DNA of 64,000 bases from Methylotenera sp. GTDB taxonomy: Bacteria; Pseudomonadota; Gammaproteobacteria; Burkholderiales; Methylophilaceae. Both the position numbers and the translations under genes were made by a program. The notes below the pieces were generated by a model. It saw only the letters and a program-made list of their open reading frames with translations. It made no database searches and had not been told where the DNA came from. The DNA lies in contig JAUXNQ010000055.1 of NCBI GenBank assembly GCA_030682715.1, positions 1 to 64,000 of the forward strand, given 5' to 3'. This document shows, one piece after another, positions 1 to 64,000 of the stretch (position 1 is the first letter of the stretch; each line of letters opens with the position of its first letter).

Positions 1-129
1 TTGGTGGAGAACGCCTTCCTGCATCTCAAGCGCTGGCGTGGCATTGCAACGCGCTATGCAAAATGCACCTCTTCATTCCTCGCCGCTGTGCATATCCGTT
101 GCATTGCCTTATGGGCTAATATCTCGTGA
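1..129 (+). pseudogene. C-terminal end of IS5-family transposase (cut by window edge)
   Basis: Frame 1 is open from the first base to TGA at 127-129 and reads ENAFLHLKRWRGIATRYAK followed by a short alanine/isoleucine-rich tail. That is the typical C-terminus of IS5-group (IS427-like) DDE transposases: the E of the catalytic triad lies in the ENAF motif. Only the last 42 residues are in the window, so I cannot say whether the full gene is intact. The IS right terminal repeat could not be placed with confidence. The IS lies directly upstream of a gene that seems to have lost its 5' end. Confidence 0.8.
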
Positions 130-512
130 CGATACTATCTAGCCATGTTTCATTATTTTATTTTTACAAAGCGCCACAGGTTTTTGAGTTTGAGCGTGAG
201 CTTGGAATTGCGCCGCGCATTAAAGACGTGTTGTGGCGCTATGGTATTGTGCATACTGCTGAGGATGTGAAAAGTGAGCAGGGGCGGGTGGTTGCAGTCT
301 CTTTTATCATCCCTTGGCAAGTAAAAGGCTCAGTATTTGTGACGCCTTTGCCTGATTCAAATGTATTGCATTTTTCATTAAAAAATATAGCAAAGCTAGG
401 TGAAATGGAGTTGGAAATGCCGTTTGATCAAGTAGATGCAACTTTTATGGATGAACTCTCTAAATTGTTGCTCGGTCAGGAAAACTCTTTTTGGAAGCTG
501 GCTAAATTCTAG
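126..512 (+). CDS. Hypothetical protein, probably 5'-truncated by the IS
   Basis: The 128-codon ORF begins with GTG overlapping the stop of the transposase fragment, so its first residues are probably IS-derived. The rest (from about KAPQVFEFERELG) looks like the C-terminal part of a soluble protein. I do not recognise a family. There are no signal peptide, membrane segments or metal motifs. It ends 12 bp before the exporter gene. Most likely it is the surviving 3' part of a chromosomal gene hit by the upstream IS; whether it is still translated is unknown. Confidence 0.45.
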   Translation: MTILSSHVSLFYFYKAPQVFEFERELGIAPRIKDVLWRYGIVHTAEDVKSEQGRVVAVSFIIPWQVKGSVFVTPLPDSNVLHFSLKNIAKLGEMELEMPFDQVDATFMDELSKLLLGQENSFWKLAKF

Positions 513-524
513 CAGAATAAAAAT

Positions 525-1409
525 ATGCACCTAAATATGAGCCGCCAATCAATCTTGATTGTCTTGGCGCTGTTTTGTACCTATTTTATTTGGGGCTCAA
601 CATACTTAGCCATTCGCTTTGGGATCGAGAGTTTCCCGCCGTTTTTGATGGGCGGTGTGCGCTTTACGGTCGCAGGCATAATTTTGTTTGTGGTGATGCG
701 CTATTTAGGTTCGGCAATGCCTTCCGCACGTGAATGGCTAGGCGCTAGTGTGGTTGGGTTGTTATTGCCTGCATTAGGTAATGGCACAGTGTGCTATGTA
801 CAACAAACTGTCTCTTCAAGCGTTGCTGCACTTTCTATTGCAACTGCACCTATTTGGATGGCAATTTTTTCCTCTATTTGGGGACATAAAATTACCCCTA
901 AAGAGTGGCTGGGTATCGCTATCGGTTTAGTGGGCATTGTATTGCTGAATTTAGGTGGTAGTTTTGACGGTGACTTTATGAGTGCATTTTTGCTGATATT
1001 TGCTGCCGCCAGTTGGTCATTTGGTTCAGTTTGGGGCAAGCATTTAGCTATGCCTAAAGGCTTGATGGGTGCTGCTTGTCAGATGCTTACGGGTGGATTG
1101 GCACTGATGATGGTGAGTGCTTACGCTGGCGAAACTTGGCCTGCCGAAATTTCTTCGAAGTCTTGGGGTGCTATGTTGTTTTTAATCGTATTAGGGTCGC
1201 TAGTCGCATACAGTGCATACCAATACTTGCTTAAAACAGTGCGCCCGTTAGTGGCTAGTAGCAATACTTTTGTAAACCCGATTGTGGCTTTTGCTGTTGG
1301 GGTATGGTTTGCCTCTGAGCATGTGACCATGGTTGAGATGGTCGCACTTGGTGTGATTTTAGTGGGTGTTTTTTTAGTACTTTCTGTAACGAATAATAAA
1401 GATATTTAA
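525..1409 (+). CDS. EamA/DMT-family exporter (YedA-like)
   Basis: The 294-residue protein has about ten hydrophobic segments in two EamA halves. The N-terminal signature FIWGSTYLAIRFGIESFPP and the internal GFxxGG..RF pattern are typical of YedA/RhaT-type drug/metabolite transporters. It should sit in the inner membrane and export small metabolites or amino acids; the substrate cannot be read from sequence. Start options are ATG at 525 or ATG at 537 (MSRQS); neither has a strong ribosome site. It ends one base before the HAD phosphatase start, so the two are probably co-transcribed. Confidence 0.85.
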   Translation: MHLNMSRQSILIVLALFCTYFIWGSTYLAIRFGIESFPPFLMGGVRFTVAGIILFVVMRYLGSAMPSAREWLGASVVGLLLPALGNGTVCYVQQTVSSSVAALSIATAPIWMAIFSSIWGHKITPKEWLGIAIGLVGIVLLNLGGSFDGDFMSAFLLIFAAASWSFGSVWGKHLAMPKGLMGAACQMLTGGLALMMVSAYAGETWPAEISSKSWGAMLFLIVLGSLVAYSAYQYLLKTVRPLVASSNTFVNPIVAFAVGVWFASEHVTMVEMVALGVILVGVFLVLSVTNNKDI

Positions 1410-1410
1410 G

Positions 1411-2100
1411 ATGAAACAAGACATAAACTCAAAACAAAATATAGCACTGTTTGATTTAGATAATACTTTGCTTGCAGGTGATAGTGATTATAACTGGGGT
1501 TTGTTTTTGATTAATGAGGGCCTACTAGATGGCAAAACACATCAGGCGCGTAATGATCAGTTTTACCAAGATTATAAAAACGGTAATTTAGATATTTATA
1601 AATTTCTTGAGTTTCAGTTGAAGCCATTAAGTGAGCATTCAAAAGCGTTTTTAGATACTCTACATTTGAAATATATGGAAAAGGTTATCCGCCCAATGAT
1701 GACCAAAAAAGCCCAAGATTTAGTAGATACGCATAAAGCAGCAGGCGACTTATGTGTTGTGATTACTGCAACCAATAGTTTTGTAACCAAGCCAATTGCA
1801 ACAGCGTACGGTATTGAGCATTTAATCGGCACAGACCCAGAAATGAAAGATGGTCAATACACAGGCGGTGTGCAAGGTGTGCCAAGTTTCCAAGAGGGCA
1901 AGGTGACGCGCATCGACGATTGGTTAAAAGCACGTGGTCAGCAATTAGGTGATTTTAGTAAGAGTTATTTTTATAGCGACTCACACAATGACTTGCCATT
2001 GATGAAATTGGTGACTAACCCAGTAGCGGTTGATGCAGACCCTACGCTTACAGCGTATGCGGAGCAAAACCAGTGGCCTCATATCAGTTTACGTAACTAG
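1411..2100 (+). CDS. HAD-IB family phosphatase (SerB-like)
   Basis: A 229-residue HAD hydrolase. Motif I is FDLDNTLLAGDSD (nucleophile Asp), motif II is VITATN, and the late acidic motif is YSDSHNDLPL. The helical cap between motifs I and II is of C1 type, as in the TIGR01490 HAD-IB group. A phosphomonoester substrate such as phosphoserine or a lipid phosphate is expected, but none can be named. It starts one base after the upstream exporter stop, suggesting translational coupling. Confidence 0.85.
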   Translation: MKQDINSKQNIALFDLDNTLLAGDSDYNWGLFLINEGLLDGKTHQARNDQFYQDYKNGNLDIYKFLEFQLKPLSEHSKAFLDTLHLKYMEKVIRPMMTKKAQDLVDTHKAAGDLCVVITATNSFVTKPIATAYGIEHLIGTDPEMKDGQYTGGVQGVPSFQEGKVTRIDDWLKARGQQLGDFSKSYFYSDSHNDLPLMKLVTNPVAVDADPTLTAYAEQNQWPHISLRN

Positions 2101-2113
2101 ACCTACTGAATAG

Positions 2114-2141
2114 GGCTGGCGTGGGTGATTAACTGCCAGCC
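2114..2141 (+). terminator. Hairpin after the HAD gene
   Basis: GGCTGGC pairs with GCCAGCC across a 14-nt loop, 13 bp after the phosphatase stop. There is no clear T-run, so termination is plausible rather than proven. Confidence 0.4.
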
Positions 2142-2149
2142 GTCAGCTA

Positions 2150-2157
2150 TTTATATA
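2150..2157. repeat. Left 8-bp target duplication of the ISL3 element
   Basis: TTTATATA, identical to 5250-5257 on the other side of the element. Confidence 0.9.
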
Positions 2158-2164
2158 GGGTATC

Positions 2165-2291
2165 CGTAATACGCGGTTGATTTAGCAATTTAATGATTAT
2201 GTGTTTATTCATGCTGAATCGTAATAAGCGGTTGATACCGAAAAAAATTGAGCATTAATTTTTATAACATAAATCGTGTTATGTGGTTGAT
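2165..2291 (+). repeat. Three 17-bp subterminal repeats at exact 55-bp spacing
   Basis: CGTAATACGCGGTTGAT (2165-2181, part of the terminal repeat), CGTAATAAGCGGTTGAT (2220-2236) and CGTGTTATGTGGTTGAT (2275-2291) start exactly 55 bp apart, about five helical turns. They are probably transposase binding sites on one DNA face. I found only one such site at the right end. Confidence 0.75.
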
Positions 2292-2585
2292 GAAGAGATT
2301 GAAAATGGAAAATACATAGTGGAAAGTTAAAGTTATCGTAAAGTGGATGGCAGGCGTTCACACATTTATTAATTAAAGGGCTGCAAAGAATTTTTCTTGA
2401 TAGATGGCTTACTGTCAAGCACCGTAGTTCTTTGGCACCTTGTCGGATCGTGTTAATAGCGCAGATGCGAGAGCCTTAATCACTTTACCTACACTCAAAT
2501 AAAAAGTATACTGACCTGTATGTATACATTAGCTAATAAACTACCACGTATATATTGATAAACTTACCACTTAGGAGATTTAACT

Positions 2586-3119
2586 GTGAAAAATTTAATT
2601 TTGAAATCCCTTTTATTTCTCGGCATGATTGCTTTGCTTACCCCAGTTGCTTTTGCCAGGCCGAGTGCCAAAGTCATGGTGCTGGATTATCAGCTGAACG
2701 ACATGACGGATTTGCCGAATGCGCCGGAGGAACTGGAGCGCATCGCCTACCTTTCCTCTATCTACAAACAGCGGCTGGCAGATAACGGTGTTGAACTGGT
2801 GCCGGTGAACGAAGCCTTGAAGAATGCAGTGGCGAAAGAGTCCCCAACTTATCTTTTCGACAATGTGCCGAATGCGGCGAAGATGGCGGAGGATAGTGGT
2901 GCAGATTATCTGCTGATCGGCGTGGCGCTGAAACCGACTTATCTCTTTGTCTATCCGCGCATCCTGCTGGTGGATATCAGGACGGCGAAAGTGGTGATGG
3001 CGCGTGCCGCGCAGTTGGAAAGTTCATGGTCCGACCAGAACACGACGAAGCGCACGGCCGAGAAGCTGGCCGACATGGTTAGCGAAGAACTCAAAAAATT
3101 GGCCGTGCAGGCGAACTGA
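2586..3119 (+). CDS. Exported DUF2380/DUF3280-like protein (IS passenger)
   Basis: The 177-residue protein starts with GTG preceded by AGGAG. It has a clear Sec signal peptide (MKNLILKSLLFLGMIALL, cleavage near AFA-RPSA), so it is periplasmic or outer-membrane associated. The mature part resembles small DUF2380/DUF3280 proteins found in methylotrophic proteobacteria (VMVLDYQL near the start, ADYLLIGVAL and a VDIRTAKVV strand later). The molecular function is unknown. Its base composition is visibly GC-richer than both neighbours, consistent with separate acquisition by the IS. Family assignment is from memory of sequence style only. Confidence 0.65.
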   Translation: MKNLILKSLLFLGMIALLTPVAFARPSAKVMVLDYQLNDMTDLPNAPEELERIAYLSSIYKQRLADNGVELVPVNEALKNAVAKESPTYLFDNVPNAAKMAEDSGADYLLIGVALKPTYLFVYPRILLVDIRTAKVVMARAAQLESSWSDQNTTKRTAEKLADMVSEELKKLAVQAN

Positions 3120-3125
3120 TACATA

Positions 3126-3155
3126 ACAGGTTAGATTCAAAACATTCGCAGGCAT
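3126..3155 (-). pseudogene. Inverted fragment of an ISL3 transposase start
   Basis: Read on the minus strand, 3155-3126 gives MPANVLNL, nearly the N-terminus of the functional transposase (MPANILNL) at 3885. The leaders also resemble each other (AATAATAACAACT-ATG versus CAATAACAAAC-ATG). Only about ten codons remain before the reading enters the 3' end of the neighbouring passenger gene. It looks like a relic of a second, diverged element that joined in opposite orientation, perhaps marking how the passenger gene was captured. Confidence 0.55.
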
Positions 3156-3199
3156 AGTTGTTATTATTTGTTTAGGGAATTGAATAATAACAACTATGC
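3152..3199. promoter_or_regulatory. 17-bp perfect inverted repeat upstream of the TetR gene
   Basis: GCATAGTTGTTATTATT (3152-3168) is repeated exactly in inverse orientation at 3183-3199 with a 14-bp spacer. It lies 30 bp before the TetR start, where an autoregulatory operator is expected. Part of the left arm is the leader of the inverted transposase fragment, so it could also be a by-product of an inversion. Confidence 0.5.
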
Positions 3200-3230
3200 A
3201 TATAGTCAATGTACGCAACGTGGCAATCAT

Positions 3231-3785
3231 ATGAACATGCGCGAAAGGATACTTTCAACAGCGGCCAATCTTTTTGAGTTCAGAGGTATTCATGCTTCTG
3301 GTGTTGATACCATTGCTGCAGAAACTAGAATTTCTAAAGCGACACTTTACAAATATTTTCCAAGTAAAAATTTATTGATCGCAGCCTGCCTTAGGGATAA
3401 ATCTGATCGATTCTATGAGTGGTTGAACTCAAGGCTCAGTTCTAAAAATGCCAATTCACTAGAAATTCTTATTGAGTTATGCGAGCTTGTGGAGCAGTTG
3501 ATCATGACTCCAGAATTTCACGGCTTACCATTTCACATTGCCTCAGTAGAGTTCCCAGATCCAACTCATCCGATTAATCAATATTCAGCTGTTCTGGCTT
3601 TAGAGTTACAAGGCTACTTTTCAAAAATTGCAGCAGGAACAGGCGCTAAAGATCCAGAAGCGCTTGGGCAACAGTTGATGATTCTTTTTGAAGGTGCGGC
3701 ATTAGTCGAACGGCTAAGCCCAGGAATTGGTGCCGCAAAGCGCGCAAAAAATGCTGCGGTAACTCTAATACGAGCATCCATTTAA
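3231..3785 (+). CDS. TetR/AcrR-family transcriptional regulator (IS passenger)
   Basis: Starting at ATG 3231 the protein is 184 residues. The N-terminal helix-turn-helix is typical of TetR: RERILSTAANLFEFRGIHAS, then VDTIAAETRISKATLYKYF. The C-terminal ligand-binding half is of the TetR_C type found next to small exported or redox proteins; its ligand is unknown. The longer ORF-track start (TTG 3168) lies inside the inverted repeat and has no ribosome site, so I prefer 3231. It lies between the exported protein and the transposase inside the IS and probably represses one or both. Confidence 0.85.
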   Translation: MNMRERILSTAANLFEFRGIHASGVDTIAAETRISKATLYKYFPSKNLLIAACLRDKSDRFYEWLNSRLSSKNANSLEILIELCELVEQLIMTPEFHGLPFHIASVEFPDPTHPINQYSAVLALELQGYFSKIAAGTGAKDPEALGQQLMILFEGAALVERLSPGIGAAKRAKNAAVTLIRASI

Positions 3786-3884
3786 AATCATCGTTAATCA
3801 ACATTAACTGGGAATTTTAAAGCCATTGACTTTTGGTCAAATCAATCGATTATTTAGCTTCCTCAACATACAACAATAACAAAC

Positions 3885-5219
3885 ATGCCTGCAAACATAC
3901 TGAACTTAGTGGACTACACTGTAATTTCCGTGAATAACACTGACCATGATTATCATATTAAAGCTGAGACTAAATCTACGCCAATTCAATGCCCTACTTG
4001 TAATTCAAAAAGTATCGTTGGCTTTGGCCGCCGTGAGCAATTGATTAAAGACCTACCTATGCATGCTAGGCGCGTAGGGATTTACGTCAGCACAAGACGC
4101 ATGAAGTGCCGATCGTGTGCAAAAACTTTCAGTGAAACATTGCCAGATGTTGATGATAAACGTGCAATGACAAAACGCTTACTGGAATGGATCGGCAAGC
4201 AAGCTATTAAACGAACATTCACCAGCATTGCTGAAGAGGTCGGCATTACCGAAGGTACAGTTCGTGTTGTCTTTAATGACTACATCAACGTACTTGAGAA
4301 AACAGTTCGCTTTGAAACGCCTACATGGATGGGTATAGATGAAATCTACCTGATTAAACCCCGCGGCGTAATTACCAATATTCGCAATAACACGGCTGTA
4401 GAAATTCTCAAAGACCGCAACAAGAAAACGGTAGCTGATTACCTATATCGACTTAAAGACCGCGATGATGTGCAATACGTGGCAATGGACATGTGGAAGC
4501 CATACCGTGACGCGGTAGCCGATGTAATCCCACAAGCCAAGGTTGTGGTTGATAAGTTTCATGTAGTGCGCATGGCTAACGACTCAATGGAACGTGTCAG
4601 GAAATCAATGAAAGCTGATTTAACGCTAAAACAGAAGCGCGGCCTGATGCATGACAGATTTGTATTGCTACGTCGCCAACATGAACTTACTGACCAAGAG
4701 AGTTTTAACTTGGATGGTTGGGCTAAGAATTACCCGTTGCTAGGCGAGGCGTACAGGCTCAAGGAAGCGTTCTTTGGTATTTATGATGCCAAGACACAGC
4801 ACGATGCTATGCAACGCTATGAGGCGTGGCGCAAGAGCATTCCCACAGAGCTATATAGTTACTTTTTACCGATTATTACAGCGTGGTCAAATTGGCAACC
4901 GTGCATTATTGAATACTTCAATCATCCAGTGACCAATGCTTATACCGAATCGCTTAATAACTTAATTCGCGTGATGAATCGTTTAGGTCGTGGCTATAGT
5001 TTTGAAGCTTTAAGAGCTAAGATATTGTTTAGTGAAGGCGCACATAAAGTCATTCAGCCAAGACCTAAATTTGAACGTAGAGAGGAATCAGCAAGCATGA
5101 GTTATGCAATGTTTTCACTGGGAGATTCTCTGCCATCAACACGAACTACAGAAAAATCAAAAAACTATGGTGCTGATTTATCAACACTGGCACGTATGAT
5201 TGAACGTGGTGAGATTTAA
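3885..5219 (+). CDS. ISL3-family transposase
   Basis: A 444-residue protein with the full ISL3 plan. There is an N-terminal zinc finger (CPTC at about 34-37 and CRSC at about 75-78), then a helix-turn-helix (FTSIAEEVGITEGTVR), then the DDE domain with GIDEIYL, VAMDMW, VVDKFHVVR and NAYTESLNNLIR carrying the acidic residues. Length and motifs are intact, so the enzyme may be active. It begins about 100 bp after the TetR stop and ends 30 bp before the right inverted-repeat tip. Confidence 0.93.
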   Translation: MPANILNLVDYTVISVNNTDHDYHIKAETKSTPIQCPTCNSKSIVGFGRREQLIKDLPMHARRVGIYVSTRRMKCRSCAKTFSETLPDVDDKRAMTKRLLEWIGKQAIKRTFTSIAEEVGITEGTVRVVFNDYINVLEKTVRFETPTWMGIDEIYLIKPRGVITNIRNNTAVEILKDRNKKTVADYLYRLKDRDDVQYVAMDMWKPYRDAVADVIPQAKVVVDKFHVVRMANDSMERVRKSMKADLTLKQKRGLMHDRFVLLRRQHELTDQESFNLDGWAKNYPLLGEAYRLKEAFFGIYDAKTQHDAMQRYEAWRKSIPTELYSYFLPIITAWSNWQPCIIEYFNHPVTNAYTESLNNLIRVMNRLGRGYSFEALRAKILFSEGAHKVIQPRPKFERREESASMSYAMFSLGDSLPSTRTTEKSKNYGADLSTLARMIERGEI

Positions 5220-5249
5220 TGGGTTATCAACCACGTATTACGCATACCC

Positions 5250-5257
5250 TTTATATA
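5250..5257. repeat. Right 8-bp target duplication of the ISL3 element
   Basis: TTTATATA directly after the terminal CGCATACCC of the element, identical to 2150-2157. Confidence 0.9.
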
Positions 5258-5291
5258 TAGCTAGGTTTTCTATATAGAAAGCACACATTTA

Positions 5292-5313
5292 AAGCTGCGC
5301 ACCAGTGCAGCTT
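5292..5313. terminator. Hairpin between IS and the ccsA-like gene
   Basis: AAGCTGC pairs with GCAGCTT over an 8-nt loop, 9 bp beyond the stop of the minus-strand CcsA-like gene. It probably ends that transcript. Confidence 0.5.
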
Positions 5314-5321
5314 AAACATAA

Positions 5322-6143
5322 TTAGTGGCCAAGAAGTATCTGTGAAACAAACTTACTGCCGATATAGGCGAGTACAAGTAATATGAAGCCTGCTAGCGTC
5401 CAGCGAATCGCTTTGAGTCCGCGCCATCCATATTGATATCTACCAAACAGCAAACCTGCATAAATAAACCAGCTGGCGATTGAAAAAATAGTTTTGTGGT
5501 TGAATTGCATTGGCTTGTGGAAAAGTGCTTCAGAAAACCACATGCCGCTCGCCAAAGTAATGGTGAGTAGAATCAACCCAAATCCAATCATTTTAAATAA
5601 TAGGCTTTCCATCACCATTAATGGTGGGAAGTTTGGCAGTTTAACCAATGTGGGTTTATGGTGCAGACTGCGCTCTGCTACTGCCATAAGTAAAGCATGA
5701 AGCGCAGCAAATGTGAACAAGCTATAAGCAATCATCGCTACCCAGATGTGTGCGATAAAAAGAGGGTTGCTTGATTCTGGAAGGAAATGTGTTTCAGTGA
5801 AAAATGCAGGCAACAGCGAGAACAATGCTGCTGGAGGCAGTACAAATGCCTGAAGGCTATAAAGTTGATGGTTGCGGTCTGTGACCCAGTACACCAAAAC
5901 AGTTAGCCATAGAATTGCGGAAATCGATTGATAGAACCCTAAATTGAATCCTGCCGAAAAAATACTCTGATGGAGCAGCCATCCGTGAATCAGTAAGCCT
6001 AAAGCAATCATCGTAGAATGTAGCTTCAGTGCATGGAGCCTGATGGAAGCATCGCTTTCTGGCGTTTTAGCCTCACGCCAAAAATCAATAGCAACTGCCA
6101 TGTAAATGAAAGCAACGATAAAATAGGGAATTAATTTCTGCAT
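5322..6143 (-). CDS. CcsA/YpjD-family inner-membrane protein
   Basis: From ATG at 6143 (MQKLIPYF) the protein is 273 residues with about eight membrane helices. The tract around AHIWVAMIAYSLFTFAALHA and the later FNHKTIFSIASWFIYAG with conserved His are typical of the cytochrome c assembly (CcsA/HemX/YpjD) family. It is transcribed divergently from ffh, the same arrangement as ypjD-ffh in E. coli and many proteobacteria. The YpjD group lacks an agreed function; a role in haem handling or cation export cannot be decided here. The ORF-track start is a TTG 18 bp upstream. Confidence 0.85.
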   Translation of the reverse strand: MQKLIPYFIVAFIYMAVAIDFWREAKTPESDASIRLHALKLHSTMIALGLLIHGWLLHQSIFSAGFNLGFYQSISAILWLTVLVYWVTDRNHQLYSLQAFVLPPAALFSLLPAFFTETHFLPESSNPLFIAHIWVAMIAYSLFTFAALHALLMAVAERSLHHKPTLVKLPNFPPLMVMESLLFKMIGFGLILLTITLASGMWFSEALFHKPMQFNHKTIFSIASWFIYAGLLFGRYQYGWRGLKAIRWTLAGFILLVLAYIGSKFVSQILLGH

Positions 6144-6370
6144 AGTGCAATTATGGCGCAATTAAGCTGTAAATATAATAGCTGATTGTAATAAATATAG
6201 TGTTTGTGGCAAGTGGCTGAGTTTAAGTTTATAGCGCAGACATGTGTGTTGTACATGCTACCTTGTTAGCGAGCATTTACCTGCGCCTTTGATTTAAAAA
6301 ATGTATTGATAGGACTGACCTATCGCTTGATGTAAAATTAAACATTAGATTATTAGTAAGAGTATAAAAA

Positions 6371-7735
6371 ATGCTAGAAAATTTGACAGGGCGCCTGCAA
6401 GGCGTCATTAAAAATTTACGTGGACAAGCACGCTTAACTGAAGAAAATATTGCAGATGCAATGCGTGAAGTGCGTATGGCTTTGCTAGAAGCTGACGTTG
6501 CTTTGCCTGTAGTGAAAGATTTTATTGCTGCCGTTAAATTGCGTGCGCAAGGTAAAGAGGTTCTGCAAAGCTTAACCCCTGGTCAGGCTGTGATTGAGGT
6601 TGTGAATGATGAACTAACATCGCTCATGGGTAAAGCGAATGAGGGCTTGAATTTAGCAGCAGTGCCTCCTGCTATTATTTTGATGGCTGGTTTGCAGGGC
6701 TCAGGTAAAACCACCACTTCTGCAAAGCTGGCAAAATTATTAAAAGAGCAAAAAAAGAAAGTGTTGCTAGCCAGTGCAGATGTGTACAGGCCAGCAGCGA
6801 TTGAGCAACTTAAAACACTGGCGAAGCAGCTTGAGATTGAGTGTTTTGATAGTAACGCTAATCAAGCGCCGATTGACATTGCGACTGCAACCTTAGATTT
6901 CGCAAAGCGCGGCTATTATGATGTGGTGATTTTCGATACGGCGGGTCGTTTAGGTATCGACGAAGCAATGATGGCAGAAATTAAAGCATTGCATGCGTTC
7001 TTAAGCCCGATTGAAACCTTGTTCGTGGTCGATGCGATGCAGGGGCAAGATGCCATTAATACGGCAAAAGCGTTTGGCGATACTTTACCATTGACGGGTG
7101 TCATTCTAACGAAGTTAGATGGTGATTCGCGTGGTGGTGCAGCGTTGTCAGTGCGGCATGTGACTGGTAAGCCAATTAAATATATTGGTGTTAGTGAAAA
7201 AGTGGACGGTCTTGAGCCATTTTACCCAGATCGTATGGCATCACGTATTCTTGGCATGGGCGATGTGCTTGGCTTAATTGAACAAGCGCATAGAAATGTT
7301 GATTTAGCCGAAGCCCAGAAACTGGCTGATAAGGTTAAATCTGGTAAGAACTTTGATTTAGATGATTTTAAAGCGCAAATGTCACAAATGCGCAAAATGG
7401 GTGGCATGGGCGCATTGATGGACAAAATGCCGTCACAGATTGCAGGCATGGCGGCTAAAGTAAACCCAGAAGATGCTGACAAAAGCATCCGCCGTATTGA
7501 GGGTATTATTAATAGCATGACCCCGCTTGAGCGCCGTAAACCTGAAGTGATTAAAGCAACACGTAAGAAACGTATTGCAGATGGTTCTGGCGTGCAAGTG
7601 CAAGAAGTGAACCGCTTATTGAAGCAGTTTGAAGAAACGCAAAAAATGATGAAGATGTTTAGTAAAGGTGGCATGGCGAAAATGATGCGCAGCATGGGTG
7701 GCCTGATGGGCGGTAAACTTCCAGGGATGCGCTAG
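6371..7735 (+). CDS. ffh: Signal recognition particle protein Ffh
   Basis: The 454-residue protein matches Ffh throughout. There is an N domain, then a GTPase G domain with GLQGSGKTTT (G1), DTAGRL (G3) and TKLDGDSRGG (G4 region), then a methionine-rich M domain that binds 4.5S RNA and signal sequences. With FtsY it targets inner-membrane proteins during translation. Full length is expected (E. coli 453). The 230-bp upstream gap contains a dyad GATAGG-N5-CCTATC at 6308-6324 next to TTGATG/TAAAAT promoter-like boxes. Confidence 0.98.
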   Translation: MLENLTGRLQGVIKNLRGQARLTEENIADAMREVRMALLEADVALPVVKDFIAAVKLRAQGKEVLQSLTPGQAVIEVVNDELTSLMGKANEGLNLAAVPPAIILMAGLQGSGKTTTSAKLAKLLKEQKKKVLLASADVYRPAAIEQLKTLAKQLEIECFDSNANQAPIDIATATLDFAKRGYYDVVIFDTAGRLGIDEAMMAEIKALHAFLSPIETLFVVDAMQGQDAINTAKAFGDTLPLTGVILTKLDGDSRGGAALSVRHVTGKPIKYIGVSEKVDGLEPFYPDRMASRILGMGDVLGLIEQAHRNVDLAEAQKLADKVKSGKNFDLDDFKAQMSQMRKMGGMGALMDKMPSQIAGMAAKVNPEDADKSIRRIEGIINSMTPLERRKPEVIKATRKKRIADGSGVQVQEVNRLLKQFEETQKMMKMFSKGGMAKMMRSMGGLMGGKLPGMR

Positions 7736-7895
7736 AGTCCCAGAGTCTGAGTAGAGTCCTGAATTTTGAGTAGTGTGCTGTATTGTGTGATGGAATCATG
7801 AATAGATGCTTTTTGGTTAAGTCTTGTTAAAACAGTCTCTTACAGAAAATAGTGAAAATTTTTACAAAATAATTAAATTATTTGCACATTTGTGA

Positions 7896-7924
7896 TTGAC
7901 CAACTCAATAGTTTCTAGCATAAT
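7896..7924 (+). promoter_or_regulatory. Sigma-70 promoter of tRNA-Lys
   Basis: TTGACC (7896-7901), 17 bp, CATAAT (7919-7924), followed by a GC-rich discriminator and the tRNA 42 bp later. The spacing is ideal. Confidence 0.75.
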
Positions 7925-7966
7925 TGCGCCCTTTCCTGAGTGACACAAATTACTTGAGAAATAAAT

Positions 7967-8042
7967 GGGGTGTTAGCTCAGCTGGTAGAGCAGCGGACTT
8001 TTAATCCGTTTGTCGTGGGTTCGATCCCCGCACGCCCTACCA
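7967..8042 (+). tRNA. tRNA-Lys (anticodon UUU)
   Basis: A cloverleaf can be drawn by hand: acceptor GGGGUGU/ACGCCCU (G1-U72 wobble), D arm GCUC/GAGC, anticodon stem GCGGA/UCCGU around CUUUUAA, T arm GUGGG-UUCGAUC-CCCGC. CCA is encoded. Its 3' half is the attachment core of the downstream genomic island and remains intact here. Confidence 0.97.
7997..8033 (+). repeat. Island attachment site attL (inside tRNA-Lys)
   Basis: 37 bp from the anticodon loop through the T arm are identical to 61226-61262. Weaker similarity continues for about 110 bp in both copies, through a terminator hairpin to TTTTTTATTGCCTATT. Confidence 0.9.
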
Positions 8043-8079
8043 ATACCTTGTTTTAGATAATCCTAAAACATCCAAGAAG

Positions 8080-8101
8080 CCAGCCTAAGTGCTGGTTTTT
8101 T
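8080..8101 (+). terminator. Rho-independent terminator after tRNA-Lys
   Basis: CCAGC/GCTGG hairpin followed by TTTTTT. Confidence 0.8.
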
Positions 8102-8105
8102 ATTG

Positions 8106-8110
8106 CCTAT
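8106..8110. repeat. 5-bp target duplication, prophage left side
   Basis: CCTAT directly before the prophage end TGTAACGCG; the same 5 bp follow the other prophage end at 44933-44937. Mu-type transposition makes 5-bp duplications. Confidence 0.85.
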
Positions 8111-8127
8111 TGTAACGCGCCGCGCGT

Positions 8128-8195
8128 TTTGGCACTAATTTTCATTTGATTTGGCACTGAATAATTCCGCGAATTTACGGTTGATTTGGCACTAA
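8128..8195. promoter_or_regulatory. Three transposase end-binding sites (R1-R3 like)
   Basis: TTTGGCACTA at 8128, GATTTGGCACTGA at 8148 and GATTTGGCACTAA at 8183 share orientation and lie within 85 bp of the prophage tip. They mirror three inverted copies at the other end and the R1-R3 sites of Mu. Confidence 0.85.
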
Positions 8196-8319
8196 GTAGA
8201 TATAAGCGAATCCGTTAACTACCAATCAGATTCATATCCATTTAACGGATGGATTACCAGTTTAAATTCTGTGCTCGTTCTAAAACTCACAATTAGAACT
8301 ACAATGATTTTTAAATCAT

Positions 8320-8440
8320 CTCCTTGTCGTCCACTATAGAGGTCAAGGAGGTTCGCATGAAGATAATATAGATAGGCCCCAGTAAAGCAGTTGTTTGCTT
8401 TGCTGGGGCCGTTATCATATGGTTGGCTTCAACAATATGA
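8320..8440 (+). other. SD-sequestering leader with amber-interrupted hydrophobic mini-ORF
   Basis: CTCCTTG (8320-8326) pairs with CAAGGAG (8344-8350), which contains a perfect Shine-Dalgarno six bases before ATG 8357. The ORF reads MKII then TAG; in the same frame it continues IGPSKAVVCFAGAVIIWLAS to TGA at 8438-8440. The continuation is a membrane-helix-like peptide. A 15-bp near-perfect hairpin (GGCCCCAG...CTGGGGCC, 8375-8410) lies in the coding part. A TACAAT box is at 8300-8305. It resembles the design of type I toxins, with a nonsense codon; it may be a relic, a leader peptide or chance. Confidence 0.4.
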
Positions 8441-9241
8441 TCAGCTTAGTTTGTAGTTTGCAATCAGCAGCTCAGTCACTGGCTTGGTTTCACCTTTGTT
8501 GATGCTATAGCTGGTTTGAACTTCTTTGAACTCATAGCCTTTGAACAACTCACGTATCTGGGGCACATTGTTGATACTTACTAACCATTTGCCCTGGCAC
8601 TTCGCAAGTAAATCTCGCAGATTGGTGAAGTCTTCTTTACTGAACAAGCCTTTGCCGTAGTCGTTCTCACAATCCCAATACGGTGGATCACAATAGAAAA
8701 ATGTATCTTTGCTGTCGTAGCGCTTGATTAATTGTTCATAGGGCAGGTTTTCAACGGTGGCTCGGCTCAAGCGTAGGTGGGCTTCGCTTAAATCCTCTTC
8801 AAGTCGCAGCAGGTTAAGTCTTGGCTTGCTGGTGCTGGCTATGCCAAAGCTCTGGCCAACGCACTTGGCACCAAATGCATTGCGTACCAGATAGTAGAAG
8901 CGTGCCGAGCGTTGGATATCGGTTAATGTTTCAGGCGGTACCGCTTGCAGCCTGGCGAACTCTTCGCGGCTGATCAGCGACCACTTGAAGTAACGCACGA
9001 ACTCTTCAAGGTGATTTTGAATCACTCTATATAAGGTAACGAGGTCGCTGTTGATGTCGTTAATGACTTCAACCTTGCTTTCTGGCTTACGAAACATCAC
9101 CCATGCCGCGCCTGCAAAGGTTTCAACGTAGCACTTGTGAGGCGGGATTAAAGGGATTATGGTGGCAGTGAGTTTGCTCTTGCCACCCACCCAAGCAAGC
9201 GGGGATTTACGGGTTGTTAAGGAACGGTTTTGTTGCGTCAT
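8441..9241 (-). CDS. DNA adenine methyltransferase (Dam/D12 class)
   Basis: 266 residues. Motif X/I region is SPLAWVGGKSKL then YVETFAGAAWVMF (AdoMet binding), and the catalytic motif IV is FYCDPPYW. This is the alpha class of N6-adenine methylases (Dam, D12). It is the last gene at the prophage right end, where Mu keeps mom, and shares a block with a Com-like zinc-finger gene. It probably methylates phage DNA to evade host restriction late in growth. Target site is not readable from sequence. Confidence 0.92.
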   Translation of the reverse strand: MTQQNRSLTTRKSPLAWVGGKSKLTATIIPLIPPHKCYVETFAGAAWVMFRKPESKVEVINDINSDLVTLYRVIQNHLEEFVRYFKWSLISREEFARLQAVPPETLTDIQRSARFYYLVRNAFGAKCVGQSFGIASTSKPRLNLLRLEEDLSEAHLRLSRATVENLPYEQLIKRYDSKDTFFYCDPPYWDCENDYGKGLFSKEDFTNLRDLLAKCQGKWLVSINNVPQIRELFKGYEFKEVQTSYSINKGETKPVTELLIANYKLS

Positions 9242-9289
9242 GAAGGTCTCCAGTTGTAAAGACCTTCGTGAGGTTCAGAGTTTGTTTAT

Positions 9290-9562
9290 TTATTCAATTT
9301 CTTGATTGTCGTCTTCAGTATTCTTAGTCAGTGTAAATGGCAGTTTCTCAAACTCAGATAACCCAAGTGCTAGACCATTTTTAAACCAGAATGCCTGCTC
9401 AGCATTTAGCTCTACTTGTTCTCCATCTTCAGCAATCTTTAAAATGACGCCGTCTTTTATGCTTTCGATAACTGCTGATAGATTTTCAATCTTGTGTAAG
9501 TGCCAGTCTTGAAGTTGTTCTAAAAATTCAACTATATCTTCCATGCCACTCTCCATATTCAT
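9290..9562 (-). CDS. Small acidic protein between com and dam
   Basis: 90 residues, acidic, no recognised domain; helical N-terminus (MEDIVEFLEQLQDWHLHKIE) and an FxxTLTKN tail ending in a run of Asp/Glu. Its start overlaps the 3' end of the com-like gene by 35 bp, so the two are translationally linked. It is probably a late phage accessory protein; function unknown. Confidence 0.6.
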   Translation of the reverse strand: MNMESGMEDIVEFLEQLQDWHLHKIENLSAVIESIKDGVILKIAEDGEQVELNAEQAFWFKNGLALGLSEFEKLPFTLTKNTEDDNQEIE

Positions 9563-9674
9563 TAATCAACCCACAACGTGGGCATTTGATACTTAGCTTT
9601 ACGACCAAGCCTTCAGCTAACTTTTTATTGCACTTGTTACAACGTAAATCGGTACTGCTTATAGTGTATTTCAC
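9528..9674 (-). CDS. com: Com-like zinc-ribbon translational regulator
   Basis: This 48-codon gene is too short for the ORF track. From GTG 9674 it reads two CxxC knuckles, RCNKCNKK and KCPRCGLIN, the Zn-binding pattern of phage Mu Com. In Mu, Com binds mRNA and switches on translation of the DNA-modification gene mom. Here the downstream modification gene is a Dam-like methylase, a combination seen in other Mu-like phages. An AGGTG ribosome site precedes the GTG. Identity is by motif, size and position. Confidence 0.75.
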   Translation of the reverse strand: MKYTISSTDLRCNKCNKKLAEGLVVKLSIKCPRCGLINEYGEWHGRYS

Positions 9675-9696
9675 GGAGGTCACCTATAATTACCCC

Positions 9697-9797
9697 GCCG
9701 CTAGTGGCGCAGGGTCTTTGGTTAATCCGTAGCTACATTACGGTGAGACGGGTGGTTTTAATCCTGCCAGATTAAGGCCACTCGCCCTGTCTTTTTT
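9697..9797 (+). ncRNA. Candidate plus-strand sRNA opposite the com leader
   Basis: On the plus strand a perfect TATAAT (9685-9690) is followed by CCGTA/TACGG hairpin (9727-9743) and a strong rho-independent terminator: a 17-22-nt stem with GACGGGTGG...CCCTGTC (9747-9791) followed by TTTTTT. No plus-strand gene is nearby. No good -35 box is visible. It would be a ~100-nt RNA running antisense through the leader before com. Alternatively the hairpin functions in the minus-strand message as a Com target or processing site. Confidence 0.45.
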
Positions 9798-10374
9798 AAT
9801 ACTTTCTGAAACCTATAATGCGGTTGGCATACAGCAAGCGCTCTGTGGTTTTATGTGCTTTCCAGCCGATGTTGATGCTTAAATATCTGGCGCCAAGCGG
9901 AACATGGCACTCAAACTGAAAGCTGTATTTGTATAACTTCAGCTCATACCAGAACCCATCACCCTCTATGCCGCGCGTAAACACATTGCCGAACAGCTCT
10001 TTAGGCCTACTGAATAATGCGTAATGAAAGCCATACGCACAGTTGCGCCAAAGCCACATAACGCGGCAGTAATAGCGGATTAGTGGGCTACGTTGATGAT
10101 CTCGATTTGTCCATTCTCGTGCGAATTTAAACCAGTGATCAACGTTGTACATTCCAAACCACCACTCATCGACTGCATTATCGTGCGTTTGAAACCAATA
10201 CAGCGGTGTGATTAAGTAATCGCGGGGCATTGTGTACTGTTTACCAATGCGCTTAACATAATCAGTACGTAGGCGCGAAGTGACAAAGCAGGCGACAATG
10301 GGCGCGAGTAGATAGCAGACCAACTCAATGGCCAGCGCAGGGATGAAATACAAAAGCCAGATTAAAACGTTCAT
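9796..10374 (-). CDS. Phage membrane-anchored hypothetical (DUF7338-like)
   Basis: 192 residues with an N-terminal hydrophobic double segment (LIWLLYFIPALAIELVCYLL) and a Trp/Tyr-rich body (WWFGMYNVDHW, WRNCAYGFHYALF). This style matches phage tail-region proteins often filed as DUF7338; function unknown. Its start overlaps the stop of the next upstream gene by 4 bp. It lies between the fibre genes and the modification block. Confidence 0.6.
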   Translation of the reverse strand: MNVLIWLLYFIPALAIELVCYLLAPIVACFVTSRLRTDYVKRIGKQYTMPRDYLITPLYWFQTHDNAVDEWWFGMYNVDHWFKFAREWTNRDHQRSPLIRYYCRVMWLWRNCAYGFHYALFSRPKELFGNVFTRGIEGDGFWYELKLYKYSFQFECHVPLGARYLSINIGWKAHKTTERLLYANRIIGFRKY

Positions 10375-10673
10375 GGTTTTCCTTCGTCGTGTTCAATGGA
10401 TTTTTCACAATGGTTGAGGTCAATTTTGTGCAGCAACTTACACAGCACACATGCCCACTTTTCACCGCGCCTAGCTGCCTTGGCGGCTCTACTACTGATT
10501 AGCTCATCCTCATGGCCACCAAGGGCAGCATTAGCTAATTGGTCGTAAGATTTAGCTAACGTCCAAGCGCGTGTGCTGCCACTTATAATGGCTAGTAACA
10601 TCCAAACTGCTGCGACAAGACTTGCTAGTTGACACAGCAGGAAGATGCCGATCATTAGTAAGCGGGATTTCAT
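10371..10673 (-). CDS. Small phage membrane protein
   Basis: 100 residues with two N-terminal hydrophobic stretches (MIGIFLLCQLASLVAAVWML) and a charged tail containing a CxxC pair (CVLCKLLHK). No family recognised. It is separated from the fibre-assembly gene by 2 bp and overlaps the downstream gene, so it is part of the same late operon. Confidence 0.55.
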   Translation of the reverse strand: MKSRLLMIGIFLLCQLASLVAAVWMLLAIISGSTRAWTLAKSYDQLANAALGGHEDELISSRAAKAARRGEKWACVLCKLLHKIDLNHCEKSIEHDEGKP

Positions 10674-10675
10674 GC

Positions 10676-11059
10676 TTAAGCCGTAACTATTTGACCAACA
10701 CGCTGAATTGAAAGCGCTAAGGCTTCTTTTACTTCATCAACAGTAACAACAGCTTTTGTGTTGTCTGCAAGCGTCCATTCCGCAGATGTTTGGCCAACAA
10801 ACTCTGCTGAGATGATTGCGCTCATCATGTTGTTTCTGGCTGTTTCGTTGCCATCGAATACTTTGCCACTGGACGTGGTAACAGTGATGGTATTAAGAGC
10901 TACTAGCTTATCTTTTTTAGCCTCAGCTGCGGCCAGTGCCTCAATTTGATATTGACTTGGTTCTGGTATTGTCTCGCTAAAATCCTCATCAGGTAAACAA
11001 TCACTAAGATTGTTTATCGCCCGCCATCCTCGACCATCTTTTCTAACTGCGTATGCCAT
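10676..11059 (-). CDS. Tail fibre assembly-type protein (DUF4376-like)
   Basis: From ATG 11059 (MAYAVRKDGRGWRAI), preceded by AAAGGTG, the protein is 127 residues. The opening resembles caudoviral tail-fibre assembly proteins and the C-terminal ~90 residues (FDGNETARNNMMSAI...) are a DUF4376-like domain. It directly follows the fibre gene, as chaperones of fibre folding usually do. I set the start at 11059 rather than GTG 11068. Confidence 0.75.
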   Translation of the reverse strand: MAYAVRKDGRGWRAINNLSDCLPDEDFSETIPEPSQYQIEALAAAEAKKDKLVALNTITVTTSSGKVFDGNETARNNMMSAIISAEFVGQTSAEWTLADNTKAVVTVDEVKEALALSIQRVGQIVTA

Positions 11060-11074
11060 AAAAAACACCTTTCT

Positions 11075-12391
11075 TTAAATGTTGTCTTCCCATCCCAAAA
11101 CCCTTAAAACGCCAGTTGTCGCCATGCTTGCCCAATAAACGCTTGTGGATTCCAAAGCCATGTCATTTGAAAAGTTTGTGGCAACATCCTGGCTAATAAT
11201 TGGCGGCGGGGTCAAAGTATCCCATCCAGCCCAACCAGAGCTTGATGGGGCAACCCCGCAATAATTACTGGTGCTGTAAGTTGCAGCATTTAATATAACT
11301 ATGCCAGCGGAAGGTGGGACAAAACTACTCAATGAGACAGCTACAGGAGTGAATGTGGTGTTGCTTATGGTGCCAGCCGCCCCACTTGCAGCTAATGGGT
11401 ATGCTGTAACATTAGTTGCAGGCGCAACTTTGTATCTAACTTTTCTACCGTATTGTATAAATGACAATGGATATTTATTAGCTGTGCCATCAGTAATCAT
11501 CGCACCAACCCGCGCCCATTTTGTATAGCCAACAGGCAAGGTAGGTGATGCCGAAGACAATGATGCAATGTATGCTTTTGTACCATCGTCTTTAGTGATG
11601 GAAAAAGCGTAATACCAGGTTGATGCTGCAACAGCGCCTTGGTCTAAGCCACCAGCCCCTGCAAGTGTCATTGTGATAGTGCCATTCCAATTGCGTGTGG
11701 TCAGGTACTCACCAGCGCCGTCACCAGTGATAATTTCATCAATCGTGTATGTCACTACCGCATTTGTGCCAGTTGCCGAGCCTTTAAGGTTTCTAAATGC
11801 GCCTTGTATAGCAGAGATGGCTTTTGAAGCACCGACCAATTTAAACGTTAACCCAGTAACCCCAATCGTCACTACACCATCATTAGTAATTTGCCAGTTA
11901 GTATCAGCATTTGCTGTACCTTCTTTAACCCTAATAATCATGCCACCAAACAACTCAGCGCCAGTGTCTGCACCTGGGTCACGTGTGGCTGGCACGGCTG
12001 ACCCATTCCACACGTAGATGCCTCGGTCAGCCAGCGTTGCGTTATCTTTTTCCAAAAACGTATCACCAGCCACCATTACTGTGCCGTCAATATTCGCACC
12101 TGGCGCGGCAAGGTTAATCGCTGCGGTTGAAGCTACACGCACGATTTTATCGGCAGGGCCTTTAGCTATGTTAGTAATCGCCTGCAGCAGCTGTGTGTTG
12201 TCTGCTGGATTCAACGCAGTGCCAGTACCATCACCTTCAATGACGTTTGCAATCTCTTCTTGCAATGCATTTAGCGTTGAGGCGTTTAAATCAGTCGCGG
12301 GAATGCCAAGTGCTTTATTGCCGTCTTTATATCCATCTTTACCAGCACCGTGTAAATCAACGGCGCGGGTTGATGTATCAATTCTTTTCAT
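11075..12391 (-). CDS. Tail fibre protein
   Basis: 438 residues. The first 60 residues (TSTRAVDLHGAGKDGYKDGN) are the conserved N-terminus of Mu-like tail fibres that docks on the baseplate. Beyond it lie low-complexity beta-rich, Ala/Thr/Gly-rich segments typical of receptor-binding fibres, the part expected to vary between phages. It is followed by the fibre-assembly gene. No G-segment-type invertase was found nearby, so host-range switching by inversion is not indicated. Confidence 0.85.
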   Translation of the reverse strand: MKRIDTSTRAVDLHGAGKDGYKDGNKALGIPATDLNASTLNALQEEIANVIEGDGTGTALNPADNTQLLQAITNIAKGPADKIVRVASTAAINLAAPGANIDGTVMVAGDTFLEKDNATLADRGIYVWNGSAVPATRDPGADTGAELFGGMIIRVKEGTANADTNWQITNDGVVTIGVTGLTFKLVGASKAISAIQGAFRNLKGSATGTNAVVTYTIDEIITGDGAGEYLTTRNWNGTITMTLAGAGGLDQGAVAASTWYYAFSITKDDGTKAYIASLSSASPTLPVGYTKWARVGAMITDGTANKYPLSFIQYGRKVRYKVAPATNVTAYPLAASGAAGTISNTTFTPVAVSLSSFVPPSAGIVILNAATYSTSNYCGVAPSSSGWAGWDTLTPPPIISQDVATNFSNDMALESTSVYWASMATTGVLRVLGWEDNI

Positions 12392-12403
12392 TTTTAATAT
12401 CTC

Positions 12404-12991
12404 CTATACGTAAGCAAAAATAGCTGTTGTATGCGCTGGCTTGTATTTGTTTATGCGGCATTCAATAGCTTCATCGCCCCATGCTCGCAGCGCATCGTTG
12501 CAGGTGCTATTGCAATTCATGACAAAAATGCCCGATGTGGATGGCAGATTGATTGTCCAAAAGTAACGGTCATCTGCTGAGTAAAGGGCATCGTTGCAAT
12601 CATCGTTGCAGTTCATTGGTCTGTATTCATCAATCGTGGCATCTGCATAGCCCATGCTGGCGGCTAGGTTGATGAAGTATTTTCGGCTTTGTCCACCTTG
12701 CATAGTGAGTTTGCTTGTAAGTGCTACGCGCCTTTGCTCAATTGTTTGAGCAACTGTCACGCACGGGTCTGGTAAATCAGCTACACGCTCCCAGTCTTCA
12801 ATTAGTTCGCTCGTTGTGCGTGGGTCTGATTCCATTATTAAGTCATCAGCACGTGCATCGATACGAGCAAACTCTTTTGCAATGCCTTTAAGCAGATTAG
12901 TGAGCACTGAATCAACATTGCGAGTCCAAGCCTTACCTAGTAGGAGTAGGCTTTGCAATTGCTGCACATAATTTTCAACACTTAGAGCCAC
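12404..12991 (-). CDS. Baseplate/tail protein, Mu gp48-like (DUF2313/YmfQ)
   Basis: 195 residues with the YmfQ opening (YVQQLQSLLLLGKAW) and the DPRTTSELIEDWERVAGL-like block of the gp48/P2 gpI tail-wedge family. The C-terminal half contains Cys-Asn repeats (MNCNDDCNDALYS, NCNSTCNDALR), an unusual but recurrent feature of this family. Starts with GTG inside the gp47 stop region. Confidence 0.85.
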   Translation of the reverse strand: MALSVENYVQQLQSLLLLGKAWTRNVDSVLTNLLKGIAKEFARIDARADDLIMESDPRTTSELIEDWERVADLPDPCVTVAQTIEQRRVALTSKLTMQGGQSRKYFINLAASMGYADATIDEYRPMNCNDDCNDALYSADDRYFWTINLPSTSGIFVMNCNSTCNDALRAWGDEAIECRINKYKPAHTTAIFAYV

Positions 12992-14079
12992 GTAAAGTTT
13001 CCTAGTGTGATCATGTGGCCAGTGGTTACCTCAACATCTGCAACTGGTGATGTCATGTTGTAATTGGTTTCACCAGCTGCGAGGCTGATTGCCTCACGAA
13101 TGTGCGAGATTAGTAACTTGCCTGGTATTACGCCTTTTGGAATTAAATTGGCTGGTATAGTGCCTGCTGGAATTGATTCTCTACGGAGTAGGTCTGTCAA
13201 CTCGCTAATCACTGCGGCTTTTACTGCATCAGTGTTTGGCGTGACCGAAAGTGTAAAGTCAAGTGGTGAGGCAATTGGTGCGACTACAGAAACATCGGCG
13301 GTTGTGGGACGACTGTCATCTATATGGTTTTGTACCACCAAAACTTCTGCTGCATCTGGAATCAAGCTAGCATCATCATCACGCACAAAGCGTACTGTTA
13401 CTGTTCCTCCGCCTAGTTCTTGCGGGTAAACCCATGCGCGAGTTACGCCTGATACTTCTAGCGCCCATGCTATGTAGTCATGATTTGCACCACCATGTGG
13501 CGGGTTTTTAATGCGCATGCCAACACGGTTGCTTAGGCTAATGTCACTTTCTTCATCTGCTCCACCAGTAAGTGCAGCTGCGTCAACAGTGGCGCTGCCA
13601 TTAATGCCAGCGATAGGGGATGCCAGCGATAAAACCGTTCCAGCAACAGCATTGCTGGTTTGACCTGGTGTGAGTGCTGTAACGTTAACAACTGCCTGAC
13701 CTGCGCTTATTGTTGCCTCTGCATCCGTAGAATACTCAACGCCATCAGCGCGAATTAGTACAGTATCAGCCTCAACTAATACACCATTTGTGCCAAGCAG
13801 CACTACTGGGCCAACAGCATAGCTAGCCTCTTTAAGTGGAACGTCTAGCCATAAGCTGGCATGCCTTCTTAGGTTTTCTGTGTCGGCGGTGTCATGAAAT
13901 ATCTGCTTTACGTTATACGCCAGGTTACCGTATAAACCATGAGCGAGTGCAGACACCATCTTAGCTATGATGTTTAAGTTTTTACGTCGAACCTTCGCAT
14001 CAACGCCATCAATGCTTGATTCAATATCAGCCTGATTACGCTTGATTAGTGACTCTAGTGTAGGTCTAAACCACGCCAT
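12982..14079 (-). CDS. Baseplate J-like protein (Mu gp47)
   Basis: 365 residues, Baseplate_J family: FRPTLESLIKRNQADIESS start, central GGADEESDISLSNRVG motif and NPPHGGANHDYIAWAL, all conserved in gpJ/gp47 wedge proteins. It forms the wedge of the contractile-tail baseplate. It abuts the gp46 gene and overlaps gp48 by 10 bp. Confidence 0.93.
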   Translation of the reverse strand: MAWFRPTLESLIKRNQADIESSIDGVDAKVRRKNLNIIAKMVSALAHGLYGNLAYNVKQIFHDTADTENLRRHASLWLDVPLKEASYAVGPVVLLGTNGVLVEADTVLIRADGVEYSTDAEATISAGQAVVNVTALTPGQTSNAVAGTVLSLASPIAGINGSATVDAAALTGGADEESDISLSNRVGMRIKNPPHGGANHDYIAWALEVSGVTRAWVYPQELGGGTVTVRFVRDDDASLIPDAAEVLVVQNHIDDSRPTTADVSVVAPIASPLDFTLSVTPNTDAVKAAVISELTDLLRRESIPAGTIPANLIPKGVIPGKLLISHIREAISLAAGETNYNMTSPVADVEVTTGHMITLGNFTWL

Positions 14080-14607
14080 TTATACTTCACCCCATAAGTT
14101 ATCAAACTTGTATCGCGTAGTGGAGCCATCAGGTTTTACGATATCAATCGTGGCGGCAATAATGCCCAGTGGGTGGTGACGTGTTATTTCTGCTGCTACA
14201 TTCACTGCTTTGGCAATGCCATCATCTACCATCCATTTGAGCGCCTCTTCACAATATCCGCGCACGCGATTGACGGTGTCTGGGATTAGTTTGGCACTTT
14301 CAAGCAACCATAAACGGCTGCCAAACTTATCGCCTTCCACCTCAGAAAAGCTATCAATCCACGCGCCTCGCTTGTCACCAGAAGTGCCAGGCAATACATC
14401 GTCATCCTCAGCCCGACGATCTGTGAATAAACTCAGTATGACAGCCGTGTCTAGGCCGCTATCTTCCTGAAGCAATAAGGCGCTGATTGCATAGTCAGCG
14501 CCTTGCTCCATGTTGATAAATACTGTGCGGATGTCTGCCAAGAAAAAGCCCTCGTTTGTAAAACTGGGCTGAGAAGCGCTGGAGTAGTCCAGCTTTATGC
14601 GTATCAA
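14080..14607 (-). CDS. Baseplate wedge protein, Mu gp46 family
   Basis: 175 residues, TTG start with GAGATG upstream. The sequence SLFTDRRAEDDDVLPG...RGAWIDSF and the LLESAKLIPDTVNRVRGYCEEAL block are diagnostic of gp46/P2 gpW-like phage proteins. It is the first gene after a terminator plus candidate late promoter, matching the start of a late transcription unit. Confidence 0.9.
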   Translation of the reverse strand: MIRIKLDYSSASQPSFTNEGFFLADIRTVFINMEQGADYAISALLLQEDSGLDTAVILSLFTDRRAEDDDVLPGTSGDKRGAWIDSFSEVEGDKFGSRLWLLESAKLIPDTVNRVRGYCEEALKWMVDDGIAKAVNVAAEITRHHPLGIIAATIDIVKPDGSTTRYKFDNLWGEV

Positions 14608-14632
14608 TTACATCTCAGCCACTTGAGAACAT

Positions 14633-14678
14633 AGGATAAATGACAGGGGAAAAGGTGGCGACACTGAAGAGCTTCAGT
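14633..14678 (-). promoter_or_regulatory. Candidate phage late promoter upstream of gp46 gene
   Basis: Minus strand: 16-bp dyad ACTGAAGCTCTTCAGT (14663-14678), 24 nt, then TATCCT (14633-14638). The same layout precedes gene I and the lysozyme gene. With that -10, the dyad centre falls near -44.5, where Mor/C activators bind in Mu. Confidence 0.6.
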
Positions 14679-14685
14679 AATAGAA

Positions 14686-14706
14686 AAGGGCGCTGTGGGC
14701 GCCCTT
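14686..14706. terminator. Terminator hairpin ending the gp45 operon
   Basis: Perfect 8-bp stem AAGGGCGC/GCGCCCTT; on the minus strand it runs on into TTTTCTATT. It separates gp45 transcription from the next late unit. Confidence 0.65.
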
Positions 14707-14739
14707 AGATTGGTAAATTACGCTGGTTTTAAATTGATG

Positions 14740-15312
14740 TCAAGGTATCTCAGGTGGTGAAATGATATGTGCGGTTCCTGGCACTTCGCCAATTTGCCAT
14801 GTGTCTACTTTAGTTGGTAGCCACTTCTGGCCGTGGCCGTTCACGTCAAACCTGAACATAGAGCTTGCATGGATGACCACGTTGTCACCTTCAATGCGCG
14901 CGGTCTCGGTAGCCTTTACCGTGATGTTTTTGGCTACTACCTCAATACTGCCATCATTCTTAAATATGATACGATGCTTGTGTGCTTCTTTGTCTTTGTG
15001 CGTGTACATGACAGCTTCACCTGGCTGCAAATCTCTAACACGATAACGGCGATCATCCATTGCTAAAATTACACCGTGATCACGATTTCCAGATACGCAA
15101 GCCATAATGCCTTCAGCTCCGATAAGTGGCACTGATGAGAAAGCGTAATTCTGAAAGCGCTCAACACCGTCACGCACTTCGCCTTCCAGCAATTTAACCT
15201 GCACCAGTTGGATTCCTTTACCATCACTAATAGCACTAAGTACAGCGCGCGATATCATAAGCCGCACACGGCGTCGCATTGGGTCAAGCAACTTGTTTAG
15301 CGTATCAATCAT
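14740..15312 (-). CDS. Baseplate assembly/central spike protein (Mu gp45)
   Basis: 190 residues. The N-terminal half (MRRRVRLMISRAVL, then VQLLEGEVRDGVERFQNYAFSS) matches the Mu gp45 baseplate protein that forms the cell-puncturing spike. The C-terminal part has short beta repeats (KNITVKATETARIEGDN) expected of the triple beta-helix. It overlaps the gp44 gene by 4 bp. Confidence 0.9.
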   Translation of the reverse strand: MIDTLNKLLDPMRRRVRLMISRAVLSAISDGKGIQLVQVKLLEGEVRDGVERFQNYAFSSVPLIGAEGIMACVSGNRDHGVILAMDDRRYRVRDLQPGEAVMYTHKDKEAHKHRIIFKNDGSIEVVAKNITVKATETARIEGDNVVIHASSMFRFDVNGHGQKWLPTKVDTWQIGEVPGTAHIISPPEIP

Positions 15313-16433
15313 TGAAAGTTACTCCAGCTATCAGCGTTAGCTTTCCGTGTGCCTTTTTCAACAGATCGGCCAGCACCATTTTTACCGTTAATCGCTGATT
15401 TTAATTTAGTGGTTTTAACGCCTACGACTAAATCAAATGCTTCACGGCCAACCAGTGAAAGTTCGGTGATCATGCCTTGTGTTTCATCTAAAATGTAAGT
15501 GCCACCTACAATCAGCAAGTTGGCATCTGCGCCTAAGTATTCAGATACTACATGCACCAATGTATTGGCTCTCCATAACTCACCATTGACATTGCGCCAG
15601 CCATTTATACGCACAGTAGCGCGTGCGCTACGGCCACGGCGTACATTACGCTCCCATTCCGCTCGCTGTTTAAATGTGGAATGTGCGCCTTTGTCTTCAG
15701 CAAGTACAATCAATGGACGATAGCGTTTAACGAAGCTATCTGTAGCAGTGGCACTGACTTGTGTGTGGCTCTCTGGTGAGTCAATGTCATCATCTGAGCC
15801 TCTGTCCTGGCCTTTAATATAATAATGGCTGAAACGCTCACGCATGCTTAAATTACCACGGCCATATAAGATGTTTTCACCCTGAGCCAACTCAGCAACA
15901 GGTGCGCCCGACTGCGCACGAGTGATCACTAAATTGCCCTTACCATCAGATGTTGGCATTACGGCACGCATGCGGCACGCGCGGTCTATACACTCGTGTG
16001 CGGTTTCACCTTCCTGTATGCTGAATGTGGTGAATCTATCGCCTAGTGGCGCGTTTATGATGACTTTAATGCCAAACGGCGCACAAATGTCGCGAACGAT
16101 TTTGTCCAACGTCGCATTTACCCACTGGCCAGTTTTATGGATCGCTGAGCAGTCTACTAGGTCGCCAGTCTTGTCACGGCCAACAATACTGATTGCATGG
16201 CTGTTTGCATCAAACTCTGGTGTGTTGTCATCCACATACCCTGTGATCACAGTTTCACCATCCAGCAGTACTTGGCAAGCTGAGCCTATGCTAATTGGAT
16301 ATGGGTTGTCTTGTCCTGCCCATCGATCAGTGACTGATATTTCAAATGAGTTTGATATTTGCTCAATGCCAAAAGGTATGCTTGCAGACTTCCAGCCGCC
16401 GTATATGTTGCCGTTAACTTTAAGCTCAATCAT
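15309..16433 (-). CDS. Baseplate hub protein (Mu gp44/P family)
   Basis: From ATG 16433 (MIELKVNG) the protein is 374 residues and overlaps the upstream stop by 8 bp, which fixes the start better than the longer ORF-track call. It contains YGGWKSASIPFGIEQISNSF and the RAWxxExxRRGRSARATVRI-type block of Mu gp44, the hub homologous to T4 gp27. It carries the spike onto the tail tube. Confidence 0.88.
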   Translation of the reverse strand: MIELKVNGNIYGGWKSASIPFGIEQISNSFEISVTDRWAGQDNPYPISIGSACQVLLDGETVITGYVDDNTPEFDANSHAISIVGRDKTGDLVDCSAIHKTGQWVNATLDKIVRDICAPFGIKVIINAPLGDRFTTFSIQEGETAHECIDRACRMRAVMPTSDGKGNLVITRAQSGAPVAELAQGENILYGRGNLSMRERFSHYYIKGQDRGSDDDIDSPESHTQVSATATDSFVKRYRPLIVLAEDKGAHSTFKQRAEWERNVRRGRSARATVRINGWRNVNGELWRANTLVHVVSEYLGADANLLIVGGTYILDETQGMITELSLVGREAFDLVVGVKTTKLKSAINGKNGAGRSVEKGTRKANADSWSNFQ

Positions 16434-17607
16434 CTGTAAGCACTTCCAACACTTTTCCACCTTGCACAAAGCCAGGGTGAGCAATTACGTTGCGATTAAC
16501 AATATCTTCATCTTTTCTTGCATCACCATAAATCATGTAAGCCAGAACTACCGCTGGTAATGTAGCCTTTGGTGTGTACTTGATAATATTAGGCAAGTCT
16601 GTGGCACGTGCGTTTATGTCGCGCACAACCGCAGTACGCAAATCAGATAAGGTGTTAAATACATCGTCAGGCGCTGTTAGCTGCTCAGTCTCAATTGCAT
16701 CTACAATCTCATTGCGGACTTGCACCGCTTGCGTTGTGCTTTCGTAGTTAATGCTGGCCGTAGCACGTGCCGCCTCAATAATGGCTGTTCTGCGCGTTAA
16801 ATCGGCCACCGCTATACGGTTATTATCTTGCTGAATTCGGCTAGGCGTGGTGCGGTTAACTGACTTGTGGCGATAACCAAATAGGTTTTTAAGCGAATTA
16901 AAGGCTGACATGGCACCACTAGATAAGCCAAGGAAACCAGATATCTGACCAGTGATTGAACTGGCCAAGTTAGTTGGTAAGCGCATGAGCTGCGTTAACT
17001 TGCTCACGATTCCATTAGCGTTGCTGGCAAAGGCTGGGAGAATAGCCATGTCTGGCAGCATGCCGCGTGCTAGCGCTAATGTACTGCTTAATGCTGTGTT
17101 GATTTGGGTCATGGCATCATCTGCCACAAACTCAGGCAAACCATCTACATTGAATGTCTCTGCAAAATCATTTTCACTGGCTGCAATAGCGTTATCAGCC
17201 ATCACATCCACAATCGCAGCTGTGTCTGGCCTGATGTTAGGCTGTTTGTTTTCACCAGTTTGGGTAAATGTGACGCTCCAGCTTTGACGGCCACCTTGAT
17301 CTATACTTTCGCTAGGGCGGCAATCAGTCACGCTTACCGTCATACGACCACGCCACGGATGCACTAATTCCCCAGAACCTTCTTTTTCAAAGGCAGCTTC
17401 AAGTGCATCACGCTCGGCCACGTAGTTATCACCAAGCACAAATATGTCTAATGTAAAGACACGCGCTTTTAAACCTAAATCCTCAACATAAGCTTCGTCC
17501 TTACTGGCGTATTCATTTACCACATTGCGGCGGCCAATCTGACCATCCGATTTAGTGGTTAAGAATGGCACGCCGCGAAAGCTGCCTTTGTGCATTTTAT
17601 CTGCCAT
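16426..17607 (-). CDS. DNA circularisation protein, Mu gp43 family
   Basis: 393 residues with the conserved DNA_circ_N opening: GSFRGVPFLTTKSDGQIGRR and VHPWRGRMTVSVTDC. In Mu the homologue is gp43, a tail-associated protein despite its name. It overlaps the tape-measure stop in a TAATG junction, indicating coupled translation. Confidence 0.88.
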   Translation of the reverse strand: MADKMHKGSFRGVPFLTTKSDGQIGRRNVVNEYASKDEAYVEDLGLKARVFTLDIFVLGDNYVAERDALEAAFEKEGSGELVHPWRGRMTVSVTDCRPSESIDQGGRQSWSVTFTQTGENKQPNIRPDTAAIVDVMADNAIAASENDFAETFNVDGLPEFVADDAMTQINTALSSTLALARGMLPDMAILPAFASNANGIVSKLTQLMRLPTNLASSITGQISGFLGLSSGAMSAFNSLKNLFGYRHKSVNRTTPSRIQQDNNRIAVADLTRRTAIIEAARATASINYESTTQAVQVRNEIVDAIETEQLTAPDDVFNTLSDLRTAVVRDINARATDLPNIIKYTPKATLPAVVLAYMIYGDARKDEDIVNRNVIAHPGFVQGGKVLEVLTDD

Positions 17608-19361
17608 TAGTTAGTCGCCATATATGGACCATTGGCCATGTTAATTTTCATGCCAGGCTGATTTGTTTTTAAACTTGAGGTGGCACGTCCATCAGCATCT
17701 ATTTTTACTGTCAGCGTACCGTTTAGCTCTTGGTCTTTACGTGCACGCCATTCGCGTTGAGCCTTATCAGGATCATGGCCAAACAATTTATTAAGCTTTT
17801 CTGTAAAACCCAGCAATGCACTAGCACGCTCTTTGTCTTTGCTGGTATCACCAGCCATTTTAGTTACACCATACATAGCTAATAATGGCGTAGCTCCTAT
17901 TGCGGCAGAGCCAAGTGAGAGCCTGCTGAGCATAGAGGCTGCACCAGCTGTTTTCGCAGCTTTGCCACCAGACCCTTGTGCTGTCGGTAATCCAGTACCC
18001 ATTCCACCTTCACCCATGTTAACGACATAAACTGGAGTTACACCTGCAGCAGTTTCTAGAGCCTTACCTGTTGCAACACCTGCACCCATATTGCCAAATT
18101 TCCCTGCAATAGAGCCTATTGCTTTGCCGCCGTATCTGGTAGCCAATAGTGTGGCGATTGCACCGCCTCCTGCCGCAAGTGCCATGTCGTTGCCATCCAT
18201 GCCAAGACCACCGTCTTTCTTGTCGGCCATCGTGAATTTAATGGCATTAGCAACCGCATTATTAATAGGGCGGGCCCAGCCATCAGCAGCTTCACGGAAT
18301 GCAGTTTTAAGGCGACCAACCTGATCAACAGAGTTGTCGATAGCTTTACTAAGGTCTTTTTCCAGCGTGCCACTTGCATTGGTAATTTCACCTGAAAAAG
18401 CCTTAACTTTATTAAGCATGTCTCCACCAAGTAAAATACGCATACCTTTAATCGTATCTAAGTCAGCATTGCCGAATGCTTTTTGAACGAACAGCGCACG
18501 ACCTCTTTCTGTATTTATTTTGTCATACTGACTTTTGATATCAGCAAGGACTTTAAGTGGATCTCGACGATCACCTTTCTCATCAAAGAACTTAACTCCT
18601 GTAGAGTTCTGAGCATCTTTCATATATTTTAGATTTGTAAAAACGCGCATTGTGCTATCTGCCAAAGTTGCCAAGCGCTCTGGTTGACGCTCAATCTGTG
18701 ATAAGCCCTCAATAAATGCAAGTGTGGTTTCAAAACCAAACCCTGCACTTGCAGCATTAGGGCCGATTCGCCCAAAAATGCTAGAAAGATTCTCAAGTTC
18801 TGCATTGCCTTGGCGACCTGCTACCGTCATTTGATCTAGTAACTTAATTGCAGTATTTGGCTTGGCTAGATCAAATTCAAATGCACTGGCCGCAACCGTT
18901 AAAGCACCCGTTAAAGTTTCAGCTTTGGCACTGGTTACTGCTACGGCTTTATTGGTGGCATCAATTACTGGTAGCGCTTCTTTAAACTTTAACCCAGCTT
19001 GTACAGCATTGTTAAAGCCTTGCTCTAAATCATCAACTGGCTGACCAGTTTCCTTGCTCATGCGAAATAACTCTTTTCGCAAACCAGATACTTCGGCCTC
19101 GCTAGTTCCTGCTGTCTGCCCAATTTGCGTTAATGTTTTATCCATACGAGCAGACTGCATAATGGCCGCTGTGGCACCAATAGTTACGCCTATTGATGCC
19201 AACTTACCTTCAACAGAATTTAACGTGACTTTTAACGCATCAAATTCACGCTTTGCTGTGTTGCTGAATTTACGAACACCGTTTTCACCAGAGGTTAACC
19301 CAGATACAAACCTGGTAGCATCTGCGTAAAGCTTCATAGATAAGGTTAAATCACGGTTCAT
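17607..19361 (-). CDS. Tail tape measure protein (Mu gp42)
   Basis: 584 residues. The first ~330 residues contain the TP901-like core (ATAAIMQSARMDKTLTQIGQ, SKETGQPVDDLEQGF), followed by Gly/Ala-rich hydrophobic helices near 390-410 and 470-495. It sets tail length and is injected with DNA. Its ATG overlaps the stop of the frameshift extension of the chaperone gene (ATGA), as in many tailed phages. Confidence 0.92.
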   Translation of the reverse strand: MNRDLTLSMKLYADATRFVSGLTSGENGVRKFSNTAKREFDALKVTLNSVEGKLASIGVTIGATAAIMQSARMDKTLTQIGQTAGTSEAEVSGLRKELFRMSKETGQPVDDLEQGFNNAVQAGLKFKEALPVIDATNKAVAVTSAKAETLTGALTVAASAFEFDLAKPNTAIKLLDQMTVAGRQGNAELENLSSIFGRIGPNAASAGFGFETTLAFIEGLSQIERQPERLATLADSTMRVFTNLKYMKDAQNSTGVKFFDEKGDRRDPLKVLADIKSQYDKINTERGRALFVQKAFGNADLDTIKGMRILLGGDMLNKVKAFSGEITNASGTLEKDLSKAIDNSVDQVGRLKTAFREAADGWARPINNAVANAIKFTMADKKDGGLGMDGNDMALAAGGGAIATLLATRYGGKAIGSIAGKFGNMGAGVATGKALETAAGVTPVYVVNMGEGGMGTGLPTAQGSGGKAAKTAGAASMLSRLSLGSAAIGATPLLAMYGVTKMAGDTSKDKERASALLGFTEKLNKLFGHDPDKAQREWRARKDQELNGTLTVKIDADGRATSSLKTNQPGMKINMANGPYMATN

Positions 19362-19507
19362 CTTTTTTCAACGCTTAAGCGGTCCAAGTAATGGTTAAAT
19401 TCATCAACTGGCAAGGCTTTAATTTCACCAATTGACCAGCCCGTTTTAAGAGCGATTAAAAGTATCTTGTCTAAGAGTCCTCTTGATCGCTCGGCACGTC
19501 TTCCCCC
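19358..19507 (-). CDS. Frameshift extension of tail assembly chaperone
   Basis: The -1 frame relative to the gp41-like gene is open past its stop and encodes ERSRGLLDKILLIALKTGW then a helical tail ending EKR, directly at the tape-measure ATG. A run of five G (plus-strand C5, 19503-19507) in the context CTG-GGG-GAA offers a slip site. This is the position and size of the G/GT-type frameshift product conserved in tailed phages, so I treat it as the C-terminal part of a fusion made by programmed slippage. Confidence 0.7.
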   Translation of the reverse strand, partial: GGRRAERSRGLLDKILLIALKTGWSIGEIKALPVDEFNHYLDRLSVEKR

Positions 19508-19815
19508 AGTAGGTCTACCTCAATCTGTGCGTCACGCAGAACGCGGTAGTTTCTCGTTCCCCAGCTTTTAAGCATGTTAATGGTGAACGGTCCAGTAAAT
19601 GTCGCGCCCTGATCATTGCTGACTTGATTGAGTTGGCGCACCATCATCTGTCCGTTAAAAGCCAGCGGCGTATGTGCGCCACCGCCTGTGCGTGTCAATT
19701 CCATTTCAGCTTCAAACATGTCACCAACTGTGGATTCGCGTATATCAAAATGGGTGTAGTTAACACCCGCAATGGTGATTGGTTTGGCGAATGGCTTCTG
19801 ATTAGATAATGACAT
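19471..19815 (-). CDS. Tail assembly chaperone (Mu gp41 family)
   Basis: 114 residues, opening KPFAKPITIAGVNYTHFDIRE and containing the conserved LTRTGGGAHTPLAFNGQMM region of E/gp41-type tail assembly chaperones. It lies between the tail tube gene and the tape measure gene, the usual place. A fraction of ribosomes probably shift -1 near its end to make the longer form. Confidence 0.85.
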   Translation of the reverse strand: MSLSNQKPFAKPITIAGVNYTHFDIRESTVGDMFEAEMELTRTGGGAHTPLAFNGQMMVRQLNQVSNDQGATFTGPFTINMLKSWGTRNYRVLRDAQIEVDLLGEDVPSDQEDS

Positions 19816-19817
19816 GA

Positions 19818-20162
19818 TTAAACCTCTTTAAATGAGCCGTAGAAGGTAGCCTTGATGCCGTCTTTAGATAACTCTGGCACAGGGCCATTAGAGGCATTTG
19901 AAGACACGTAGCTTTTTCCATTGTCAGAATCAAAGGTCATATTGACATTCTTGATCTTTTGAATGTCTGTAATGCTTACATCATCTGACGCAATGAAGGT
20001 GCAATCAACCTGACCAGCTTCATGTTGATATTGCATGCCTGCAAAACCGCTGTCACCAACCACTGGCGAACCAGCTTCACCACCAAGCTTAATGGTTGCC
20101 CCCTCTTTAGTGTTATAGCGTCTACCACCGATAGTGATATACGCGCGTCCGTGAATTGCCAT
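19818..20162 (-). CDS. Tail tube protein (Mu M-like)
   Basis: 114 residues, Tail_tube family of Mu/FluMu: GRAYITIGGRRYNTKEGATIK start and a beta-rich body. It polymerises inside the sheath around the tape measure. It is located directly downstream of the sheath gene. Confidence 0.9.
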   Translation of the reverse strand: MAIHGRAYITIGGRRYNTKEGATIKLGGEAGSPVVGDSGFAGMQYQHEAGQVDCTFIASDDVSITDIQKIKNVNMTFDSDNGKSYVSSNASNGPVPELSKDGIKATFYGSFKEV

Positions 20163-20207
20163 ATTAATGACTCCTTTAAAGTGTATTTATTTGTAAAATG
20201 TGTTGGC

Positions 20208-21689
20208 TTATAAAATGTACTGAACTGCGCCAGCAAATACGTCAAACTGGTTGACCAGATTAGGCGGCAAGATTGCATTAACCCTATTTTTATCAACATC
20301 TGAGCGCACACAAATCAGCTCTTTGATAAACTGATCTAAATCCTCAAGTAATCCAGCTTTCTCTAAGCGCATGGCCGTAGGGATTAATGAATTGTTCACG
20401 ATCAGTTTAGGCGTTGCGATTTTTTGTCCTGGCTGAATACGATCCAGCACATCATCACCAGCTAACTTGTGGTTAGGGAATGTAGCAACCACATCGTAAG
20501 CAAACACAAAGCGCATATAGTCAGCTGTCCACTTGGTGTTCAGCTTAAGCATGCTACGATCTTCCATCCCGAAAGTATTGGTTTGGTAAGTGGTGATTAC
20601 CTGTTCGATGTGGCAATTACCACCTTGATCAAAGGTGACTGTACTGCAACCGTCATGCAACAACAGGTTACGTTCAGCATCAGTAAACTGGTCAGTCTCA
20701 ACTGGTGCCATTACATCAGGCAAATACAGCCCTTTGAATGGTAGCGCTGGGTCAATCGCACCACGGAACTCAACAGCACCTGCAAACTGGGCGACATTCA
20801 CCCAAGGTAAAGATGGGCAACCTTTTAGACCTAAGAATGAAGACTGCTTGCTATTGCGCGCGCTGCCGTAGGTTGAAAGTGCGCTATAGCTACCTGATCT
20901 GTAGGTAAACACATGGCCTTGCTTCATGTTCATACCGCTAAAGCGTAGCTCTAACTCCGCTTCCATCAGCGCCATGTTTGCTGGGTCGCTCCAAGGCATC
21001 ACAATCGTGTATGGCGCAATGTTGCTCATTGCCGTGATTGCTGCAGTCACATCAGGGTTGCCAGTGCCACCAGCCATAGCACCAATGGCAACAGTAATGC
21101 CTTTAGGTGTAGCTTCACCAGGGTAATAGTTAACACGCAGATCAATACCGTTGCCTTCAATGCCTTTGTGGCGTGAAGTTGGTGTTACAACACCAGCAGC
21201 ACTTGCTGCGGTCACGGCACCATCAAGATCAGCATTGATTGAAGCAGCTATTGCCGCTGCAATCTGCGTCGGTGTTTGTGCTGCAGTTATGCCAACTGGC
21301 ACTGAGCGGCCACCAACACGCAGATACAAGGTGCCTGATTCAGTTGGCGTGCCTGTAATGGTGATTGTGCCTGCAGCAGCTACGCCAGCCTCTAAATCAT
21401 CTAATGCTAGGCCATAAAGCTGAGTGTACGGGTTTACTTTAAGTATGGCGGCAATCATTTGTGCGCCCATTGATCCACGGCCATAATAATTAACGCCATC
21501 TTCCTTACGCGTAATTTTTGACAGTGCGCCAGCTTGTACCGTACCAGTGCTCAAACGTTGGCAGAGCACCAACATTTTATGTGACACAGCAGGTAAGCCA
21601 CGAATTGCACGGCTATGGTCAATCTCAATCTTTGCGCCTGGTACTAGCCAGTCTTCAGGAATACTTAAAAAGGTAATGTTGTCTGCCAC
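20208..21689 (-). CDS. Contractile tail sheath protein (Mu L)
   Basis: 493 residues with the Mu gpL signatures: SIPEDWLVPGAKIEIDHSRA at the N-terminus, RSGSYSALSTYGSARNS in the middle and TYQTNTFGMEDRSMLKLNT near the C-terminus. It forms the contractile outer sheath. Full family length. Confidence 0.95.
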   Translation of the reverse strand: MADNITFLSIPEDWLVPGAKIEIDHSRAIRGLPAVSHKMLVLCQRLSTGTVQAGALSKITRKEDGVNYYGRGSMGAQMIAAILKVNPYTQLYGLALDDLEAGVAAAGTITITGTPTESGTLYLRVGGRSVPVGITAAQTPTQIAAAIAASINADLDGAVTAASAAGVVTPTSRHKGIEGNGIDLRVNYYPGEATPKGITVAIGAMAGGTGNPDVTAAITAMSNIAPYTIVMPWSDPANMALMEAELELRFSGMNMKQGHVFTYRSGSYSALSTYGSARNSKQSSFLGLKGCPSLPWVNVAQFAGAVEFRGAIDPALPFKGLYLPDVMAPVETDQFTDAERNLLLHDGCSTVTFDQGGNCHIEQVITTYQTNTFGMEDRSMLKLNTKWTADYMRFVFAYDVVATFPNHKLAGDDVLDRIQPGQKIATPKLIVNNSLIPTAMRLEKAGLLEDLDQFIKELICVRSDVDKNRVNAILPPNLVNQFDVFAGAVQYIL

Positions 21690-21714
21690 GGTGTTCTCCT
21701 AATTGATGCGCGGA

Positions 21715-21906
21715 TTAAGCGCCTTTTGTTTTTGGTTCAGTAGGCAACTTGTCTGTTAGTGTCACGTCGCCATCTTTCTCGCGGCGCGCCCAATAGGTAC
21801 TGTGAATCACAGTGTCGCCACCTTCTGGTAAGTAGGTACCATTTTCTTTACGAATCTTTAACCCTGATTTTGGTGTTACAAATACTGGTTGATGTAGCTT
21901 TGCCAT
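21715..21906 (-). CDS. DUF2635 protein (Mu gp38-like)
   Basis: 63 residues. The pattern VFVTPKSGLKIRKENGTYLPEGG followed by STYWARREKDGDVTL is the DUF2635 family, always found just before the sheath gene in Mu-like phages. Structural role unknown. Confidence 0.85.
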   Translation of the reverse strand: MAKLHQPVFVTPKSGLKIRKENGTYLPEGGDTVIHSTYWARREKDGDVTLTDKLPTEPKTKGA

Positions 21907-21909
21907 GTC

Positions 21910-22506
21910 TTACTCCTGTAAGGTTATGTTGTCGGTTAAGTCTGGTTTGCTGGTGCTATGGTCAGGCGGCTCTTGGCTCCATTTGGTATGCTCGGCAGCA
22001 CTGGCATGCGGTTCAATGTCGTATTGAGCATTGAAGGTAATAAAGTCATCTAAACCCGCTGGATCAATACTCGGTGGCAATGTCGCTTGCCCTTGCAGGG
22101 TGATCACAGCAACCTGCAAACCTGCTTTGTAAATCTTTTCATCATTCATAATACTGATGCTGCTTGCATATAGCGTCACACCGCCTGCTTTATATCCGTC
22201 CAGGAGCGCGGCTACAGTTTCAGCAATCTGGTACATGCCAATCATCTTGCCGTCACCCTTACGAGTTGCTGCTTGGCCACCTGCATTTCTGGCAACACAT
22301 GCAATGCCAAAGCCCACGTTCACTATTGAGTCCTTGATAGCAAAGCTTGCAGCTGGTGCAACGTAAACTGCGGGGGCGTCAGTGGCAAACTTGCTCACCA
22401 GTGAATCACCATCAAGATCAGGCAACGTGCCTATTTGCTTTAGTTTCTTAGCGATAGGCGACTTATTAATCTCAGCGACTAATGCGTTTTCAACTTCAGT
22501 TAGCAT
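21910..22506 (-). CDS. Mu gp37-like protein (DUF1834)
   Basis: 198 residues, LTEVENALVAEINKSPIAKKLKQIG opening and a central beta/alpha body as in gp37, thought to be a tail terminator or completion protein. It overlaps the upstream morphogenesis gene by 11 bp and is followed 3 bp later by gp38. Confidence 0.82.
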   Translation of the reverse strand: MLTEVENALVAEINKSPIAKKLKQIGTLPDLDGDSLVSKFATDAPAVYVAPAASFAIKDSIVNVGFGIACVARNAGGQAATRKGDGKMIGMYQIAETVAALLDGYKAGGVTLYASSISIMNDEKIYKAGLQVAVITLQGQATLPPSIDPAGLDDFITFNAQYDIEPHASAAEHTKWSQEPPDHSTSKPDLTDNITLQE

Positions 22507-22951
22507 GGTTGATCATTCCATTAATACGAGCTTGCAATGCGTCCAGCATGTCTAACTCATCGGCGCTTGAAATACCAATAAATGCACGCGCAACTAGGTT
22601 TACTCTACGGATAGCACGTCCTGCATAACCGCCAAACTGGTGGATGGCTGCATAAATTCTGTTAGAACCCCACTCAGCAAACTTGCTGTTTGATAAGTGC
22701 GTGATAGAGTCGCCAAGGTGGCCATCTTTGGTTAAAGTCTTACCGCCGTTAATCTGCACACGGATGCTTTTTTTCCAGCGATTGCCTTCAGGATCAATCT
22801 GTGTTGCAAATCTCTCACGTGTAGTGTTCTCGCCGATCACTGCAATGTCTTCCATCGCGGCGGCAGGGTTACGGCCTAACGCGATGAGTTGAGTAATCGT
22901 TGCGCGTATCTTGCGATCATCTTGCTCAACCTTGAATTTGAAGCCGCTCAT
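22496..22951 (-). CDS. Virion morphogenesis protein (gpG/Phage_tail_S family)
   Basis: 151 residues. RATITQLIALGRNPAAAMEDIA and RERFATQIDPEGNRWKKS are conserved in the Mu gpG / P2 gpS family, which completes tail joining. In Mu itself gpG is beside F; here it is after the gp36-like gene, as in several other Mu-like prophages. Confidence 0.85.
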   Translation of the reverse strand: MSGFKFKVEQDDRKIRATITQLIALGRNPAAAMEDIAVIGENTTRERFATQIDPEGNRWKKSIRVQINGGKTLTKDGHLGDSITHLSNSKFAEWGSNRIYAAIHQFGGYAGRAIRRVNLVARAFIGISSADELDMLDALQARINGMINHAN

Positions 22952-23451
22952 TAGATAAAGCCCCCATCCTGACGGCTAAACACACGGCCATTTGATACCA
23001 GTTGCGCGCCATCATTAGCTTTTGGTTTATTGCCGTCACTATCAATACCAAGGCTTATCTCACCCTTGCTGATTGATTTAAGCAGCTTTAATGCATCTGC
23101 ATTTCGGTTTGATATGGCCTCTGTTGCCATGTCGTCATAAAGTGCGTACCTGGTTAAATCACAGGTAATTGTCATGACTAGGCGCGGCACTGTAACGAGT
23201 GGCACTGAATATCTGCCAGAGAGAAAGCCATTAACTGTGCTTTCTGCATCGAGCAGCTTGCTGTTAATTAAACTGAGCGCAGCCGCTACTGCTGCCTGTT
23301 CGTCTACTGTATAGCCAGACAAGTCTTCACCTGTAGCTGCAGCAGTGAGTAGCTCTGGTGTGATTAAACGAGGCAATCCACGATCACTGCGCTGGGCAAT
23401 CTCTTCAGCACCAAACTGGGTGATCATGTTAGTAGCGGTTACGTAAGTCAT
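22951..23451 (-). CDS. Mu gp36-like protein (DUF1320)
   Basis: 166 residues, YVTATNMITQFGAEEIAQRSD opening followed by helical segments with DLTRYALYDD, the gp36/DUF1320 neck or head-completion family. Its stop and the next start share an A (TAATG-type overlap). Confidence 0.88.
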   Translation of the reverse strand: MTYVTATNMITQFGAEEIAQRSDRGLPRLITPELLTAAATGEDLSGYTVDEQAAVAAALSLINSKLLDAESTVNGFLSGRYSVPLVTVPRLVMTITCDLTRYALYDDMATEAISNRNADALKLLKSISKGEISLGIDSDGNKPKANDGAQLVSNGRVFSRQDGGFI

Positions 23452-23453
23452 GA

Positions 23454-23723
23454 TTATTCAGCGGCCACTTCAATTTCAACTTCAGATACAGCCAGCAAAC
23501 GTTCATCCTTGATTTGCTTGATTTGCTCTTTAGTTAGGTCTTCAATTTTTAAAACAACAGCATCACGACCAAAAACATGGCCACCACGACGAAAGCCTTC
23601 ACGCGCTGAAACCACTTGTAAAGCTTTAACCTTTTTCGCTTGAGCTTTAGGTGCAGTCTTAGCATCATCTTGTTTTTTGGTAGCAGCTGCATCAGCTCCC
23701 TTGTTTTCATTTGTTGATGACAT
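23454..23723 (-). CDS. Mu gp35/FluMu HI1506-like protein
   Basis: 89 residues. A Lys/Ala-rich flexible N-terminus is followed by a compact VVSAREGFRRGGHVFGRDA domain typical of the small head-associated HI1506-like proteins between the major capsid gene and gp36. Role unknown. Confidence 0.75.
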   Translation of the reverse strand: MSSTNENKGADAAATKKQDDAKTAPKAQAKKVKALQVVSAREGFRRGGHVFGRDAVVLKIEDLTKEQIKQIKDERLLAVSEVEIEVAAE

Positions 23724-23787
23724 TTATATCTCCTTATAGGTTTGTTGTTTAAAGGCCATCTATGAAATGGCCTTAGTTCAAGTTAAA

Positions 23788-24825
23788 TTAAGCTACTGTG
23801 CCGTCTGAGCCAAAAGCCAGTTGCCAGAAACCGTAGCCAAAAGCGGCACGCGCTTCAGCACCGAACTTAAATTTCTTACGGCTAAATACGTCATCAGATT
23901 GCGCGTCTGTTTGTTCAACAAACACAGGTGACTTACGGTCCTGAAAGACAAACGGTTTTACAGGTTTGGTTGTATCTAGCAGGAACCAAGCTGTATCTGA
24001 AGTGATACGCGCATCAACCACAACGGTCGCCGTATTTTTGTAAGGGTTAGGCTTGCCATCTTCAAGCTTATCGTTCGTCATTAGGGCATTCGCCGTATCT
24101 TCTAGCGCAGGCCCCACCAACAATACGTTTGGAGTAACATTCAATGGTCGGCCTTCGTCATCCTTAAATTTCTTCATGGCTGTACGATATGCACCGTAGC
24201 TGGCTTGCGCTGCTGCCAATGTTGAAATTGACAACACCTTGGTGCCTTTATTTGAAACGCTGGCACCTGCAACTGTATGATCAGTGTCAAAGAAGTATTG
24301 CCCGTCATAGCATGCTGTTGTAAAGCCTAAATTCACTACCTCCAAGATACCTTCATCAGGCATCTGTTTGGCTGACCATCCTGCCATTTCAGCCTGTGGC
24401 CCATAAATACCAAGCGTGTCATCCTCAATATCGTTACGGTCAACTTCTACCGTGGCTTCAAAGTCATCGTTGACTAGCGTATATTTAGCAGCTTCAAGCG
24501 ATTTGACTTGCTTATCACCAATCCATTTACGCATTTTTGGAAAGTTTGATAACCATGCATAGTCATTTTGTCCAGTTGTTGATGGCACACGCATGGCAAT
24601 CTTTTGCCAAACCGAAGGGGCAGCTGCAAAGGCGTTATTGAAGGTTGTTTTCAAACTGATAAAAACATTGCCGATGGTTTCTTTATTAACCAACATACCG
24701 AGCATGCCACCGCCAGCCATTACAGATTCTGGGCTCATGTCAGCTGCATATGCAGGCAGACCAAACATCCCCACCATTGCGGCGGCTGCCCCAATGGTTA
24801 AGAATAAGATTTTTGATTTGTTCAT
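23788..24825 (-). CDS. Major capsid protein (Mu gpT) with a signal-peptide-like N-terminus
   Basis: 345 residues. From about residue 45 it follows gpT: VNKETIGNVFISLKTTFNNAF, then MPDEGILEVVNLGFTTACYDGQ and DTDHTVAG. It builds the icosahedral head. Oddly, the ORF begins with a textbook Sec signal peptide (MNKSKILFLTIGAAAAMVG, ending AYA-ADM) and the best ribosome site (AGGAG, 7 nt upstream) precedes this start. A weaker start at the internal MLVNKETIG would give the usual gpT N-terminus. Confidence 0.9.
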   Translation of the reverse strand: MNKSKILFLTIGAAAAMVGMFGLPAYAADMSPESVMAGGGMLGMLVNKETIGNVFISLKTTFNNAFAAAPSVWQKIAMRVPSTTGQNDYAWLSNFPKMRKWIGDKQVKSLEAAKYTLVNDDFEATVEVDRNDIEDDTLGIYGPQAEMAGWSAKQMPDEGILEVVNLGFTTACYDGQYFFDTDHTVAGASVSNKGTKVLSISTLAAAQASYGAYRTAMKKFKDDEGRPLNVTPNVLLVGPALEDTANALMTNDKLEDGKPNPYKNTATVVVDARITSDTAWFLLDTTKPVKPFVFQDRKSPVFVEQTDAQSDDVFSRKKFKFGAEARAAFGYGFWQLAFGSDGTVA

Positions 24826-24888
24826 TGTGTTCTCCTGTTGTTTATTTGAACGTTATAACTAAAAAAACTGTGTTAAAAATGTGATTGG

Positions 24889-25287
24889 TTACTCGACCCA
24901 GATGCCGTCTGCATCCACCTGAATAACCTTGCCTGCAGCCGAACGAGTGTTGCCACCATTTGTTTTAGCTACTGTTTGGTCATCGACGATGTAGCAAGTA
25001 GCCCCTAGGTCTGCCTGTACAACTGCATCAGCTGCATGGTTAAGCCATTTGAAAGCTTTGCCTCGACGAACTAAAACACTCTTGTCACCAGCAGCGCCAG
25101 CAGTGTTATTCACTTGCTCTTCAGCACGGCCAAAGTATTTAAGTGTTGTGGCCACTGCACCAGGTGTTGCAAAACCTGCTGCGTTAATCGCGACCAGTGA
25201 GCCTGCATAAACCTTTACTGCAGCAAGTGGTACTGATACAAGCTCACCATCTTTCAATGGGGTGTTGCGGTCATTTGTTAGTGCCAT
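24889..25287 (-). CDS. Capsid cement/decoration-like protein
   Basis: 132 residues, all-beta, with LKDGELVSVPLAAVKVYAGS start and VLVRRGKAFKWLN core. It resembles DUF2190-type capsid cement proteins and sits between protease/scaffold gene I and the major capsid gene, the usual location. Confidence 0.75.
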   Translation of the reverse strand: MALTNDRNTPLKDGELVSVPLAAVKVYAGSLVAINAAGFATPGAVATTLKYFGRAEEQVNNTAGAAGDKSVLVRRGKAFKWLNHAADAVVQADLGATCYIVDDQTVAKTNGGNTRSAAGKVIQVDADGIWVE

Positions 25288-25350
25288 TTCTTTCTCCTAG
25301 AAAGCCTCATTTACATGAGGTGTTAATGTGTGAATCTTTAAACTTGGTTA

Positions 25351-26451
25351 TTAAGCAGAAGCCTGCAAAGTTTTCTTGTAGTCTTCAGGGGATACGCCCA
25401 TTTGTTTGCAAACTGCTAATTGGGACTCGGTAAGGTCGGTAATGCCGTCACCTTCTGGAATATTGCCGCCTGTCTGTGTGGCGGTTAACGCTACAATAGG
25501 CTGAGCCGTAGCAATATAAGAACGTAACGCGGCAATGTCACTTTCACCCAAACTACGCGCCCAAGCCTCTTGCGTTGGTAATAAACGGCTATCAGACAAA
25601 GCGACAGTGACCAGATCATTCACTTCATCTTCGTTAATCTTTTTGTTAAGCGCTGCGAGCTGAGTCTGTAAATCTTGCATCACTGTTACTGGCACAAACT
25701 TAGCAGGGTCTGGCGTAGCAACCTGTGCGGTTAGGCTTGCGATTGATTGATGTTGAGCACTCAAGTGAGCGATAAGGTTAAAGCTTGCCGCTGCTGTAGC
25801 GTTTTCAGCCTTGATCAGATCAACCGCTTTGTTGACTTCAACCAAAATGTCATCAGTGGTTGCCAAAGTTGGCAGGTTAAACATCCAGCGCAAGCGCTCT
25901 AGTAAAGCTTCTAAGTCCATTGTTAAACTCTCCGTGTGTGTTAAAAGTTGTGAAGCAGCCGTAATGGTCGCTTCGCTCATGCCATCTAAAGCAGGACTGT
26001 TGGTGACTGCACCAAGTAGGATTTTTTGTACTGCGCCTGTTGTTTTGCTGTAAGCAAATACAGGTGAGAAGTAGAGGTATTCTTTTGCTTCAATATGCGC
26101 TTGTGCTGTGGCTGTCCATTCAACATCAGTTGCGAACAGACCTTCACCTTCCCGCCACTCAACGGTTTTAAACCAACCAGCAGCAGGCGCTGGCTTGCCG
26201 TTATCTTTGGATAAAAGTGTTTGATGTTCGTAGTCGATGACTATGCGGTTTTTACGTGCAGATAAATCTGCAATGAGAACGGCTGCGATTGCAGCGTCAA
26301 TAAACCAAAAGTCAACCTCGGTAGGGCGGCCATCTACTGACCTGAACTCACCAGCGGGGAATAGTTGAAGCTCTGCCGTTGCAGTAAGGGTAAAGCTACA
26401 AGCTACGATTGCAGCATCTGTTTTCTTGAGTTGTTTTGATTTTTGTTTCAT
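25351..26451 (-). CDS. Head maturation protease/scaffold (Mu gpI)
   Basis: About 366 residues from ATG 26451 (MKQKSKQLKK). The N-terminal Mu-like protease domain contains RIVIDYEHQTLL and YLYFSPVFAYSKTTGAV, then a C-terminal helical scaffold part rich in Ala/Gln. It cleaves scaffold and itself during head maturation. I chose 26451 because the proposed late promoter puts transcript start at about this ATG; ATG 26466 is the ORF-track alternative. Confidence 0.88.
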   Translation of the reverse strand: MKQKSKQLKKTDAAIVACSFTLTATAELQLFPAGEFRSVDGRPTEVDFWFIDAAIAAVLIADLSARKNRIVIDYEHQTLLSKDNGKPAPAAGWFKTVEWREGEGLFATDVEWTATAQAHIEAKEYLYFSPVFAYSKTTGAVQKILLGAVTNSPALDGMSEATITAASQLLTHTESLTMDLEALLERLRWMFNLPTLATTDDILVEVNKAVDLIKAENATAAASFNLIAHLSAQHQSIASLTAQVATPDPAKFVPVTVMQDLQTQLAALNKKINEDEVNDLVTVALSDSRLLPTQEAWARSLGESDIAALRSYIATAQPIVALTATQTGGNIPEGDGITDLTESQLAVCKQMGVSPEDYKKTLQASA

Positions 26452-26458
26452 GTCGCCC

Positions 26459-26504
26459 ATTTTCATGGAGCGAGGGGGTTGGTGCGATACTGAGGAGCTT
26501 CAGT
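26459..26504 (-). promoter_or_regulatory. Candidate phage late promoter upstream of gene I
   Basis: Minus strand: dyad ACTGAAGCTCCTCAGT (26489-26504), 24 nt, GAAAAT (26459-26464), then 7 nt to ATG 26451. Same layout as at 14633 and 33323. In Mu a late promoter is known upstream of gene I. Confidence 0.6.
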
Positions 26505-26773
26505 AGTGAGGTGGCAGGGGTGATTGCGTTGCCACTTTTAAAGATTACCTGCTATAAAAAAACTAGGCAACCATTAATTTATTAAAAACCGCCTTCTATT
26601 TGTGATAAATATACCGCCTAGAATAGCGTTAAACCCCCGTTAAAAACGATTAACTATTTTTTTGCTAGTGAATGCCGCTTGAAACATTAAAATACAGCCT
26701 AATCGGCGTTTAAAAACTTTGCTTGATTTAATATTTTGCTATTTGTTAACAGAAGGCTTAAACTTGACAGCAA

Positions 26774-26877
26774 GCAGGTGCGACACGGTGATATTCTCCC
26801 GGCCGTAACACAGCAGTGATGCTGGAGTGCTATGTGGGGTTTCCGCTTTAAGCGGACTGGGAGGCCCCACCACCTGC
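26774..26877. ncRNA. Structured RNA element between phage genes F and I
   Basis: A 104-nt block directly beyond the gpF stop closes on itself with GCAGGTG/CACCTGC. Inside are GTGGGG/CCCCAC (26834-26839, 26865-26870) around CCGCTTTAAGCGG, and CAGCA-GTGA-TGCTG. It lies in an uncoding 430-bp gap. No U-tract follows on the minus strand; TTTTA follows on the plus strand. Either strand could fold; expression as part of the minus-strand late message seems likelier. I cannot assign a family. Confidence 0.55.
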
Positions 26878-26880
26878 GTT

Positions 26881-28041
26881 TTATTTATTCAGTAGCCTCT
26901 TAATCTCCCTATCACGCTTTACTTGGTCACTTGATAAGCGTCTGAAGCTAGTCATAAACACAGCTTTACCTGTGCCTGTTGTTTTAACAACAGTGACATA
27001 ACCATCCAGCTCCAACAAATAGATCAGTGAATTCCCATCTTGGATTCTAATTCCACGTTCAATTGCCTGCTGCACAAAGGCATATTCTTCAACTGCCAAC
27101 TCAGGGTGTACTCTCAGTTGCTTCTGCATGGTTTCAGCAGATAGCCTAACAGTGTGCGTCTTCGCACCGATGGCCGCTGCATCGTCATCACTAATTACGC
27201 CTATCGGGAACAAGCCTTTTGGTGCTGCAAAATATTGCGCAAAAGACTCACCCTGCAAGAGCGACTTGAGCGTGCTTGCAGCCAATGCTACGTTCACAGC
27301 ATCAAGCTTATCGGTGATGTATTTTGGTAGGTTAGCTAGCCTGCCACCTGGTGGGTAATTGAACGAAGGGTGTACGCCTTTAGGCACTTGCATCACTTCA
27401 CCAGTGCGTTTGTTTGTGTAGTTTACTTTTGGCACTACTGGCGCTTCAGACACTTTCAAACCCCGCCGCTCTAGCATGGCCGCATTCATCTGACGCACGC
27501 GGCATTTGCAGCCATATTCTTTCACTGGCATGTGCGATAGCCAGAATGGGTCATCGGCAGGCAGCACCATGCCATCCCATGAGGAATGCACTAGGCGCGG
27601 GTGTTCGCTATTGTTGCCGTCATATTGCAGATATGGGAATGCAGCCTTTGCATTTTGAATGCGCTCCCATTGCCCCTCGCTGTGTGCAGTGCGTAAGTTG
27701 GTGTCGTAAATCGTTTTAAGCCTACGAGTACTGCCCAGCTGCACGTTCTTTATCTCGCCAGTTTGCGGGTCTTCCATGTCAGCTTTACCCCACCAGCCTT
27801 TTTGCACCAGTATCGGTTTTAGCTGCTTGCGAAAATCACTAAACGGCGTGCCATCTGACAGCGCTGCATCAACAGCCTTGCGGATATCTTCCAGCAAGTC
27901 TATCTGCATGGCCTTGGCCACGGTGAAGGCGGCTTGGTGCTCTTGCTGCCACACATCCTCCCAAGCAAAGCCGATCAAATATCCTTTTTGCCTAAAGTAT
28001 TCAATGGCCTCTTTAGGCGGCAGTGATTTTAGCTCAAACAT
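26881..28041 (-). CDS. Minor head protein (Mu gpF, gp30)
   Basis: 386 residues. The Phage_Mu_F domain is visible as RLKTIYDTNLRTAHSEGQW, LVHSSWDGMVLPADDPFW and EYGCKCRVRQM. gpF is packaged with the head and needed for assembly. The C-terminus adds a domain (from about residue 270) with VRLSAETMQKQLRVHPEL. Its start overlaps the portal stop by one base. Confidence 0.92.
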   Translation of the reverse strand: MFELKSLPPKEAIEYFRQKGYLIGFAWEDVWQQEHQAAFTVAKAMQIDLLEDIRKAVDAALSDGTPFSDFRKQLKPILVQKGWWGKADMEDPQTGEIKNVQLGSTRRLKTIYDTNLRTAHSEGQWERIQNAKAAFPYLQYDGNNSEHPRLVHSSWDGMVLPADDPFWLSHMPVKEYGCKCRVRQMNAAMLERRGLKVSEAPVVPKVNYTNKRTGEVMQVPKGVHPSFNYPPGGRLANLPKYITDKLDAVNVALAASTLKSLLQGESFAQYFAAPKGLFPIGVISDDDAAAIGAKTHTVRLSAETMQKQLRVHPELAVEEYAFVQQAIERGIRIQDGNSLIYLLELDGYVTVVKTTGTGKAVFMTSFRRLSSDQVKRDREIKRLLNK

Positions 28042-29600
28042 TATTCAGCGCTTGGGCCATTAACACGCCCCCAAATGCTTGCAGCAAATTGACCTTGCGT
28101 TAACGCCTCTGTCACAAGGCTAATATCCATGCCTGCAATAAGGCTTGGTAGCTTTGCTGTAAATTCTTCATATGATTCTACAGAAGCAGCAAGGGCGGCA
28201 ATTGGCTCAATAAGTGGGTTTGTTACACGCTCCCAATCGCTGGACATCTCCTCACCTAGTAGATCAAACTCATCTTGGTCTAAGTTGGCTGTAGCCGCAA
28301 CGATACGTGTTGCAGCTACCTCATTAGTTTGTCCTGGCACTTCTTTTTTTGCAGGCTGCAGTACTGCTTCACCTTCTTTTGGTAGCGGTATTCCAAGCTT
28401 CTCATGCGCCCAATTAACAGGCACTTGCACGCCAATGGCAACCAGTGGAGGCAACGCGTCAGAGTAGGTTTTAATATCTTCAGGCTCGCGCAGATCAAAC
28501 TGCCACTTAGGCATGCGGCGTGCGTCTTCTATGCCGCCAAGGTTAAGCGCAATCAATGGGTAAACAATATCCCTGCTGAGCGTACCAGCAAGCTGCATCG
28601 CGTCTGACATCATCAAGTCATGGCGCACCTCATTATGTACATTACCTAGTGCATTGGTGCTGCTCTTGCCATCAGCCTGACTGGTAAGTGTGCCGCCTAA
28701 AATAGCTTTGCTTTGGGTCCGTTCGCACCAATCAATCATTGCTTGAAATGGATCGTGAGAGCCTTTGGCCGCATCTTTAAAATCAATCTCCATGCCATCA
28801 GGAATAATGCCAGCTGCATCATGGCCAATAGCCAATACAGCACGTAGTAGTGTGGCTTTCTCATCATCGCCTGAGCCGCTTGGATATTTGCCCAAGCGTA
28901 GTGGCAAACCATAAATCTCAAGGAACTCTGCAAGATCTCGCACGCTGTAGTTTTTAAACAGGTATGGCCAAGCTAATACACGGTGTAATCCAGACCTAGC
29001 AAGATAGCCAGACTTAGCTTTGTGGATATGCTTAACCCAGCCGAACGGTTGCAGTGCTTGGCCGTTCATTGAGTTATCACGTAAGCGAAGCTCGGTGCGT
29101 GTTTCGTTATCGGTTTTAAACCAGCTTTGTGGTCTGTGCGTTATTTCTTTTGGTAGCCATGTGCGGCCAAGCAACTGCCACTCAATTTCTTGGCATGAGA
29201 AACCGTGCCCAATAGCATCAAGCGCATCAAGGATCACGTCTTCAATATTGGCAATATCCATCACCAGCTCTTTAGCTTCAGCTGCGATCTTCTTTTCTTT
29301 AGCACTTGGGTTACGTGGCGGCACTATGTCCCAGCTAATCTTCAATAAAGCACGCTTACGCTTGCTCATCTCAGAAAAGATATGGCCGTCTTTTTCTTCC
29401 ATATCTAAAAACAGATCATGCTGCGCACGAATATCACCTTGCTCTGCATTCTCCATAATTCTGGCAAGTTTTATGGGCGTTAAACCACGGCTTGGGTGGC
29501 CTGCAAACTCATGATGTAAACCGCCAACTTTGGCGGTCTGTGATTCTTTTAACTCCAGCTTTTTAATGGGCTGCCCGTGTTGATCTAGTATCGCTACCAT
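28041..29600 (-). CDS. Portal protein (Mu gp29, DUF935)
   Basis: 519 residues, DUF935 family: AGHPSRGLTPIKLARIMENA, EMSKRKRALLKISWDIVPP and GYLARSGLHRVLAWPYLFKN. It forms the dodecameric DNA portal of the capsid. It overlaps the terminase gene by 7 bp and gpF by one. Confidence 0.94.
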   Translation of the reverse strand: MVAILDQHGQPIKKLELKESQTAKVGGLHHEFAGHPSRGLTPIKLARIMENAEQGDIRAQHDLFLDMEEKDGHIFSEMSKRKRALLKISWDIVPPRNPSAKEKKIAAEAKELVMDIANIEDVILDALDAIGHGFSCQEIEWQLLGRTWLPKEITHRPQSWFKTDNETRTELRLRDNSMNGQALQPFGWVKHIHKAKSGYLARSGLHRVLAWPYLFKNYSVRDLAEFLEIYGLPLRLGKYPSGSGDDEKATLLRAVLAIGHDAAGIIPDGMEIDFKDAAKGSHDPFQAMIDWCERTQSKAILGGTLTSQADGKSSTNALGNVHNEVRHDLMMSDAMQLAGTLSRDIVYPLIALNLGGIEDARRMPKWQFDLREPEDIKTYSDALPPLVAIGVQVPVNWAHEKLGIPLPKEGEAVLQPAKKEVPGQTNEVAATRIVAATANLDQDEFDLLGEEMSSDWERVTNPLIEPIAALAASVESYEEFTAKLPSLIAGMDISLVTEALTQGQFAASIWGRVNGPSAE

Positions 29601-31219
29601 GCGCCACCTCCTGTTGATTCTCTATTTGATTTACCTGCGCCTTGATAGGAAATGCCACCCGATCCACTTAGTGCTGTTACCCATAGCATGTGCAATGCGT
29701 CAGGGCCATCGTCATGGTCTGCTTTTGGAAAGTGTCTGAGTTGATCCAATAGCGTTTTATGATCAGGGCTGATTTTAATGAGGCCATTAGCCATATGCGG
29801 CTGCAGTGTTTCGATGCGTAGTAGTTTGTCCGTGATAGGTTGCACTGCTCGTGCAGGCACTGGCACACCCAATGCAGCACTCCGCTTGATTAACTCTGTA
29901 CGCAAGAACTCCTGAAACTGCACGGTTTCCACGCTCCAAACTACGCACTTGTAAATACGCTGCAGCTCAATGACGTCGCTAATGATTCTATCTGGCAAGC
30001 GCTTTTTGATATCAGCTCGCACGACATACAAAATACCAGTGTTACGCTGATATCCACCTACCAACAATGCAGATGGGTCACGGCTAGCGCCATTTTTACC
30101 AAGTGAAGGATCCACCGCACCAAAGTAAATTAGATCAGGAGGTAATTCCGCATATAGTGCATTATTGATGCATTCGGCAAAGGGTGCATCATCACCACTT
30201 ACTGGGTCGTTCTGTTGCTCACTATCAAATGCGGCACGGCCATCACGCGCACGCTTTACCATCAAGGTGTATAACGGTTGCCCTTGTGGCCAACATACAA
30301 CAGCACCACTATTCATTTCCACCATGTTTTGCTGATAGAAGCGTTTTGCTAGATCTTCGCCATCATGTAATAGGGCATCTTCCCACTTGTCCCACAGCTG
30401 CATATTGTCTGGCCAGCGGATAATTGCGCGGAATGTTTTAGCTCGCCATAGTGGATTTTTAAGCAGGCGTGCCAGTAATGAGTCGTAATGTAATACCGTG
30501 CCAATAACAACAACATCCATGCTGTCATCAGCAGCTCCCAAGCTTAATACTGTCTTCTTTAGCCAGCTTTCTAGCTTGTCACGTTGGTCTGGGTTACGTA
30601 CATTCTCATCATTCTCAAGATCATCACCAATCGCTAAGTCTGGCCGATACGCGCCATGCCGCAAACCACGCATGCGCTTGCCAGAGCCAAACACCTGCAC
30701 TTTGACATCATTGTCTGTGATAATGGTACCTACTTGCCAAAGCCTGCCCCTACCTGTTGCTTGAGGATAATCCATTGCTAAACGAGGGTTAAATTCAAGT
30801 TCAGCTTTAATCGCTTCTAGCATAATAGCTGCTTGGTCAAACGCATCCATGATAATGACTGGGTAATGCTTGCGACCTGTGACAATGCACCAGATTGTAA
30901 ATATCTGCGTGACGATAGTCGATTTTGCATTACCACGTGGAGCCGCAATCGCATCATGGTCTCCAGTGCCATTGTCTACAATATCGACCAGGCGTGAGTA
31001 TAGGTAATTGTGCAACTCAGCATTGTCATGCTTGATGTAGTGTGGGAAATATGTGCGAGCAAACACCTCAAGGCTATCTTTTGCTTTTGCAATACGCTCA
31101 GCCATTGCCTTGCTATCACTAGAAAAGCCATCTACCTCTGCCTCAATACGGCTACGCAGACTTGCAATAAGGCCTGCGTACTGTTTGCTAAATTCGCGCG
31201 TAGTAATCTGGTTATCCAT
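29594..31219 (-). CDS. Terminase large subunit (Mu gp28)
   Basis: 541 residues. APRGNAKSTIVTQIF is the ATPase Walker-A-like motif, VIIMDAFDQAA a Walker-B-like segment, and FGAVDPSLGK plus the late DGPDAL carry nuclease acidic residues. It packages DNA into heads and, in Mu-like phages, cuts host-flanked DNA by a headful mechanism. Confidence 0.94.
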   Translation of the reverse strand: MDNQITTREFSKQYAGLIASLRSRIEAEVDGFSSDSKAMAERIAKAKDSLEVFARTYFPHYIKHDNAELHNYLYSRLVDIVDNGTGDHDAIAAPRGNAKSTIVTQIFTIWCIVTGRKHYPVIIMDAFDQAAIMLEAIKAELEFNPRLAMDYPQATGRGRLWQVGTIITDNDVKVQVFGSGKRMRGLRHGAYRPDLAIGDDLENDENVRNPDQRDKLESWLKKTVLSLGAADDSMDVVVIGTVLHYDSLLARLLKNPLWRAKTFRAIIRWPDNMQLWDKWEDALLHDGEDLAKRFYQQNMVEMNSGAVVCWPQGQPLYTLMVKRARDGRAAFDSEQQNDPVSGDDAPFAECINNALYAELPPDLIYFGAVDPSLGKNGASRDPSALLVGGYQRNTGILYVVRADIKKRLPDRIISDVIELQRIYKCVVWSVETVQFQEFLRTELIKRSAALGVPVPARAVQPITDKLLRIETLQPHMANGLIKISPDHKTLLDQLRHFPKADHDDGPDALHMLWVTALSGSGGISYQGAGKSNRESTGGGAW

Positions 31220-31712
31220 ACTTTACCCGCAACTCTGGCTCAAACTGCTCAAGTGCTTTAAGCAATATGCCACCAGCCTCTTGATGATGCTCTGCAACAA
31301 AGTTTGCAAAATCACCAACTACTTCTAGCGCAATACTTAGCCGAGCCAGTTTAGGTGCACCACGTGCTGCACCTGACATTGTTTTATGATAAGCATCTGA
31401 CAGTCTGCTCAATGCCTCAGCTTTACTTAAAGCAGGAATATCTTCCTTAGTGCTAAGGTCGGTGACAATAGAGTTATATAGCGTTACAAATGTACTAAGC
31501 ATAGCCTGTGTCACAGCCTCGGTGCCAGCGCCTGCCATGTGGCTTGCTGCACGGGCTTTTTCCCAATCATCACCACTGGCTAGTGCATCACGCTTCCATC
31601 GGCTTGCTGTGCCAAATGCTACGCCAATTTTTGTGGCGGCAGCTTCTAGGCTTAAGGCCTGGTGTACAAAAGCGGCACGTAAATCATTGCGATGCTCAAT
31701 TCCGTAAGCCAT
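31212..31712 (-). CDS. Terminase small subunit-like (Mu gp27, DUF3486)
   Basis: 166 residues with a helix-turn-helix-type start (SLEAAATKIGVAFGTASRWKRDA) and a helical C-terminus. The DUF3486 family precedes the large terminase gene in Mu-like phages and supplies DNA recognition for packaging. Overlaps gp28 by 8 bp. Confidence 0.85.
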   Translation of the reverse strand: MAYGIEHRNDLRAAFVHQALSLEAAATKIGVAFGTASRWKRDALASGDDWEKARAASHMAGAGTEAVTQAMLSTFVTLYNSIVTDLSTKEDIPALSKAEALSRLSDAYHKTMSGAARGAPKLARLSIALEVVGDFANFVAEHHQEAGGILLKALEQFEPELRVKYG

Positions 31713-31945
31713 TAACGCATTCCAGTCACTGCTTTTAATTTCTCAATGGCAATGGCCATGCCAATACTGATAATGCCGCCAGAGATAGCACCGTTTAACG
31801 CGGCTTTGTTTTCCACCTTGCGCAGTCTTTCATCTAATCCATCAAGCTTTTTTTCAAAGGTTTCTTTTTGGTCTGCTTGGCCGTCAATCACTAGATCAAG
31901 CTTTCCTTTGATCTCACCCAGCAAACGACTCTCATCGGAATTCAT
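31712..31945 (-). CDS. Small coiled-coil membrane protein (Mu gp26 position)
   Basis: 77 residues: a charged coiled coil (EKKLDGLDERLRKVENKAAL) followed by one C-terminal hydrophobic helix (ISGGIISIGMAIAIEKL). It is in the lysis-to-packaging interval; a holin accessory or tail-anchored role is possible but not shown. Confidence 0.6.
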   Translation of the reverse strand: MNSDESRLLGEIKGKLDLVIDGQADQKETFEKKLDGLDERLRKVENKAALNGAISGGIISIGMAIAIEKLKAVTGMR

Positions 31946-31964
31946 TATTGTTTTTCTCCATTAT

Positions 31965-32192
31965 TCAAGGCAGGCGCCCGTACTGTTCATTAAAGGCCTT
32001 ACACTCTGTACAAAGCCGCACACCAGGGTAGGCAATCCTTCGTGCCTCTGGTATTACTTCACCACAACTAGGGTTAACACAGAATTTGGCAGAGGGCAGA
32101 TTTCCTGCATTTTTGACTCTTGCCCTAACCGTATTAATGCCGCTGTCTCTCTCAGACTCTTCAAGTATCTGCGCTTGATCAGTAGGTAGCAT
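31965..32192 (-). CDS. TraR/DksA-type C4 zinc-finger protein (Mu gp25 position)
   Basis: 75 residues. The C-terminal zinc finger FCVNPSCGEVIPEARR...CTECKAFNE has the CxxxxC/CxxC spacing of TraR/DksA proteins, and the short helical N-terminus fits the phage TraR type, which can bind RNA polymerase secondary channel without ppGpp. It may tune host or late phage transcription. Confidence 0.85.
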   Translation of the reverse strand: MLPTDQAQILEESERDSGINTVRARVKNAGNLPSAKFCVNPSCGEVIPEARRIAYPGVRLCTECKAFNEQYGRLP

Positions 32193-32801
32193 TTACCACC
32201 TCGCCCAAACGCCAGCACCTACAAAGTAGTCAGGGTCAATTGTGCTATTGATGGGTTGATCAACCGTACCGACCACGCCAAAATGCAGAGCTTTTACCTG
32301 AAACATGCCTTGTTTAACTTCTAACCTTGCAGCTGGCTGGCCGTTTTTAATTCCCATATATAAGCCAGCCTCGCCACGTGAATCTAATGCAAGCCAAGGT
32401 AATGGGTCGCGCTTAACAAACGTTTGGCTTTCACCAGTGTCTGTGTTGATGAGTGTGGTAATCGTTTGAGGGTGGTCATCAGCAGGCACTTGATTAGATG
32501 CAATGACATCTAAAGCAGGGTTGTCCTGGATAGCTTCAGGGAGCTTGATGGATTTTTTAACGGTGGCTGGGTAAACTTTAACGGCCTTAGCCTTAATTGG
32601 CTTATCAACAACAGCCACCTTTTTTACTTCAGGTGCTGGTGTGGCCACTATGTTTAAACCCACTGGTGGAGTAGGCTGCGGAACTTTATATCCCTGCATA
32701 ATTGAACTGAAAATTAAGCCAATAATTACCATGCAAGCTATTACAACAATCGCACCCTTAATAAGGGTTGCATTCTCTTTCCAAACCTTAGCCAATTGCA
32801 T
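32193..32801 (-). CDS. Single-span membrane protein in the lysis region
   Basis: 202 residues: N-terminal membrane helix (IKGAIVVIACMVIIGLIFSS), then a Lys/Pro/Val-rich periplasmic linker and a beta-rich C-terminal domain (LPWLALDSRGEAGLYMG). It follows the lysozyme gene with 14 bp overlap. Positionally it could serve the spanin or regulator role of the lysis cassette, but I do not recognise a family. Confidence 0.55.
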   Translation of the reverse strand: MQLAKVWKENATLIKGAIVVIACMVIIGLIFSSIMQGYKVPQPTPPVGLNIVATPAPEVKKVAVVDKPIKAKAVKVYPATVKKSIKLPEAIQDNPALDVIASNQVPADDHPQTITTLINTDTGESQTFVKRDPLPWLALDSRGEAGLYMGIKNGQPAARLEVKQGMFQVKALHFGVVGTVDQPINSTIDPDYFVGAGVWARW

Positions 32802-33315
32802 GTTGGCCTCCGTTCACTGGTGAAATAGGCGTTAAGCACATGGCGCGTTCGGCTTGGCGGCGCTTGGTCAGTCCATACACTGGCACAAGCTGGCCGTTAA
32901 CCCTCGCTTTGTTATAGGCCAGTATGCGATTACACGCACCTGCGTAATCCCCATCATTTAGCAGATCAATAAGGAACTTGTTTTTTGGTAATCCAGATTT
33001 GCAGAAGTTTCCAGAGCCAACGTTATAGGTAAGCGAGACAAACGCATTGTATTGATTTTGGTTAAGCGGCACTTTTACGCAGGCCAGTACAGCCTTGCCG
33101 TGTGCCGTTAGCTCTTGCTTAAGCAGGGCATCACACTCCGCCTTGCCGTAGGTTTTGTCTTTGATAATGTCTGCGCCAGTGTAGCCATTACATACAGTAA
33201 GTACGCCAGCAATGTCACGATATGGCTTTAGCTCTGTGCCTTCCCACCCACTCACAAATGCGAGTGCAGATGCACTGGTTAAGCCTGCTAATAGAATTTT
33301 GTAAGATGCTCTCAT
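32788..33315 (-). CDS. Endolysin, GH24 lysozyme with signal-arrest N-terminus
   Basis: From ATG 33315 the protein is 175 residues. A weakly hydrophobic N-terminal segment (ILLAGLTSASALAFVSG) resembles a signal-arrest-release anchor, as in P1 Lyz and phage 21 R. The catalytic triad region GWEGTELKPYRD...LTVCNGYTG shows the Glu, Asp and Thr of T4-type lysozymes. It hydrolyses peptidoglycan at the end of infection. The longer ORF-track start (GTG 33354) lies inside the late-promoter dyad and is unlikely. Confidence 0.92.
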   Translation of the reverse strand: MRASYKILLAGLTSASALAFVSGWEGTELKPYRDIAGVLTVCNGYTGADIIKDKTYGKAECDALLKQELTAHGKAVLACVKVPLNQNQYNAFVSLTYNVGSGNFCKSGLPKNKFLIDLLNDGDYAGACNRILAYNKARVNGQLVPVYGLTKRRQAERAMCLTPISPVNGGQHAIG

Positions 33316-33322
33316 GTAACCG

Positions 33323-33368
33323 ATGGTATGGCATGAGGCTTTTGATTGCGCCACTGAACCGCTTCAGT
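33323..33368 (-). promoter_or_regulatory. Candidate phage late promoter upstream of lysozyme gene
   Basis: Minus strand: dyad ACTGAAGCGGTTCAGT (33353-33368), 24 nt, TACCAT (33323-33328), 7 nt, ATG 33315. Matches the two other copies in dyad, spacing and context; position equals Mu Plys. Confidence 0.6.
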
Positions 33369-33372
33369 AAGC

Positions 33373-33403
33373 AAAAAGGGGCGCTGTAAAGCACCCCTTT
33401 TTT
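33373..33403. terminator. Bidirectional terminator before the lysis operon
   Basis: AAAAAGGGG...CCCCTTTTTT hairpin immediately upstream of the lysozyme promoter, with T-runs in both directions. Confidence 0.8.
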
Positions 33404-33466
33404 AAACTACGCTTGTTTTATTTTACTGTCAATTACCTTTTAAGAAGCCAAAATTCGCAGCAATTA

Positions 33467-33703
33467 TTAAATCTCATCTTGCATACGGTTGTATTGTTCT
33501 TCATTAATTTCAATAGCAAAAACGACAACAGTATCAGCACCAGGACATTTAGAGTCAGTTTGAAGTAACCAGTCGGCAGGATGCATATCTGTGACTTTAT
33601 TTGCCATCTTGTACTGATGACCTGTGTTCTGTTGATATGTGATAAGCCAATACATATTACTCTCCATAAGTGCTTTTTCTATATCTTGAATGTCTTTCAA
33701 CAT
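33467..33703 (-). CDS. Hypothetical phage protein, 78 aa
   Basis: Small acidic protein starting MLKDIQDIEKALMESNMYW, no signal peptide, no known motif except a VVVFAIEINEEQYNR strand-helix end. It sits between mor and the lysis operon, directly after a lipoprotein gene (3-bp gap). Function unknown. Confidence 0.5.
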   Translation of the reverse strand: MLKDIQDIEKALMESNMYWLITYQQNTGHQYKMANKVTDMHPADWLLQTDSKCPGADTVVVFAIEINEEQYNRMQDEI

Positions 33704-33706
33704 ACC

Positions 33707-34222
33707 CTATTTGTCAACAGATGTGAATTTTAGCCCTGTCTTTTCATTAAACCAGACCGTGCTTTTGGCTCCATTATTTTTCTCTGCAATAAACTGTTCC
33801 ATCTTGCCATTTATAGCATCAGCCATCACTGACCATCCTATTGAGCCTTCAACAGCTTTAATGCGCTCAGTTTTTAGGTGACTGCCGTTATAGAAAATCA
33901 TTTCTTTTAAATATTGGCATGGGTTTGTACATTCAAGCACATCAAAAGCACCCATATTATTCTTTGTATAAACTTGATAAACCCCATCTTTTACACCAGC
34001 ATATTTAAACATTATTAAGGTAGATGCAACTTGACCAGCATTTACAGAGTCATTACTTAGGCCTTGTTCATAACCATACTCATAGCCATCGTTCATACTG
34101 TAATAATGATCAACCACTGGCTCTGATGGAGCAATCTCTGCATTTTGCTCTGATGTAGACTTACCACCATCTCCACAGCCAACCAAACCACACATCATCA
34201 ATGCCAACACTAGCTTTTTCAT
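33707..34222 (-). CDS. Phage-encoded lipoprotein
   Basis: From ATG 34222 the protein is 171 residues with a lipoprotein signal MKKLVLALMMCGLVGCGDGG (lipobox LVGC). A strong ribosome site (AAGGGGGGAAG) precedes it, so the longer ORF-track start is wrong. The mature domain contains VLECTNPCQYLKEM. It lies apart from structural genes, between mor and lysis, and could act in superinfection exclusion as a lysogenic-conversion lipoprotein; that role is inference. Confidence 0.75.
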   Translation of the reverse strand: MKKLVLALMMCGLVGCGDGGKSTSEQNAEIAPSEPVVDHYYSMNDGYEYGYEQGLSNDSVNAGQVASTLIMFKYAGVKDGVYQVYTKNNMGAFDVLECTNPCQYLKEMIFYNGSHLKTERIKAVEGSIGWSVMADAINGKMEQFIAEKNNGAKSTVWFNEKTGLKFTSVDK

Positions 34223-34250
34223 ACTTCCCCCCTTTAAAAGAACTATCATA

Positions 34251-34661
34251 CTAAAACAACTGAGTCTGTCCGTCATCCATTTCGGTTTTTTTGAGGATAT
34301 TCCATATCTGACGATCACTCAAACTATGTTCACGGGCAAGGCTCTCAACGACCTCGCCGTCACTAAACCGTTTAACAATCTCACGATCTCTTTTTAGGCG
34401 CAGGCCATCTGCACAACGTGGAATATACACATAGCGGCTGGCACCAATCGCATTAATTAATTGGTGCAGCTTCTCTTTGCCAATCACCTTTGCAAACTCA
34501 TGGTCATCTGTTGCATTGCGCATAGCTGGCAAGCGTTGCGTAGTGCCACCATACGCATTAATAAGCGCAATAGTGGTTGATTCCCCAATCACCGCCACAA
34601 CCTCATCCAGTGAAGGTGGCAGCTTGATTGAGCATTGGTAGTTTTCAATTGCTTTAACCAT
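34251..34661 (-). CDS. mor: Mor/C-family transcription activator
   Basis: 136 residues. KLPPSLDEVVAVIGESTTIAL and the YIPRCADGLRLKRDREIVKRF...VESLAREHSLSDRQIWNIL block are the dimerisation and HTH parts of the Mu Mor family. In Mu, Mor drives the middle promoter and its paralogue C the late promoters. I find only this one family member, so it is the best candidate for recognising the three ACTGAR-N4-TTCAGT dyads. Confidence 0.9.
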   Translation of the reverse strand: MVKAIENYQCSIKLPPSLDEVVAVIGESTTIALINAYGGTTQRLPAMRNATDDHEFAKVIGKEKLHQLINAIGASRYVYIPRCADGLRLKRDREIVKRFSDGEVVESLAREHSLSDRQIWNILKKTEMDDGQTQLF

Positions 34662-35073
34662 TATTTGCCTTTGGGTGGTTTTTTTGTTTGTTGACTAGCG
34701 CCACAATAATGCCGCGTAGTTCGGCTGGTTTGCACCACTGAAGCTTGGCACGTTTGTACATTTGGTTTGCAATGCCGTCTGCATATGCCCAACTCAGGCC
34801 CATGTCTGCCAGCAATGCACCAATCTTGCCAATCAATGCTTGCTTGGCTTTGGCTACGTCTGGCGCGGAAGTTTTACTCTGCCAACCACGAGCTTTCATG
34901 TGGGCAAGTACTGCATCTCTGCCAGCTTGATCTAATTCACTACTGCTTTTTACACGAGCAACCGTAAACAGCATGCTACGGTAGGTTTCATCATCAAGGC
35001 CAAGCTGCTTCTTAGCGATGTGGATCTTCGCTAGCTCGCTAGTACGACTAGTGTTTTTATCTTGATTTTTCAT
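34654..35073 (-). CDS. GemA-like protein (Mu gp16, DUF1018)
   Basis: About 139 residues from ATG 35073 (a GTG 24 bp upstream is possible). LAKIHIAKKQLGLDDETYRSML and the C-terminal WCKPAELRGIIVALVNKQ identify the gp16/GemA family, which in Mu modulates host gene expression and DNA gyrase. It overlaps mor by 8 bp. Confidence 0.88.
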   Translation of the reverse strand: MKNQDKNTSRTSELAKIHIAKKQLGLDDETYRSMLFTVARVKSSSELDQAGRDAVLAHMKARGWQSKTSAPDVAKAKQALIGKIGALLADMGLSWAYADGIANQMYKRAKLQWCKPAELRGIIVALVNKQKNHPKANNG

Positions 35074-35074
35074 A

Positions 35075-35338
35075 TTATGGTTGCCCAATGGATCCACTTG
35101 TATCCCTATCTAAACCTGATGCGATAGGGTTGGTAACCTCAAATTCGTTACTGGATGCTCCGAATTTATTTGACCACCAATCGACCTTAACCCAATATCC
35201 TTCTTTAGTTCCATGACCAACAATCACACCGTAGTCATCCTTATTTGCATATAAACAAGCTGGATGATTTTCGTCAGCGCCATCTGTCAAAGTCTTTGTA
35301 AAAACAATTCGCGTGCCAATTGGTAATAGTTCACTCAT
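35075..35338 (-). CDS. Small phage protein, 87 aa
   Basis: Starts at ATG 35338 (MSELLPIGTRIVFTKTL), overlapping the upstream HTH gene stop by 8 bp. The sequence is beta-rich with DDYGVIVGHGTKEGYWVKVDWW, suggestive of a small SH3-like barrel. No known function. Confidence 0.55.
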   Translation of the reverse strand: MSELLPIGTRIVFTKTLTDGADENHPACLYANKDDYGVIVGHGTKEGYWVKVDWWSNKFGASSNEFEVTNPIASGLDRDTSGSIGQP

Positions 35339-35552
35339 CATTAACCCCACTAAATAGATCACCATTAATATTTAATTCATTAGGTAAATTGTTATAGGCA
35401 CCTTTTGCCATACCTCTGCGAATGTCACTATATTTATTGCTTACCGTATCAGGATGAATTCCAAGCACACGACTAATTGCATAGTTACTGTTACCTGCTA
35501 ACTTCATGGTAAGCACTGTAAGTTGAATTTTTGTCAAAGAGCGCTGCTTCAT
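35331..35552 (-). CDS. HTH DNA-binding protein, 73 aa
   Basis: The core LTVLTMKLAGNSNYAISRVLGIHPDTVSNKY is a helix-turn-helix of the LuxR/GerE-like or homeodomain-like kind. It is located in the accessory early operon just upstream of gemA/mor and may be a phage regulator. Target unknown. Confidence 0.65.
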   Translation of the reverse strand: MKQRSLTKIQLTVLTMKLAGNSNYAISRVLGIHPDTVSNKYSDIRRGMAKGAYNNLPNELNINGDLFSGVNDE

Positions 35553-35959
35553 TATTCATGCACCACCTGTATGGACTCACTAACTTTGCAAAGATGGCTG
35601 ATAGCAGCCTTGCCGCTAGCAAAATCAGGCATGTAAGTTATGTATTTCTTTTGATAGCTCTCTGTGTTGGCCACATGCCGTTTTCCATAAATCTTTTCTA
35701 GTGTTGCTTTATGGGAAGCTGAGTAGAGTGGACGCTCAGACTTTCTAAGGAACTTTTGTTGCGGATGTTCTTGAGTTGATGAAACCCACTCGCCTTTGAA
35801 TTGACCATTAACGAAAGTCATAACGCGGTATGTCATGCCGCCTTTCATTCTTTGCACTTGCAGGTCTATCGTAAAGCCGTCACAAATCAGCTTTACTGCT
35901 CCCCAAGGGGAGGTTAGCTTTTGTGCCAGTTCTGTTTTTTGTTCTTTTGTAAGTTTCAT
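35552..35959 (-). CDS. Hypothetical phage early protein, 135 aa
   Basis: Basic protein beginning KLTKEQKTELAQKLTSPWGA with a beta-rich centre (DLQVQRMKGGMTYRVMTFVNG) and Lys/Tyr-rich end. It shares one base with the downstream HTH gene stop/start. Similar proteins occur in Mu-like early regions; function unknown. Confidence 0.5.
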   Translation of the reverse strand: MKLTKEQKTELAQKLTSPWGAVKLICDGFTIDLQVQRMKGGMTYRVMTFVNGQFKGEWVSSTQEHPQQKFLRKSERPLYSASHKATLEKIYGKRHVANTESYQKKYITYMPDFASGKAAISHLCKVSESIQVVHE

Positions 35960-36023
35960 ATTAATTTCCGTTAAATCGTCTTACTTAGGCCGCCGTTTTA
36001 ACGGCCTAAAGATGAAAATCTAA

Positions 36024-36299
36024 CTAACCAGTCACTGCATCCTTTAATGCTTTTAATGCGCTGAAATGTGGCACATTCTTTTCTGGAATAGCTAATGCTG
36101 CACCAGTTGAAGGGTTGCGGCCTGTACGTGCTGCACGTGTTTTAACGCTTAGTTTGCCTAGGCCTGGTAGTGTTACTTCACCGCCAGTTTTAAGCTGTTC
36201 AGTAATCACTGCGCCTAACTCTTTTAATGTGCTTTCGATTTGTACCTTTGGTAAACCCACTTTTTGCGTTACGGCATTGATAAGTTCGGCTTGATTCAT
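36024..36299 (-). CDS. HU-family DNA-binding protein
   Basis: 91 residues with the HU/IHF fold: MNQAELINAVTQKVGLPK start, VTLPGLGKLSVKTRAARTGRNP arm. Chromosome-type HU has a longer arm motif; a phage-encoded copy could assemble the transposition complex, since Mu needs host HU and IHF for this. Followed (upstream in transcription) by small membrane proteins. Confidence 0.9.
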   Translation of the reverse strand: MNQAELINAVTQKVGLPKVQIESTLKELGAVITEQLKTGGEVTLPGLGKLSVKTRAARTGRNPSTGAALAIPEKNVPHFSALKALKDAVTG

Positions 36300-36377
36300 A
36301 TTTATTACCTTTCATGGATGGTTGATTTTTTTGAAAGGCTTTATTGCTAAAACCCTTCAGAAAAACCACCAGCAGCG

Positions 36378-36539
36378 CTAGTGATCGTATAAAAATGTGA
36401 CGGTTGCAGTGATGGCCAGCGCTGATATCCAGTAGCAGACATCAGCCCATTTAGCCTCATATGCCCAGCGGCAGGCATTCAACAGGTAAAGCACCATAAT
36501 CAGGTAGTTGAATGCCTTTGGATCGGTGAGCAGGCTCAT
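36378..36539 (-). CDS. Small membrane protein, 53 aa (not in ORF track)
   Basis: ATG 36539 to TAG 36378: MSLLTDPKAFNYLIMVLYLL, a charged turn, then a second hydrophobic helix ending FLYDH. Its ATG overlaps the stop of the next upstream membrane-protein gene. Two-helix phage membrane protein; function unknown. Confidence 0.6.
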   Translation of the reverse strand: MSLLTDPKAFNYLIMVLYLLNACRWAYEAKWADVCYWISALAITATVTFLYDH

Positions 36540-36790
36540 GCACCTATCCCTAAGTGCACATCGTTTTCATGATGTTTTTGCACCGCATGCACTCTGTTAA
36601 AGAAACGACGTAGGCAGTAGCTACGAACAATGCTCACTACTGTGTAAACGCCACCCAAAGCCAAGTTTTGTGAAAGGCTGATATGCCAGCCAAACAATGG
36701 AAACACGCTAAAGTTAAGAAGCATATTGATGCTGAAGCCAACCAATATGTTGATCAGAGCTTCAAACATCGATTGCATGCGGCTTTGCAT
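36536..36790 (-). CDS. Phage membrane protein (DUF7220-like)
   Basis: 84 residues from ATG 36790. The sequence RMQSMFEALINILVGFSINM and VYTVVSIVRSYCLRRFFN is the two-helix DUF7220 pattern common in Mu-like early regions. Start and upstream stop overlap (TAATG). Confidence 0.7.
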   Translation of the reverse strand: MQSRMQSMFEALINILVGFSINMLLNFSVFPLFGWHISLSQNLALGGVYTVVSIVRSYCLRRFFNRVHAVQKHHENDVHLGIGA

Positions 36791-37410
36791 TAGGCACCTG
36801 CCACATCTAAAGAGATTGCAGACCATTTATCACTGTCGCCAACGCGCTCATACACGCGCACATAGCTCTTGCTGCCCACTACTTGAATCGCATCACTAAT
36901 GGCTTGCATGGCTTTTTGCCATTTTTCATCAGTGATGTTCAGGCGGCGTAAGCCAAGCACGCGGCCTATGCTGATGTTGCCTTCTTTATCCACTTGGAAA
37001 GCATCGTTCACCAATGCGCGAATGTTGGCATTAGCACCTTCAGACCATGTGTGAATACACTCATCAATTAACTGCTTTGCTGCTTGTAGGCGCTCATCAA
37101 ATGTGATGACATCAGCTAATGCGCGTTGAATTTTGTAGCGCCCATCAAAGCTGATTAAGGTGACATTGCCCTTATTGCCACCTATTTTTGCGCCATACTG
37201 TTCTGCGCTCATTTCGATAAAAGCTTGCACATCGGCAAAGGTATTAAGCTTAAATTCGCTAATGCGTTTATTTAGCTGTTTTGCGTTTTCTACGATCTCA
37301 TTCACAATCTGATCACGTGCAAGATCAATTGGCTTAATAGTAGATTCAGGCACATAACTGCCGTCATGCTTTAGGCGAAAGCCTGCTGGTATTCCTACTG
37401 GTGCGTTCAT
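36790..37410 (-). CDS. DUF3164 phage early protein
   Basis: 206 residues from ATG 37410, preceded by CCAGGAG. IPAGFRLKHDGSYVPESTIKP start and RRLNITDEKWQKAMQAISDA are DUF3164 signatures; this family is conserved downstream of MuB in Mu-like phages. Mostly helical; function unproved, sometimes considered a sulphate/ATP-independent replication accessory without evidence. Confidence 0.85.
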   Translation of the reverse strand: MNAPVGIPAGFRLKHDGSYVPESTIKPIDLARDQIVNEIVENAKQLNKRISEFKLNTFADVQAFIEMSAEQYGAKIGGNKGNVTLISFDGRYKIQRALADVITFDERLQAAKQLIDECIHTWSEGANANIRALVNDAFQVDKEGNISIGRVLGLRRLNITDEKWQKAMQAISDAIQVVGSKSYVRVYERVGDSDKWSAISLDVAGA

Positions 37411-37426
37411 TGTTTGTTTCTCCTGG

Positions 37427-37798
37427 TTAAGTACGTAAGTGAAGTTGACCAACCAAATCGGCCAACGGGATTTTTGATAATTGGCTTGCCTTGCGTAACT
37501 CATGCATGGCACGGCATTTATGAAACTCTATGGTGCTTTTTAGCTCTTTCTCGCAGCTGGCAATGTAATAGCCAGTGCTTGGGTGGCCACAAATCGCGGT
37601 AGCGTCTTGCTCAATTGTTTGGCTGATTAGCTTGCGTAATTCACGAGTTGAAACACTCAGCAAGTGGGCAAGGTCTTGCCCACGAATGCCTTTATCTGCG
37701 CCAATGTGCTCACTGAGCACTTGTAATAAATCGTGTTTAGTGACTCTGCCAGCACGCGCTGGCTTAGAGCCACTTATGCCTGTGGTATTAGTTGCCAT
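37427..37798 (-). CDS. Winged-helix-like phage early protein, 123 aa
   Basis: The middle part LSEHIGADKGIRGQDLAHLLSVSTRELRKLI reads as a winged helix, and YYIASCEKELKSTIEFHKCRAM resembles the C-terminal end of replication-initiator-like phage regulators. Overlaps its upstream neighbour by 11 bp. Role unknown. Confidence 0.6.
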   Translation of the reverse strand: MATNTTGISGSKPARAGRVTKHDLLQVLSEHIGADKGIRGQDLAHLLSVSTRELRKLISQTIEQDATAICGHPSTGYYIASCEKELKSTIEFHKCRAMHELRKASQLSKIPLADLVGQLHLRT

Positions 37799-38330
37799 GT
37801 TGCTGAACCTTTCCTGTGATTTCCTTCAATACACCGCCAATCGTTCTGCTTGTATTGCGGGTTGTTTTTACTGGTTCTGTATGTGCAATATGGTCTGCCG
37901 CTGTTTGAATCGCTCCATACTTGCGGCCTTGCTCGCTTTTACGTTCCTGTGCAGCTGCGGCACGGTTGCCAAAGCTTGCGATAATTTTATAAAGGTAACC
38001 GTGGCTTTTTAATGGCAGGATTAGCGTGTCTCGGCTTGCAAGCATGGTTTCAATTGCACTGCGCCAGTACTCTTGCGGAGCAGGGTAGATGGTGCCGCCA
38101 AGTGTGATTTGTCCTGCTTTAATATCAACGAGCAACTCATCTAATATGCGTACCAGGACAGGCATTTTTAATGCCTGTTTGGCTGGTTTAAATAAGCCAA
38201 CATATGGCAACAACACATCACCAAGTGGCGTCAGGCTAAACGCACGAGCAATAGCTTGGCGAGCTGATACATCACTCATTGCCGCTTCTAGTGGGAACTC
38301 TGCAGCGCAGCATGGGCATACAATCTTCAT
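37788..38330 (-). CDS. Hypothetical phage early protein with zinc-knuckle start
   Basis: 180 residues beginning MKIVCPCCAAEFPLEAAMSD, a single CxxC with surrounding Cys, then a helical body and a basic C-terminus. Related proteins occur next to DUF3164 in Mu-like prophages. No activity can be assigned. Confidence 0.6.
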   Translation of the reverse strand: MKIVCPCCAAEFPLEAAMSDVSARQAIARAFSLTPLGDVLLPYVGLFKPAKQALKMPVLVRILDELLVDIKAGQITLGGTIYPAPQEYWRSAIETMLASRDTLILPLKSHGYLYKIIASFGNRAAAAQERKSEQGRKYGAIQTAADHIAHTEPVKTTRNTSRTIGGVLKEITGKVQQHGN

Positions 38331-38584
38331 GATGCGTCCATACCTTTTATGCGTTTATGCCAAGATTTCTTTTTCTGCATAAGACCATCTTTTCTCAGTT
38401 TGTAAGCACGCGTCATAACCGTATGTATAGTGCGTTCTAATGCAAAACTAATTTGCTCTGGCCCAAGTTCTGCATAGTTTTCAATCAGGAACTTTTCATC
38501 AGAAACCATCCACGGTGTATTTTGTTTGCCATGAAAATCAGGGTGGTAATTCATCCGTCCATATTTGTCATAAGTCACATCCAT
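38327..38584 (-). CDS. HTH-type phage protein, 85 aa
   Basis: The core SDEKFLIENYAELGPEQISFALERTIHTVMTR has the shape of a Myb/SANT- or sigma-like helix-turn-helix seen in small phage DNA-binding proteins. N-terminus NYHPDFHGKQNTPW is conserved in that group. It overlaps its downstream neighbour by 4 bp. Confidence 0.6.
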   Translation of the reverse strand: MDVTYDKYGRMNYHPDFHGKQNTPWMVSDEKFLIENYAELGPEQISFALERTIHTVMTRAYKLRKDGLMQKKKSWHKRIKGMDAS

Positions 38585-38585
38585 C

Positions 38586-38738
38586 TTAAGCCGCCACTTT
38601 CCAAGCCACAGGTAGGCTGTAATTTGTAGTCATTACCAAGCGCAATGTGTGTATTGCTCTGGTGACTAAGCCACGCTCGTTATGTAGTGGCTTGGGCGAA
38701 AATGGCGCAATAACGATTGCTTTGTTATGTTTACGCAT
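38586..38738 (-). CDS. Small basic protein, 50 aa (not in ORF track)
   Basis: ATG 38738 to TAA 38586, starting MRKHNKAIVIAPFSPKPLHN. It overlaps the upstream gene stop by 8 bp and fills an otherwise empty 146-bp interval in a tightly packed operon, which is the main reason to accept it. Function unknown. Confidence 0.5.
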   Translation of the reverse strand: MRKHNKAIVIAPFSPKPLHNERGLVTRAIHTLRLVMTTNYSLPVAWKVAA

Positions 38739-38910
38739 GCTTAGCCTCCTTGAGAGGGCGCACAGTTAACGTTAAGTTTGATGATTCAATAGCAAGCAGC
38801 TGCAACACTAAGCAACCTGCGCTCCAGCTATTTTTAGCAACCGCTTCAACTGTACGAGTCACCGTTTCATTGCCTTTTGGCGTGCGGATTTTCACTTCAT
38901 ATCTATTCAT
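38731..38910 (-). CDS. Small phage protein, 59 aa
   Basis: From ATG 38910 with GGAG 7 nt upstream: MNRYEVKIRTPKGNETVTR then a helical hydrophobic LVLQLLAIESS. The ORF-track start is an unsupported extension into the neighbour. Function unknown. Confidence 0.55.
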   Translation of the reverse strand: MNRYEVKIRTPKGNETVTRTVEAVAKNSWSAGCLVLQLLAIESSNLTLTVRPLKEAKHA

Positions 38911-39241
38911 ATTTAGCTCCACTTTTTTCACCGTTATTTGGGCAAGCTTGGCATGCTCTCCATAGGCGCATCGCACGAGGGCTGCTTGTAGGTGCGCTTT
39001 CACTATGGTGGCGTTTGCATTGCGTAATGGTGATTTGTTCGCTTAGGTGAGGGCAGTCAACGCGGCTATATAAAGCCATTACTAGCGCTTCAATTTTGTC
39101 GGTGCTTGCTGGATATTTATCATTCATTACCAAGCTGATTGTGGTGCGTGATACACCAAGCTCATCAGCAACTGCTTGCTTACTGCTTTTCTCAACAGCC
39201 TCAGTTAATAGCGTTAACCACACTGTATTTTTTAAAGACAT
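38903..39241 (-). CDS. HTH regulator, 112 aa
   Basis: The N-terminus contains a LacI/XRE-like helix-turn-helix, SKQAVADELGVSRTTISLVMND, followed by a Cys/His-containing tail (CPHLSEQITITQCKRHH, CQACPNN) that could bind a metal. This architecture recurs in Mu-like early regions. Overlaps both neighbours by about 10 bp. Confidence 0.7.
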   Translation of the reverse strand: MSLKNTVWLTLLTEAVEKSSKQAVADELGVSRTTISLVMNDKYPASTDKIEALVMALYSRVDCPHLSEQITITQCKRHHSESAPTSSPRAMRLWRACQACPNNGEKSGAKYE

Positions 39242-39816
39242 GCATGCTCCAGTTCTGTATTTGGGTCATACACAGTGTTTGCAGATACACGCCACACAGG
39301 TGCTTGTACGCCTGTATTGCGCTCAGGGATTAACCAGTAACGTTTGTGGCCGTTGCTAGTAATGGCGCTGCCTTTTTCGCGTTTGCTCATTTCAACAAGG
39401 TAACCAGCCTTTTGCAGGGCGCGTACATACTTGCCTATGTTGCTGGTGATATCTTTCTCTCCACCTTGTGCTACTAACATTGCCAGCTCAGGTATTGAAA
39501 ACTTGCTACGGATACGCATGGCGCGCCAAACTTTGATGCGCAGGCTGTTCTTGTTGATTCTGGCGGCTGACTGCTTACCATTAGGGCCGCTAGTTATTTT
39601 TTTGCCTTCAGCCATTGCAATACGGCCAGCTTCAGTAATGGTATGGCAGCCTTGCCCACACTTTTCTAAGAAGCCATGCTTACGCAGTTTTAAACATGCG
39701 CGATCAACTTGTGTTTGGGTTAAGCCAGTGCTGTGAACAAGGTCAGCTTCGCGCACGCAATCAATGTGATAAGCGTCTGCAATGGCAGCTAAAATAGTGT
39801 TAGATGTCCAGATCAT
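39232..39816 (-). CDS. Winged-helix DNA-binding protein, 194 aa
   Basis: Two winged-helix-like segments are visible: LVHSTGLTQTQVDRACLKLRKHGFLEK near residue 25 and FSIPELAMLVAQGGEKDITSN with GKYVRALQKAGYLVE near 110. It belongs to phage early proteins of the MarR/ArsR-like fold; targets unknown. Located just downstream of the MuB-like gene. Confidence 0.65.
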   Translation of the reverse strand: MIWTSNTILAAIADAYHIDCVREADLVHSTGLTQTQVDRACLKLRKHGFLEKCGQGCHTITEAGRIAMAEGKKITSGPNGKQSAARINKNSLRIKVWRAMRIRSKFSIPELAMLVAQGGEKDITSNIGKYVRALQKAGYLVEMSKREKGSAITSNGHKRYWLIPERNTGVQAPVWRVSANTVYDPNTELEHACL

Positions 39817-40043
39817 TTAACGGCCTCTGGTTTCTCGTAGCTAACGGTTATTTTTGCTTTTACTAACTTGCACTCATCGTTATTACGCATAAAATCTCTA
39901 GTCGCAAATCTTGAGTTAGTTAACCTTTGATTTGCGTCTTGAATTGCCTCACAAGTATCTTGCCCAATACCGACAACCTTATATCCCTTGCCTAAAAAAT
40001 TACGTTGGATTACAGCAAATCCATCTATTTTTTGATGTACCAT
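39813..40043 (-). CDS. Hypothetical phage early protein, 76 aa
   Basis: From ATG 40043 with GGGGGG upstream: MVHQKIDGFAVIQRNFLGKG. Acidic-basic mixed, no known motif. It follows MuB by 2 bp, which supports this start over the longer ORF-track call that runs into MuB. Confidence 0.5.
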   Translation of the reverse strand: MVHQKIDGFAVIQRNFLGKGYKVVGIGQDTCEAIQDANQRLTNSRFATRDFMRNNDECKLVKAKITVSYEKPEAVK

Positions 40044-40044
40044 G

Positions 40045-40785
40045 TTATCTACCCCCCGCTTTAACAATACGTGGGCGGCGTGATTGCCAGTCATGAGTAA
40101 GGCTTTGGCCTGCCATATCGGCTAACGTCACATTGGTTGCACCATTACGTTTTGCGGTGTTTTCTATAGTGGCAATTGCATTCATGATGTCGCGCATGCG
40201 GCCTCCACTTGCACGGTGAATCTCGGTCACTAAATCATCGGCAATGTCTACTTCTGCCAGTTGCTTACATGTGATTAACACGTCGTTGATGCTGGCAGGT
40301 TGAAACTCCACCACACGTGCAATACGGCTGCTAATTTGTCTGTGACGTGCAATACGAGCCTGCACCTGATCCATGCCAACCAAGATGACTAGCACTTCAG
40401 TTAAGTCGCTCAAGTCGCGCACAGCCTCAAGTACCGCTGCATTGTTTTCAAGGCAATGTTCAACCTCATCAATCACAATAGGTATCTGGTTGCTGCCTAT
40501 GTAACCAGCAATACGCGCAAACATGTCTTTTGGTCTGCCGCGAGTGTCTAGTTTTAAGTTTTCTGCTAACTCACTTTTGAACCATGCTGGTGTCCAACCT
40601 TCTTTAGCACGCACGTAAGCGGCCCCGCTTTGAATCGCCCAGTGGTCTACCGTTGTGCTCTTTCCAAAACCAGCTTCAGCCGTCACCAACATCAAGCTAG
40701 CCTCGGCTGCACCACGGTTCTCAACAGCGGTAATACCTGTCCTGAATCGCTCGTAATTTTCTGTTTTTACAAATTGTTTTTTCAT
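40045..40785 (-). CDS. MuB-like transposition ATPase
   Basis: 246 residues from ATG 40785. AAA+ motifs: Walker A TAEAGFGKSTT, Walker B IPIVIDEVEHC, and a sensor-type VLVILVGMDQ. It lacks the N-terminal HTH of Mu B (312 aa), as the shorter AAA_22 type in many Mu-like phages does. It selects target DNA, delivers it to MuA and gives target immunity. Located directly after the transposase. Confidence 0.92.
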   Translation of the reverse strand: MKKQFVKTENYERFRTGITAVENRGAAEASLMLVTAEAGFGKSTTVDHWAIQSGAAYVRAKEGWTPAWFKSELAENLKLDTRGRPKDMFARIAGYIGSNQIPIVIDEVEHCLENNAAVLEAVRDLSDLTEVLVILVGMDQVQARIARHRQISSRIARVVEFQPASINDVLITCKQLAEVDIADDLVTEIHRASGGRMRDIMNAIATIENTAKRNGATNVTLADMAGQSLTHDWQSRRPRIVKAGGR

Positions 40786-40856
40786 GTAAACTCTCTCTTG
40801 CTTGTTGTAAAGGTGCTTTTTAAACACCTGTGGTAAAGGTCATGCGGTAGCGCTAA

Positions 40857-42956
40857 CTACCGTATGGCCGCTTCTCTATCTCCGAATAAATCCTCATACT
40901 CGGCAGTTAATCTGTAGTAATTCAACCAAGCCTCATCCTGCACAGTGACCTCTTCATCGTTAGATAAAAGCCATCTGTACTTTGCTGCGTCTGTCTCAAA
41001 CAATGGTCGCTTGACTGGCATTGCAATCACGTTATTCAACAAGCCATTTTCGACGATTTTCACGTCTGGCGTAGATGGCAGCCTGTCCTCGTGGTGGTTA
41101 TTCATTGCCATGACTGGCAGCTCAATTGGCGCTTCATATACCAGTTGTTGTGGCGGGTTAAGTTCTTGCTCAGCTTCATCAATCTTGGCTTGAGCACGTT
41201 GAATACGGCCTTTGGCACGCTTCTCATCTGCTTGGTCCCTAAACGATTGAGGGAAGTAACTGCGCTTGTTCGCTTCAAACATAGCCACAGTAACTAGCTG
41301 GCCAGCTTGGTTGCGAACCCAAACACGGCTGGCATCGTGAATGTCATAACCTACGCGCATGGTTTCACCGTGATAGGCTTCAAGGTCATGGCTGAAGTAA
41401 GTGTTAGTAAACAAAGTAATCTCACCGCGGCGTGTAACGGCCTCTTTGTAAGGTCTGAATAAATCATCAGCCTCATGTGGCTCAACTAACACTGGTTTAA
41501 AGCCTTCGCCCACTGCTGCGGCCCATGCTTCATTAGGTGATTGATTGCGTTTTTTACCAGTTACTTCGTCATAAATCTTAGGTAATGAGCGGTGAGGGCG
41601 GTTGTTATAGTTGTCAATCTGTTCTTGGCACCAATTAATGAAAGTTAACCAGGGCATAAGCTTTTTAGATGCGCCAACTGCTTTAATATCAGCACGAGTT
41701 ACCTTGAATGAAGTTTTTTTTGCCTGCGCATCCATATCAGCGCCCATGTAAGTAGGCAGCTCTTTAGCACCGCGCACCCAAATGCTTTGGTGTGATCGCT
41801 CTTCAATACCACGGGCTTGTGAGTTATATGGTCGGCTATGCGTCAGTGTGATTGATAGCCTAGCCATAAAGCCTGTTGCTTCATTGCTCATGGCTGCATT
41901 TTTGAAGCCTGATCCATTATCCACGTAGAAAATGGCAGGAATTCCACCATTAAGGCAGGCGTGGCGCAATGCATCGACCACGCCCCATGTAGATTCAGCT
42001 AAACCAGCAGACCAGCCAACACACTTGCGTGTGGCAATATCTAAAACGCTGGTGATTTCTGGTCTAAATGGCTTACCATGCGCAGGGTGTGCAACTTCGG
42101 CATCAAACGCATGCCCATCAGCTGTATAAGCTTCAGACGGCCACATTTGGCTAGTATCACGCCGTACAAACGCTTTAATGTTCTTTATTTCACGACTACC
42201 CATGCGGCCTTTTTGGGCTTCAACGTTGCTTATTTTCTTAATAAATCGGTTAGCGGCTGAGTAGCTTGGCACCTCAATCGTTGCTGGTAAGTGCTTAGGT
42301 AATTGTTCAATGCAATAAGCTAAACTTGGCTTTTGTGGCTGGCCATAAAGGCTCATCAAGTATGGTGCCCAAGCTGGTACCTGAATTTTTTCACATGATT
42401 TAGGTGCTAAAGTCGCAACACCGCCCTCAGCATCTGTTAACCATCGATACATTGAGCGGCGGCTTAGTGTGCGTTTCCCTGCCTTACCTGAACGAGCATT
42501 AGCTAACGGTGCAAGTTGTTGCAGATGATCTGGCAGGGTGCTGGTAGCAGCCATATCGACTAATTTCATGATGGCGCGATCAGTGCCGCCTGCTGCTGCA
42601 AGTCTTTTAATTTCTTGGCATATTGCTGCCCGTGCCTCAGCTGTCTGACGTTGCCAGTCTTTTAAATCACTAGCGTTTTGTTTGGTAGCAACCGTTAACT
42701 CAGTTGATTGTGGCTTGTCAGTTAACGGCTGTTTAACTGCTTGAATTTCGATATTAAGCTTTGTAGACTTAATTAAATTCATGATGGCTTTAGGTGGCTG
42801 GTACTCTGTCTTAACACCACCTTTGCCACCTTTTGCATTTACTTCACGCTTAATCCAACCTTCAGACTCAGCTCTAATTTTTATTCCTGGGCGCGATGCA
42901 GGAATTCCTGCAAGTTTCATATCAGCCAATTCGGCGCATGAGTAATATTGTTTCAC
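40857..42956 (-). CDS. MuA-type DDE transposase
   Basis: 699 residues. The N-terminus (YYSCAELADMKLAGIPASRPG) is the Mu-type HTH that binds the end and enhancer sites. The rve core shows EAYTADGHAFDAEV and FYVDNGSGFKN with the two catalytic Asp, and SPNEAWAAA with the Glu region. The C-terminal Mu-transposase domain and a Lys/Gln-rich tail follow. It cuts and joins the ends at 8111 and 44932. Length is close to Mu A (663). Confidence 0.95.
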   Translation of the reverse strand: MKQYYSCAELADMKLAGIPASRPGIKIRAESEGWIKREVNAKGGKGGVKTEYQPPKAIMNLIKSTKLNIEIQAVKQPLTDKPQSTELTVATKQNASDLKDWQRQTAEARAAICQEIKRLAAAGGTDRAIMKLVDMAATSTLPDHLQQLAPLANARSGKAGKRTLSRRSMYRWLTDAEGGVATLAPKSCEKIQVPAWAPYLMSLYGQPQKPSLAYCIEQLPKHLPATIEVPSYSAANRFIKKISNVEAQKGRMGSREIKNIKAFVRRDTSQMWPSEAYTADGHAFDAEVAHPAHGKPFRPEITSVLDIATRKCVGWSAGLAESTWGVVDALRHACLNGGIPAIFYVDNGSGFKNAAMSNEATGFMARLSITLTHSRPYNSQARGIEERSHQSIWVRGAKELPTYMGADMDAQAKKTSFKVTRADIKAVGASKKLMPWLTFINWCQEQIDNYNNRPHRSLPKIYDEVTGKKRNQSPNEAWAAAVGEGFKPVLVEPHEADDLFRPYKEAVTRRGEITLFTNTYFSHDLEAYHGETMRVGYDIHDASRVWVRNQAGQLVTVAMFEANKRSYFPQSFRDQADEKRAKGRIQRAQAKIDEAEQELNPPQQLVYEAPIELPVMAMNNHHEDRLPSTPDVKIVENGLLNNVIAMPVKRPLFETDAAKYRWLLSNDEEVTVQDEAWLNYYRLTAEYEDLFGDREAAIR

Positions 42957-43384
42957 TCTGCATCTCCTAGTTGTTTTTTCAATGCTTTAATTTTGTTGGC
43001 GGCTTCATCGCGCTGGCGCTCTAACTTACCTAACTCACTATTGAGCGCATCTTTACCAACTGCCAACTTGGCTCCCAGCTTACGAGCCATCAAGTTAGAT
43101 AATGTATGAGTGCTTGTCGCCATATCAAAAGCAATGGCACGCTCAAAGCTTGGATGATGCTCTTCGCGACTTTCTGAGCAATAAGCATCCAGCATGTTCT
43201 TAGTAACCTCTTGACCTAACAGCTTGCTCATTTCTGCAGCAACAATATAACGGTCATGGTCACGCAATGCCTCAGACATTGCATGCGCCACTTCAACTCT
43301 GCAACACAGTGCGCCATGTATAGGCGCAACAGGTTGCGGAATAATGAACAGGTCACCAGTTTTATCGTCGCGATGCTTACGCAT
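42953..43384 (-). CDS. Early coiled-coil protein between ner and A
   Basis: 143 residues: N-terminal part GDLFIIPQPVAPIHGALCCR, middle REEHHPSFERAIAFDMATSTHTL, and a long C-terminal coiled coil (LERQRDEAANKIKALKKQL). Overlaps the MuA start by 4 bp. Conserved position in Mu-like phages but no assigned function. Confidence 0.65.
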   Translation of the reverse strand: MRKHRDDKTGDLFIIPQPVAPIHGALCCRVEVAHAMSEALRDHDRYIVAAEMSKLLGQEVTKNMLDAYCSESREEHHPSFERAIAFDMATSTHTLSNLMARKLGAKLAVGKDALNSELGKLERQRDEAANKIKALKKQLGDAE

Positions 43385-43755
43385 TACGCTGCCACCTTGT
43401 CTAATGCATTTACATTGCGAGAATTAATGATGGTGGTATCATTAGCTTTAGTTTTTAAAGCTGATGTTAGTTGTGCTGGATATCGCCCAATACCGCGTTC
43501 TCCACGCCCACTTTTAGGTGTGCCATCAGGGTTGTAACGGCTTGGCCAAATAACCTGCGGTGCGATGCCTAAATGCTCAGCAATGATGCGTTCGCTTTTA
43601 GGGTATGGTCTATATAATGCCTGGCCGACTGCAGCATTGCATAGGTTGTGCTCACGACTTATTCGCTGCAGGCTTGTGCCAGTTTTGCGAATCGCAGCAA
43701 CTACATCTACTGGATGCCAGTCTTGGACTTTTTCTTTGGCTGGTTTTTTTAGCAT
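43384..43755 (-). CDS. ner: Ner-family early regulator
   Basis: From ATG 43755 (MLKKPAKEKVQDWHP) 123 residues. DWHPVDVVAAIRKTGTSLQRISR and AEHLGIAPQVIWPSRY are the winged HTH and tail of the Ner/SfsB family. Ner turns down the early promoter and repressor gene after infection. It has an extra basic C-terminal extension (about 40 aa) compared with Mu Ner (75 aa). ATG 43782 is an alternative start; neither shows a clear ribosome site. Confidence 0.85.
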   Translation of the reverse strand: MLKKPAKEKVQDWHPVDVVAAIRKTGTSLQRISREHNLCNAAVGQALYRPYPKSERIIAEHLGIAPQVIWPSRYNPDGTPKSGRGERGIGRYPAQLTSALKTKANDTTIINSRNVNALDKVAA

Positions 43756-43820
43756 GTTTAATGTTTTGTAATTAATGAACATGTAGCAATGTTATAAGAA
43801 ACTTTACTACTTTGCAACAG

Positions 43821-43931
43821 TTTACAACTTAAACATGTGGTTATTTTTCAATTAATTTATTTTATTAATATAAATCAATAAGATAAATAACTTTACAACT
43901 TACATTTACTTTACAACTAAGGTTTACAACT
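43821..43931. promoter_or_regulatory. Operator array in the divergent repressor/early control region
   Basis: TTTACAACT occurs at 43821, 43892, 43910 and 43923, all in one direction, with a degenerate TTTGCAACA at 43811. The spacing of the last three is 18 and 13 bp, and the last copy touches the repressor ATG. This is the expected place for repressor and Ner operators controlling both directions. Confidence 0.75.
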
Positions 43932-43932
43932 T

Positions 43933-44754
43933 ATGCTTAAAAGTAGTAAAGCTGACTTGGAGTGGTTTTCTGCCGCTGATTTAGCCGAGTTTGGCAAGAA
44001 CTGGGTGGCTGGCCTACCTACTACATCGGTAGGTTGTAAAGGAAGAGCCGTAAGCAAAGGCTGGGAATCTAGGCAAGTGCAGGGTAAAGGTGGTCCACTT
44101 GGCCTGTTAACTGAATATAAGCCGTCACAAGAGGTGTTGGATGCCATTCGTATCTACTTAGCTGATAAAGATAAAAAAGCCAATTACGAACCTCCTGAGA
44201 GTGTGGTGGCTCCCAAGGTTAGTGAAGGTAGAGCCAAATATGCAGATATAGATGCGATGTTTGAGCTATCTGCCGATGAAGAGCGAAATACCCCTAAGCC
44301 ATTAACTCAAAAGAAATACGCTGATACCTTATATATTGAGCAACTAACAGATGTGCGTGCAGCTGCAGGCGGCGGTCAAGTTACGCCAACAGATCAAGTA
44401 AGTGTAATGGTTGCAATCAATGCCGTTAACTGGCGCAACCGTGTCGGAGCAAATGTTGATAAGGTTAAACTTATCACGGTATATGGCGACAGCATGGAGG
44501 GGACGTTATCTCATGGTGATCAGGTTTTTGTAGATACGGCGTGTAGTAAGTTTATTGACGATGCCATCTACGTCATTATGCAAGATGATTTGCTGCGTAT
44601 AAAGCGCGTTAAACTTAAGCTTGATGGCTCTATACTTGTGAAAAGTGATAACGATAATGGCTTTGGTATTGAAGAGTACACAGCTGATCAAGCTGCACAA
44701 TTCATAGTGATAGGTAAAGTGCTGCCATTTAAATTCGGTCAATTCAAAATGTAA
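43933..44754 (+). CDS. Prophage repressor: Mu-type HTH fused to S24 peptidase domain
   Basis: 273 residues. N-terminal Mu-type DNA-binding domain (EWFSAADLAEFGKNWVAG, similar to the MuA N-terminus) and C-terminal LexA/CI-type S24 domain with VYGDSMEGTLSHGD (catalytic Ser) and LLRIKRVK (catalytic Lys). Unlike classical Mu c, this predicts RecA-stimulated self-cleavage and SOS induction. No Shine-Dalgarno precedes the ATG; an operator copy occupies its place, so translation may be leaderless. Transcribed towards the prophage end. Confidence 0.9.
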   Translation: MLKSSKADLEWFSAADLAEFGKNWVAGLPTTSVGCKGRAVSKGWESRQVQGKGGPLGLLTEYKPSQEVLDAIRIYLADKDKKANYEPPESVVAPKVSEGRAKYADIDAMFELSADEERNTPKPLTQKKYADTLYIEQLTDVRAAAGGGQVTPTDQVSVMVAINAVNWRNRVGANVDKVKLITVYGDSMEGTLSHGDQVFVDTACSKFIDDAIYVIMQDDLLRIKRVKLKLDGSILVKSDNDNGFGIEEYTADQAAQFIVIGKVLPFKFGQFKM

Positions 44755-44770
44755 CTATAATTATTTGTTC

Positions 44771-44918
44771 TTGTGCCAAATCTCGCGCAAATTAGTTCAT
44801 TAATTATTAATTTAGTTCTATTTTGTGCCAAATCTAATTTTTAGTTAATTTCTGCTACAAGCCTTATTTTACGTGCCTTTGTTGGCTTTTTTTGTGATGT
44901 CTTAATAGTGCCAAATCA
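44771..44918. promoter_or_regulatory. Three transposase end-binding sites (L1-L3 like)
   Basis: TTGTGCCAAATCT (44771-44783), TTGTGCCAAATCT (44823-44835) and TAGTGCCAAATCA (44906-44918) are inverted relative to the sites at the other end. The outermost copy is the same 18 nt from the tip as at 8128. Confidence 0.85.
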
Positions 44919-44932
44919 ATCACTCCCCCACA

Positions 44933-44937
44933 CCTAT
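44933..44937. repeat. 5-bp target duplication, prophage right side
   Basis: CCTAT after the terminal CCCCCACA; matches 8106-8110. Joining the flanks restores TATTGCCTATTTGTTCTG, which resembles TATTGCCTATTGGTTCTG at the other island border (61329 onward). Confidence 0.85.
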
Positions 44938-45148
44938 TTGTTCTGTGCAGTTCAACTACACCTGATTAGCGCTTGAGACTCATAATCCGATGCTCTTCTG
45001 AAGTGGCTGGTAAGTTTTTAGATAGGTTTCATGTGCTTAGGTGCATAAAGTAGTAAAAGTAATTTGTAGTAGTGAAATATCATTAATTTGGTGGTTTCAG
45101 AAAAGAATAGACGTGGGTAGGTTACAATGCCTGCGTTAAAAAGTTTAA

Positions 45149-45441
45149 GGCCCCTTAGCTCATGCTTGGTTAGAGCAGCGGACTCATATGTAGATGTGCC
45201 ATATACGTGGAAACTGTATATGGGATGGTGTCAAATTCGGTGAAACCTGACGGCAGTAATGCACAAGGCAATGCCGAGCGAAGCTTCAAGTAGAAATGCT
45301 TGTTGAACGTGTAGAGACTAGACGGCACCCACCTAATGCAATCGTTATGATTGTTATGGTGAAGGCATAGTCCAGGGAGGCGGGAAACCGTCACAAACCA
45401 GAATCCGTTGGTACTGTGTTCGACTCACAGAGGGGCCACCA
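45149..45441 (+). tRNA. tRNA-Ile (anticodon CAU) interrupted by a group I intron
   Basis: Exons 45149-45187 and 45402-45441. After splicing: acceptor GGCCCCU/AGGGGCC, D arm GCUC/GAGC, anticodon stem GCGGA/UCCGU with loop CUCAUAA, T arm CUGUG/CACAG, encoded CCA. The body resembles E. coli ileX and Azoarcus tRNA-Ile(CAU), whose C34 is modified to lysidine by TilS so that it reads AUA. A TACAAT box is at 45123-45128; no clear -35. Confidence 0.93.
45188..45401 (+). ncRNA. Group I intron (subgroup IC3-like, Azoarcus type), 214 nt
   Basis: The intron begins directly after the CAU anticodon and ends with the terminal G before AATCCG. Conserved segments of the Azoarcus intron are present: GATGTGCC (internal guide GUG pairing with CAU), GGGATGGTGTCAAATTCGG, GTGTAGAGACTAGACGGCAC (G-binding P7 region) and GAAGGCATAGTCCAGGGAG. 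The catalytic core looks intact. P5, P6, P8 and P9 loops differ in length or sequence. No homing endonuclease ORF is inside. Confidence 0.95.
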
Positions 45442-45448
45442 TTTAAAG

Positions 45449-45481
45449 ACGACTTAGGGAGAAATCTCTAGGTCGTTTTTT
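45449..45481 (+). terminator. Terminator of tRNA-Ile
   Basis: ACGACTTAGGGAG pairs with CTCTAGGTCGT and is followed by TTTTTT. Confidence 0.85.
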
Positions 45482-45601
45482 ATTTTAGGTTAAAACTATT
45501 TAATCGAATTTAGAGTATCAGTAAGACATACTCAGTAATATGTTCAGATTTACATTGTGTGTAATCTATTTATAAAAATTGATGTAGTTGAAGTGATTGG
45601 C

Positions 45602-45640
45602 TTGTTAATTTTGTAAGGATGGTGTATCTTGTGGATACAC
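45602..45640 (+). promoter_or_regulatory. Promoter with operator dyad for the restriction-modification operon
   Basis: TTGTTA (45602-45607), exactly 17 bp, TATCTT (45625-45630). A perfect dyad GTGTATC-TTGTG-GATACAC (45622-45640) covers the -10 box, so a bound protein would block RNA polymerase. The RHH gene product 26 bp downstream is the natural candidate. Confidence 0.65.
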
Positions 45641-45665
45641 ATTTGTTATCACATTTGGCACACAA

Positions 45666-45863
45666 ATGATTAAAACAGCTGCTTTAAGAATTAGAATTTC
45701 ACCTGAATTACATCAAGAATTCATTGAGGCTTGCAAGCTTCAAGAACTTTCAGCATCTCATGTCCTGAGGCAGTTAATGCGCACATATATAGATGATCAT
45801 AAATGGGATCATCAAACTGAATTATTTACTTCACTCTCGGCAAGAAGCAACATCAAAAGTTAA
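45666..45863 (+). CDS. Ribbon-helix-helix regulator of the R-M operon
   Basis: 65 residues. AALRIRISPELHQEFIEACK followed by LSASHVLRQLMRTYID is the MetJ/Arc/CopG ribbon-helix-helix pattern. It sits between a dyad-containing promoter and the methyltransferase gene (23-bp gap), where R-M systems place controller genes. It probably represses its own operon, but could be unrelated. Confidence 0.75.
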   Translation: MIKTAALRIRISPELHQEFIEACKLQELSASHVLRQLMRTYIDDHKWDHQTELFTSLSARSNIKS

Positions 45864-45886
45864 TCGATGCAATACTAGGAATAATT

Positions 45887-46996
45887 ATGATAATAGATAA
45901 AAAATTAACTTTAGTAAGCATGTTCTCGGGTTGTGGTGGAGTGGATTTAGGTTTTTCACAGGCTGGCTATGAAATCTTGTGGGCGAATGATTTTGATGCA
46001 GATGCATGCGAAACATATAAGCATAATATTGGAGACATCATTCACGGTGATGTAACTCAAATGGAAGTGCCTGACATTGATGATCTTGATGTCTTAACTG
46101 CTGGCTTTCCATGCCAACCTTTTTCAAATGCGGGCTCAAGAAAAGGGACTGATGACCCTAAGGGTCGTTTGTACAAACAGACCTTTAAGTTTATTGAAAA
46201 ACTTATGCCTAAGGTTGTGGTTTTTGAAAATGTCCGAGGGTTGCTCAGTACAAAAACCGCTGACGGCAAGCTGATCGACGAGATTGTAGATACATTAACA
46301 AACAAGTTTGGCTATCATGTCAATTACCGACTTTTAAACTTTAGTCATTTTGGTGTGCCTCAGAATCGCATTCGTGTAATTTTAATTGCAGTAAAAAATA
46401 AAAATTATGTAGATCATATCTTTCCAGAAGTCACTGAAAATATTGACTTATCCCTTGAGGCTACTCTTAAGGGTGTCACTGAGGACTTGCCTAATCAAAA
46501 TGAAATAATGCGTTTAAACCCGCAGGCTTTGCATTATGGTTCTATGATCCCTGAAGGTGGGTCTTGGAAAAACTTACCTTATGAAGTTTTACCAGAGCGA
46601 TGGAAAAAAATTCGCGACAATATGGAAAAGTATCATTATCCAAATTTTTTCCGACGATATGCTCGCAACGAAATTCAAGGTACTATTACCGCGGCTTTTA
46701 AACCTGAAAATGCAGGAGTGTGGCACCCAACTAAAGATCGCATTTATACTGTGCGCGAGATAGCGAGAATTCAGACATTTCCTGATACTTTTGTTTTTAA
46801 AGGTCGAAATATTAAGTCGAAATATCAACAAATTGGTAACGCGGTACCACCACATATGGCCAGACAAGTAGCAGAGCAACTGAAGCATTACATTTTAAAA
46901 ACCAAAATTAGTGAGTTAAAAAGGCAAAAGGTTGAAAGTACTGAATTGAATGTTAATAGACCTATACATGAGCAAAAAATAAGAATTAGCCTATAA
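45887..46996 (+). CDS. DNA cytosine-5 methyltransferase
   Basis: 369 residues with all main m5C motifs: I MFSGCGGVDLGFSQAGYE, IV AGFPCQPFSNAG (catalytic Cys), VI VFENVRGL, VIII QNRIRVILIA, X QIGNAVPPHMARQ. The target-recognition region (about 190-280) is short to medium, so it probably has a single specificity. It flips and methylates cytosine to protect DNA from the partner nuclease encoded downstream. Target not predictable here. Confidence 0.95.
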   Translation: MIIDKKLTLVSMFSGCGGVDLGFSQAGYEILWANDFDADACETYKHNIGDIIHGDVTQMEVPDIDDLDVLTAGFPCQPFSNAGSRKGTDDPKGRLYKQTFKFIEKLMPKVVVFENVRGLLSTKTADGKLIDEIVDTLTNKFGYHVNYRLLNFSHFGVPQNRIRVILIAVKNKNYVDHIFPEVTENIDLSLEATLKGVTEDLPNQNEIMRLNPQALHYGSMIPEGGSWKNLPYEVLPERWKKIRDNMEKYHYPNFFRRYARNEIQGTITAAFKPENAGVWHPTKDRIYTVREIARIQTFPDTFVFKGRNIKSKYQQIGNAVPPHMARQVAEQLKHYILKTKISELKRQKVESTELNVNRPIHEQKIRISL

Positions 46997-47010
46997 GGGA
47001 TGAATTAATT

Positions 47011-48576
47011 GTGTTTCTTTCACATGAGATAGTTAAAAGTGCATATGAAGGTTTAATTAAATTAGACTCTTCCGAAGGGAAATCAAGAAAAGAAAAAGTC
47101 AGTGGACTTCGATATTTATTTGCGACAAGTGAGTTGTTGCAGAATCAAACGCTGGAATCTGTTGATCTGACAGTTGGCTCTTTATTGAGGCCATTGTTCA
47201 TTACAGCTGTTGCAAATGTGGTTTCACTAAATGACGGCGGTCTTTATACTAAAGACTTTGCAAACGAATTAGATACAAAAGGTGACTATGGTATCGGTAG
47301 TAACTTCACCACGACCAGATTAGCCAATAGTAGAAGTCAAAATATTTTATATCCCGGACGTCCGGCGCCTTTACTTCTTCTTGAAAAAGAGCATGTCACA
47401 ATCGTTGAAAATGTAGGAGAAGTTCTTTCTAAATTCTACGGCGTTAACAAAGTAAAGCCGGAGTTATGCATTTGGTTGCTCAGAAACGAAGACTTTGATC
47501 ATAAGGCTACAACAATAACATCTAGCGAGTTACATAAAGTAATCGAAGCTAAACTGTCAACAAAATATACCGCAAACATTGTGCATGCAATATTGCCATC
47601 TGAAGTCGAGTTGCAAGATTTTATTTCAAAAGTTAGCAACATCGCTTTTGTTGTGGATAAACCAGACCATAGTGATATTCCTTCTGTAACGCCAGAGCCA
47701 GAACCATCCGCAGTTTTATTACATGCAAGAGTCCTATCAAACGATTTGGCAGATGATGACAAAGTATTTGTTAGTGTTGAACAATTGCTTGAACGAGGTG
47801 CAAAAGGCATTATATTTTCAGGTCCACCTGGAACAAGTAAAACTTGGTATGCGCTAAAAGTAGCAATAAAAATTATTGATGGTAACGAAGATAAAATGGA
47901 GAGAGTTCAATTCCATCCCTCTTTTAGCTACGAAGATTTTATTGAAGGTTTGGTTTCTACTGGGTCAGCAATGGGTACTGAGCCCCTTTTTAAGCCAAAG
48001 TCAAAGGTATTCCTTAACTTATGCGAGAAGGCTGAGAAAGATTTAGACAGTCTTTATATATTGATTATTGATGAATTCAGTAGAGGAGATCCAAGTAAGA
48101 TTTTTGGCGAGCTATTAACATACATTGAACCTGACTACCGTAATATAAAATTTAGGTTGCCTTACTCAGAACGTGAGGTATCAATACCTCAGAATGTGAT
48201 TATTTTCGCAACAATGAATCCATATGATAAGTCGGTTGTTGATTTAGACTCCGCTATGGAAAGAAGATTTAATGTAGTTGAATTGCTCCCCAGTGTTACT
48301 GTTCTAAATATGCTGCTAGCAAGCTCTGGACTCGAAGGTGAAGTTATAGGTAATGTTGTGACCTTCTTCAATATAGCAAATCGATTGTCGCCGCACGGGT
48401 TCGGACATACATACTTCAAAGGTATCAAAGATGAAATCGATTTCATTTTGTTATGGAACCACAAATTAAAGTTTATTTTCGAAAAAATGTTTCGCTTTAA
48501 AGAAGATGCATTTAAGGAAATCAAAGATTCATATGTCAATATAATCAGTGAGCCAAATCGAAGCAAAATCGAATGA
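47011..48576 (+). CDS. McrB-like AAA+ (GTPase-type) restriction subunit
   Basis: 521 residues, GTG start. The N-terminal ~240 residues are unlike McrB 5mC-binding domain and resemble the DNA-recognition part of LlaJI R1-type proteins. The C-terminal motor has GPPGTSKTW (Walker A), FHPSFSYEDFIEG (McrB signature), YILIIDEFSRGDP (Walker B), IFATMNPYDKS (sensor/GTP-type motif) and DSAMERRF (arginine finger). It should translocate DNA and drive the nuclease encoded next. It overlaps mcrC-like by 4 bp. Confidence 0.88.
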   Translation: MFLSHEIVKSAYEGLIKLDSSEGKSRKEKVSGLRYLFATSELLQNQTLESVDLTVGSLLRPLFITAVANVVSLNDGGLYTKDFANELDTKGDYGIGSNFTTTRLANSRSQNILYPGRPAPLLLLEKEHVTIVENVGEVLSKFYGVNKVKPELCIWLLRNEDFDHKATTITSSELHKVIEAKLSTKYTANIVHAILPSEVELQDFISKVSNIAFVVDKPDHSDIPSVTPEPEPSAVLLHARVLSNDLADDDKVFVSVEQLLERGAKGIIFSGPPGTSKTWYALKVAIKIIDGNEDKMERVQFHPSFSYEDFIEGLVSTGSAMGTEPLFKPKSKVFLNLCEKAEKDLDSLYILIIDEFSRGDPSKIFGELLTYIEPDYRNIKFRLPYSEREVSIPQNVIIFATMNPYDKSVVDLDSAMERRFNVVELLPSVTVLNMLLASSGLEGEVIGNVVTFFNIANRLSPHGFGHTYFKGIKDEIDFILLWNHKLKFIFEKMFRFKEDAFKEIKDSYVNIISEPNRSKIE

Positions 48577-49862
48577 GGATAGAAACAGCTGAAGAGCGTA
48601 AAGAAATAGATATTCCTATTTCTGAAATAATCCAAGAGGGGGGCAGACTGAACATTTTTCCCTCGGTAAGAAATTATTTCAGTGTCGATTACAAGCCAGG
48701 AAGTCAGAAGTTGTCTTTAGTCGCAGGAGGTTATATAGGACTTATCCCTATAAATAATAACCTTGCCATAGAAATAAAGTCCAAATTTTCAATATCAAAT
48801 CTCACTCGAATTGTTGCTGTTGCCGAAGACAATTTTAATACCCTCAGTTTTTTTTCAAGAAAGTATAAGGAAAGCGCAGACCAAAATCCCGTTGTATTTG
48901 AGTTCATGGCTGAATGCCTATTAAATGAACTTCAGACTCTTCAGTCCGAAGGTATCCTTAAAACCTACCTGCTCAAAAAAGAAGAAACAAGTAAAATCCG
49001 GGGAAGAGTGAATATTAATGATTCAATAAAATCTCTTTGGTCACATGGGCATTTCAATAAAGCAGCTATTAATTATTACGATTTTACTTCTGACAATGCT
49101 TTCAATAGGTTAATAAAGTACACAATAAAATATTGTATTGAAGAGCTAGCTTTTATTAAATCTAAGAAGATTAGTTTAAGGGAGTTACTAATTGAATATT
49201 ACTCATCATTTGACTCAGTATCTCCAACTTATAGTGAGGCTTCTCTTAATGAAGTTTTTGACGCGATTGAAAGTGATAAGGTATCCACGTTAAGAAATTA
49301 TTATGTGAATATTTGTGAAATATGCCGCCTTATTCTCAATAAAAGAGGAGTGGATTTTAGCGAGTCAGGAGAAGACCAATTATTAAGCTCTTTCACATTA
49401 GATATGGCAGTTATATTTGAGAAATATTTATTAAACTCTGTTAGATCTCATCGTAGTTTATTACCGGAAAACACCCTTGTTTTAGATGGTAACAAAGAGG
49501 GTAAGAAATGCTTATACAACCAACCAAGTATTGCCAAAGGTGAAGCTAAACCCGATATTATCTTAAAAGAGGGTGATCAATATAAATTGATTGTTGATGC
49601 AAAATATAAAGTTAAAACTAAAGATACAGACAGATACCAAGTTGTGACTCATGCATTAAGTTATAACGCAAAAACTGCCGTGCTGATACTACCAAAAGAT
49701 GATGGCTACAGCGGCAACTCACTTCTTGAATTAGGGACAGTGGGGAGTGAATATGGAATAACTGTATATGAATATTATTTTGATCTAGCAAGTGATGATC
49801 TGGTAAATGAAGAAATTGCATTGGTTAACTGTTTGAATCAAATTATCCAAAATATAAACTGA
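48573..49862 (+). CDS. McrC-like PD-(D/E)XK nuclease subunit
   Basis: 429 residues. The N-terminal half is the McrC beta domain that docks on McrB (GLIPINNNLAIEIKSKF), the middle is helical, and the C-terminus has the nuclease core KPDIIL...YKLIVDAKYK (Asp and Asp-x-Lys). The ATGA overlap shows coupled translation with the McrB-like protein. Together with the methyltransferase this looks like a LlaJI/BsuMI-type restriction system. Confidence 0.88.
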   Translation: MRIETAEERKEIDIPISEIIQEGGRLNIFPSVRNYFSVDYKPGSQKLSLVAGGYIGLIPINNNLAIEIKSKFSISNLTRIVAVAEDNFNTLSFFSRKYKESADQNPVVFEFMAECLLNELQTLQSEGILKTYLLKKEETSKIRGRVNINDSIKSLWSHGHFNKAAINYYDFTSDNAFNRLIKYTIKYCIEELAFIKSKKISLRELLIEYYSSFDSVSPTYSEASLNEVFDAIESDKVSTLRNYYVNICEICRLILNKRGVDFSESGEDQLLSSFTLDMAVIFEKYLLNSVRSHRSLLPENTLVLDGNKEGKKCLYNQPSIAKGEAKPDIILKEGDQYKLIVDAKYKVKTKDTDRYQVVTHALSYNAKTAVLILPKDDGYSGNSLLELGTVGSEYGITVYEYYFDLASDDLVNEEIALVNCLNQIIQNIN

Positions 49863-50000
49863 GTTAGTTTGAATTAGCCAAACTCACTGTTTTACCCATC
49901 TCCGCATTGTAATAACTAGAGTTTTGCTCATATCCCAGAGATAGGGTGTAACTATCAGCCCATTACTACTACTGCCAAATCTAACACTAATTAGCGTTTT

Positions 50001-50267
50001 TCAAGTCCGTAAATCAGAGGGGTGATTCCCACAGTCATCCATAAGGAATGATGCCTTAACTCCTAGTGCTTCAGCAATTTTCAGCAGATTCATAATCGCT
50101 ATATTGTGCTCGCCCCTTTCAATACCACCCATATAAGAGCGGTCAATATCAGCAAGCTCAGCTAAGGCTTCTTGAGAAAGACCTTTTGCTTTTCTTGTTG
50201 CACGAATAGCCTCGCCCAATCCAACAAGAGCAGTATTCCCAGAGAATGATGGTGATTTTTTAGCCAC
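50001..50267 (-). CDS. XRE-family regulator A
   Basis: 88 residues, one HTH_3 domain: ALVGLGEAIRATRKAKGLSQEALAELADIDRSYMGGIERGEHNIA. This is the style of restriction-controller (C) proteins and small phage regulators. It follows regulator B by 9 bp on the minus strand, convergent with the McrC-like gene. Confidence 0.88.
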   Translation of the reverse strand: MAKKSPSFSGNTALVGLGEAIRATRKAKGLSQEALAELADIDRSYMGGIERGEHNIAIMNLLKIAEALGVKASFLMDDCGNHPSDLRT

Positions 50268-50276
50268 GCATTCATG

Positions 50277-50528
50277 CTATAAATCCTTGCTAGCTTCTTC
50301 TTCGACCAATGCTATCAAACTAGAGGGTGAACACCCCAAGGCTCCTGCCAACCTAAAAACCGTCTCAAGTTTAGGCTGATAATCTGCGCGCTCAAGCAAG
50401 CTGATATATTTTCGTTGCAGGTTGGCAAGTTCGCCGACAGTCTCTTGCGACAAGCCTCGTTCAAGCCTTAGCCTACGCAATACCCTTCCGAATGCAACCG
50501 AAATTTCCAACGGCATATCCTCTCCCAA
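50277..50528 (-). CDS. XRE-family regulator B
   Basis: 83 residues with HTH_3 domain: GRVLRRLRLERGLSQETVGELANLQRKYISLLERADYQP. It is similar in plan but not sequence to regulator A; the pair could form a two-step switch or heterodimer. Which promoter they control is not known; candidates are the R-M operon and the divergent 50688 gene. Confidence 0.88.
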   Translation of the reverse strand: MGEDMPLEISVAFGRVLRRLRLERGLSQETVGELANLQRKYISLLERADYQPKLETVFRLAGALGCSPSSLIALVEEEASKDL

Positions 50529-50687
50529 TGAACTGGGATAATTTGCACCTGAAAGCTTGCTCAGTCATCCCAGCGCACAGGGAATGTCGTATACTTATTT
50601 GGAAAATATTTAGCCAAAGCCCTAATGCCATTTGTAATCCTTACATTTGGTTAGTTTCTTTAGTTATAACAATATTGGAATCTAATA

Positions 50688-51119
50688 ATGAAAAATAAAA
50701 CCACCGAAATCATAGATGCATCATTTGAAGTCATTTCATCAACATCCTCATCAGTCAGTTCAAGTATTAATGAAGCCGGACATGCCGCATTAGAAACAGG
50801 CAAGACGATGAGTCATAACGCTGGAAAAATGATGTCTACGACCGCTGAACTTATTGGCGATCTTAACGGGGATGGCAAGGTAGATATTGAGGATGCAAAG
50901 ATTGCTTTAGCAAAAGCAAAGCAAGTCGCTTCATCAGTAGTAGATGAATCAGCAAAACTAGGCAAAGAAGTGATGCAATCCGAGCTGGTGAAAGATGTTG
51001 CACCTTATGCGGCTATTGGCGCTGCCATTGCTGTACCTATTCCAATTATTGGGCCAGCCATAGGTGCAGCACTTGGCGCAGGCTTGGGGCTCTATAAAAA
51101 TGCCACAAAGAAAAAATAA
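50688..51119 (+). CDS. EF-hand/dockerin-like protein with C-terminal glycine zipper
   Basis: 143 residues without signal peptide. A Ser-rich helical N-terminus precedes GDLNGDGKVDIEDAKIALAK, a dockerin/EF-hand type Ca-binding loop at about 65-85. The C-terminus is a hydrophobic Gly/Ala/Pro segment (AAIGAAIAVPIPIIGPAIGA) like bacteriocins and membrane-inserting small proteins. Membrane insertion controlled by Ca or oligomer state is possible. Family not recognised. Confidence 0.55.
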   Translation: MKNKTTEIIDASFEVISSTSSSVSSSINEAGHAALETGKTMSHNAGKMMSTTAELIGDLNGDGKVDIEDAKIALAKAKQVASSVVDESAKLGKEVMQSELVKDVAPYAAIGAAIAVPIPIIGPAIGAALGAGLGLYKNATKKK

Positions 51120-51147
51120 ATTATTATCAATTAAATAGGGAGTTGTT

Positions 51148-51459
51148 ATGAAGAGAATTTTTGTGACTATTGCGCTGAGTATCGTATTCAATACTGCAAA
51201 TGCAGCGGTGATTACTCTTAAATGCGAGGGTCCAAACTCGAAGGGCTTACCATCATCAGTATTGGTAAACTTTAGTCCTGATCAAGGTTGGGCAAAGCTT
51301 GAATTAGTAGATATAAAAATGACTAGCTCTGTCACTGCAAATGAAATAAACGTATTTTTACTCGGTATGAAGATTAATCGTGCAACTGGTGAATACACCC
51401 AAAAGTTCGAAGATAGCTATGTCAAAGGGATGTGCACAAAAAATGTAACTAAGTTCTGA
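51148..51459 (+). CDS. Small exported protein, 103 aa
   Basis: A Sec signal peptide (MKRIFVTIALSIVFNTANAA) followed by a beta-rich 80-residue domain with two Cys (CEGP near the start, MCTKN near the end) that could form a disulfide. RBS AGGGAG. Function unknown; it lies 28 bp after the glycine-zipper gene in the same direction. Confidence 0.6.
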   Translation: MKRIFVTIALSIVFNTANAAVITLKCEGPNSKGLPSSVLVNFSPDQGWAKLELVDIKMTSSVTANEINVFLLGMKINRATGEYTQKFEDSYVKGMCTKNVTKF

Positions 51460-51556
51460 ATGAAATCTATTAGTCGTAGTAAAAACAATTCAACGCTATA
51501 GCGTAACACCGAGGTAAATCGCTTTGCCATATTCCATAGTTATAAAGGAAATCAAT

Positions 51557-51892
51557 ATGCACAAAATAATAATAGCTTTATCACTAGTTCTTACCGCATG
51601 CGGTAGCCCTGAATCAGATGCAAAAAATGCAGTACTTAATCAATTGACCGATCCTGATTCTGCAAAATTTGGAGAATTTACGTTGGTTAATGAGCATGGT
51701 GCCTGTTTAGCAGTTAATGCAAAAAACAAAATGGGAGGTTATACGGGGGAGCAGCAGGCTATTTTAATGAGAGGTGACAAGGACAGAGGTAATGAAGAGT
51801 GGCAGGTTACTGAATTCAGTAAACTCAGCCATGAAAATTGTGTAACTGCTATCAGTCAAGTTGACTTTTCAGCACTAGGCAATGCTGATTAA
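51557..51892 (+). CDS. Small lipoprotein, 111 aa
   Basis: From ATG 51557 (GGAAATCA ribosome site) the signal is MHKIIIALSLVLTACGSPES with lipobox LTAC. The mature domain (NAVLNQLTDPDSAKFGEFTL, KNKMGGYTGEQQAI) resembles many small lipoproteins encoded on phages and plasmids with a DPxSAKF motif. Function unknown. Confidence 0.7.
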   Translation: MHKIIIALSLVLTACGSPESDAKNAVLNQLTDPDSAKFGEFTLVNEHGACLAVNAKNKMGGYTGEQQAILMRGDKDRGNEEWQVTEFSKLSHENCVTAISQVDFSALGNAD

Positions 51893-51945
51893 TCATTTTC
51901 GTATGAGCAGACTAATTTATCTGTAATTTTAAAAAGGGGTACCTA

Positions 51946-52374
51946 ATGACTTGGTGGATGTGGGCAATTGTAATACTGATAGTGTTGGGCATGTTTGGAA
52001 ATAATAAAGAACAGGCCAGCAAAAAAGAAGCGGAAGAAGAAGCACTCAAGCGTAGAAAGGACGCTGAAGATTACATTATGAATAGTGGTGATTTGGAGGC
52101 AATCAAAATGTTAAAACTTGCTCAGGCCAATCCTGCAAACTATACCCAATCGCTTTCAAAAGGTATGAACAGTGGAAACGATACCCTTAAAACCGCGTTA
52201 GGTGTCATGACTGGAGTGGTGGCGGGTAACATGATTTCACAAGCAATCAACACTGCTGCAATATCTAATGCATTAGAAGAAATGAAAACCAATTTTGATA
52301 GCACGTTCGATTCATTAACTGACTCAGAAGCAAGCACAGACATAGAGGCAGACTCTAATGACTATGATGTTTAA
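51946..52374 (+). CDS. Membrane-anchored helical protein, 142 aa
   Basis: N-terminal membrane helix (WWMWAIVILIVLGMFG), then a Glu/Lys-rich coiled coil (ASKKEAEEEALKRRKDAED), an Ala-rich amphipathic centre and an acidic tail. No domain recognised. It may form a set with the three preceding small genes. Confidence 0.55.
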   Translation: MTWWMWAIVILIVLGMFGNNKEQASKKEAEEEALKRRKDAEDYIMNSGDLEAIKMLKLAQANPANYTQSLSKGMNSGNDTLKTALGVMTGVVAGNMISQAINTAAISNALEEMKTNFDSTFDSLTDSEASTDIEADSNDYDV

Positions 52375-52483
52375 CTAACCTAGAATTTTTAACTTTACTC
52401 GCCCGTATGCCTCCTGAGTTGCGGGTGATTTACAGCTATCCTGAGTAATGAGCATTCGCTTGTTATATTGATCTAAATAAAGG

Positions 52484-53401
52484 CTAGTGATATAAGTTTT
52501 TGCATTTTAGGCATATCTTCATGTTTAGTAAGTTATCGTTTTTCTCAGAAATGCTTTTATGCTCATCGATGGCCCTTTTTAAGATAGCTTGTGCTTTAAC
52601 AACTACTTTTTCTAACAGATCTGGACTTTCTGGCTTAAAGAAATATCTTGAGATCCATGTCAAAATTCCTTTTTCAGGTGGTTGGTTGTAAAATTTAATT
52701 GAATCTTTTAATAAATTTTGGCTGGTTGAAAGTTGACTTTTCAAATTGATAATTGGGATTGAATAATATCTTTCTGCATTTTTCCACACATAGCTTTTAC
52801 AACTCGGACAATATTTTTCCATGCCGGTAAAAGTAAATTTCGGTAACTCAAAAGTTTCAATATTTTTTTTAATGTTGGCAGATATATAGCATTCACCACA
52901 TCTAAGGCATACTTTAGTTTTATCCCATATAGCTTTCTTCAACTCATATTCTTGAATTTCTACAAGTTTACTAAATGCTTTATCAAAATTGTCTTTATAT
53001 GCTGACAAAGAAATATCAACGCTGAATCCATCAAATAAACCGGGTTTAACACTTACAGAATTTTTAGCAAAATTTTCAGCCTTTACGATTGCTTTGGCAG
53101 AATCCTCAATATTTTTATGACATTGTTCTATCAGCTTTTCTTTAAGTTTAAATGCTAGAGGAAGCTCAGGCGGAAAGTATTCTACTAAAAAAGAAAGGTT
53201 TTTATCTTTCGTTTCAATATCTTGGCCTTGATAACTTACTTTAAGACCACTTTCTTTAAATAATCTAACTTCAAAACCTTCTCCCTGAAAATTTACATCA
53301 TGTCTAGCAAGTTTAGATATGAGTATCATCTTCGCTAACTTCCACTTATTTTCATCGCATGAGGGGCATGACCCATTAGTTGAGCATTTGGGTTCTTTCA
53401 A
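52484..53401 (-). CDS. Multi-zinc-ribbon hypothetical protein, 305 aa
   Basis: Cys pairs at the N-terminus (CSTNGSCPSCDEN), the middle (VCLRCGECY and YCPSCKSYVW) and the extreme C-terminus (ICLKCKNLYH) suggest two or three zinc ribbons. The rest is helical and Lys-rich with no catalytic motif I recognise. AT-rich and on the opposite strand to its neighbours, so probably an independent cargo gene. Confidence 0.55.
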   Translation of the reverse strand: MKEPKCSTNGSCPSCDENKWKLAKMILISKLARHDVNFQGEGFEVRLFKESGLKVSYQGQDIETKDKNLSFLVEYFPPELPLAFKLKEKLIEQCHKNIEDSAKAIVKAENFAKNSVSVKPGLFDGFSVDISLSAYKDNFDKAFSKLVEIQEYELKKAIWDKTKVCLRCGECYISANIKKNIETFELPKFTFTGMEKYCPSCKSYVWKNAERYYSIPIINLKSQLSTSQNLLKDSIKFYNQPPEKGILTWISRYFFKPESPDLLEKVVVKAQAILKRAIDEHKSISEKNDNLLNMKICLKCKNLYH

Positions 53402-53464
53402 TTTAAATCCCTTTAAATTTTTGTATGGTTCTATAAAGCTTACATTCTAGATATTTTATAAACT

Positions 53465-53496
53465 GCCCGTCACCTTAATTGGTAAGCGGGCTTTTT
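53465..53496 (+). terminator. Hairpin with T-run upstream of the 53574 gene
   Basis: GCCCG/CGGGC stem then TTTTT, oriented for plus-strand termination although no plus-strand gene precedes it; it could end a small RNA or be left from a lost gene. Confidence 0.45.
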
Positions 53497-53573
53497 ACGT
53501 CTATATATAGCGGAAATTTAACCATCTTATATGAAGTACAAGTGCAATTAATTTCAACCCAAAGGAGTATTAC

Positions 53574-54062
53574 ATGACAAACAAAGACATCAACAAATCC
53601 GCAACACAAGTATCCCGCATTATCAAAATAGCAACATGCCCAACCTGTTCTGGCAAAGCCACACTCACTTATCATTTTGGTTGTAGTGATGAAAAGCAAG
53701 TTTACATTAGAGTTGTTGCTAATTCAGGCGGTGGTTTCTTTAGTGAAGAGTGGGTTAAATTATCTGACATTCAAACAGCATTAGATGGTGCGCCATTTCC
53801 AGTGACATCTTTTCCACTAATTAAATTATTCATTGGTAAATCAGTCAATACGCCCGGCTTTTTATTGGCAGTATTGAAGTGTGAAGGCTTGGTTAAGTTG
53901 CTGGAAGGCAAAATACGCGGCTACGAGAAACTAGACCTAGCGCCATTTATGATTGAGCTAGAAAAGTTAGTTTCTTCTGACCTTAACTTAAAACCTGAAC
54001 TAGCACCCACCATCAAAAAAGTCACACCAACACTCCCTCCTAAAAAATCCAAACAGGCATAA
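53574..54062 (+). CDS. Hypothetical island protein, 162 aa
   Basis: AGGAG ribosome site. One zinc-knuckle-like start (ATCPTCSGKATLTYHFGC), then a beta segment (GGGFFSEEWVKLSDIQTAL) and a helical C-terminus with a Pro/Lys-rich tail. Such proteins are common on integrative elements; function unknown. Confidence 0.55.
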   Translation: MTNKDINKSATQVSRIIKIATCPTCSGKATLTYHFGCSDEKQVYIRVVANSGGGFFSEEWVKLSDIQTALDGAPFPVTSFPLIKLFIGKSVNTPGFLLAVLKCEGLVKLLEGKIRGYEKLDLAPFMIELEKLVSSDLNLKPELAPTIKKVTPTLPPKKSKQA

Positions 54063-54263
54063 ACGCCAATCTCAAGTAATCCATAAACTACAAAAAAGCT
54101 CTCCGATGTAGTAGAAGTCCGCTGTTCTAAAAAATTACCTAGCCATAACACCAAGCCAGACAAGGGTCTTTCCGCTTCGCAATGAAGCAAACAAGTTATA
54201 CCGAGCTTATACCGACCCAAATTCCAAATTTTTACCTAATTTTTACCTAATCCGGAGCTACTT

Positions 54264-54473
54264 ATGGAATTCATCACATTAACTGTGATTACTTTTGTAT
54301 GCCTGCTTTTCGAGACAACCCGAAAGTTTGGCATTGTTTTATTCATCCTGCTGTTTTTAGCATTTCCGCTAACTGTTATCGCACTTGCCGCAATCACAAT
54401 TCATTTTATCAATCGTCACAAACTTAAACGGAGAAAACATTATGTACCGCCAACATTACCTAGAAGCCATTGA
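54264..54473 (+). CDS. Small membrane protein, 69 aa
   Basis: Two hydrophobic helices (ITLTVITFVCLLFE and FILLFLAFPLTVIALAAIT) and a basic end. CCGGAG precedes the ATG. Its 3' end overlaps the next gene by 32 bp. Function unknown. Confidence 0.55.
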   Translation: MEFITLTVITFVCLLFETTRKFGIVLFILLFLAFPLTVIALAAITIHFINRHKLKRRKHYVPPTLPRSH

Positions 54474-54609
54474 AGTTGTACTCGCTTGGAATTTACCCGA
54501 TGAAGCATTAGCCGATGCAATTAATCATCAAGTCATGCAAAGCATAGATTTTGAACATGAAAAGATTTTAGATAACTACTCAAGCACTGCCATGACGACC
54601 AATCACTAA
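54442..54609 (+). CDS. Small island protein, 55 aa
   Basis: From ATG 54442 with GGAGAAAAC upstream: MYRQHYLEAIEVVLAWNLPD. I prefer this to the ORF-track start (54385), which has no ribosome site. Similar short proteins accompany antirestriction and VapE genes on integrative elements. Function unknown. Confidence 0.55.
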   Translation: MYRQHYLEAIEVVLAWNLPDEALADAINHQVMQSIDFEHEKILDNYSSTAMTTNH

Positions 54610-54640
54610 CTTCAACTCACAATATATACAGGAGACTTCA

Positions 54641-55141
54641 ATGATTAAGATACATCATTTCAAGGAAGCTTATCAGCTGCACAAGCAACATAAGATTAGT
54701 TTTAGGGTGTTACAGGATCAGGCCGCAGTCATGCTAGGTCTTTGTCAAAACCCACATTCTTCAGTTAGTGACCCACTGGAAATTACCCAAGCAGATATTA
54801 ATTGGTTAATGCAGCAAACGGAAGCAACTCAAGATTATGGTGATTACTTGGGTGGTTACGTCTATGTCTGTGAAAATGCAGATGACCTTCTGCAAATTCA
54901 TGGCTGCGATTTTGAATGGGCTGAAAAGCATGATGGCAAATGGCCTAATGTCACAGATATGCCTATGTCGTGGGATGCCTGTGACTATCTGAATGAAGCT
55001 TCAGGCGATTCGAAATGGGTCATCTTTCTGTTGTGCTGGAATAATGCTGGTGGCCCTGTCTATTACGTACCCAAGGAGTTATGGGTTCAGGCAAGAGTCA
55101 CTGAGCATATCGAAGCGAACAATCCAACCCCGAATACCTGA
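54641..55141 (+). CDS. Hypothetical island protein, 166 aa
   Basis: AGGAG site. The C-terminal half has MSWDACDYLNEASGDSKWV then LCWNNAGGPVYYVPKELW, a pattern I associate with plasmid/island accessory proteins near antirestriction genes. No catalytic motif. It begins an apparent operon that continues with the antirestriction gene. Confidence 0.55.
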   Translation: MIKIHHFKEAYQLHKQHKISFRVLQDQAAVMLGLCQNPHSSVSDPLEITQADINWLMQQTEATQDYGDYLGGYVYVCENADDLLQIHGCDFEWAEKHDGKWPNVTDMPMSWDACDYLNEASGDSKWVIFLLCWNNAGGPVYYVPKELWVQARVTEHIEANNPTPNT

Positions 55142-55299
55142 GTGCAACGCTCAGCTTTTTTCTCTGATCCACCCACCTCCACCCACCCCCAAAATTCAAT
55201 AGGCTAAAAAAATGATCCGGCACTATGCGGAGGATTTTGTACGTCTGTTGCAAGTGGAGGGAGGGGGTAGCAATTTACACAAACTTTAGGAGTTCATTT

Positions 55300-55716
55300 A
55301 TGACACAATTAAGCATTACTCGTCAGCAAGTGGCTGACAAACTACGCATTCAACATACCGCTGATATATTCGGCATTCGTTTTCCGCTCAATGTAGAACC
55401 CGCCATATATTCAATCGCGGGTAATATTGCAAATGAATACAATGGTGCTTACTGGGAATTTTATGCATTAAGCAATGGTGGCTTTTATATGGCACCATGT
55501 TCTGATGGCTTATACCAAGTCAGTTGTGACAATGGCTATGAAGGCAAGCTATCAGCAGATGCATTAGGCATTACAGTTTGTCTGTATGCTTATAGTCATT
55601 TGTCGTTTAGTAGCAATGCAGCATTTGCTGCAATATGTGCTAATCATTATCACTGGTTACGCGAATACATGCTGCAACATTCAGAAGCCTCAAAGATTCT
55701 GGGAGCTATTGATTAA
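55300..55716 (+). CDS. Antirestriction protein, ArdB/KlcA family
   Basis: From ATG 55300 (AGGAG 6 nt upstream) 138 residues. EYNGAYWEFYALSNGGFYMAP and SADALGITVCLYAYSHLSF are hallmark ArdB/KlcA blocks, ending in LREYMLQHSEASKILGAID. These proteins protect incoming DNA from type I restriction. Presence on an island that also encodes a McrBC-type system fits transfer into restricting hosts while defending the present host. Confidence 0.92.
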   Translation: MTQLSITRQQVADKLRIQHTADIFGIRFPLNVEPAIYSIAGNIANEYNGAYWEFYALSNGGFYMAPCSDGLYQVSCDNGYEGKLSADALGITVCLYAYSHLSFSSNAAFAAICANHYHWLREYMLQHSEASKILGAID

Positions 55717-55731
55717 TCAGAAAGGGCAATT

Positions 55732-56019
55732 ATGAACAGTAAGGTGTTACATAAGATTTTAGTTGTCTGTGGCTACTTTTTATTCGTGGCAAATGTATCT
55801 GCTGAAGAAACCAATATCTATCAACAAGATTCGACTGGAAACATTCAATATCACAAGCCGTCAGCTGTGATTCAAAAAGACGGTCGTATTATTGAGACTG
55901 ATTCGGTTGGCAACAAGCAGTACCATAAACAGCAATATCAAATCAAAGATGGAAAAATTTATCAGACAGATTCAGTGGGCAATATCCAGTATCACAAACC
56001 ACATAGTGTGATTAAGTAA
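55732..56019 (+). CDS. Small exported repeat protein, 95 aa
   Basis: A signal peptide (ILVVCGYFLFVANVSAEE) is followed by three copies of a ~25-residue unit built on DSxGNxQYHK (DSTGNIQYHK, DSVGNKQYHK, DSVGNIQYHK). The repeats look like short beta strands joined by turns. Similar repeat proteins exist in proteobacteria but I cannot assign a role. It starts 15 bp after the antirestriction gene. Confidence 0.6.
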   Translation: MNSKVLHKILVVCGYFLFVANVSAEETNIYQQDSTGNIQYHKPSAVIQKDGRIIETDSVGNKQYHKQQYQIKDGKIYQTDSVGNIQYHKPHSVIK

Positions 56020-56159
56020 TTCTGTTCGTTTTAGCACTTTATCAATCGGGGTGGTGGAGGGGATGCAATTTATATAAACTCTTCACCAAGCTTGATCTGT
56101 ATAAGTGATTTTCCTATAAACTTTGAACAACAAAACTAAAAACAGTATTGGCAATTATT

Positions 56160-56981
56160 ATGATTAATCCAACCGATGCCACAATTATCGACTCCCGTGT
56201 TGCATACCCGATTGATGAATGCGTAGCCAAAATGCTTGGTTGGATGCAAGGCCCTGAGCGCCTTGAAAGGATTAAAGTAGATGAACGTGGCATCCTTCCT
56301 GATATGTTGCCACATATAAGTCGTTTGGTTTATACCCTTGATGAACATCTGGATCAACTAAAAGAAAGAGCTCGCCTAGAGCTTTTTAATGCGGCTGATG
56401 CTTTTGCAGATGCGCCAGATGGAACTCATCAGAAAGATGAACTTAGCGACATCATTGATCAAAAATACATTGCGATTGAGGATTGTGCAGAGCTTATTAA
56501 GAAAGCACATTTTTATAAATCAGAAATTAGAAAAGAACTCGACAAAGATAATCTCTCGCAGCTCAAAATCGATCATGTTGAAAAAGATCCGGAAGGTTTT
56601 GACCTAATCTACATTAAGCTCGATAGTCTTGATGATTGGGCTAAAAAATATCAGGTTAATATCATCGATATGCCGGAAACAATCATAGATATGATCTCAC
56701 AGCCGCAAACTGCTCCAAGTGTTACGCTAAGAAAATCGCAGCGCGATAATGCATTAAGTTTAGTGTTAAACGATATTCTTAGGATAAATCCTCAAGCTAC
56801 AACTGCTAAAGTTGTTTCGGAACTACGTATTCTTGCTGGTGAAAAACATAGCGTCATCATTTCAATTATTGATGAAGGAGTTAAATGGATTGGTGATGAT
56901 GGTGAAACACAAATTACTTCCAGGGATGCGCTAGGCGAACGCATTCGATATTGGAGAAAACACAGGTTAAACCAAGACTAA
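56160..56981 (+). CDS. Hypothetical island protein upstream of vapE
   Basis: 273 residues from ATG 56160 (TTG 56148 adds four). An N-terminal helical region (IDECVAKMLGWMQGPERLE), a middle acidic helical part and a C-terminal segment (ILRINPQATTAKVVSELRIL, ITSRDALGERIRYWRKH) that could be a short HTH. Sits directly before the VapE gene and may assist replication. Family not recognised. Confidence 0.55.
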   Translation: MINPTDATIIDSRVAYPIDECVAKMLGWMQGPERLERIKVDERGILPDMLPHISRLVYTLDEHLDQLKERARLELFNAADAFADAPDGTHQKDELSDIIDQKYIAIEDCAELIKKAHFYKSEIRKELDKDNLSQLKIDHVEKDPEGFDLIYIKLDSLDDWAKKYQVNIIDMPETIIDMISQPQTAPSVTLRKSQRDNALSLVLNDILRINPQATTAKVVSELRILAGEKHSVIISIIDEGVKWIGDDGETQITSRDALGERIRYWRKHRLNQD

Positions 56982-57084
56982 GCCAAGGCTCCCCAGACTA
57001 ACCCAAGACTAATTCTAAGTACCAAAAAATAGCTGTTCAAATGCTTTCCACGCGGTCAACACCGCGCAAATATGGAGAGTAAAT

Positions 57085-58590
57085 ATGAACGCATCAGCAC
57101 CAAAAGCATTAGATGCTACCGCATTGTGGGAGGCAACTAAATCAGCTTCTTACAATCCGTCAGAAAAAGCAACTGACAAGGTTGTTGAAATAAACGCCCC
57201 ACGTGTTATTCAAACTGAAGAGAAGCCACATTTAACTCAATCGCAAATAACTGATAGTGCCTCAGATGCTGCAACGGCATCTAAGAGCGAACACTTAGTA
57301 AGAACTGACTCGCAAGAAAGTGGTGTTGCAAATATTGAAAATGCCAAGCCCTTAAGCCTATTAAGTTTTCCGAATCTTCCACGTAAGATCGATAATCAGA
57401 AGCCTTGCACATACGCAAATATCAGATATCTATTGATAGCGTATGGCATCATCATTCGATATAACGTCATCAGCAAAAAGGTTTATATCACAATCCCGGG
57501 CGTAAACGGGACACCAGATAATGCCGATAACGTAGCGATAACCCATATCTATAGCTTGGCTAATCTTAATGATATGGCGACTGGTCAAATTATGAACTTG
57601 ATTGGTGTAATCGCTGATAAGAACCAATTTAATCCGGTTGCAGACTGGATTATGAGTAAGCCTTGGGATGGTGTAGATCGTCTTAATGCTTTTTATGCCA
57701 CTTTAGTAGAACGTGCTGGCTTTCCAGAGGAGCTTAAACAGGCGCTGATGTATCGCTGGTTATTAAGCGCAGTTGCTGCCGTACTCAAACCCAGTGGCTT
57801 CAAGGCTAGAGGCGTTCTAACGCTGCAAGGTCCACAATCTATTGGTAAAACCTCATGGATCAGTGCATTAGTGCCGGACGCTATTTTGCGAGAAGGTGTA
57901 CTTAAGCTTGATCATCATCTTGATGCGGGCAACAAAGATTCCATCATCACCGCTGTTTGTCACTGGATCGTTGAGATTGGCGAACTAGATTCCAGCTTCA
58001 AAAAAGACATTGCCCGCTTAAAAGGTTTCCTAACGGCTGATCGTGACAAAGTGCGCAGACCTTATGGCAGAACTGATTCCGAGTATCCACGCCGTACCGT
58101 ATTCTGCGCCACCGTCAATGAACATGACTTCTTAGTTGACTCTACTGGAAATAGTAGGTGGTGGACAATTCCTGTGACATCAATTAACTACCAACACGGC
58201 ATTGATATGCAACAGTTGTTTGCTCAGCTAGCGGTTGATTTTAACCGCGATGTGCAATGGTGGCTGACACGTGAAGAAGAGCAGTTACTTGAGCTACATA
58301 ACAAAGAGCATCGTAATGTCAGTGCAATTCGTGAGCGCATTCTCGAAGCTTTAGACCTTGATCACGTCAATGATAGTGGCCTACCTGCCCTTACACCCAC
58401 GCAGTTATTACAAAAGCTTGATATTAAACATCCGACTAATACGCAAAGTAAGGAATGTGCATCAGTGTTGCGTGAGTTTGTGGGTGAGTCTAAAAAAATC
58501 CAAGGGCAATACAAATGGCGCATTTCTTTCAAGAAAGAGGGTTGGGCGCCTTTACTCACACCTAAAGCGACAACGGATGATGACTTTTAA
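57085..58590 (+). CDS. VapE-type AAA+ helicase/primase-associated protein
   Basis: 501 residues. A variable, charged N-terminus (1-110) precedes the VapE domain: NPVADWIMSKPWDGVDRLN, Walker A LQGPQSIGKTSW, Walker B IVEIGELDSSFKKD, and DKVRRPYGR...RRTVFCATVN with the finger. These SF3-like helicases replicate satellite phages and phage-inducible islands. This suggests the island has, or had, an excised replicating form. No separate primase was found. Confidence 0.88.
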   Translation: MNASAPKALDATALWEATKSASYNPSEKATDKVVEINAPRVIQTEEKPHLTQSQITDSASDAATASKSEHLVRTDSQESGVANIENAKPLSLLSFPNLPRKIDNQKPCTYANIRYLLIAYGIIIRYNVISKKVYITIPGVNGTPDNADNVAITHIYSLANLNDMATGQIMNLIGVIADKNQFNPVADWIMSKPWDGVDRLNAFYATLVERAGFPEELKQALMYRWLLSAVAAVLKPSGFKARGVLTLQGPQSIGKTSWISALVPDAILREGVLKLDHHLDAGNKDSIITAVCHWIVEIGELDSSFKKDIARLKGFLTADRDKVRRPYGRTDSEYPRRTVFCATVNEHDFLVDSTGNSRWWTIPVTSINYQHGIDMQQLFAQLAVDFNRDVQWWLTREEEQLLELHNKEHRNVSAIRERILEALDLDHVNDSGLPALTPTQLLQKLDIKHPTNTQSKECASVLREFVGESKKIQGQYKWRISFKKEGWAPLLTPKATTDDDF

Positions 58591-58880
58591 GTTGCGACTT
58601 TAGTTGCCTCCACCCACTACTTTCGACGGTCAGTTCGATACGTTAATTGGCTTCTAAGGTAGTGGTAGGTGGGGTGGCAGATTAGTGAAATTGTTAAATG
58701 TATAAATGAGTTATAGCCATGTGATGTTCAGTTAACAGAGTGGACCAGTTGTAAAAGTGCTACCACACCCTCCCCCGTGTGGAAAAGCTTGCAGTACATC
58801 AGGATGTGCAGTGGCAGCAGGTGGTAGCAAGTTTTTTAGTGTACGGATATCACAAACATACAAATTAATTGGAGTAAAAA
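58591..58880. other. 290-bp intergenic region with inverted G/C-rich blocks
   Basis: CCACCCACTACT (58612 area) faces AGTGGTAGGTGGGG (58660 area) across about 40 bp. A second block, GTGCTACCACACCCTCCCCC, is followed by GCAGCAGGTGGTAGCAAG just before the next gene. Possible replication origin or regulatory region of the island; no ORF seen. Confidence 0.4.
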
Positions 58881-59147
58881 ATGACAAAAATTTTAAAAAA
58901 TAAACATGATGAGTTATCTAAAAATGAACTTATCGTCCAAACCATTTTAAGCAATATCCCGGCATTAACCCTTGGAAATGTTTATTTGGTTAAAGATTTA
59001 ATGGGTTCAGATGTATGGGAGACTTTGAGTAAAGGTATGCGTATTGGTATCGGTGGGGTGGTCAGTCAATTAGTTGAAAGTAGATTGCTACCGCTGACTT
59101 ATGCTGGAAAGACCAATAGTAACAAGCGTCTTTACAGGCTTGATTAA
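58881..59147 (+). CDS. Small DUF1413-like protein, 88 aa
   Basis: The segment TLGNVYLVKDLMGSDVWETLSKGMRIGIGGVVSQLVE resembles the DUF1413 winged-helix-like domain (LKDLF...W..L..G.RI.LG). It probably binds DNA and regulates the island; located between vapE and the integrase. Confidence 0.55.
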   Translation: MTKILKNKHDELSKNELIVQTILSNIPALTLGNVYLVKDLMGSDVWETLSKGMRIGIGGVVSQLVESRLLPLTYAGKTNSNKRLYRLD

Positions 59148-59225
59148 TAAGTTAGCACACATTGGTTGCGGTGTATTCAGGCCGCAATCATCAACAGATT
59201 AATTTCAAATTATTAGGAGAATATT

Positions 59226-60425
59226 ATGGCAATTGTAAAGCTAACCCAGCAGTTTATTGATAACCAATTAGTATGTCCGCAAGGCTCTCAACGCACAGAG
59301 TTTGTAAGTGATGAACGCAGTGGCTTGTATGTTGAAGTGCGTAGTTCCAGTAATGGTCAAGGCACTTACTACTTACGCTATAAAGATACATCCGGAAAAT
59401 CCTGTCATCAGAAAATAGGTCGTACTGTTGATATGAGTCTTGCCGATGCCCGCCGTAAGGTCAAAGAGTTGAAAGCAGAAATTGAGCTAGGTGCTGATCC
59501 ACGTGCGGAAGAAAAAGCCAGAAAAGCGGTGATTACATTTGATGACTTTTTCAAAGACCATTATTTGCCATACGTTAAGCCTCGTAAACGCAGCTGGGAC
59601 CGTGATGAAGAGCTTTATCGTTTACGCATTAAGGCAGTTTTTGGTAATAAGCGCTTGAATCAGGTCTCACGTTTGCAAATCCAAACTTTTCATTCGAGTT
59701 TGATTGCGGAAGGCTTGGCTGCTGCTACGGCTAACCACCATATTAAGCTCATACGCCACATGCTAAATCTAAGTGTTGAGTGGGAAATGCTGGAAAAGAA
59801 CCCGGCAAGCCGCATTCATATGTTTGCAGAAGATAACAAAGTGGAACGCCTCATGACCAATGGGCAACTCACTAACTTGTTGGAAGTGCTTAGAACCGAT
59901 TCACGGCGTTCAGTATGCTTGATTGCGCTATTTTTACTTGCGACTGGCTGCCGCTTGAATGAAGCATTATCTGCTACCTGGGCACAAGTGGACCAGCAAA
60001 AACGTATCTGGCGTATTCCAGCCAGCAATTCAAAATCTAAACGCATGAGGCCAGTACCACTTAATGACACTGCATTTGAAGTCATCAATCAACTTAATAC
60101 GGAAGGCGTGTATGCGCATCTATTCATTAATAGTAAGACCAAAGCGCCTTATACCTGTGTAGCAAATGTTTGGCATAAATTAAGAGCTAAAGCAGGGATG
60201 TCTGGTTTGAGATTGCATGATTTACGCCACAATGCAGCTTCAAATTTGATCAACTCAGGTAGCAGCTTGTTTATCGTGCAGCAAATACTCGGTCACAGTG
60301 TTCCATCAGTTACTCAGCGCTATGCACATTTATCAGTGAAGTCGTTGAATGATGCTAGTGATAATGCTTCAGCCATTATCAAAGAGGCTTCAAAAGTAGT
60401 TTCACCAGAAAAAGCGGCGGCCTAA
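59226..60425 (+). CDS. int: Tyrosine recombinase/integrase of the island
   Basis: 399 residues, AGGAG site. N-terminal arm-binding DUF4102-like domain, SAM-like core-binding domain (about 95-190) and catalytic domain with TGCRLNEAL (Arg I), a Lys after the beta hairpin, HDLRHNAAS (HxxR), LGHS (His) and TQRYAH (Tyr nucleophile). All active residues are present. It lies 0.8 kb from the right attachment repeat; tRNA-Lys is the presumed target. Confidence 0.94.
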   Translation: MAIVKLTQQFIDNQLVCPQGSQRTEFVSDERSGLYVEVRSSSNGQGTYYLRYKDTSGKSCHQKIGRTVDMSLADARRKVKELKAEIELGADPRAEEKARKAVITFDDFFKDHYLPYVKPRKRSWDRDEELYRLRIKAVFGNKRLNQVSRLQIQTFHSSLIAEGLAAATANHHIKLIRHMLNLSVEWEMLEKNPASRIHMFAEDNKVERLMTNGQLTNLLEVLRTDSRRSVCLIALFLLATGCRLNEALSATWAQVDQQKRIWRIPASNSKSKRMRPVPLNDTAFEVINQLNTEGVYAHLFINSKTKAPYTCVANVWHKLRAKAGMSGLRLHDLRHNAASNLINSGSSLFIVQQILGHSVPSVTQRYAHLSVKSLNDASDNASAIIKEASKVVSPEKAAA

Positions 60426-60617
60426 GTTTGTAAATTCTGGCGGGGTTTGGGTGCGGTTTTGGCCCACCTCGCCATTTTCTGGTGGCATAAGCAGGTCTTT
60501 TTGCAGACTGGATACTCAGCCCATCCCCGAAATTCCAATGCACCATTATGTTGTCTTGGGCTTGGTGGTGATTTAAGCATAATTTATTTAACTTAATTTA
60601 TCACACTCCCTCCCCTC

Positions 60618-60654
60618 AGCCCGTAAAGCTTAACCGCTTGTGGGCTTTTTTTTT
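60618..60654 (+). terminator. Rho-independent terminator downstream of int
   Basis: AGCCC...GGGCT stem followed by nine T. It ends the integrase transcript and insulates the next gene. Confidence 0.8.
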
Positions 60655-60677
60655 CGTCTATTATCAGGAGAATTTTC

Positions 60678-60992
60678 ATGAAGATTATATTTGAACTACA
60701 AGGCAATATGCTTGAATATGAAAATTATGCTGTCACCGATGCTCTGGAAATGGGCTTTGCTTTTGGTGACGGTGAAGAAGGTCATGAGTATTGCTATGCA
60801 CAAACATGGCAGGATTTTATTGGAACGGCATTTCATCTTATTCAACAGACAGGTGGCAACCTGACGCTCAATGGACAACAAATTCATGCAGCAAGCTTTG
60901 AAGAAACTAACGGTAGTCCAGTCACAAAAGATACATTAGTGATCTTGGATGATTTTGAAACAATTCCACTGGCATACATACTCAAGCCGTGA
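60678..60992 (+). CDS. Hypothetical protein at island right end, 104 aa
   Basis: AGGAG site. Acidic protein: MKIIFELQGNMLEYENYAVT, FGDGEEGHEYCYAQTWQDF and a C-terminal LVILDDFETIPLAYIL. No family recognised; last gene before the attachment repeat. Could be an inhibitor or DNA-mimic by its charge, but that is speculation. Confidence 0.5.
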   Translation: MKIIFELQGNMLEYENYAVTDALEMGFAFGDGEEGHEYCYAQTWQDFIGTAFHLIQQTGGNLTLNGQQIHAASFEETNGSPVTKDTLVILDDFETIPLAYILKP

Positions 60993-61225
60993 CACACAGG
61001 CATCGACTCCACAAAAGCAACTTTTATATAAATCCGGCTCGGTTACTTTCGGCAGAAAATGTAGTCATAACTGATTGATCTACATGATTTTTAGAGACAT
61101 GAAAGAGCTGATGCTTCCATAATTAGTTCGGTATATTTTCGGTTTTTGAGATACAAGGGCGTATGCATCAAAAAAATTACTTAAAATTCTTCAACCTTGT
61201 AGATTGATAGTGAGCGCTCACCTGT

Positions 61226-61262
61226 ACTTTTAATCCGTTTGTCGTGGGTTCGATCCCCGCAC
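61226..61262 (+). repeat. Right attachment site (copy of tRNA-Lys 3' half)
   Basis: 37 bp identical to 7997-8033. The 5' half of the tRNA is missing and the acceptor strand is altered (CACACTACCAAG versus CACGCCCTACCAAT), so it is not a working tRNA gene. Confidence 0.9.
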
Positions 61263-61304
61263 ACTACCAAGACATTGTTTTAGAAAGTTCTGAAACATAT
61301 ATCA

Positions 61305-61328
61305 AACCCGCGTAACTGCGGGTTTTTT
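61305..61328 (+). terminator. Terminator next to the right attachment site
   Basis: CCCGC/GCGGG hairpin with TTTTTT, in the same relative place as the terminator after tRNA-Lys at 8080. Confidence 0.75.
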
Positions 61329-61461
61329 ATTGCCTATTGGTTCTGTAAGGTGTAATGTTGTTTCATAAAATCCTGCGTTAAGTGGGGGTATGTTTCGGGG
61401 TAGTTACCCCCCCCCAAGCGAAAAAAGTTACCCCCAAAATGCTGTGAAAGGACATTACAAA

Positions 61462-61605
61462 ATGGTATTTACAGATACTGCAATACGCACAGTAAAGCCT
61501 AAAGATAAGGCTTACAAGCTATAGACGAAAAGGGGTTGTTTTTGCAAGTGACCCCTAACGGTGGTAAGTGGTGGCGTTTTAAATATCAATTCAATAAGGC
61601 TGAAT
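61462..61605 (+). pseudogene. N-terminal remnant of a P4-type integrase
   Basis: ATG 61462 gives MVFTDTAIRTVKPKDKAYKL then a frame change to DEKGLFLQVTPNGGKWWRFK, the classic start of P4/CP4-57-like integrases (DUF4102). There is one frameshift and the remaining ~360 residues are missing. It begins 200 bp after a tRNA-Lys attachment copy, where P4-type integrase genes normally lie, so it marks a second island that has largely decayed. Confidence 0.85.
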
Positions 61606-62001
61606 CAGAAATGGTTAAGCCTTTTTCTTTTGTATTTTCATTTTATAGCTGATTCACCAAATAATTCGATATATAGCCAAGTGGCCTCGATGTAATGCAC
61701 ATGGATCGAGGGGTTTGTTACATCGCCCTTAGACCGCTATGCCTGTCCTGAGCCTGTCGAAGTGGCTACCAACGCTGAACACCAGCCTTTCGCGCTTCCA
61801 CTTAGGGCTTTAGCCCTTTAGTGGAGCGGTGACGCCAATACTGGTGCAGCGCATATATTCTGTGGGGAAGCCAAGCGCTGGCTTACGGTCTCGCTGGTAT
61901 GACGGATTGTTTAGTGGAATAGCTATTTTAATGTCATTATCTAGTCCCTATTCTATAGATTCTACTCATTACAAATTTTTTAAATTGGGTGCTAAAAACT
62001 A
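61606..62001. other. 396-bp intergenic region rich in palindromes
   Basis: Contains CCTCGAT/ATCGAGG (61685-61711), CCTGTCCTGAGCCTGTCGA of a widely dispersed extragenic repeat type (61743-61760), and a strong hairpin TCCACT..AGGGCT/AGCCCT..AGTGGA (61797-61825). No ORF or tRNA seen. Likely repetitive extragenic DNA at the island/core junction. Confidence 0.45.
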
Positions 62002-62949
62002 GTGAAACCTGACAATATAAAATCTGAACTACATCCGCGTAATCGACATCGTGTGCGTTACGACTTTGATCAGCTTATTCAGACTAGTTCAGCATTGGCT
62101 CCTTATGTGAAGCTAAATAAATATGGCGATGCTTCTATCGACTTTTCTAATGCACAGGCGGTTAAGGTACTTAATCAGGCGTTGCTTAAACAGTTTTATG
62201 CGGTGCTTGTTTGGGATATCCCCAAGCAGTATCTTTGCCCACCCATTCCTGGGCGTGCGGATTATTTGCATTATCTTGCCGATTTACTGAGTGCAGGCAA
62301 TGCAGGGGAGATTCCAAAAGGGCAGTCTGTTCGTGTGTTAGATGTTGGCGTAGGCGCCAATATGATTTATCCGCTGATAGGCACACGTGAATATGGTTGG
62401 CAGTTTGTGGGGGCTGATATTGATGCGAAGGCATTGGACAATGCACAACAAATTGTGGATGCGAATGCGCTTTCTGATGACATTGAGCTGCGATTACAGA
62501 CTTCTCCCGCATCAATTTTTAAAGACATGATTAGGCAAGGTGAAAAGTTTGCTTTGACAATGTGTAACCCACCTTTTCATGGATCATTAGAAGAAGCGCA
62601 AGCTGGCACACAACGCAAGTGGCGTGGTTTAGGTAAACATCTTGCTAAGCGTGGGGCGAATGAAAAATCTCCGATGCTGAACTTTGGCGGTCAAAATGCA
62701 GAGCTCTATTGCGAGGGCGGTGAGGAGGCATTTGTGGCTACTATGATTAAGGAGAGTAAGCAGTATGCAACTCAATGCGTATGGTTTACTACGCTTATCT
62801 CAAAAGCCGCTAACTTGCCCAGCGTTTACCGAGCACTTAAAAAAGTGAATGCGCTAGATGTTAGAACTATCGAGATGTCGCAAGGCCAAAAGAAAAGCCG
62901 TATTGTTGCTTGGACATTTTTAAATGCTAGCCAACAACGCGCTTCTTAA
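62002..62949 (+). CDS. rlmF: 23S rRNA m6A1618 methyltransferase RlmF
   Basis: 315 residues, GTG start. [19 protein letters not shown] opening, [18 protein letters not shown], AdoMet site [16 protein letters not shown], and catalytic MCNPPFHGS (NPPF) are all RlmF signatures. It methylates A1618 of 23S rRNA during ribosome assembly. Full length compared with E. coli RlmF (308). Core chromosomal gene. Confidence 0.95.
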
Positions 62950-63416
62950 TTTCGCTGCTTTCTCATTCTGTAAGTAGTGAAATTCATTTTTATGTATCAC
63001 AGATGGCCTTAAGTAAGTTTTAATTAAAAACTACTTTTATTTTTACCTTTTTAAAATCTAGCGTGGGTTAGAATCGCATCAAGCATCTAAATCTATTATG
63101 TGAATCCGCCTGATTTTTAGTGGCTGAGATTTAAAGTTAAATATCGTCTTAAGCGTAAAGTATCGTTCCCATGAGTGTGTTTAAAGCACTAGTTAGATGG
63201 TTTGCAAACATAGTTATGGTTTAAATAGGTTTTGGTTCTGTGGCTTCAGTTGATTAAGCAAAACAAACTGGATGTAATAAATCTCTTGAGGGCATGCAGG
63301 TTTTGCCAAGGCGCGTGCCGCAAATTTTTCATGTTCCAATTATTTATCTGGGAGCAAATCAGTTAATATATGCTTTCACTATATCCACTATATCTGGCGA
63401 GCCTTTAAGGGAAGTA
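62950..63416. other. 467-bp intergenic region, no gene seen
   Basis: AT-rich with scattered stop codons in all frames. I see no terminator, tRNA or convincing promoter; AAGGGAAGT at the right end is the ribosome site of the next gene. Confidence 0.5.
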
Positions 63417-64000
63417 ATGTTTTTTATTGATCTGATTCATAACATCACCTTGCTGGTTGCGCTCACAACTATTTATCAAGTTGTTTTATCACGAAACAAA
63501 AGAAATCCACTGACACAAGTATTACTTTTTGGTGTTTTGTTTGGGCTGGCTGGTGTCGTTGGCATGATAACGCCTGTGCAGTATGGTAATGGTGTGATTT
63601 TTGATGGGCGCTCAATTATTTTGTTTGTTGCAGGGATGTTTGGTGGTCCTTTATCCGCCTTGATTAGCGCATTAATTATCGGCTTTTATAGAGCTTGGTT
63701 AGGTGGTGGTGGCGTACTAGTTGGCATTGCTGTCACTGTTGCGTCGGCTTCAATAGGTGTTGCGTTTTATTTTTATAGAAAAAGCTTTGGTGGCTCATTG
63801 AAGGCGTTCTCGCTTCTAGGGGCTGGGTTATTAGTGCATGTCATCATGTTGAGCTTATTCTTATTTCTACCAAACGGAATCGGCGTCAATGTAATCAAAG
63901 AGTTCGGTCCAACTATTATGTTGTTTTATCCAGTTGCGACGATGTTGGTTTGCTTGCTTTTTCAAGACTACGAAGAGAAAGAAGCTAGTCGAGGTGAGTT
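63417..64000 (+). CDS. 5TMR-LYT sensor protein (N-terminal part, cut by window edge)
   Basis: ATG 63417 with GGGAAG upstream; open to the window end (194 codons). Five to six membrane helices with QYGNGVIFDGRSIILFVAGMFGG and ALIIGFYRAWLGGGGVLVG are the LytS-type 5TMR domain. In proteobacteria this domain usually precedes PAS, GGDEF/EAL or kinase modules, which would lie beyond the window. It senses an unknown membrane or extracellular ligand. Confidence 0.88.
   Translation, partial: MFFIDLIHNITLLVALTTIYQVVLSRNKRNPLTQVLLFGVLFGLAGVVGMITPVQYGNGVIFDGRSIILFVAGMFGGPLSALISALIIGFYRAWLGGGGVLVGIAVTVASASIGVAFYFYRKSFGGSLKAFSLLGAGLLVHVIMLSLFLFLPNGIGVNVIKEFGPTIMLFYPVATMLVCLLFQDYEEKEASRGE

Follow-up and report, generated by a model that had tools for sequence, protein, structure and literature searches.

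A pseudoknotted RNA gene opposite the MuF head-protein gene of Mu-like prophages, possibly an antidote to a PBECR3/RelE-like domain

MuF polymorphic toxins combine a shared MuF N-terminus with a variable C-terminal nuclease, adjoin a candidate immunity factor and also occur with orphan-like copies, and the locus described here shares each of these traits. In other MuF toxins, the immunity gene follows the toxin gene (PMC5576092). However, the immunity factor of those systems is a small protein gene, whereas the candidate considered here is a gene for an RNA and lies opposite F. In the part of the source that was accessible (PMC5512222), PBECR domains are presented as predicted RNases of virion-delivered proteins, those belonging to MuF proteins are presumed to be injected, Mu F is classed as an inactive PBECR, and no RNA partner was found described for PBECR3. 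More generally, the C-terminal extensions of MuF proteins in Proteobacteria have been published as domains of unknown function or as predicted RNases, and no immunity factor for these extensions was found reported in the open-access literature.

Type III toxin-antitoxin systems (ToxIN, CptIN and TenpIN) offer another comparison since there, like here, a pseudoknotted small RNA is coupled to a predicted endoribonuclease. The type III antitoxin nevertheless consists of tandem repeats upstream of the toxin within one operon, and the toxins are ToxN, CptN or TenpN, whereas the present RNA is single-copy, convergent at the 3′ end and preceded by a predicted promoter of its own, and the predicted nuclease, a PBECR/RelE-like domain, is part of a phage head protein. 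As gene order, number of copies and fold of the nuclease all differ, the element was not filed as a type III member.

Structured RNAs have furthermore been described among Mu-like late genes. The Mu-gpT-DE family (RF03012), to which the initial annotation had wondered whether the element might be related, is one of these, but it occupies a different place from the present element (which lies between F and I/G) and its model gives no match there. Hammerhead and twister ribozymes near Mu-like genes are likewise compact conserved RNAs of Mu-like prophages, whereas the present element is without a ribozyme-model match, is tied to a nuclease domain and appears to have a dedicated promoter.

Locus, fold and conservation of the element

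The stretch of Methylotenera sp. DNA that was analysed (contig JAUXNQ010000055.1, 64,000 nt, hereafter the window) contains a Mu-like prophage whose late genes, as identified with Pfam, lie on the minus strand. Specifically, the portal gene (28041–29600) is followed by gene F, encoding the 386-aa minor head protein MuF (26881–28041; PF04233, 57.6 bits), and by the protease/scaffold gene I (25351–26466; PF10123, 365 bits). F and I are separated by a gap of 414 nt, in which the 104-nt structured RNA element (26774–26877, plus strand), supported by a CM, covariation and a pseudoknot, begins 4 nt past the F stop. The ORF check of the window revealed only non-coding DNA and chance ORFs of at most 44 aa from F to I, with no plausible small immunity ORF directly after F.

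The gap also contains a separate conserved motif (CGTTTTTAACGGGGGTTTAACG, 26626–26652, read on the minus strand) and presumably the promoter of I, so that the element accounts for only a quarter of it. The motif includes a conserved TTTAACG, lies outside the RNA and recurs in relatives without the RNA, and its location matches the place of the strong gyrase site of Mu, in whose annotation a gyrase cut site is found between G and I; the motif may well be the replication-related gyrase site of the prophage. The initial annotation thus rightly placed the element in this gap but overstated its extent in having it fill the whole of it; the motif and, presumably, the gene I promoter both lie between the element and I. 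In one relative (L016), the gap is ~280 nt longer than that of the window and encloses a long inverted repeat (GTAGTGTCTCAGTTTGGAATCTA / TAGATTCCAAACTGAGACACTAC), suggestive of a short insertion.

The C-terminal domain of F (F_C; 26884–27309, minus strand) is a predicted RNase of the PBECR3/RelE-like (BECR) type. Its AF2 model reached a pLDDT of 94, and the best PDB match to this model was the RelE toxin (4fxh), although this match was weak (E 0.012). PBECR3 (PF18812) itself was matched weakly, at E ≤ 1, by 14 of 52 close F_C homologues, and the F_C of the window on its own stays below the Pfam cut-off, whereas the diverged Pasteurellaceae homologues score 43–66 bits against a gathering cut-off of 30. 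With a PF04233 N-terminal MuF domain and a nuclease-like fold at its C-terminus, F has the layout of a MuF polymorphic toxin, and we infer from sequence and model that F_C is a toxic RNase. Its catalytic set is uncertain, since the Pasteurellaceae domains, although still accompanied by the RNA, do not retain the H68 found in the main class.

The predicted fold of the RNA is a junction closed by helix P1 and locked by a 5-bp pseudoknot. P1 pairs 26774–26780 with 26871–26877 (GCAGGTG/CACCTGC), with changes on both sides in 6 of its 7 pairs, which confirms the 7-bp closing helix with internal hairpins that had been annotated initially. Inside P1, P2 joins GTGGGG (26834–26839) to CCCCAC (26865–26870; both-side changes in 4 of 6 pairs), and P5 joins ACGG (26785–26788) to CCGT (26803–26806), a helix that is invariant in the main class and covaries in Pasteurellaceae-type prophages (from GCGAU/AUCGC to GCGGU/ACCGC). 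The pseudoknot, a feature absent from the initial annotation, connects CTCCC (26796–26800) with GGGAG (26859–26863), was paired in 290 of 290 cells and displays compensatory pair types. The P4 hairpin (AGCA-gtga-TGCT, 26812–26823) has four covarying pairs and, beneath these, a further covarying base pair at columns 58–110 of alignment A4 (this alignment, like A2, R1 and R2, is in F-strand orientation); a previously drawn P4 base (columns 55–59 with 107–111) was dropped in favour of this pair. The P3 hairpin (26842–26856) is optional, being missing from many copies in the alignment. The fold was better than that of shuffled sequences on both strands (z –2.26 on the plus and –3.84 on the minus strand). 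The element had been judged not to be a simple terminator, and none was indeed found there on the minus strand; nor was a clear intrinsic terminator found for the RNA itself, only a U-rich tail past P1.

Homologues were gathered through relatives of F and through two pattern scans of viral contigs, yielding some 60 elements, of which 58 were used for covariation scoring over 34 pairs. Standard pairs filled 93% of the pair cells, compared with 77% for shuffled data. The covariation score amounted to 0.421 versus 0.125 after shuffling, a value matched by none of 500 shuffles, while structures slid out of register scored at most 0.093. Changes on both sides occurred in ~20 of the 34 scored pairs, and the second pseudoknot pair alone was found as UA (40), CG (16) and AU (2). 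Moreover, a mutual-information scan over all column pairs recovered the same pairs, including that of the pseudoknot, and brought out the previously undrawn pair under P4. A further pseudoknot type (CUGCC/GGCAG) was present in two loci (L106 and L131). The covariation and the pseudoknot compensation bear out the initial description of a conserved multi-stem RNA element.

A diverged class, represented by 23 distinct prophages of the Pasteurellaceae type, kept the same layout; the host label of this class derives from the named phages SuMu and 3927AP2 and beyond these is inferred. In this class, 199 of 207 P1 cells and, through several pair types, 115 of 115 pseudoknot cells were paired, and each beat 2000 of 2000 shuffles. 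An Rfam scan returned no family at the element in the window or its relatives: with Rfam 15 there was no match at gathering score, and nothing relevant for the F–I gap at E ≤ 10. A DNA-level search of phage and plasmid collections with the element of the window as query likewise yielded no relevant match, and comparison of the F–I gap DNA with 100 near relatives gave chance hits only. The RNA family thus seems to be missing from Rfam, even though isolated phages, Haemophilus phage SuMu among them, carry it.

Strand and promoter of the RNA

An initial model in which the RNA was read on the F strand was overturned by the distribution of non-standard pairs and by the side of the promoter. When the helices are read on the F strand, A.C combinations number 34 and G.U combinations 2; on the opposite strand the counts are reversed (34 G.U and 2 A.C), and the predicted energy was lower on the strand opposite F for 46 of 61 copies. 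The putative promoter is sigma-70-like and located on the plus strand (26736–26764), with a –35 box TTGCTA (26736–26741) and a –10 box TAAACT (26759–26764) separated by a 17-nt spacer, together matching 8 of 12 consensus positions and placing the predicted transcription start at ~26771. Homologous promoters mostly have a 17-nt spacer and stand 6–9 nt before P1.

Sites with at least 8 of 12 matches were clearly concentrated on the RNA side. In the F_C-linked main class, such a site was present on the RNA side in 74% of cases, compared with 6% for the opposite side and 8% for shuffled sequences, and the corresponding figures were 95%, 5% and 29% for the Pasteurellaceae class and 29%, 0% and 6% for free-standing copies. 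The A.C excess on the F strand and the promoter on the opposite strand indicate that the RNA is read from the plus strand of the window, against F and I, as the plus-strand coordinates of the initial annotation already had it. Since the RNA reads against both genes from a predicted promoter of its own, its earlier assignment to the late operon is not upheld. No ORF of note accounts for the element, which is best read as a separate RNA gene convergent with F.

The compact core, with its many invariant bases and its resemblance to a nested pseudoknot ribozyme, would also suit a new class of self-cleaving ribozyme, and an enrichment of hammerhead and twister ribozymes in the vicinity of Mu-like phage genes has been published (PMC10085705). 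A self-cleaving RNA nevertheless appears very improbable given that there was no match to an Rfam ribozyme at E ≤ 10, that the RNA seems to have a promoter of its own mostly 6–9 nt before P1, that P3 is optional, and that the element is tied to a single protein domain (see below). An HDV-like ribozyme, prompted by the topology, was considered and set aside because of the optional P3 and the absent model match.

Association of the RNA with F_C

Among the 59 elements with flanking DNA, 56 adjoin an ORF that ends in F_C, and 55 of these lie within ~60 nt of the F_C stop (some of the loci being near-duplicates). The chief association of the RNA is therefore with the C-terminal domain of F and not with gene I. 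The linkage holds even where F_N is only 26–44% identical. Conversely, the relatives L011 and L020–L025 kept F_N at 69–79% while F ends near residue 256–260 and both F_C and the element are missing; in the alignment of L020, F_C and the element are both gone and the rest of the F–I gap is conserved around the loss. In the remaining linked locus (L036), a dam-like (DNA adenine methylase-like) gene is located between F and the element.

A fairer test of this linkage is provided by searches that start from the domain instead of the RNA, and these were run on two samples of 369 and 399 genomes. Where the DNA continued past it, an intact F_C was accompanied by an RNA detected by the model in G000, G172, G232, G299, G503 and, twice, G761, and by a diverged RNA of the same layout, recognised by eye just past the stop, in G468, G666 and G801. 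In all four genomes in which F_C was disrupted or altered (G246, G262, G142 and G758), the RNA was absent. Among 44 Pasteurellaceae-type loci found via F_C, the diverged RNA was present in all those where the sequence was long enough. In G761, one locus (L144, contig C1) carries two RNA copies (2569–2665 and 5001–5099) within ~2.4 kb, and a third copy stands beside another MuF gene (L145). Near a MuF locus of G666, Rfam also identified a C4 antisense RNA (L149, 2714–2800, minus strand; 59.7 bits).

Two isolated phages, Haemophilus phage SuMu and Mannheimia phage vB_MhM_3927AP2, carry F_C, and the RNA is matched in SuMu by DNA that directly follows MuF and carries no annotation. Phage B23 is without both the conserved K/H/K of F_C and the element, and in phage Mu the F stop overlaps G and there is no element. 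The correspondence is not complete, as L208 retained a good element though the invariant K109 of F_C is replaced, and L026 has an intact F_C, yet no element was detected by the model. For Histophilus somni, the accessible part of the published RNA-seq tables lists no separate small RNA at the expected place, next to which lies an expressed ORF, HSP12, homologous to a SuMu protein (PMC3262788).

Such an arrangement might also point to an antisense regulator, whose convergent transcript would overlap the 3′ end of F and limit F or the downstream late genes. Some type I antitoxins overlap the 3′ end of their target, the RNA is convergent with F within ~60 nt of its stop, and in three loci (L014, L017 and L031) the F stop even falls within the element. 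We nonetheless consider this role rather unlikely, as selection acts on structure, including the pseudoknot, and not on complementarity, MuF genes missing only F_C are also without the RNA, and no F is found near free-standing copies that share the core.

Free-standing copies and a proposed function

In the sampled bacterial genomes, free-standing elements (~12) outnumber F_C-linked ones (~7), indicating that F_C is not the sole context of the RNA. Their neighbours include BrnT/BrnA with an integrase, a recombinase with a SIR2_2 protein, a Fic protein, AntA/Rha, a Mor-like regulator, a CRISPR-like array and, in two related genomes, a reductase gene; in some cases (L027, L094 and L132), the element stands next to Mu genes in unusual order. 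In L134 (G576:C82, 5001–5961), the RNA lies directly downstream of the BrnT/BrnA pair, by an integrase fragment, BrnT being an RNase toxin. In L136 (G709:C16, 1100–7009), it is flanked by a large serine recombinase and a SIR2_2-domain protein of 1286 aa, a context typical of defence islands, and in L137 (G491:C9, ~4000–5093) near a direct-repeat array resembling a CRISPR array. With regard to the pairing of the outer P1 extension, free-standing copies were no different from linked ones. These copies are compatible with orphan immunity RNAs, and equally indicate that the RNA is able to function or persist without F_C.

The variety of these neighbourhoods fits a phage small RNA with a regulatory or anti-defence host target of its own, which would share an accessory cassette with F_C without further relation to it. 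RNA distances moreover track F_C and F_N equally (partial 0.28 and 0.29), and F_C-specific co-evolution was not found. We regard this independent role as unlikely, however, as the RNA was absent from the examined MuF loci in which F_C was absent or broken. The same F_C–RNA linkage, in a head protein, might alternatively mean that the RNA is a partner of F_C, the complex being packaged and injected or the RNA directing the nuclease. In the accessible part of the source, injection is indeed presumed for the PBECR domains of MuF proteins (PMC5512222), but chromosomal free-standing copies without an adjoining head protein render this improbable.

The reading that we favour, if only tentatively, is that the RNA is an antitoxin or immunity RNA for F_C, the RNase domain of MuF. 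A constitutive-looking gene opposite a predicted RNase, its co-loss with F_C, its tight pseudoknotted fold and the orphan copies all point this way. The RNA would thereby correspond to the immunity genes found behind other MuF toxins (PMC5576092). The RNA gene, with its own sigma-70 promoter, would point towards the 3′ end of F, and its product would bind and neutralise F_C in the producing cell or lysogen, a protection that would also cover F_C injected by a related phage. In Mu-type lysogens, the late operon that encodes F is normally silent, as established for Mu. The sigma-70 promoter might then keep the RNA present while the late operon is off, so that the RNA would presumably be made in lysogens; its inhibition of F_C is likewise a putative step. 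The chromosomal free-standing copies could in turn serve as orphan immunity RNAs.

It is conceivable, though doubtful, that the arrangement is widespread, such that each Mu-like phage with an active MuF-PBECR3 encodes opposite it a pseudoknotted RNA as cognate antidote, while bacteria and mobile elements keep free-standing copies against injection. An RNA gene that comes and goes with F_C would explain how the phage protects itself, and, if true, would add the BECR fold and virion proteins to the known targets of RNA antitoxins.
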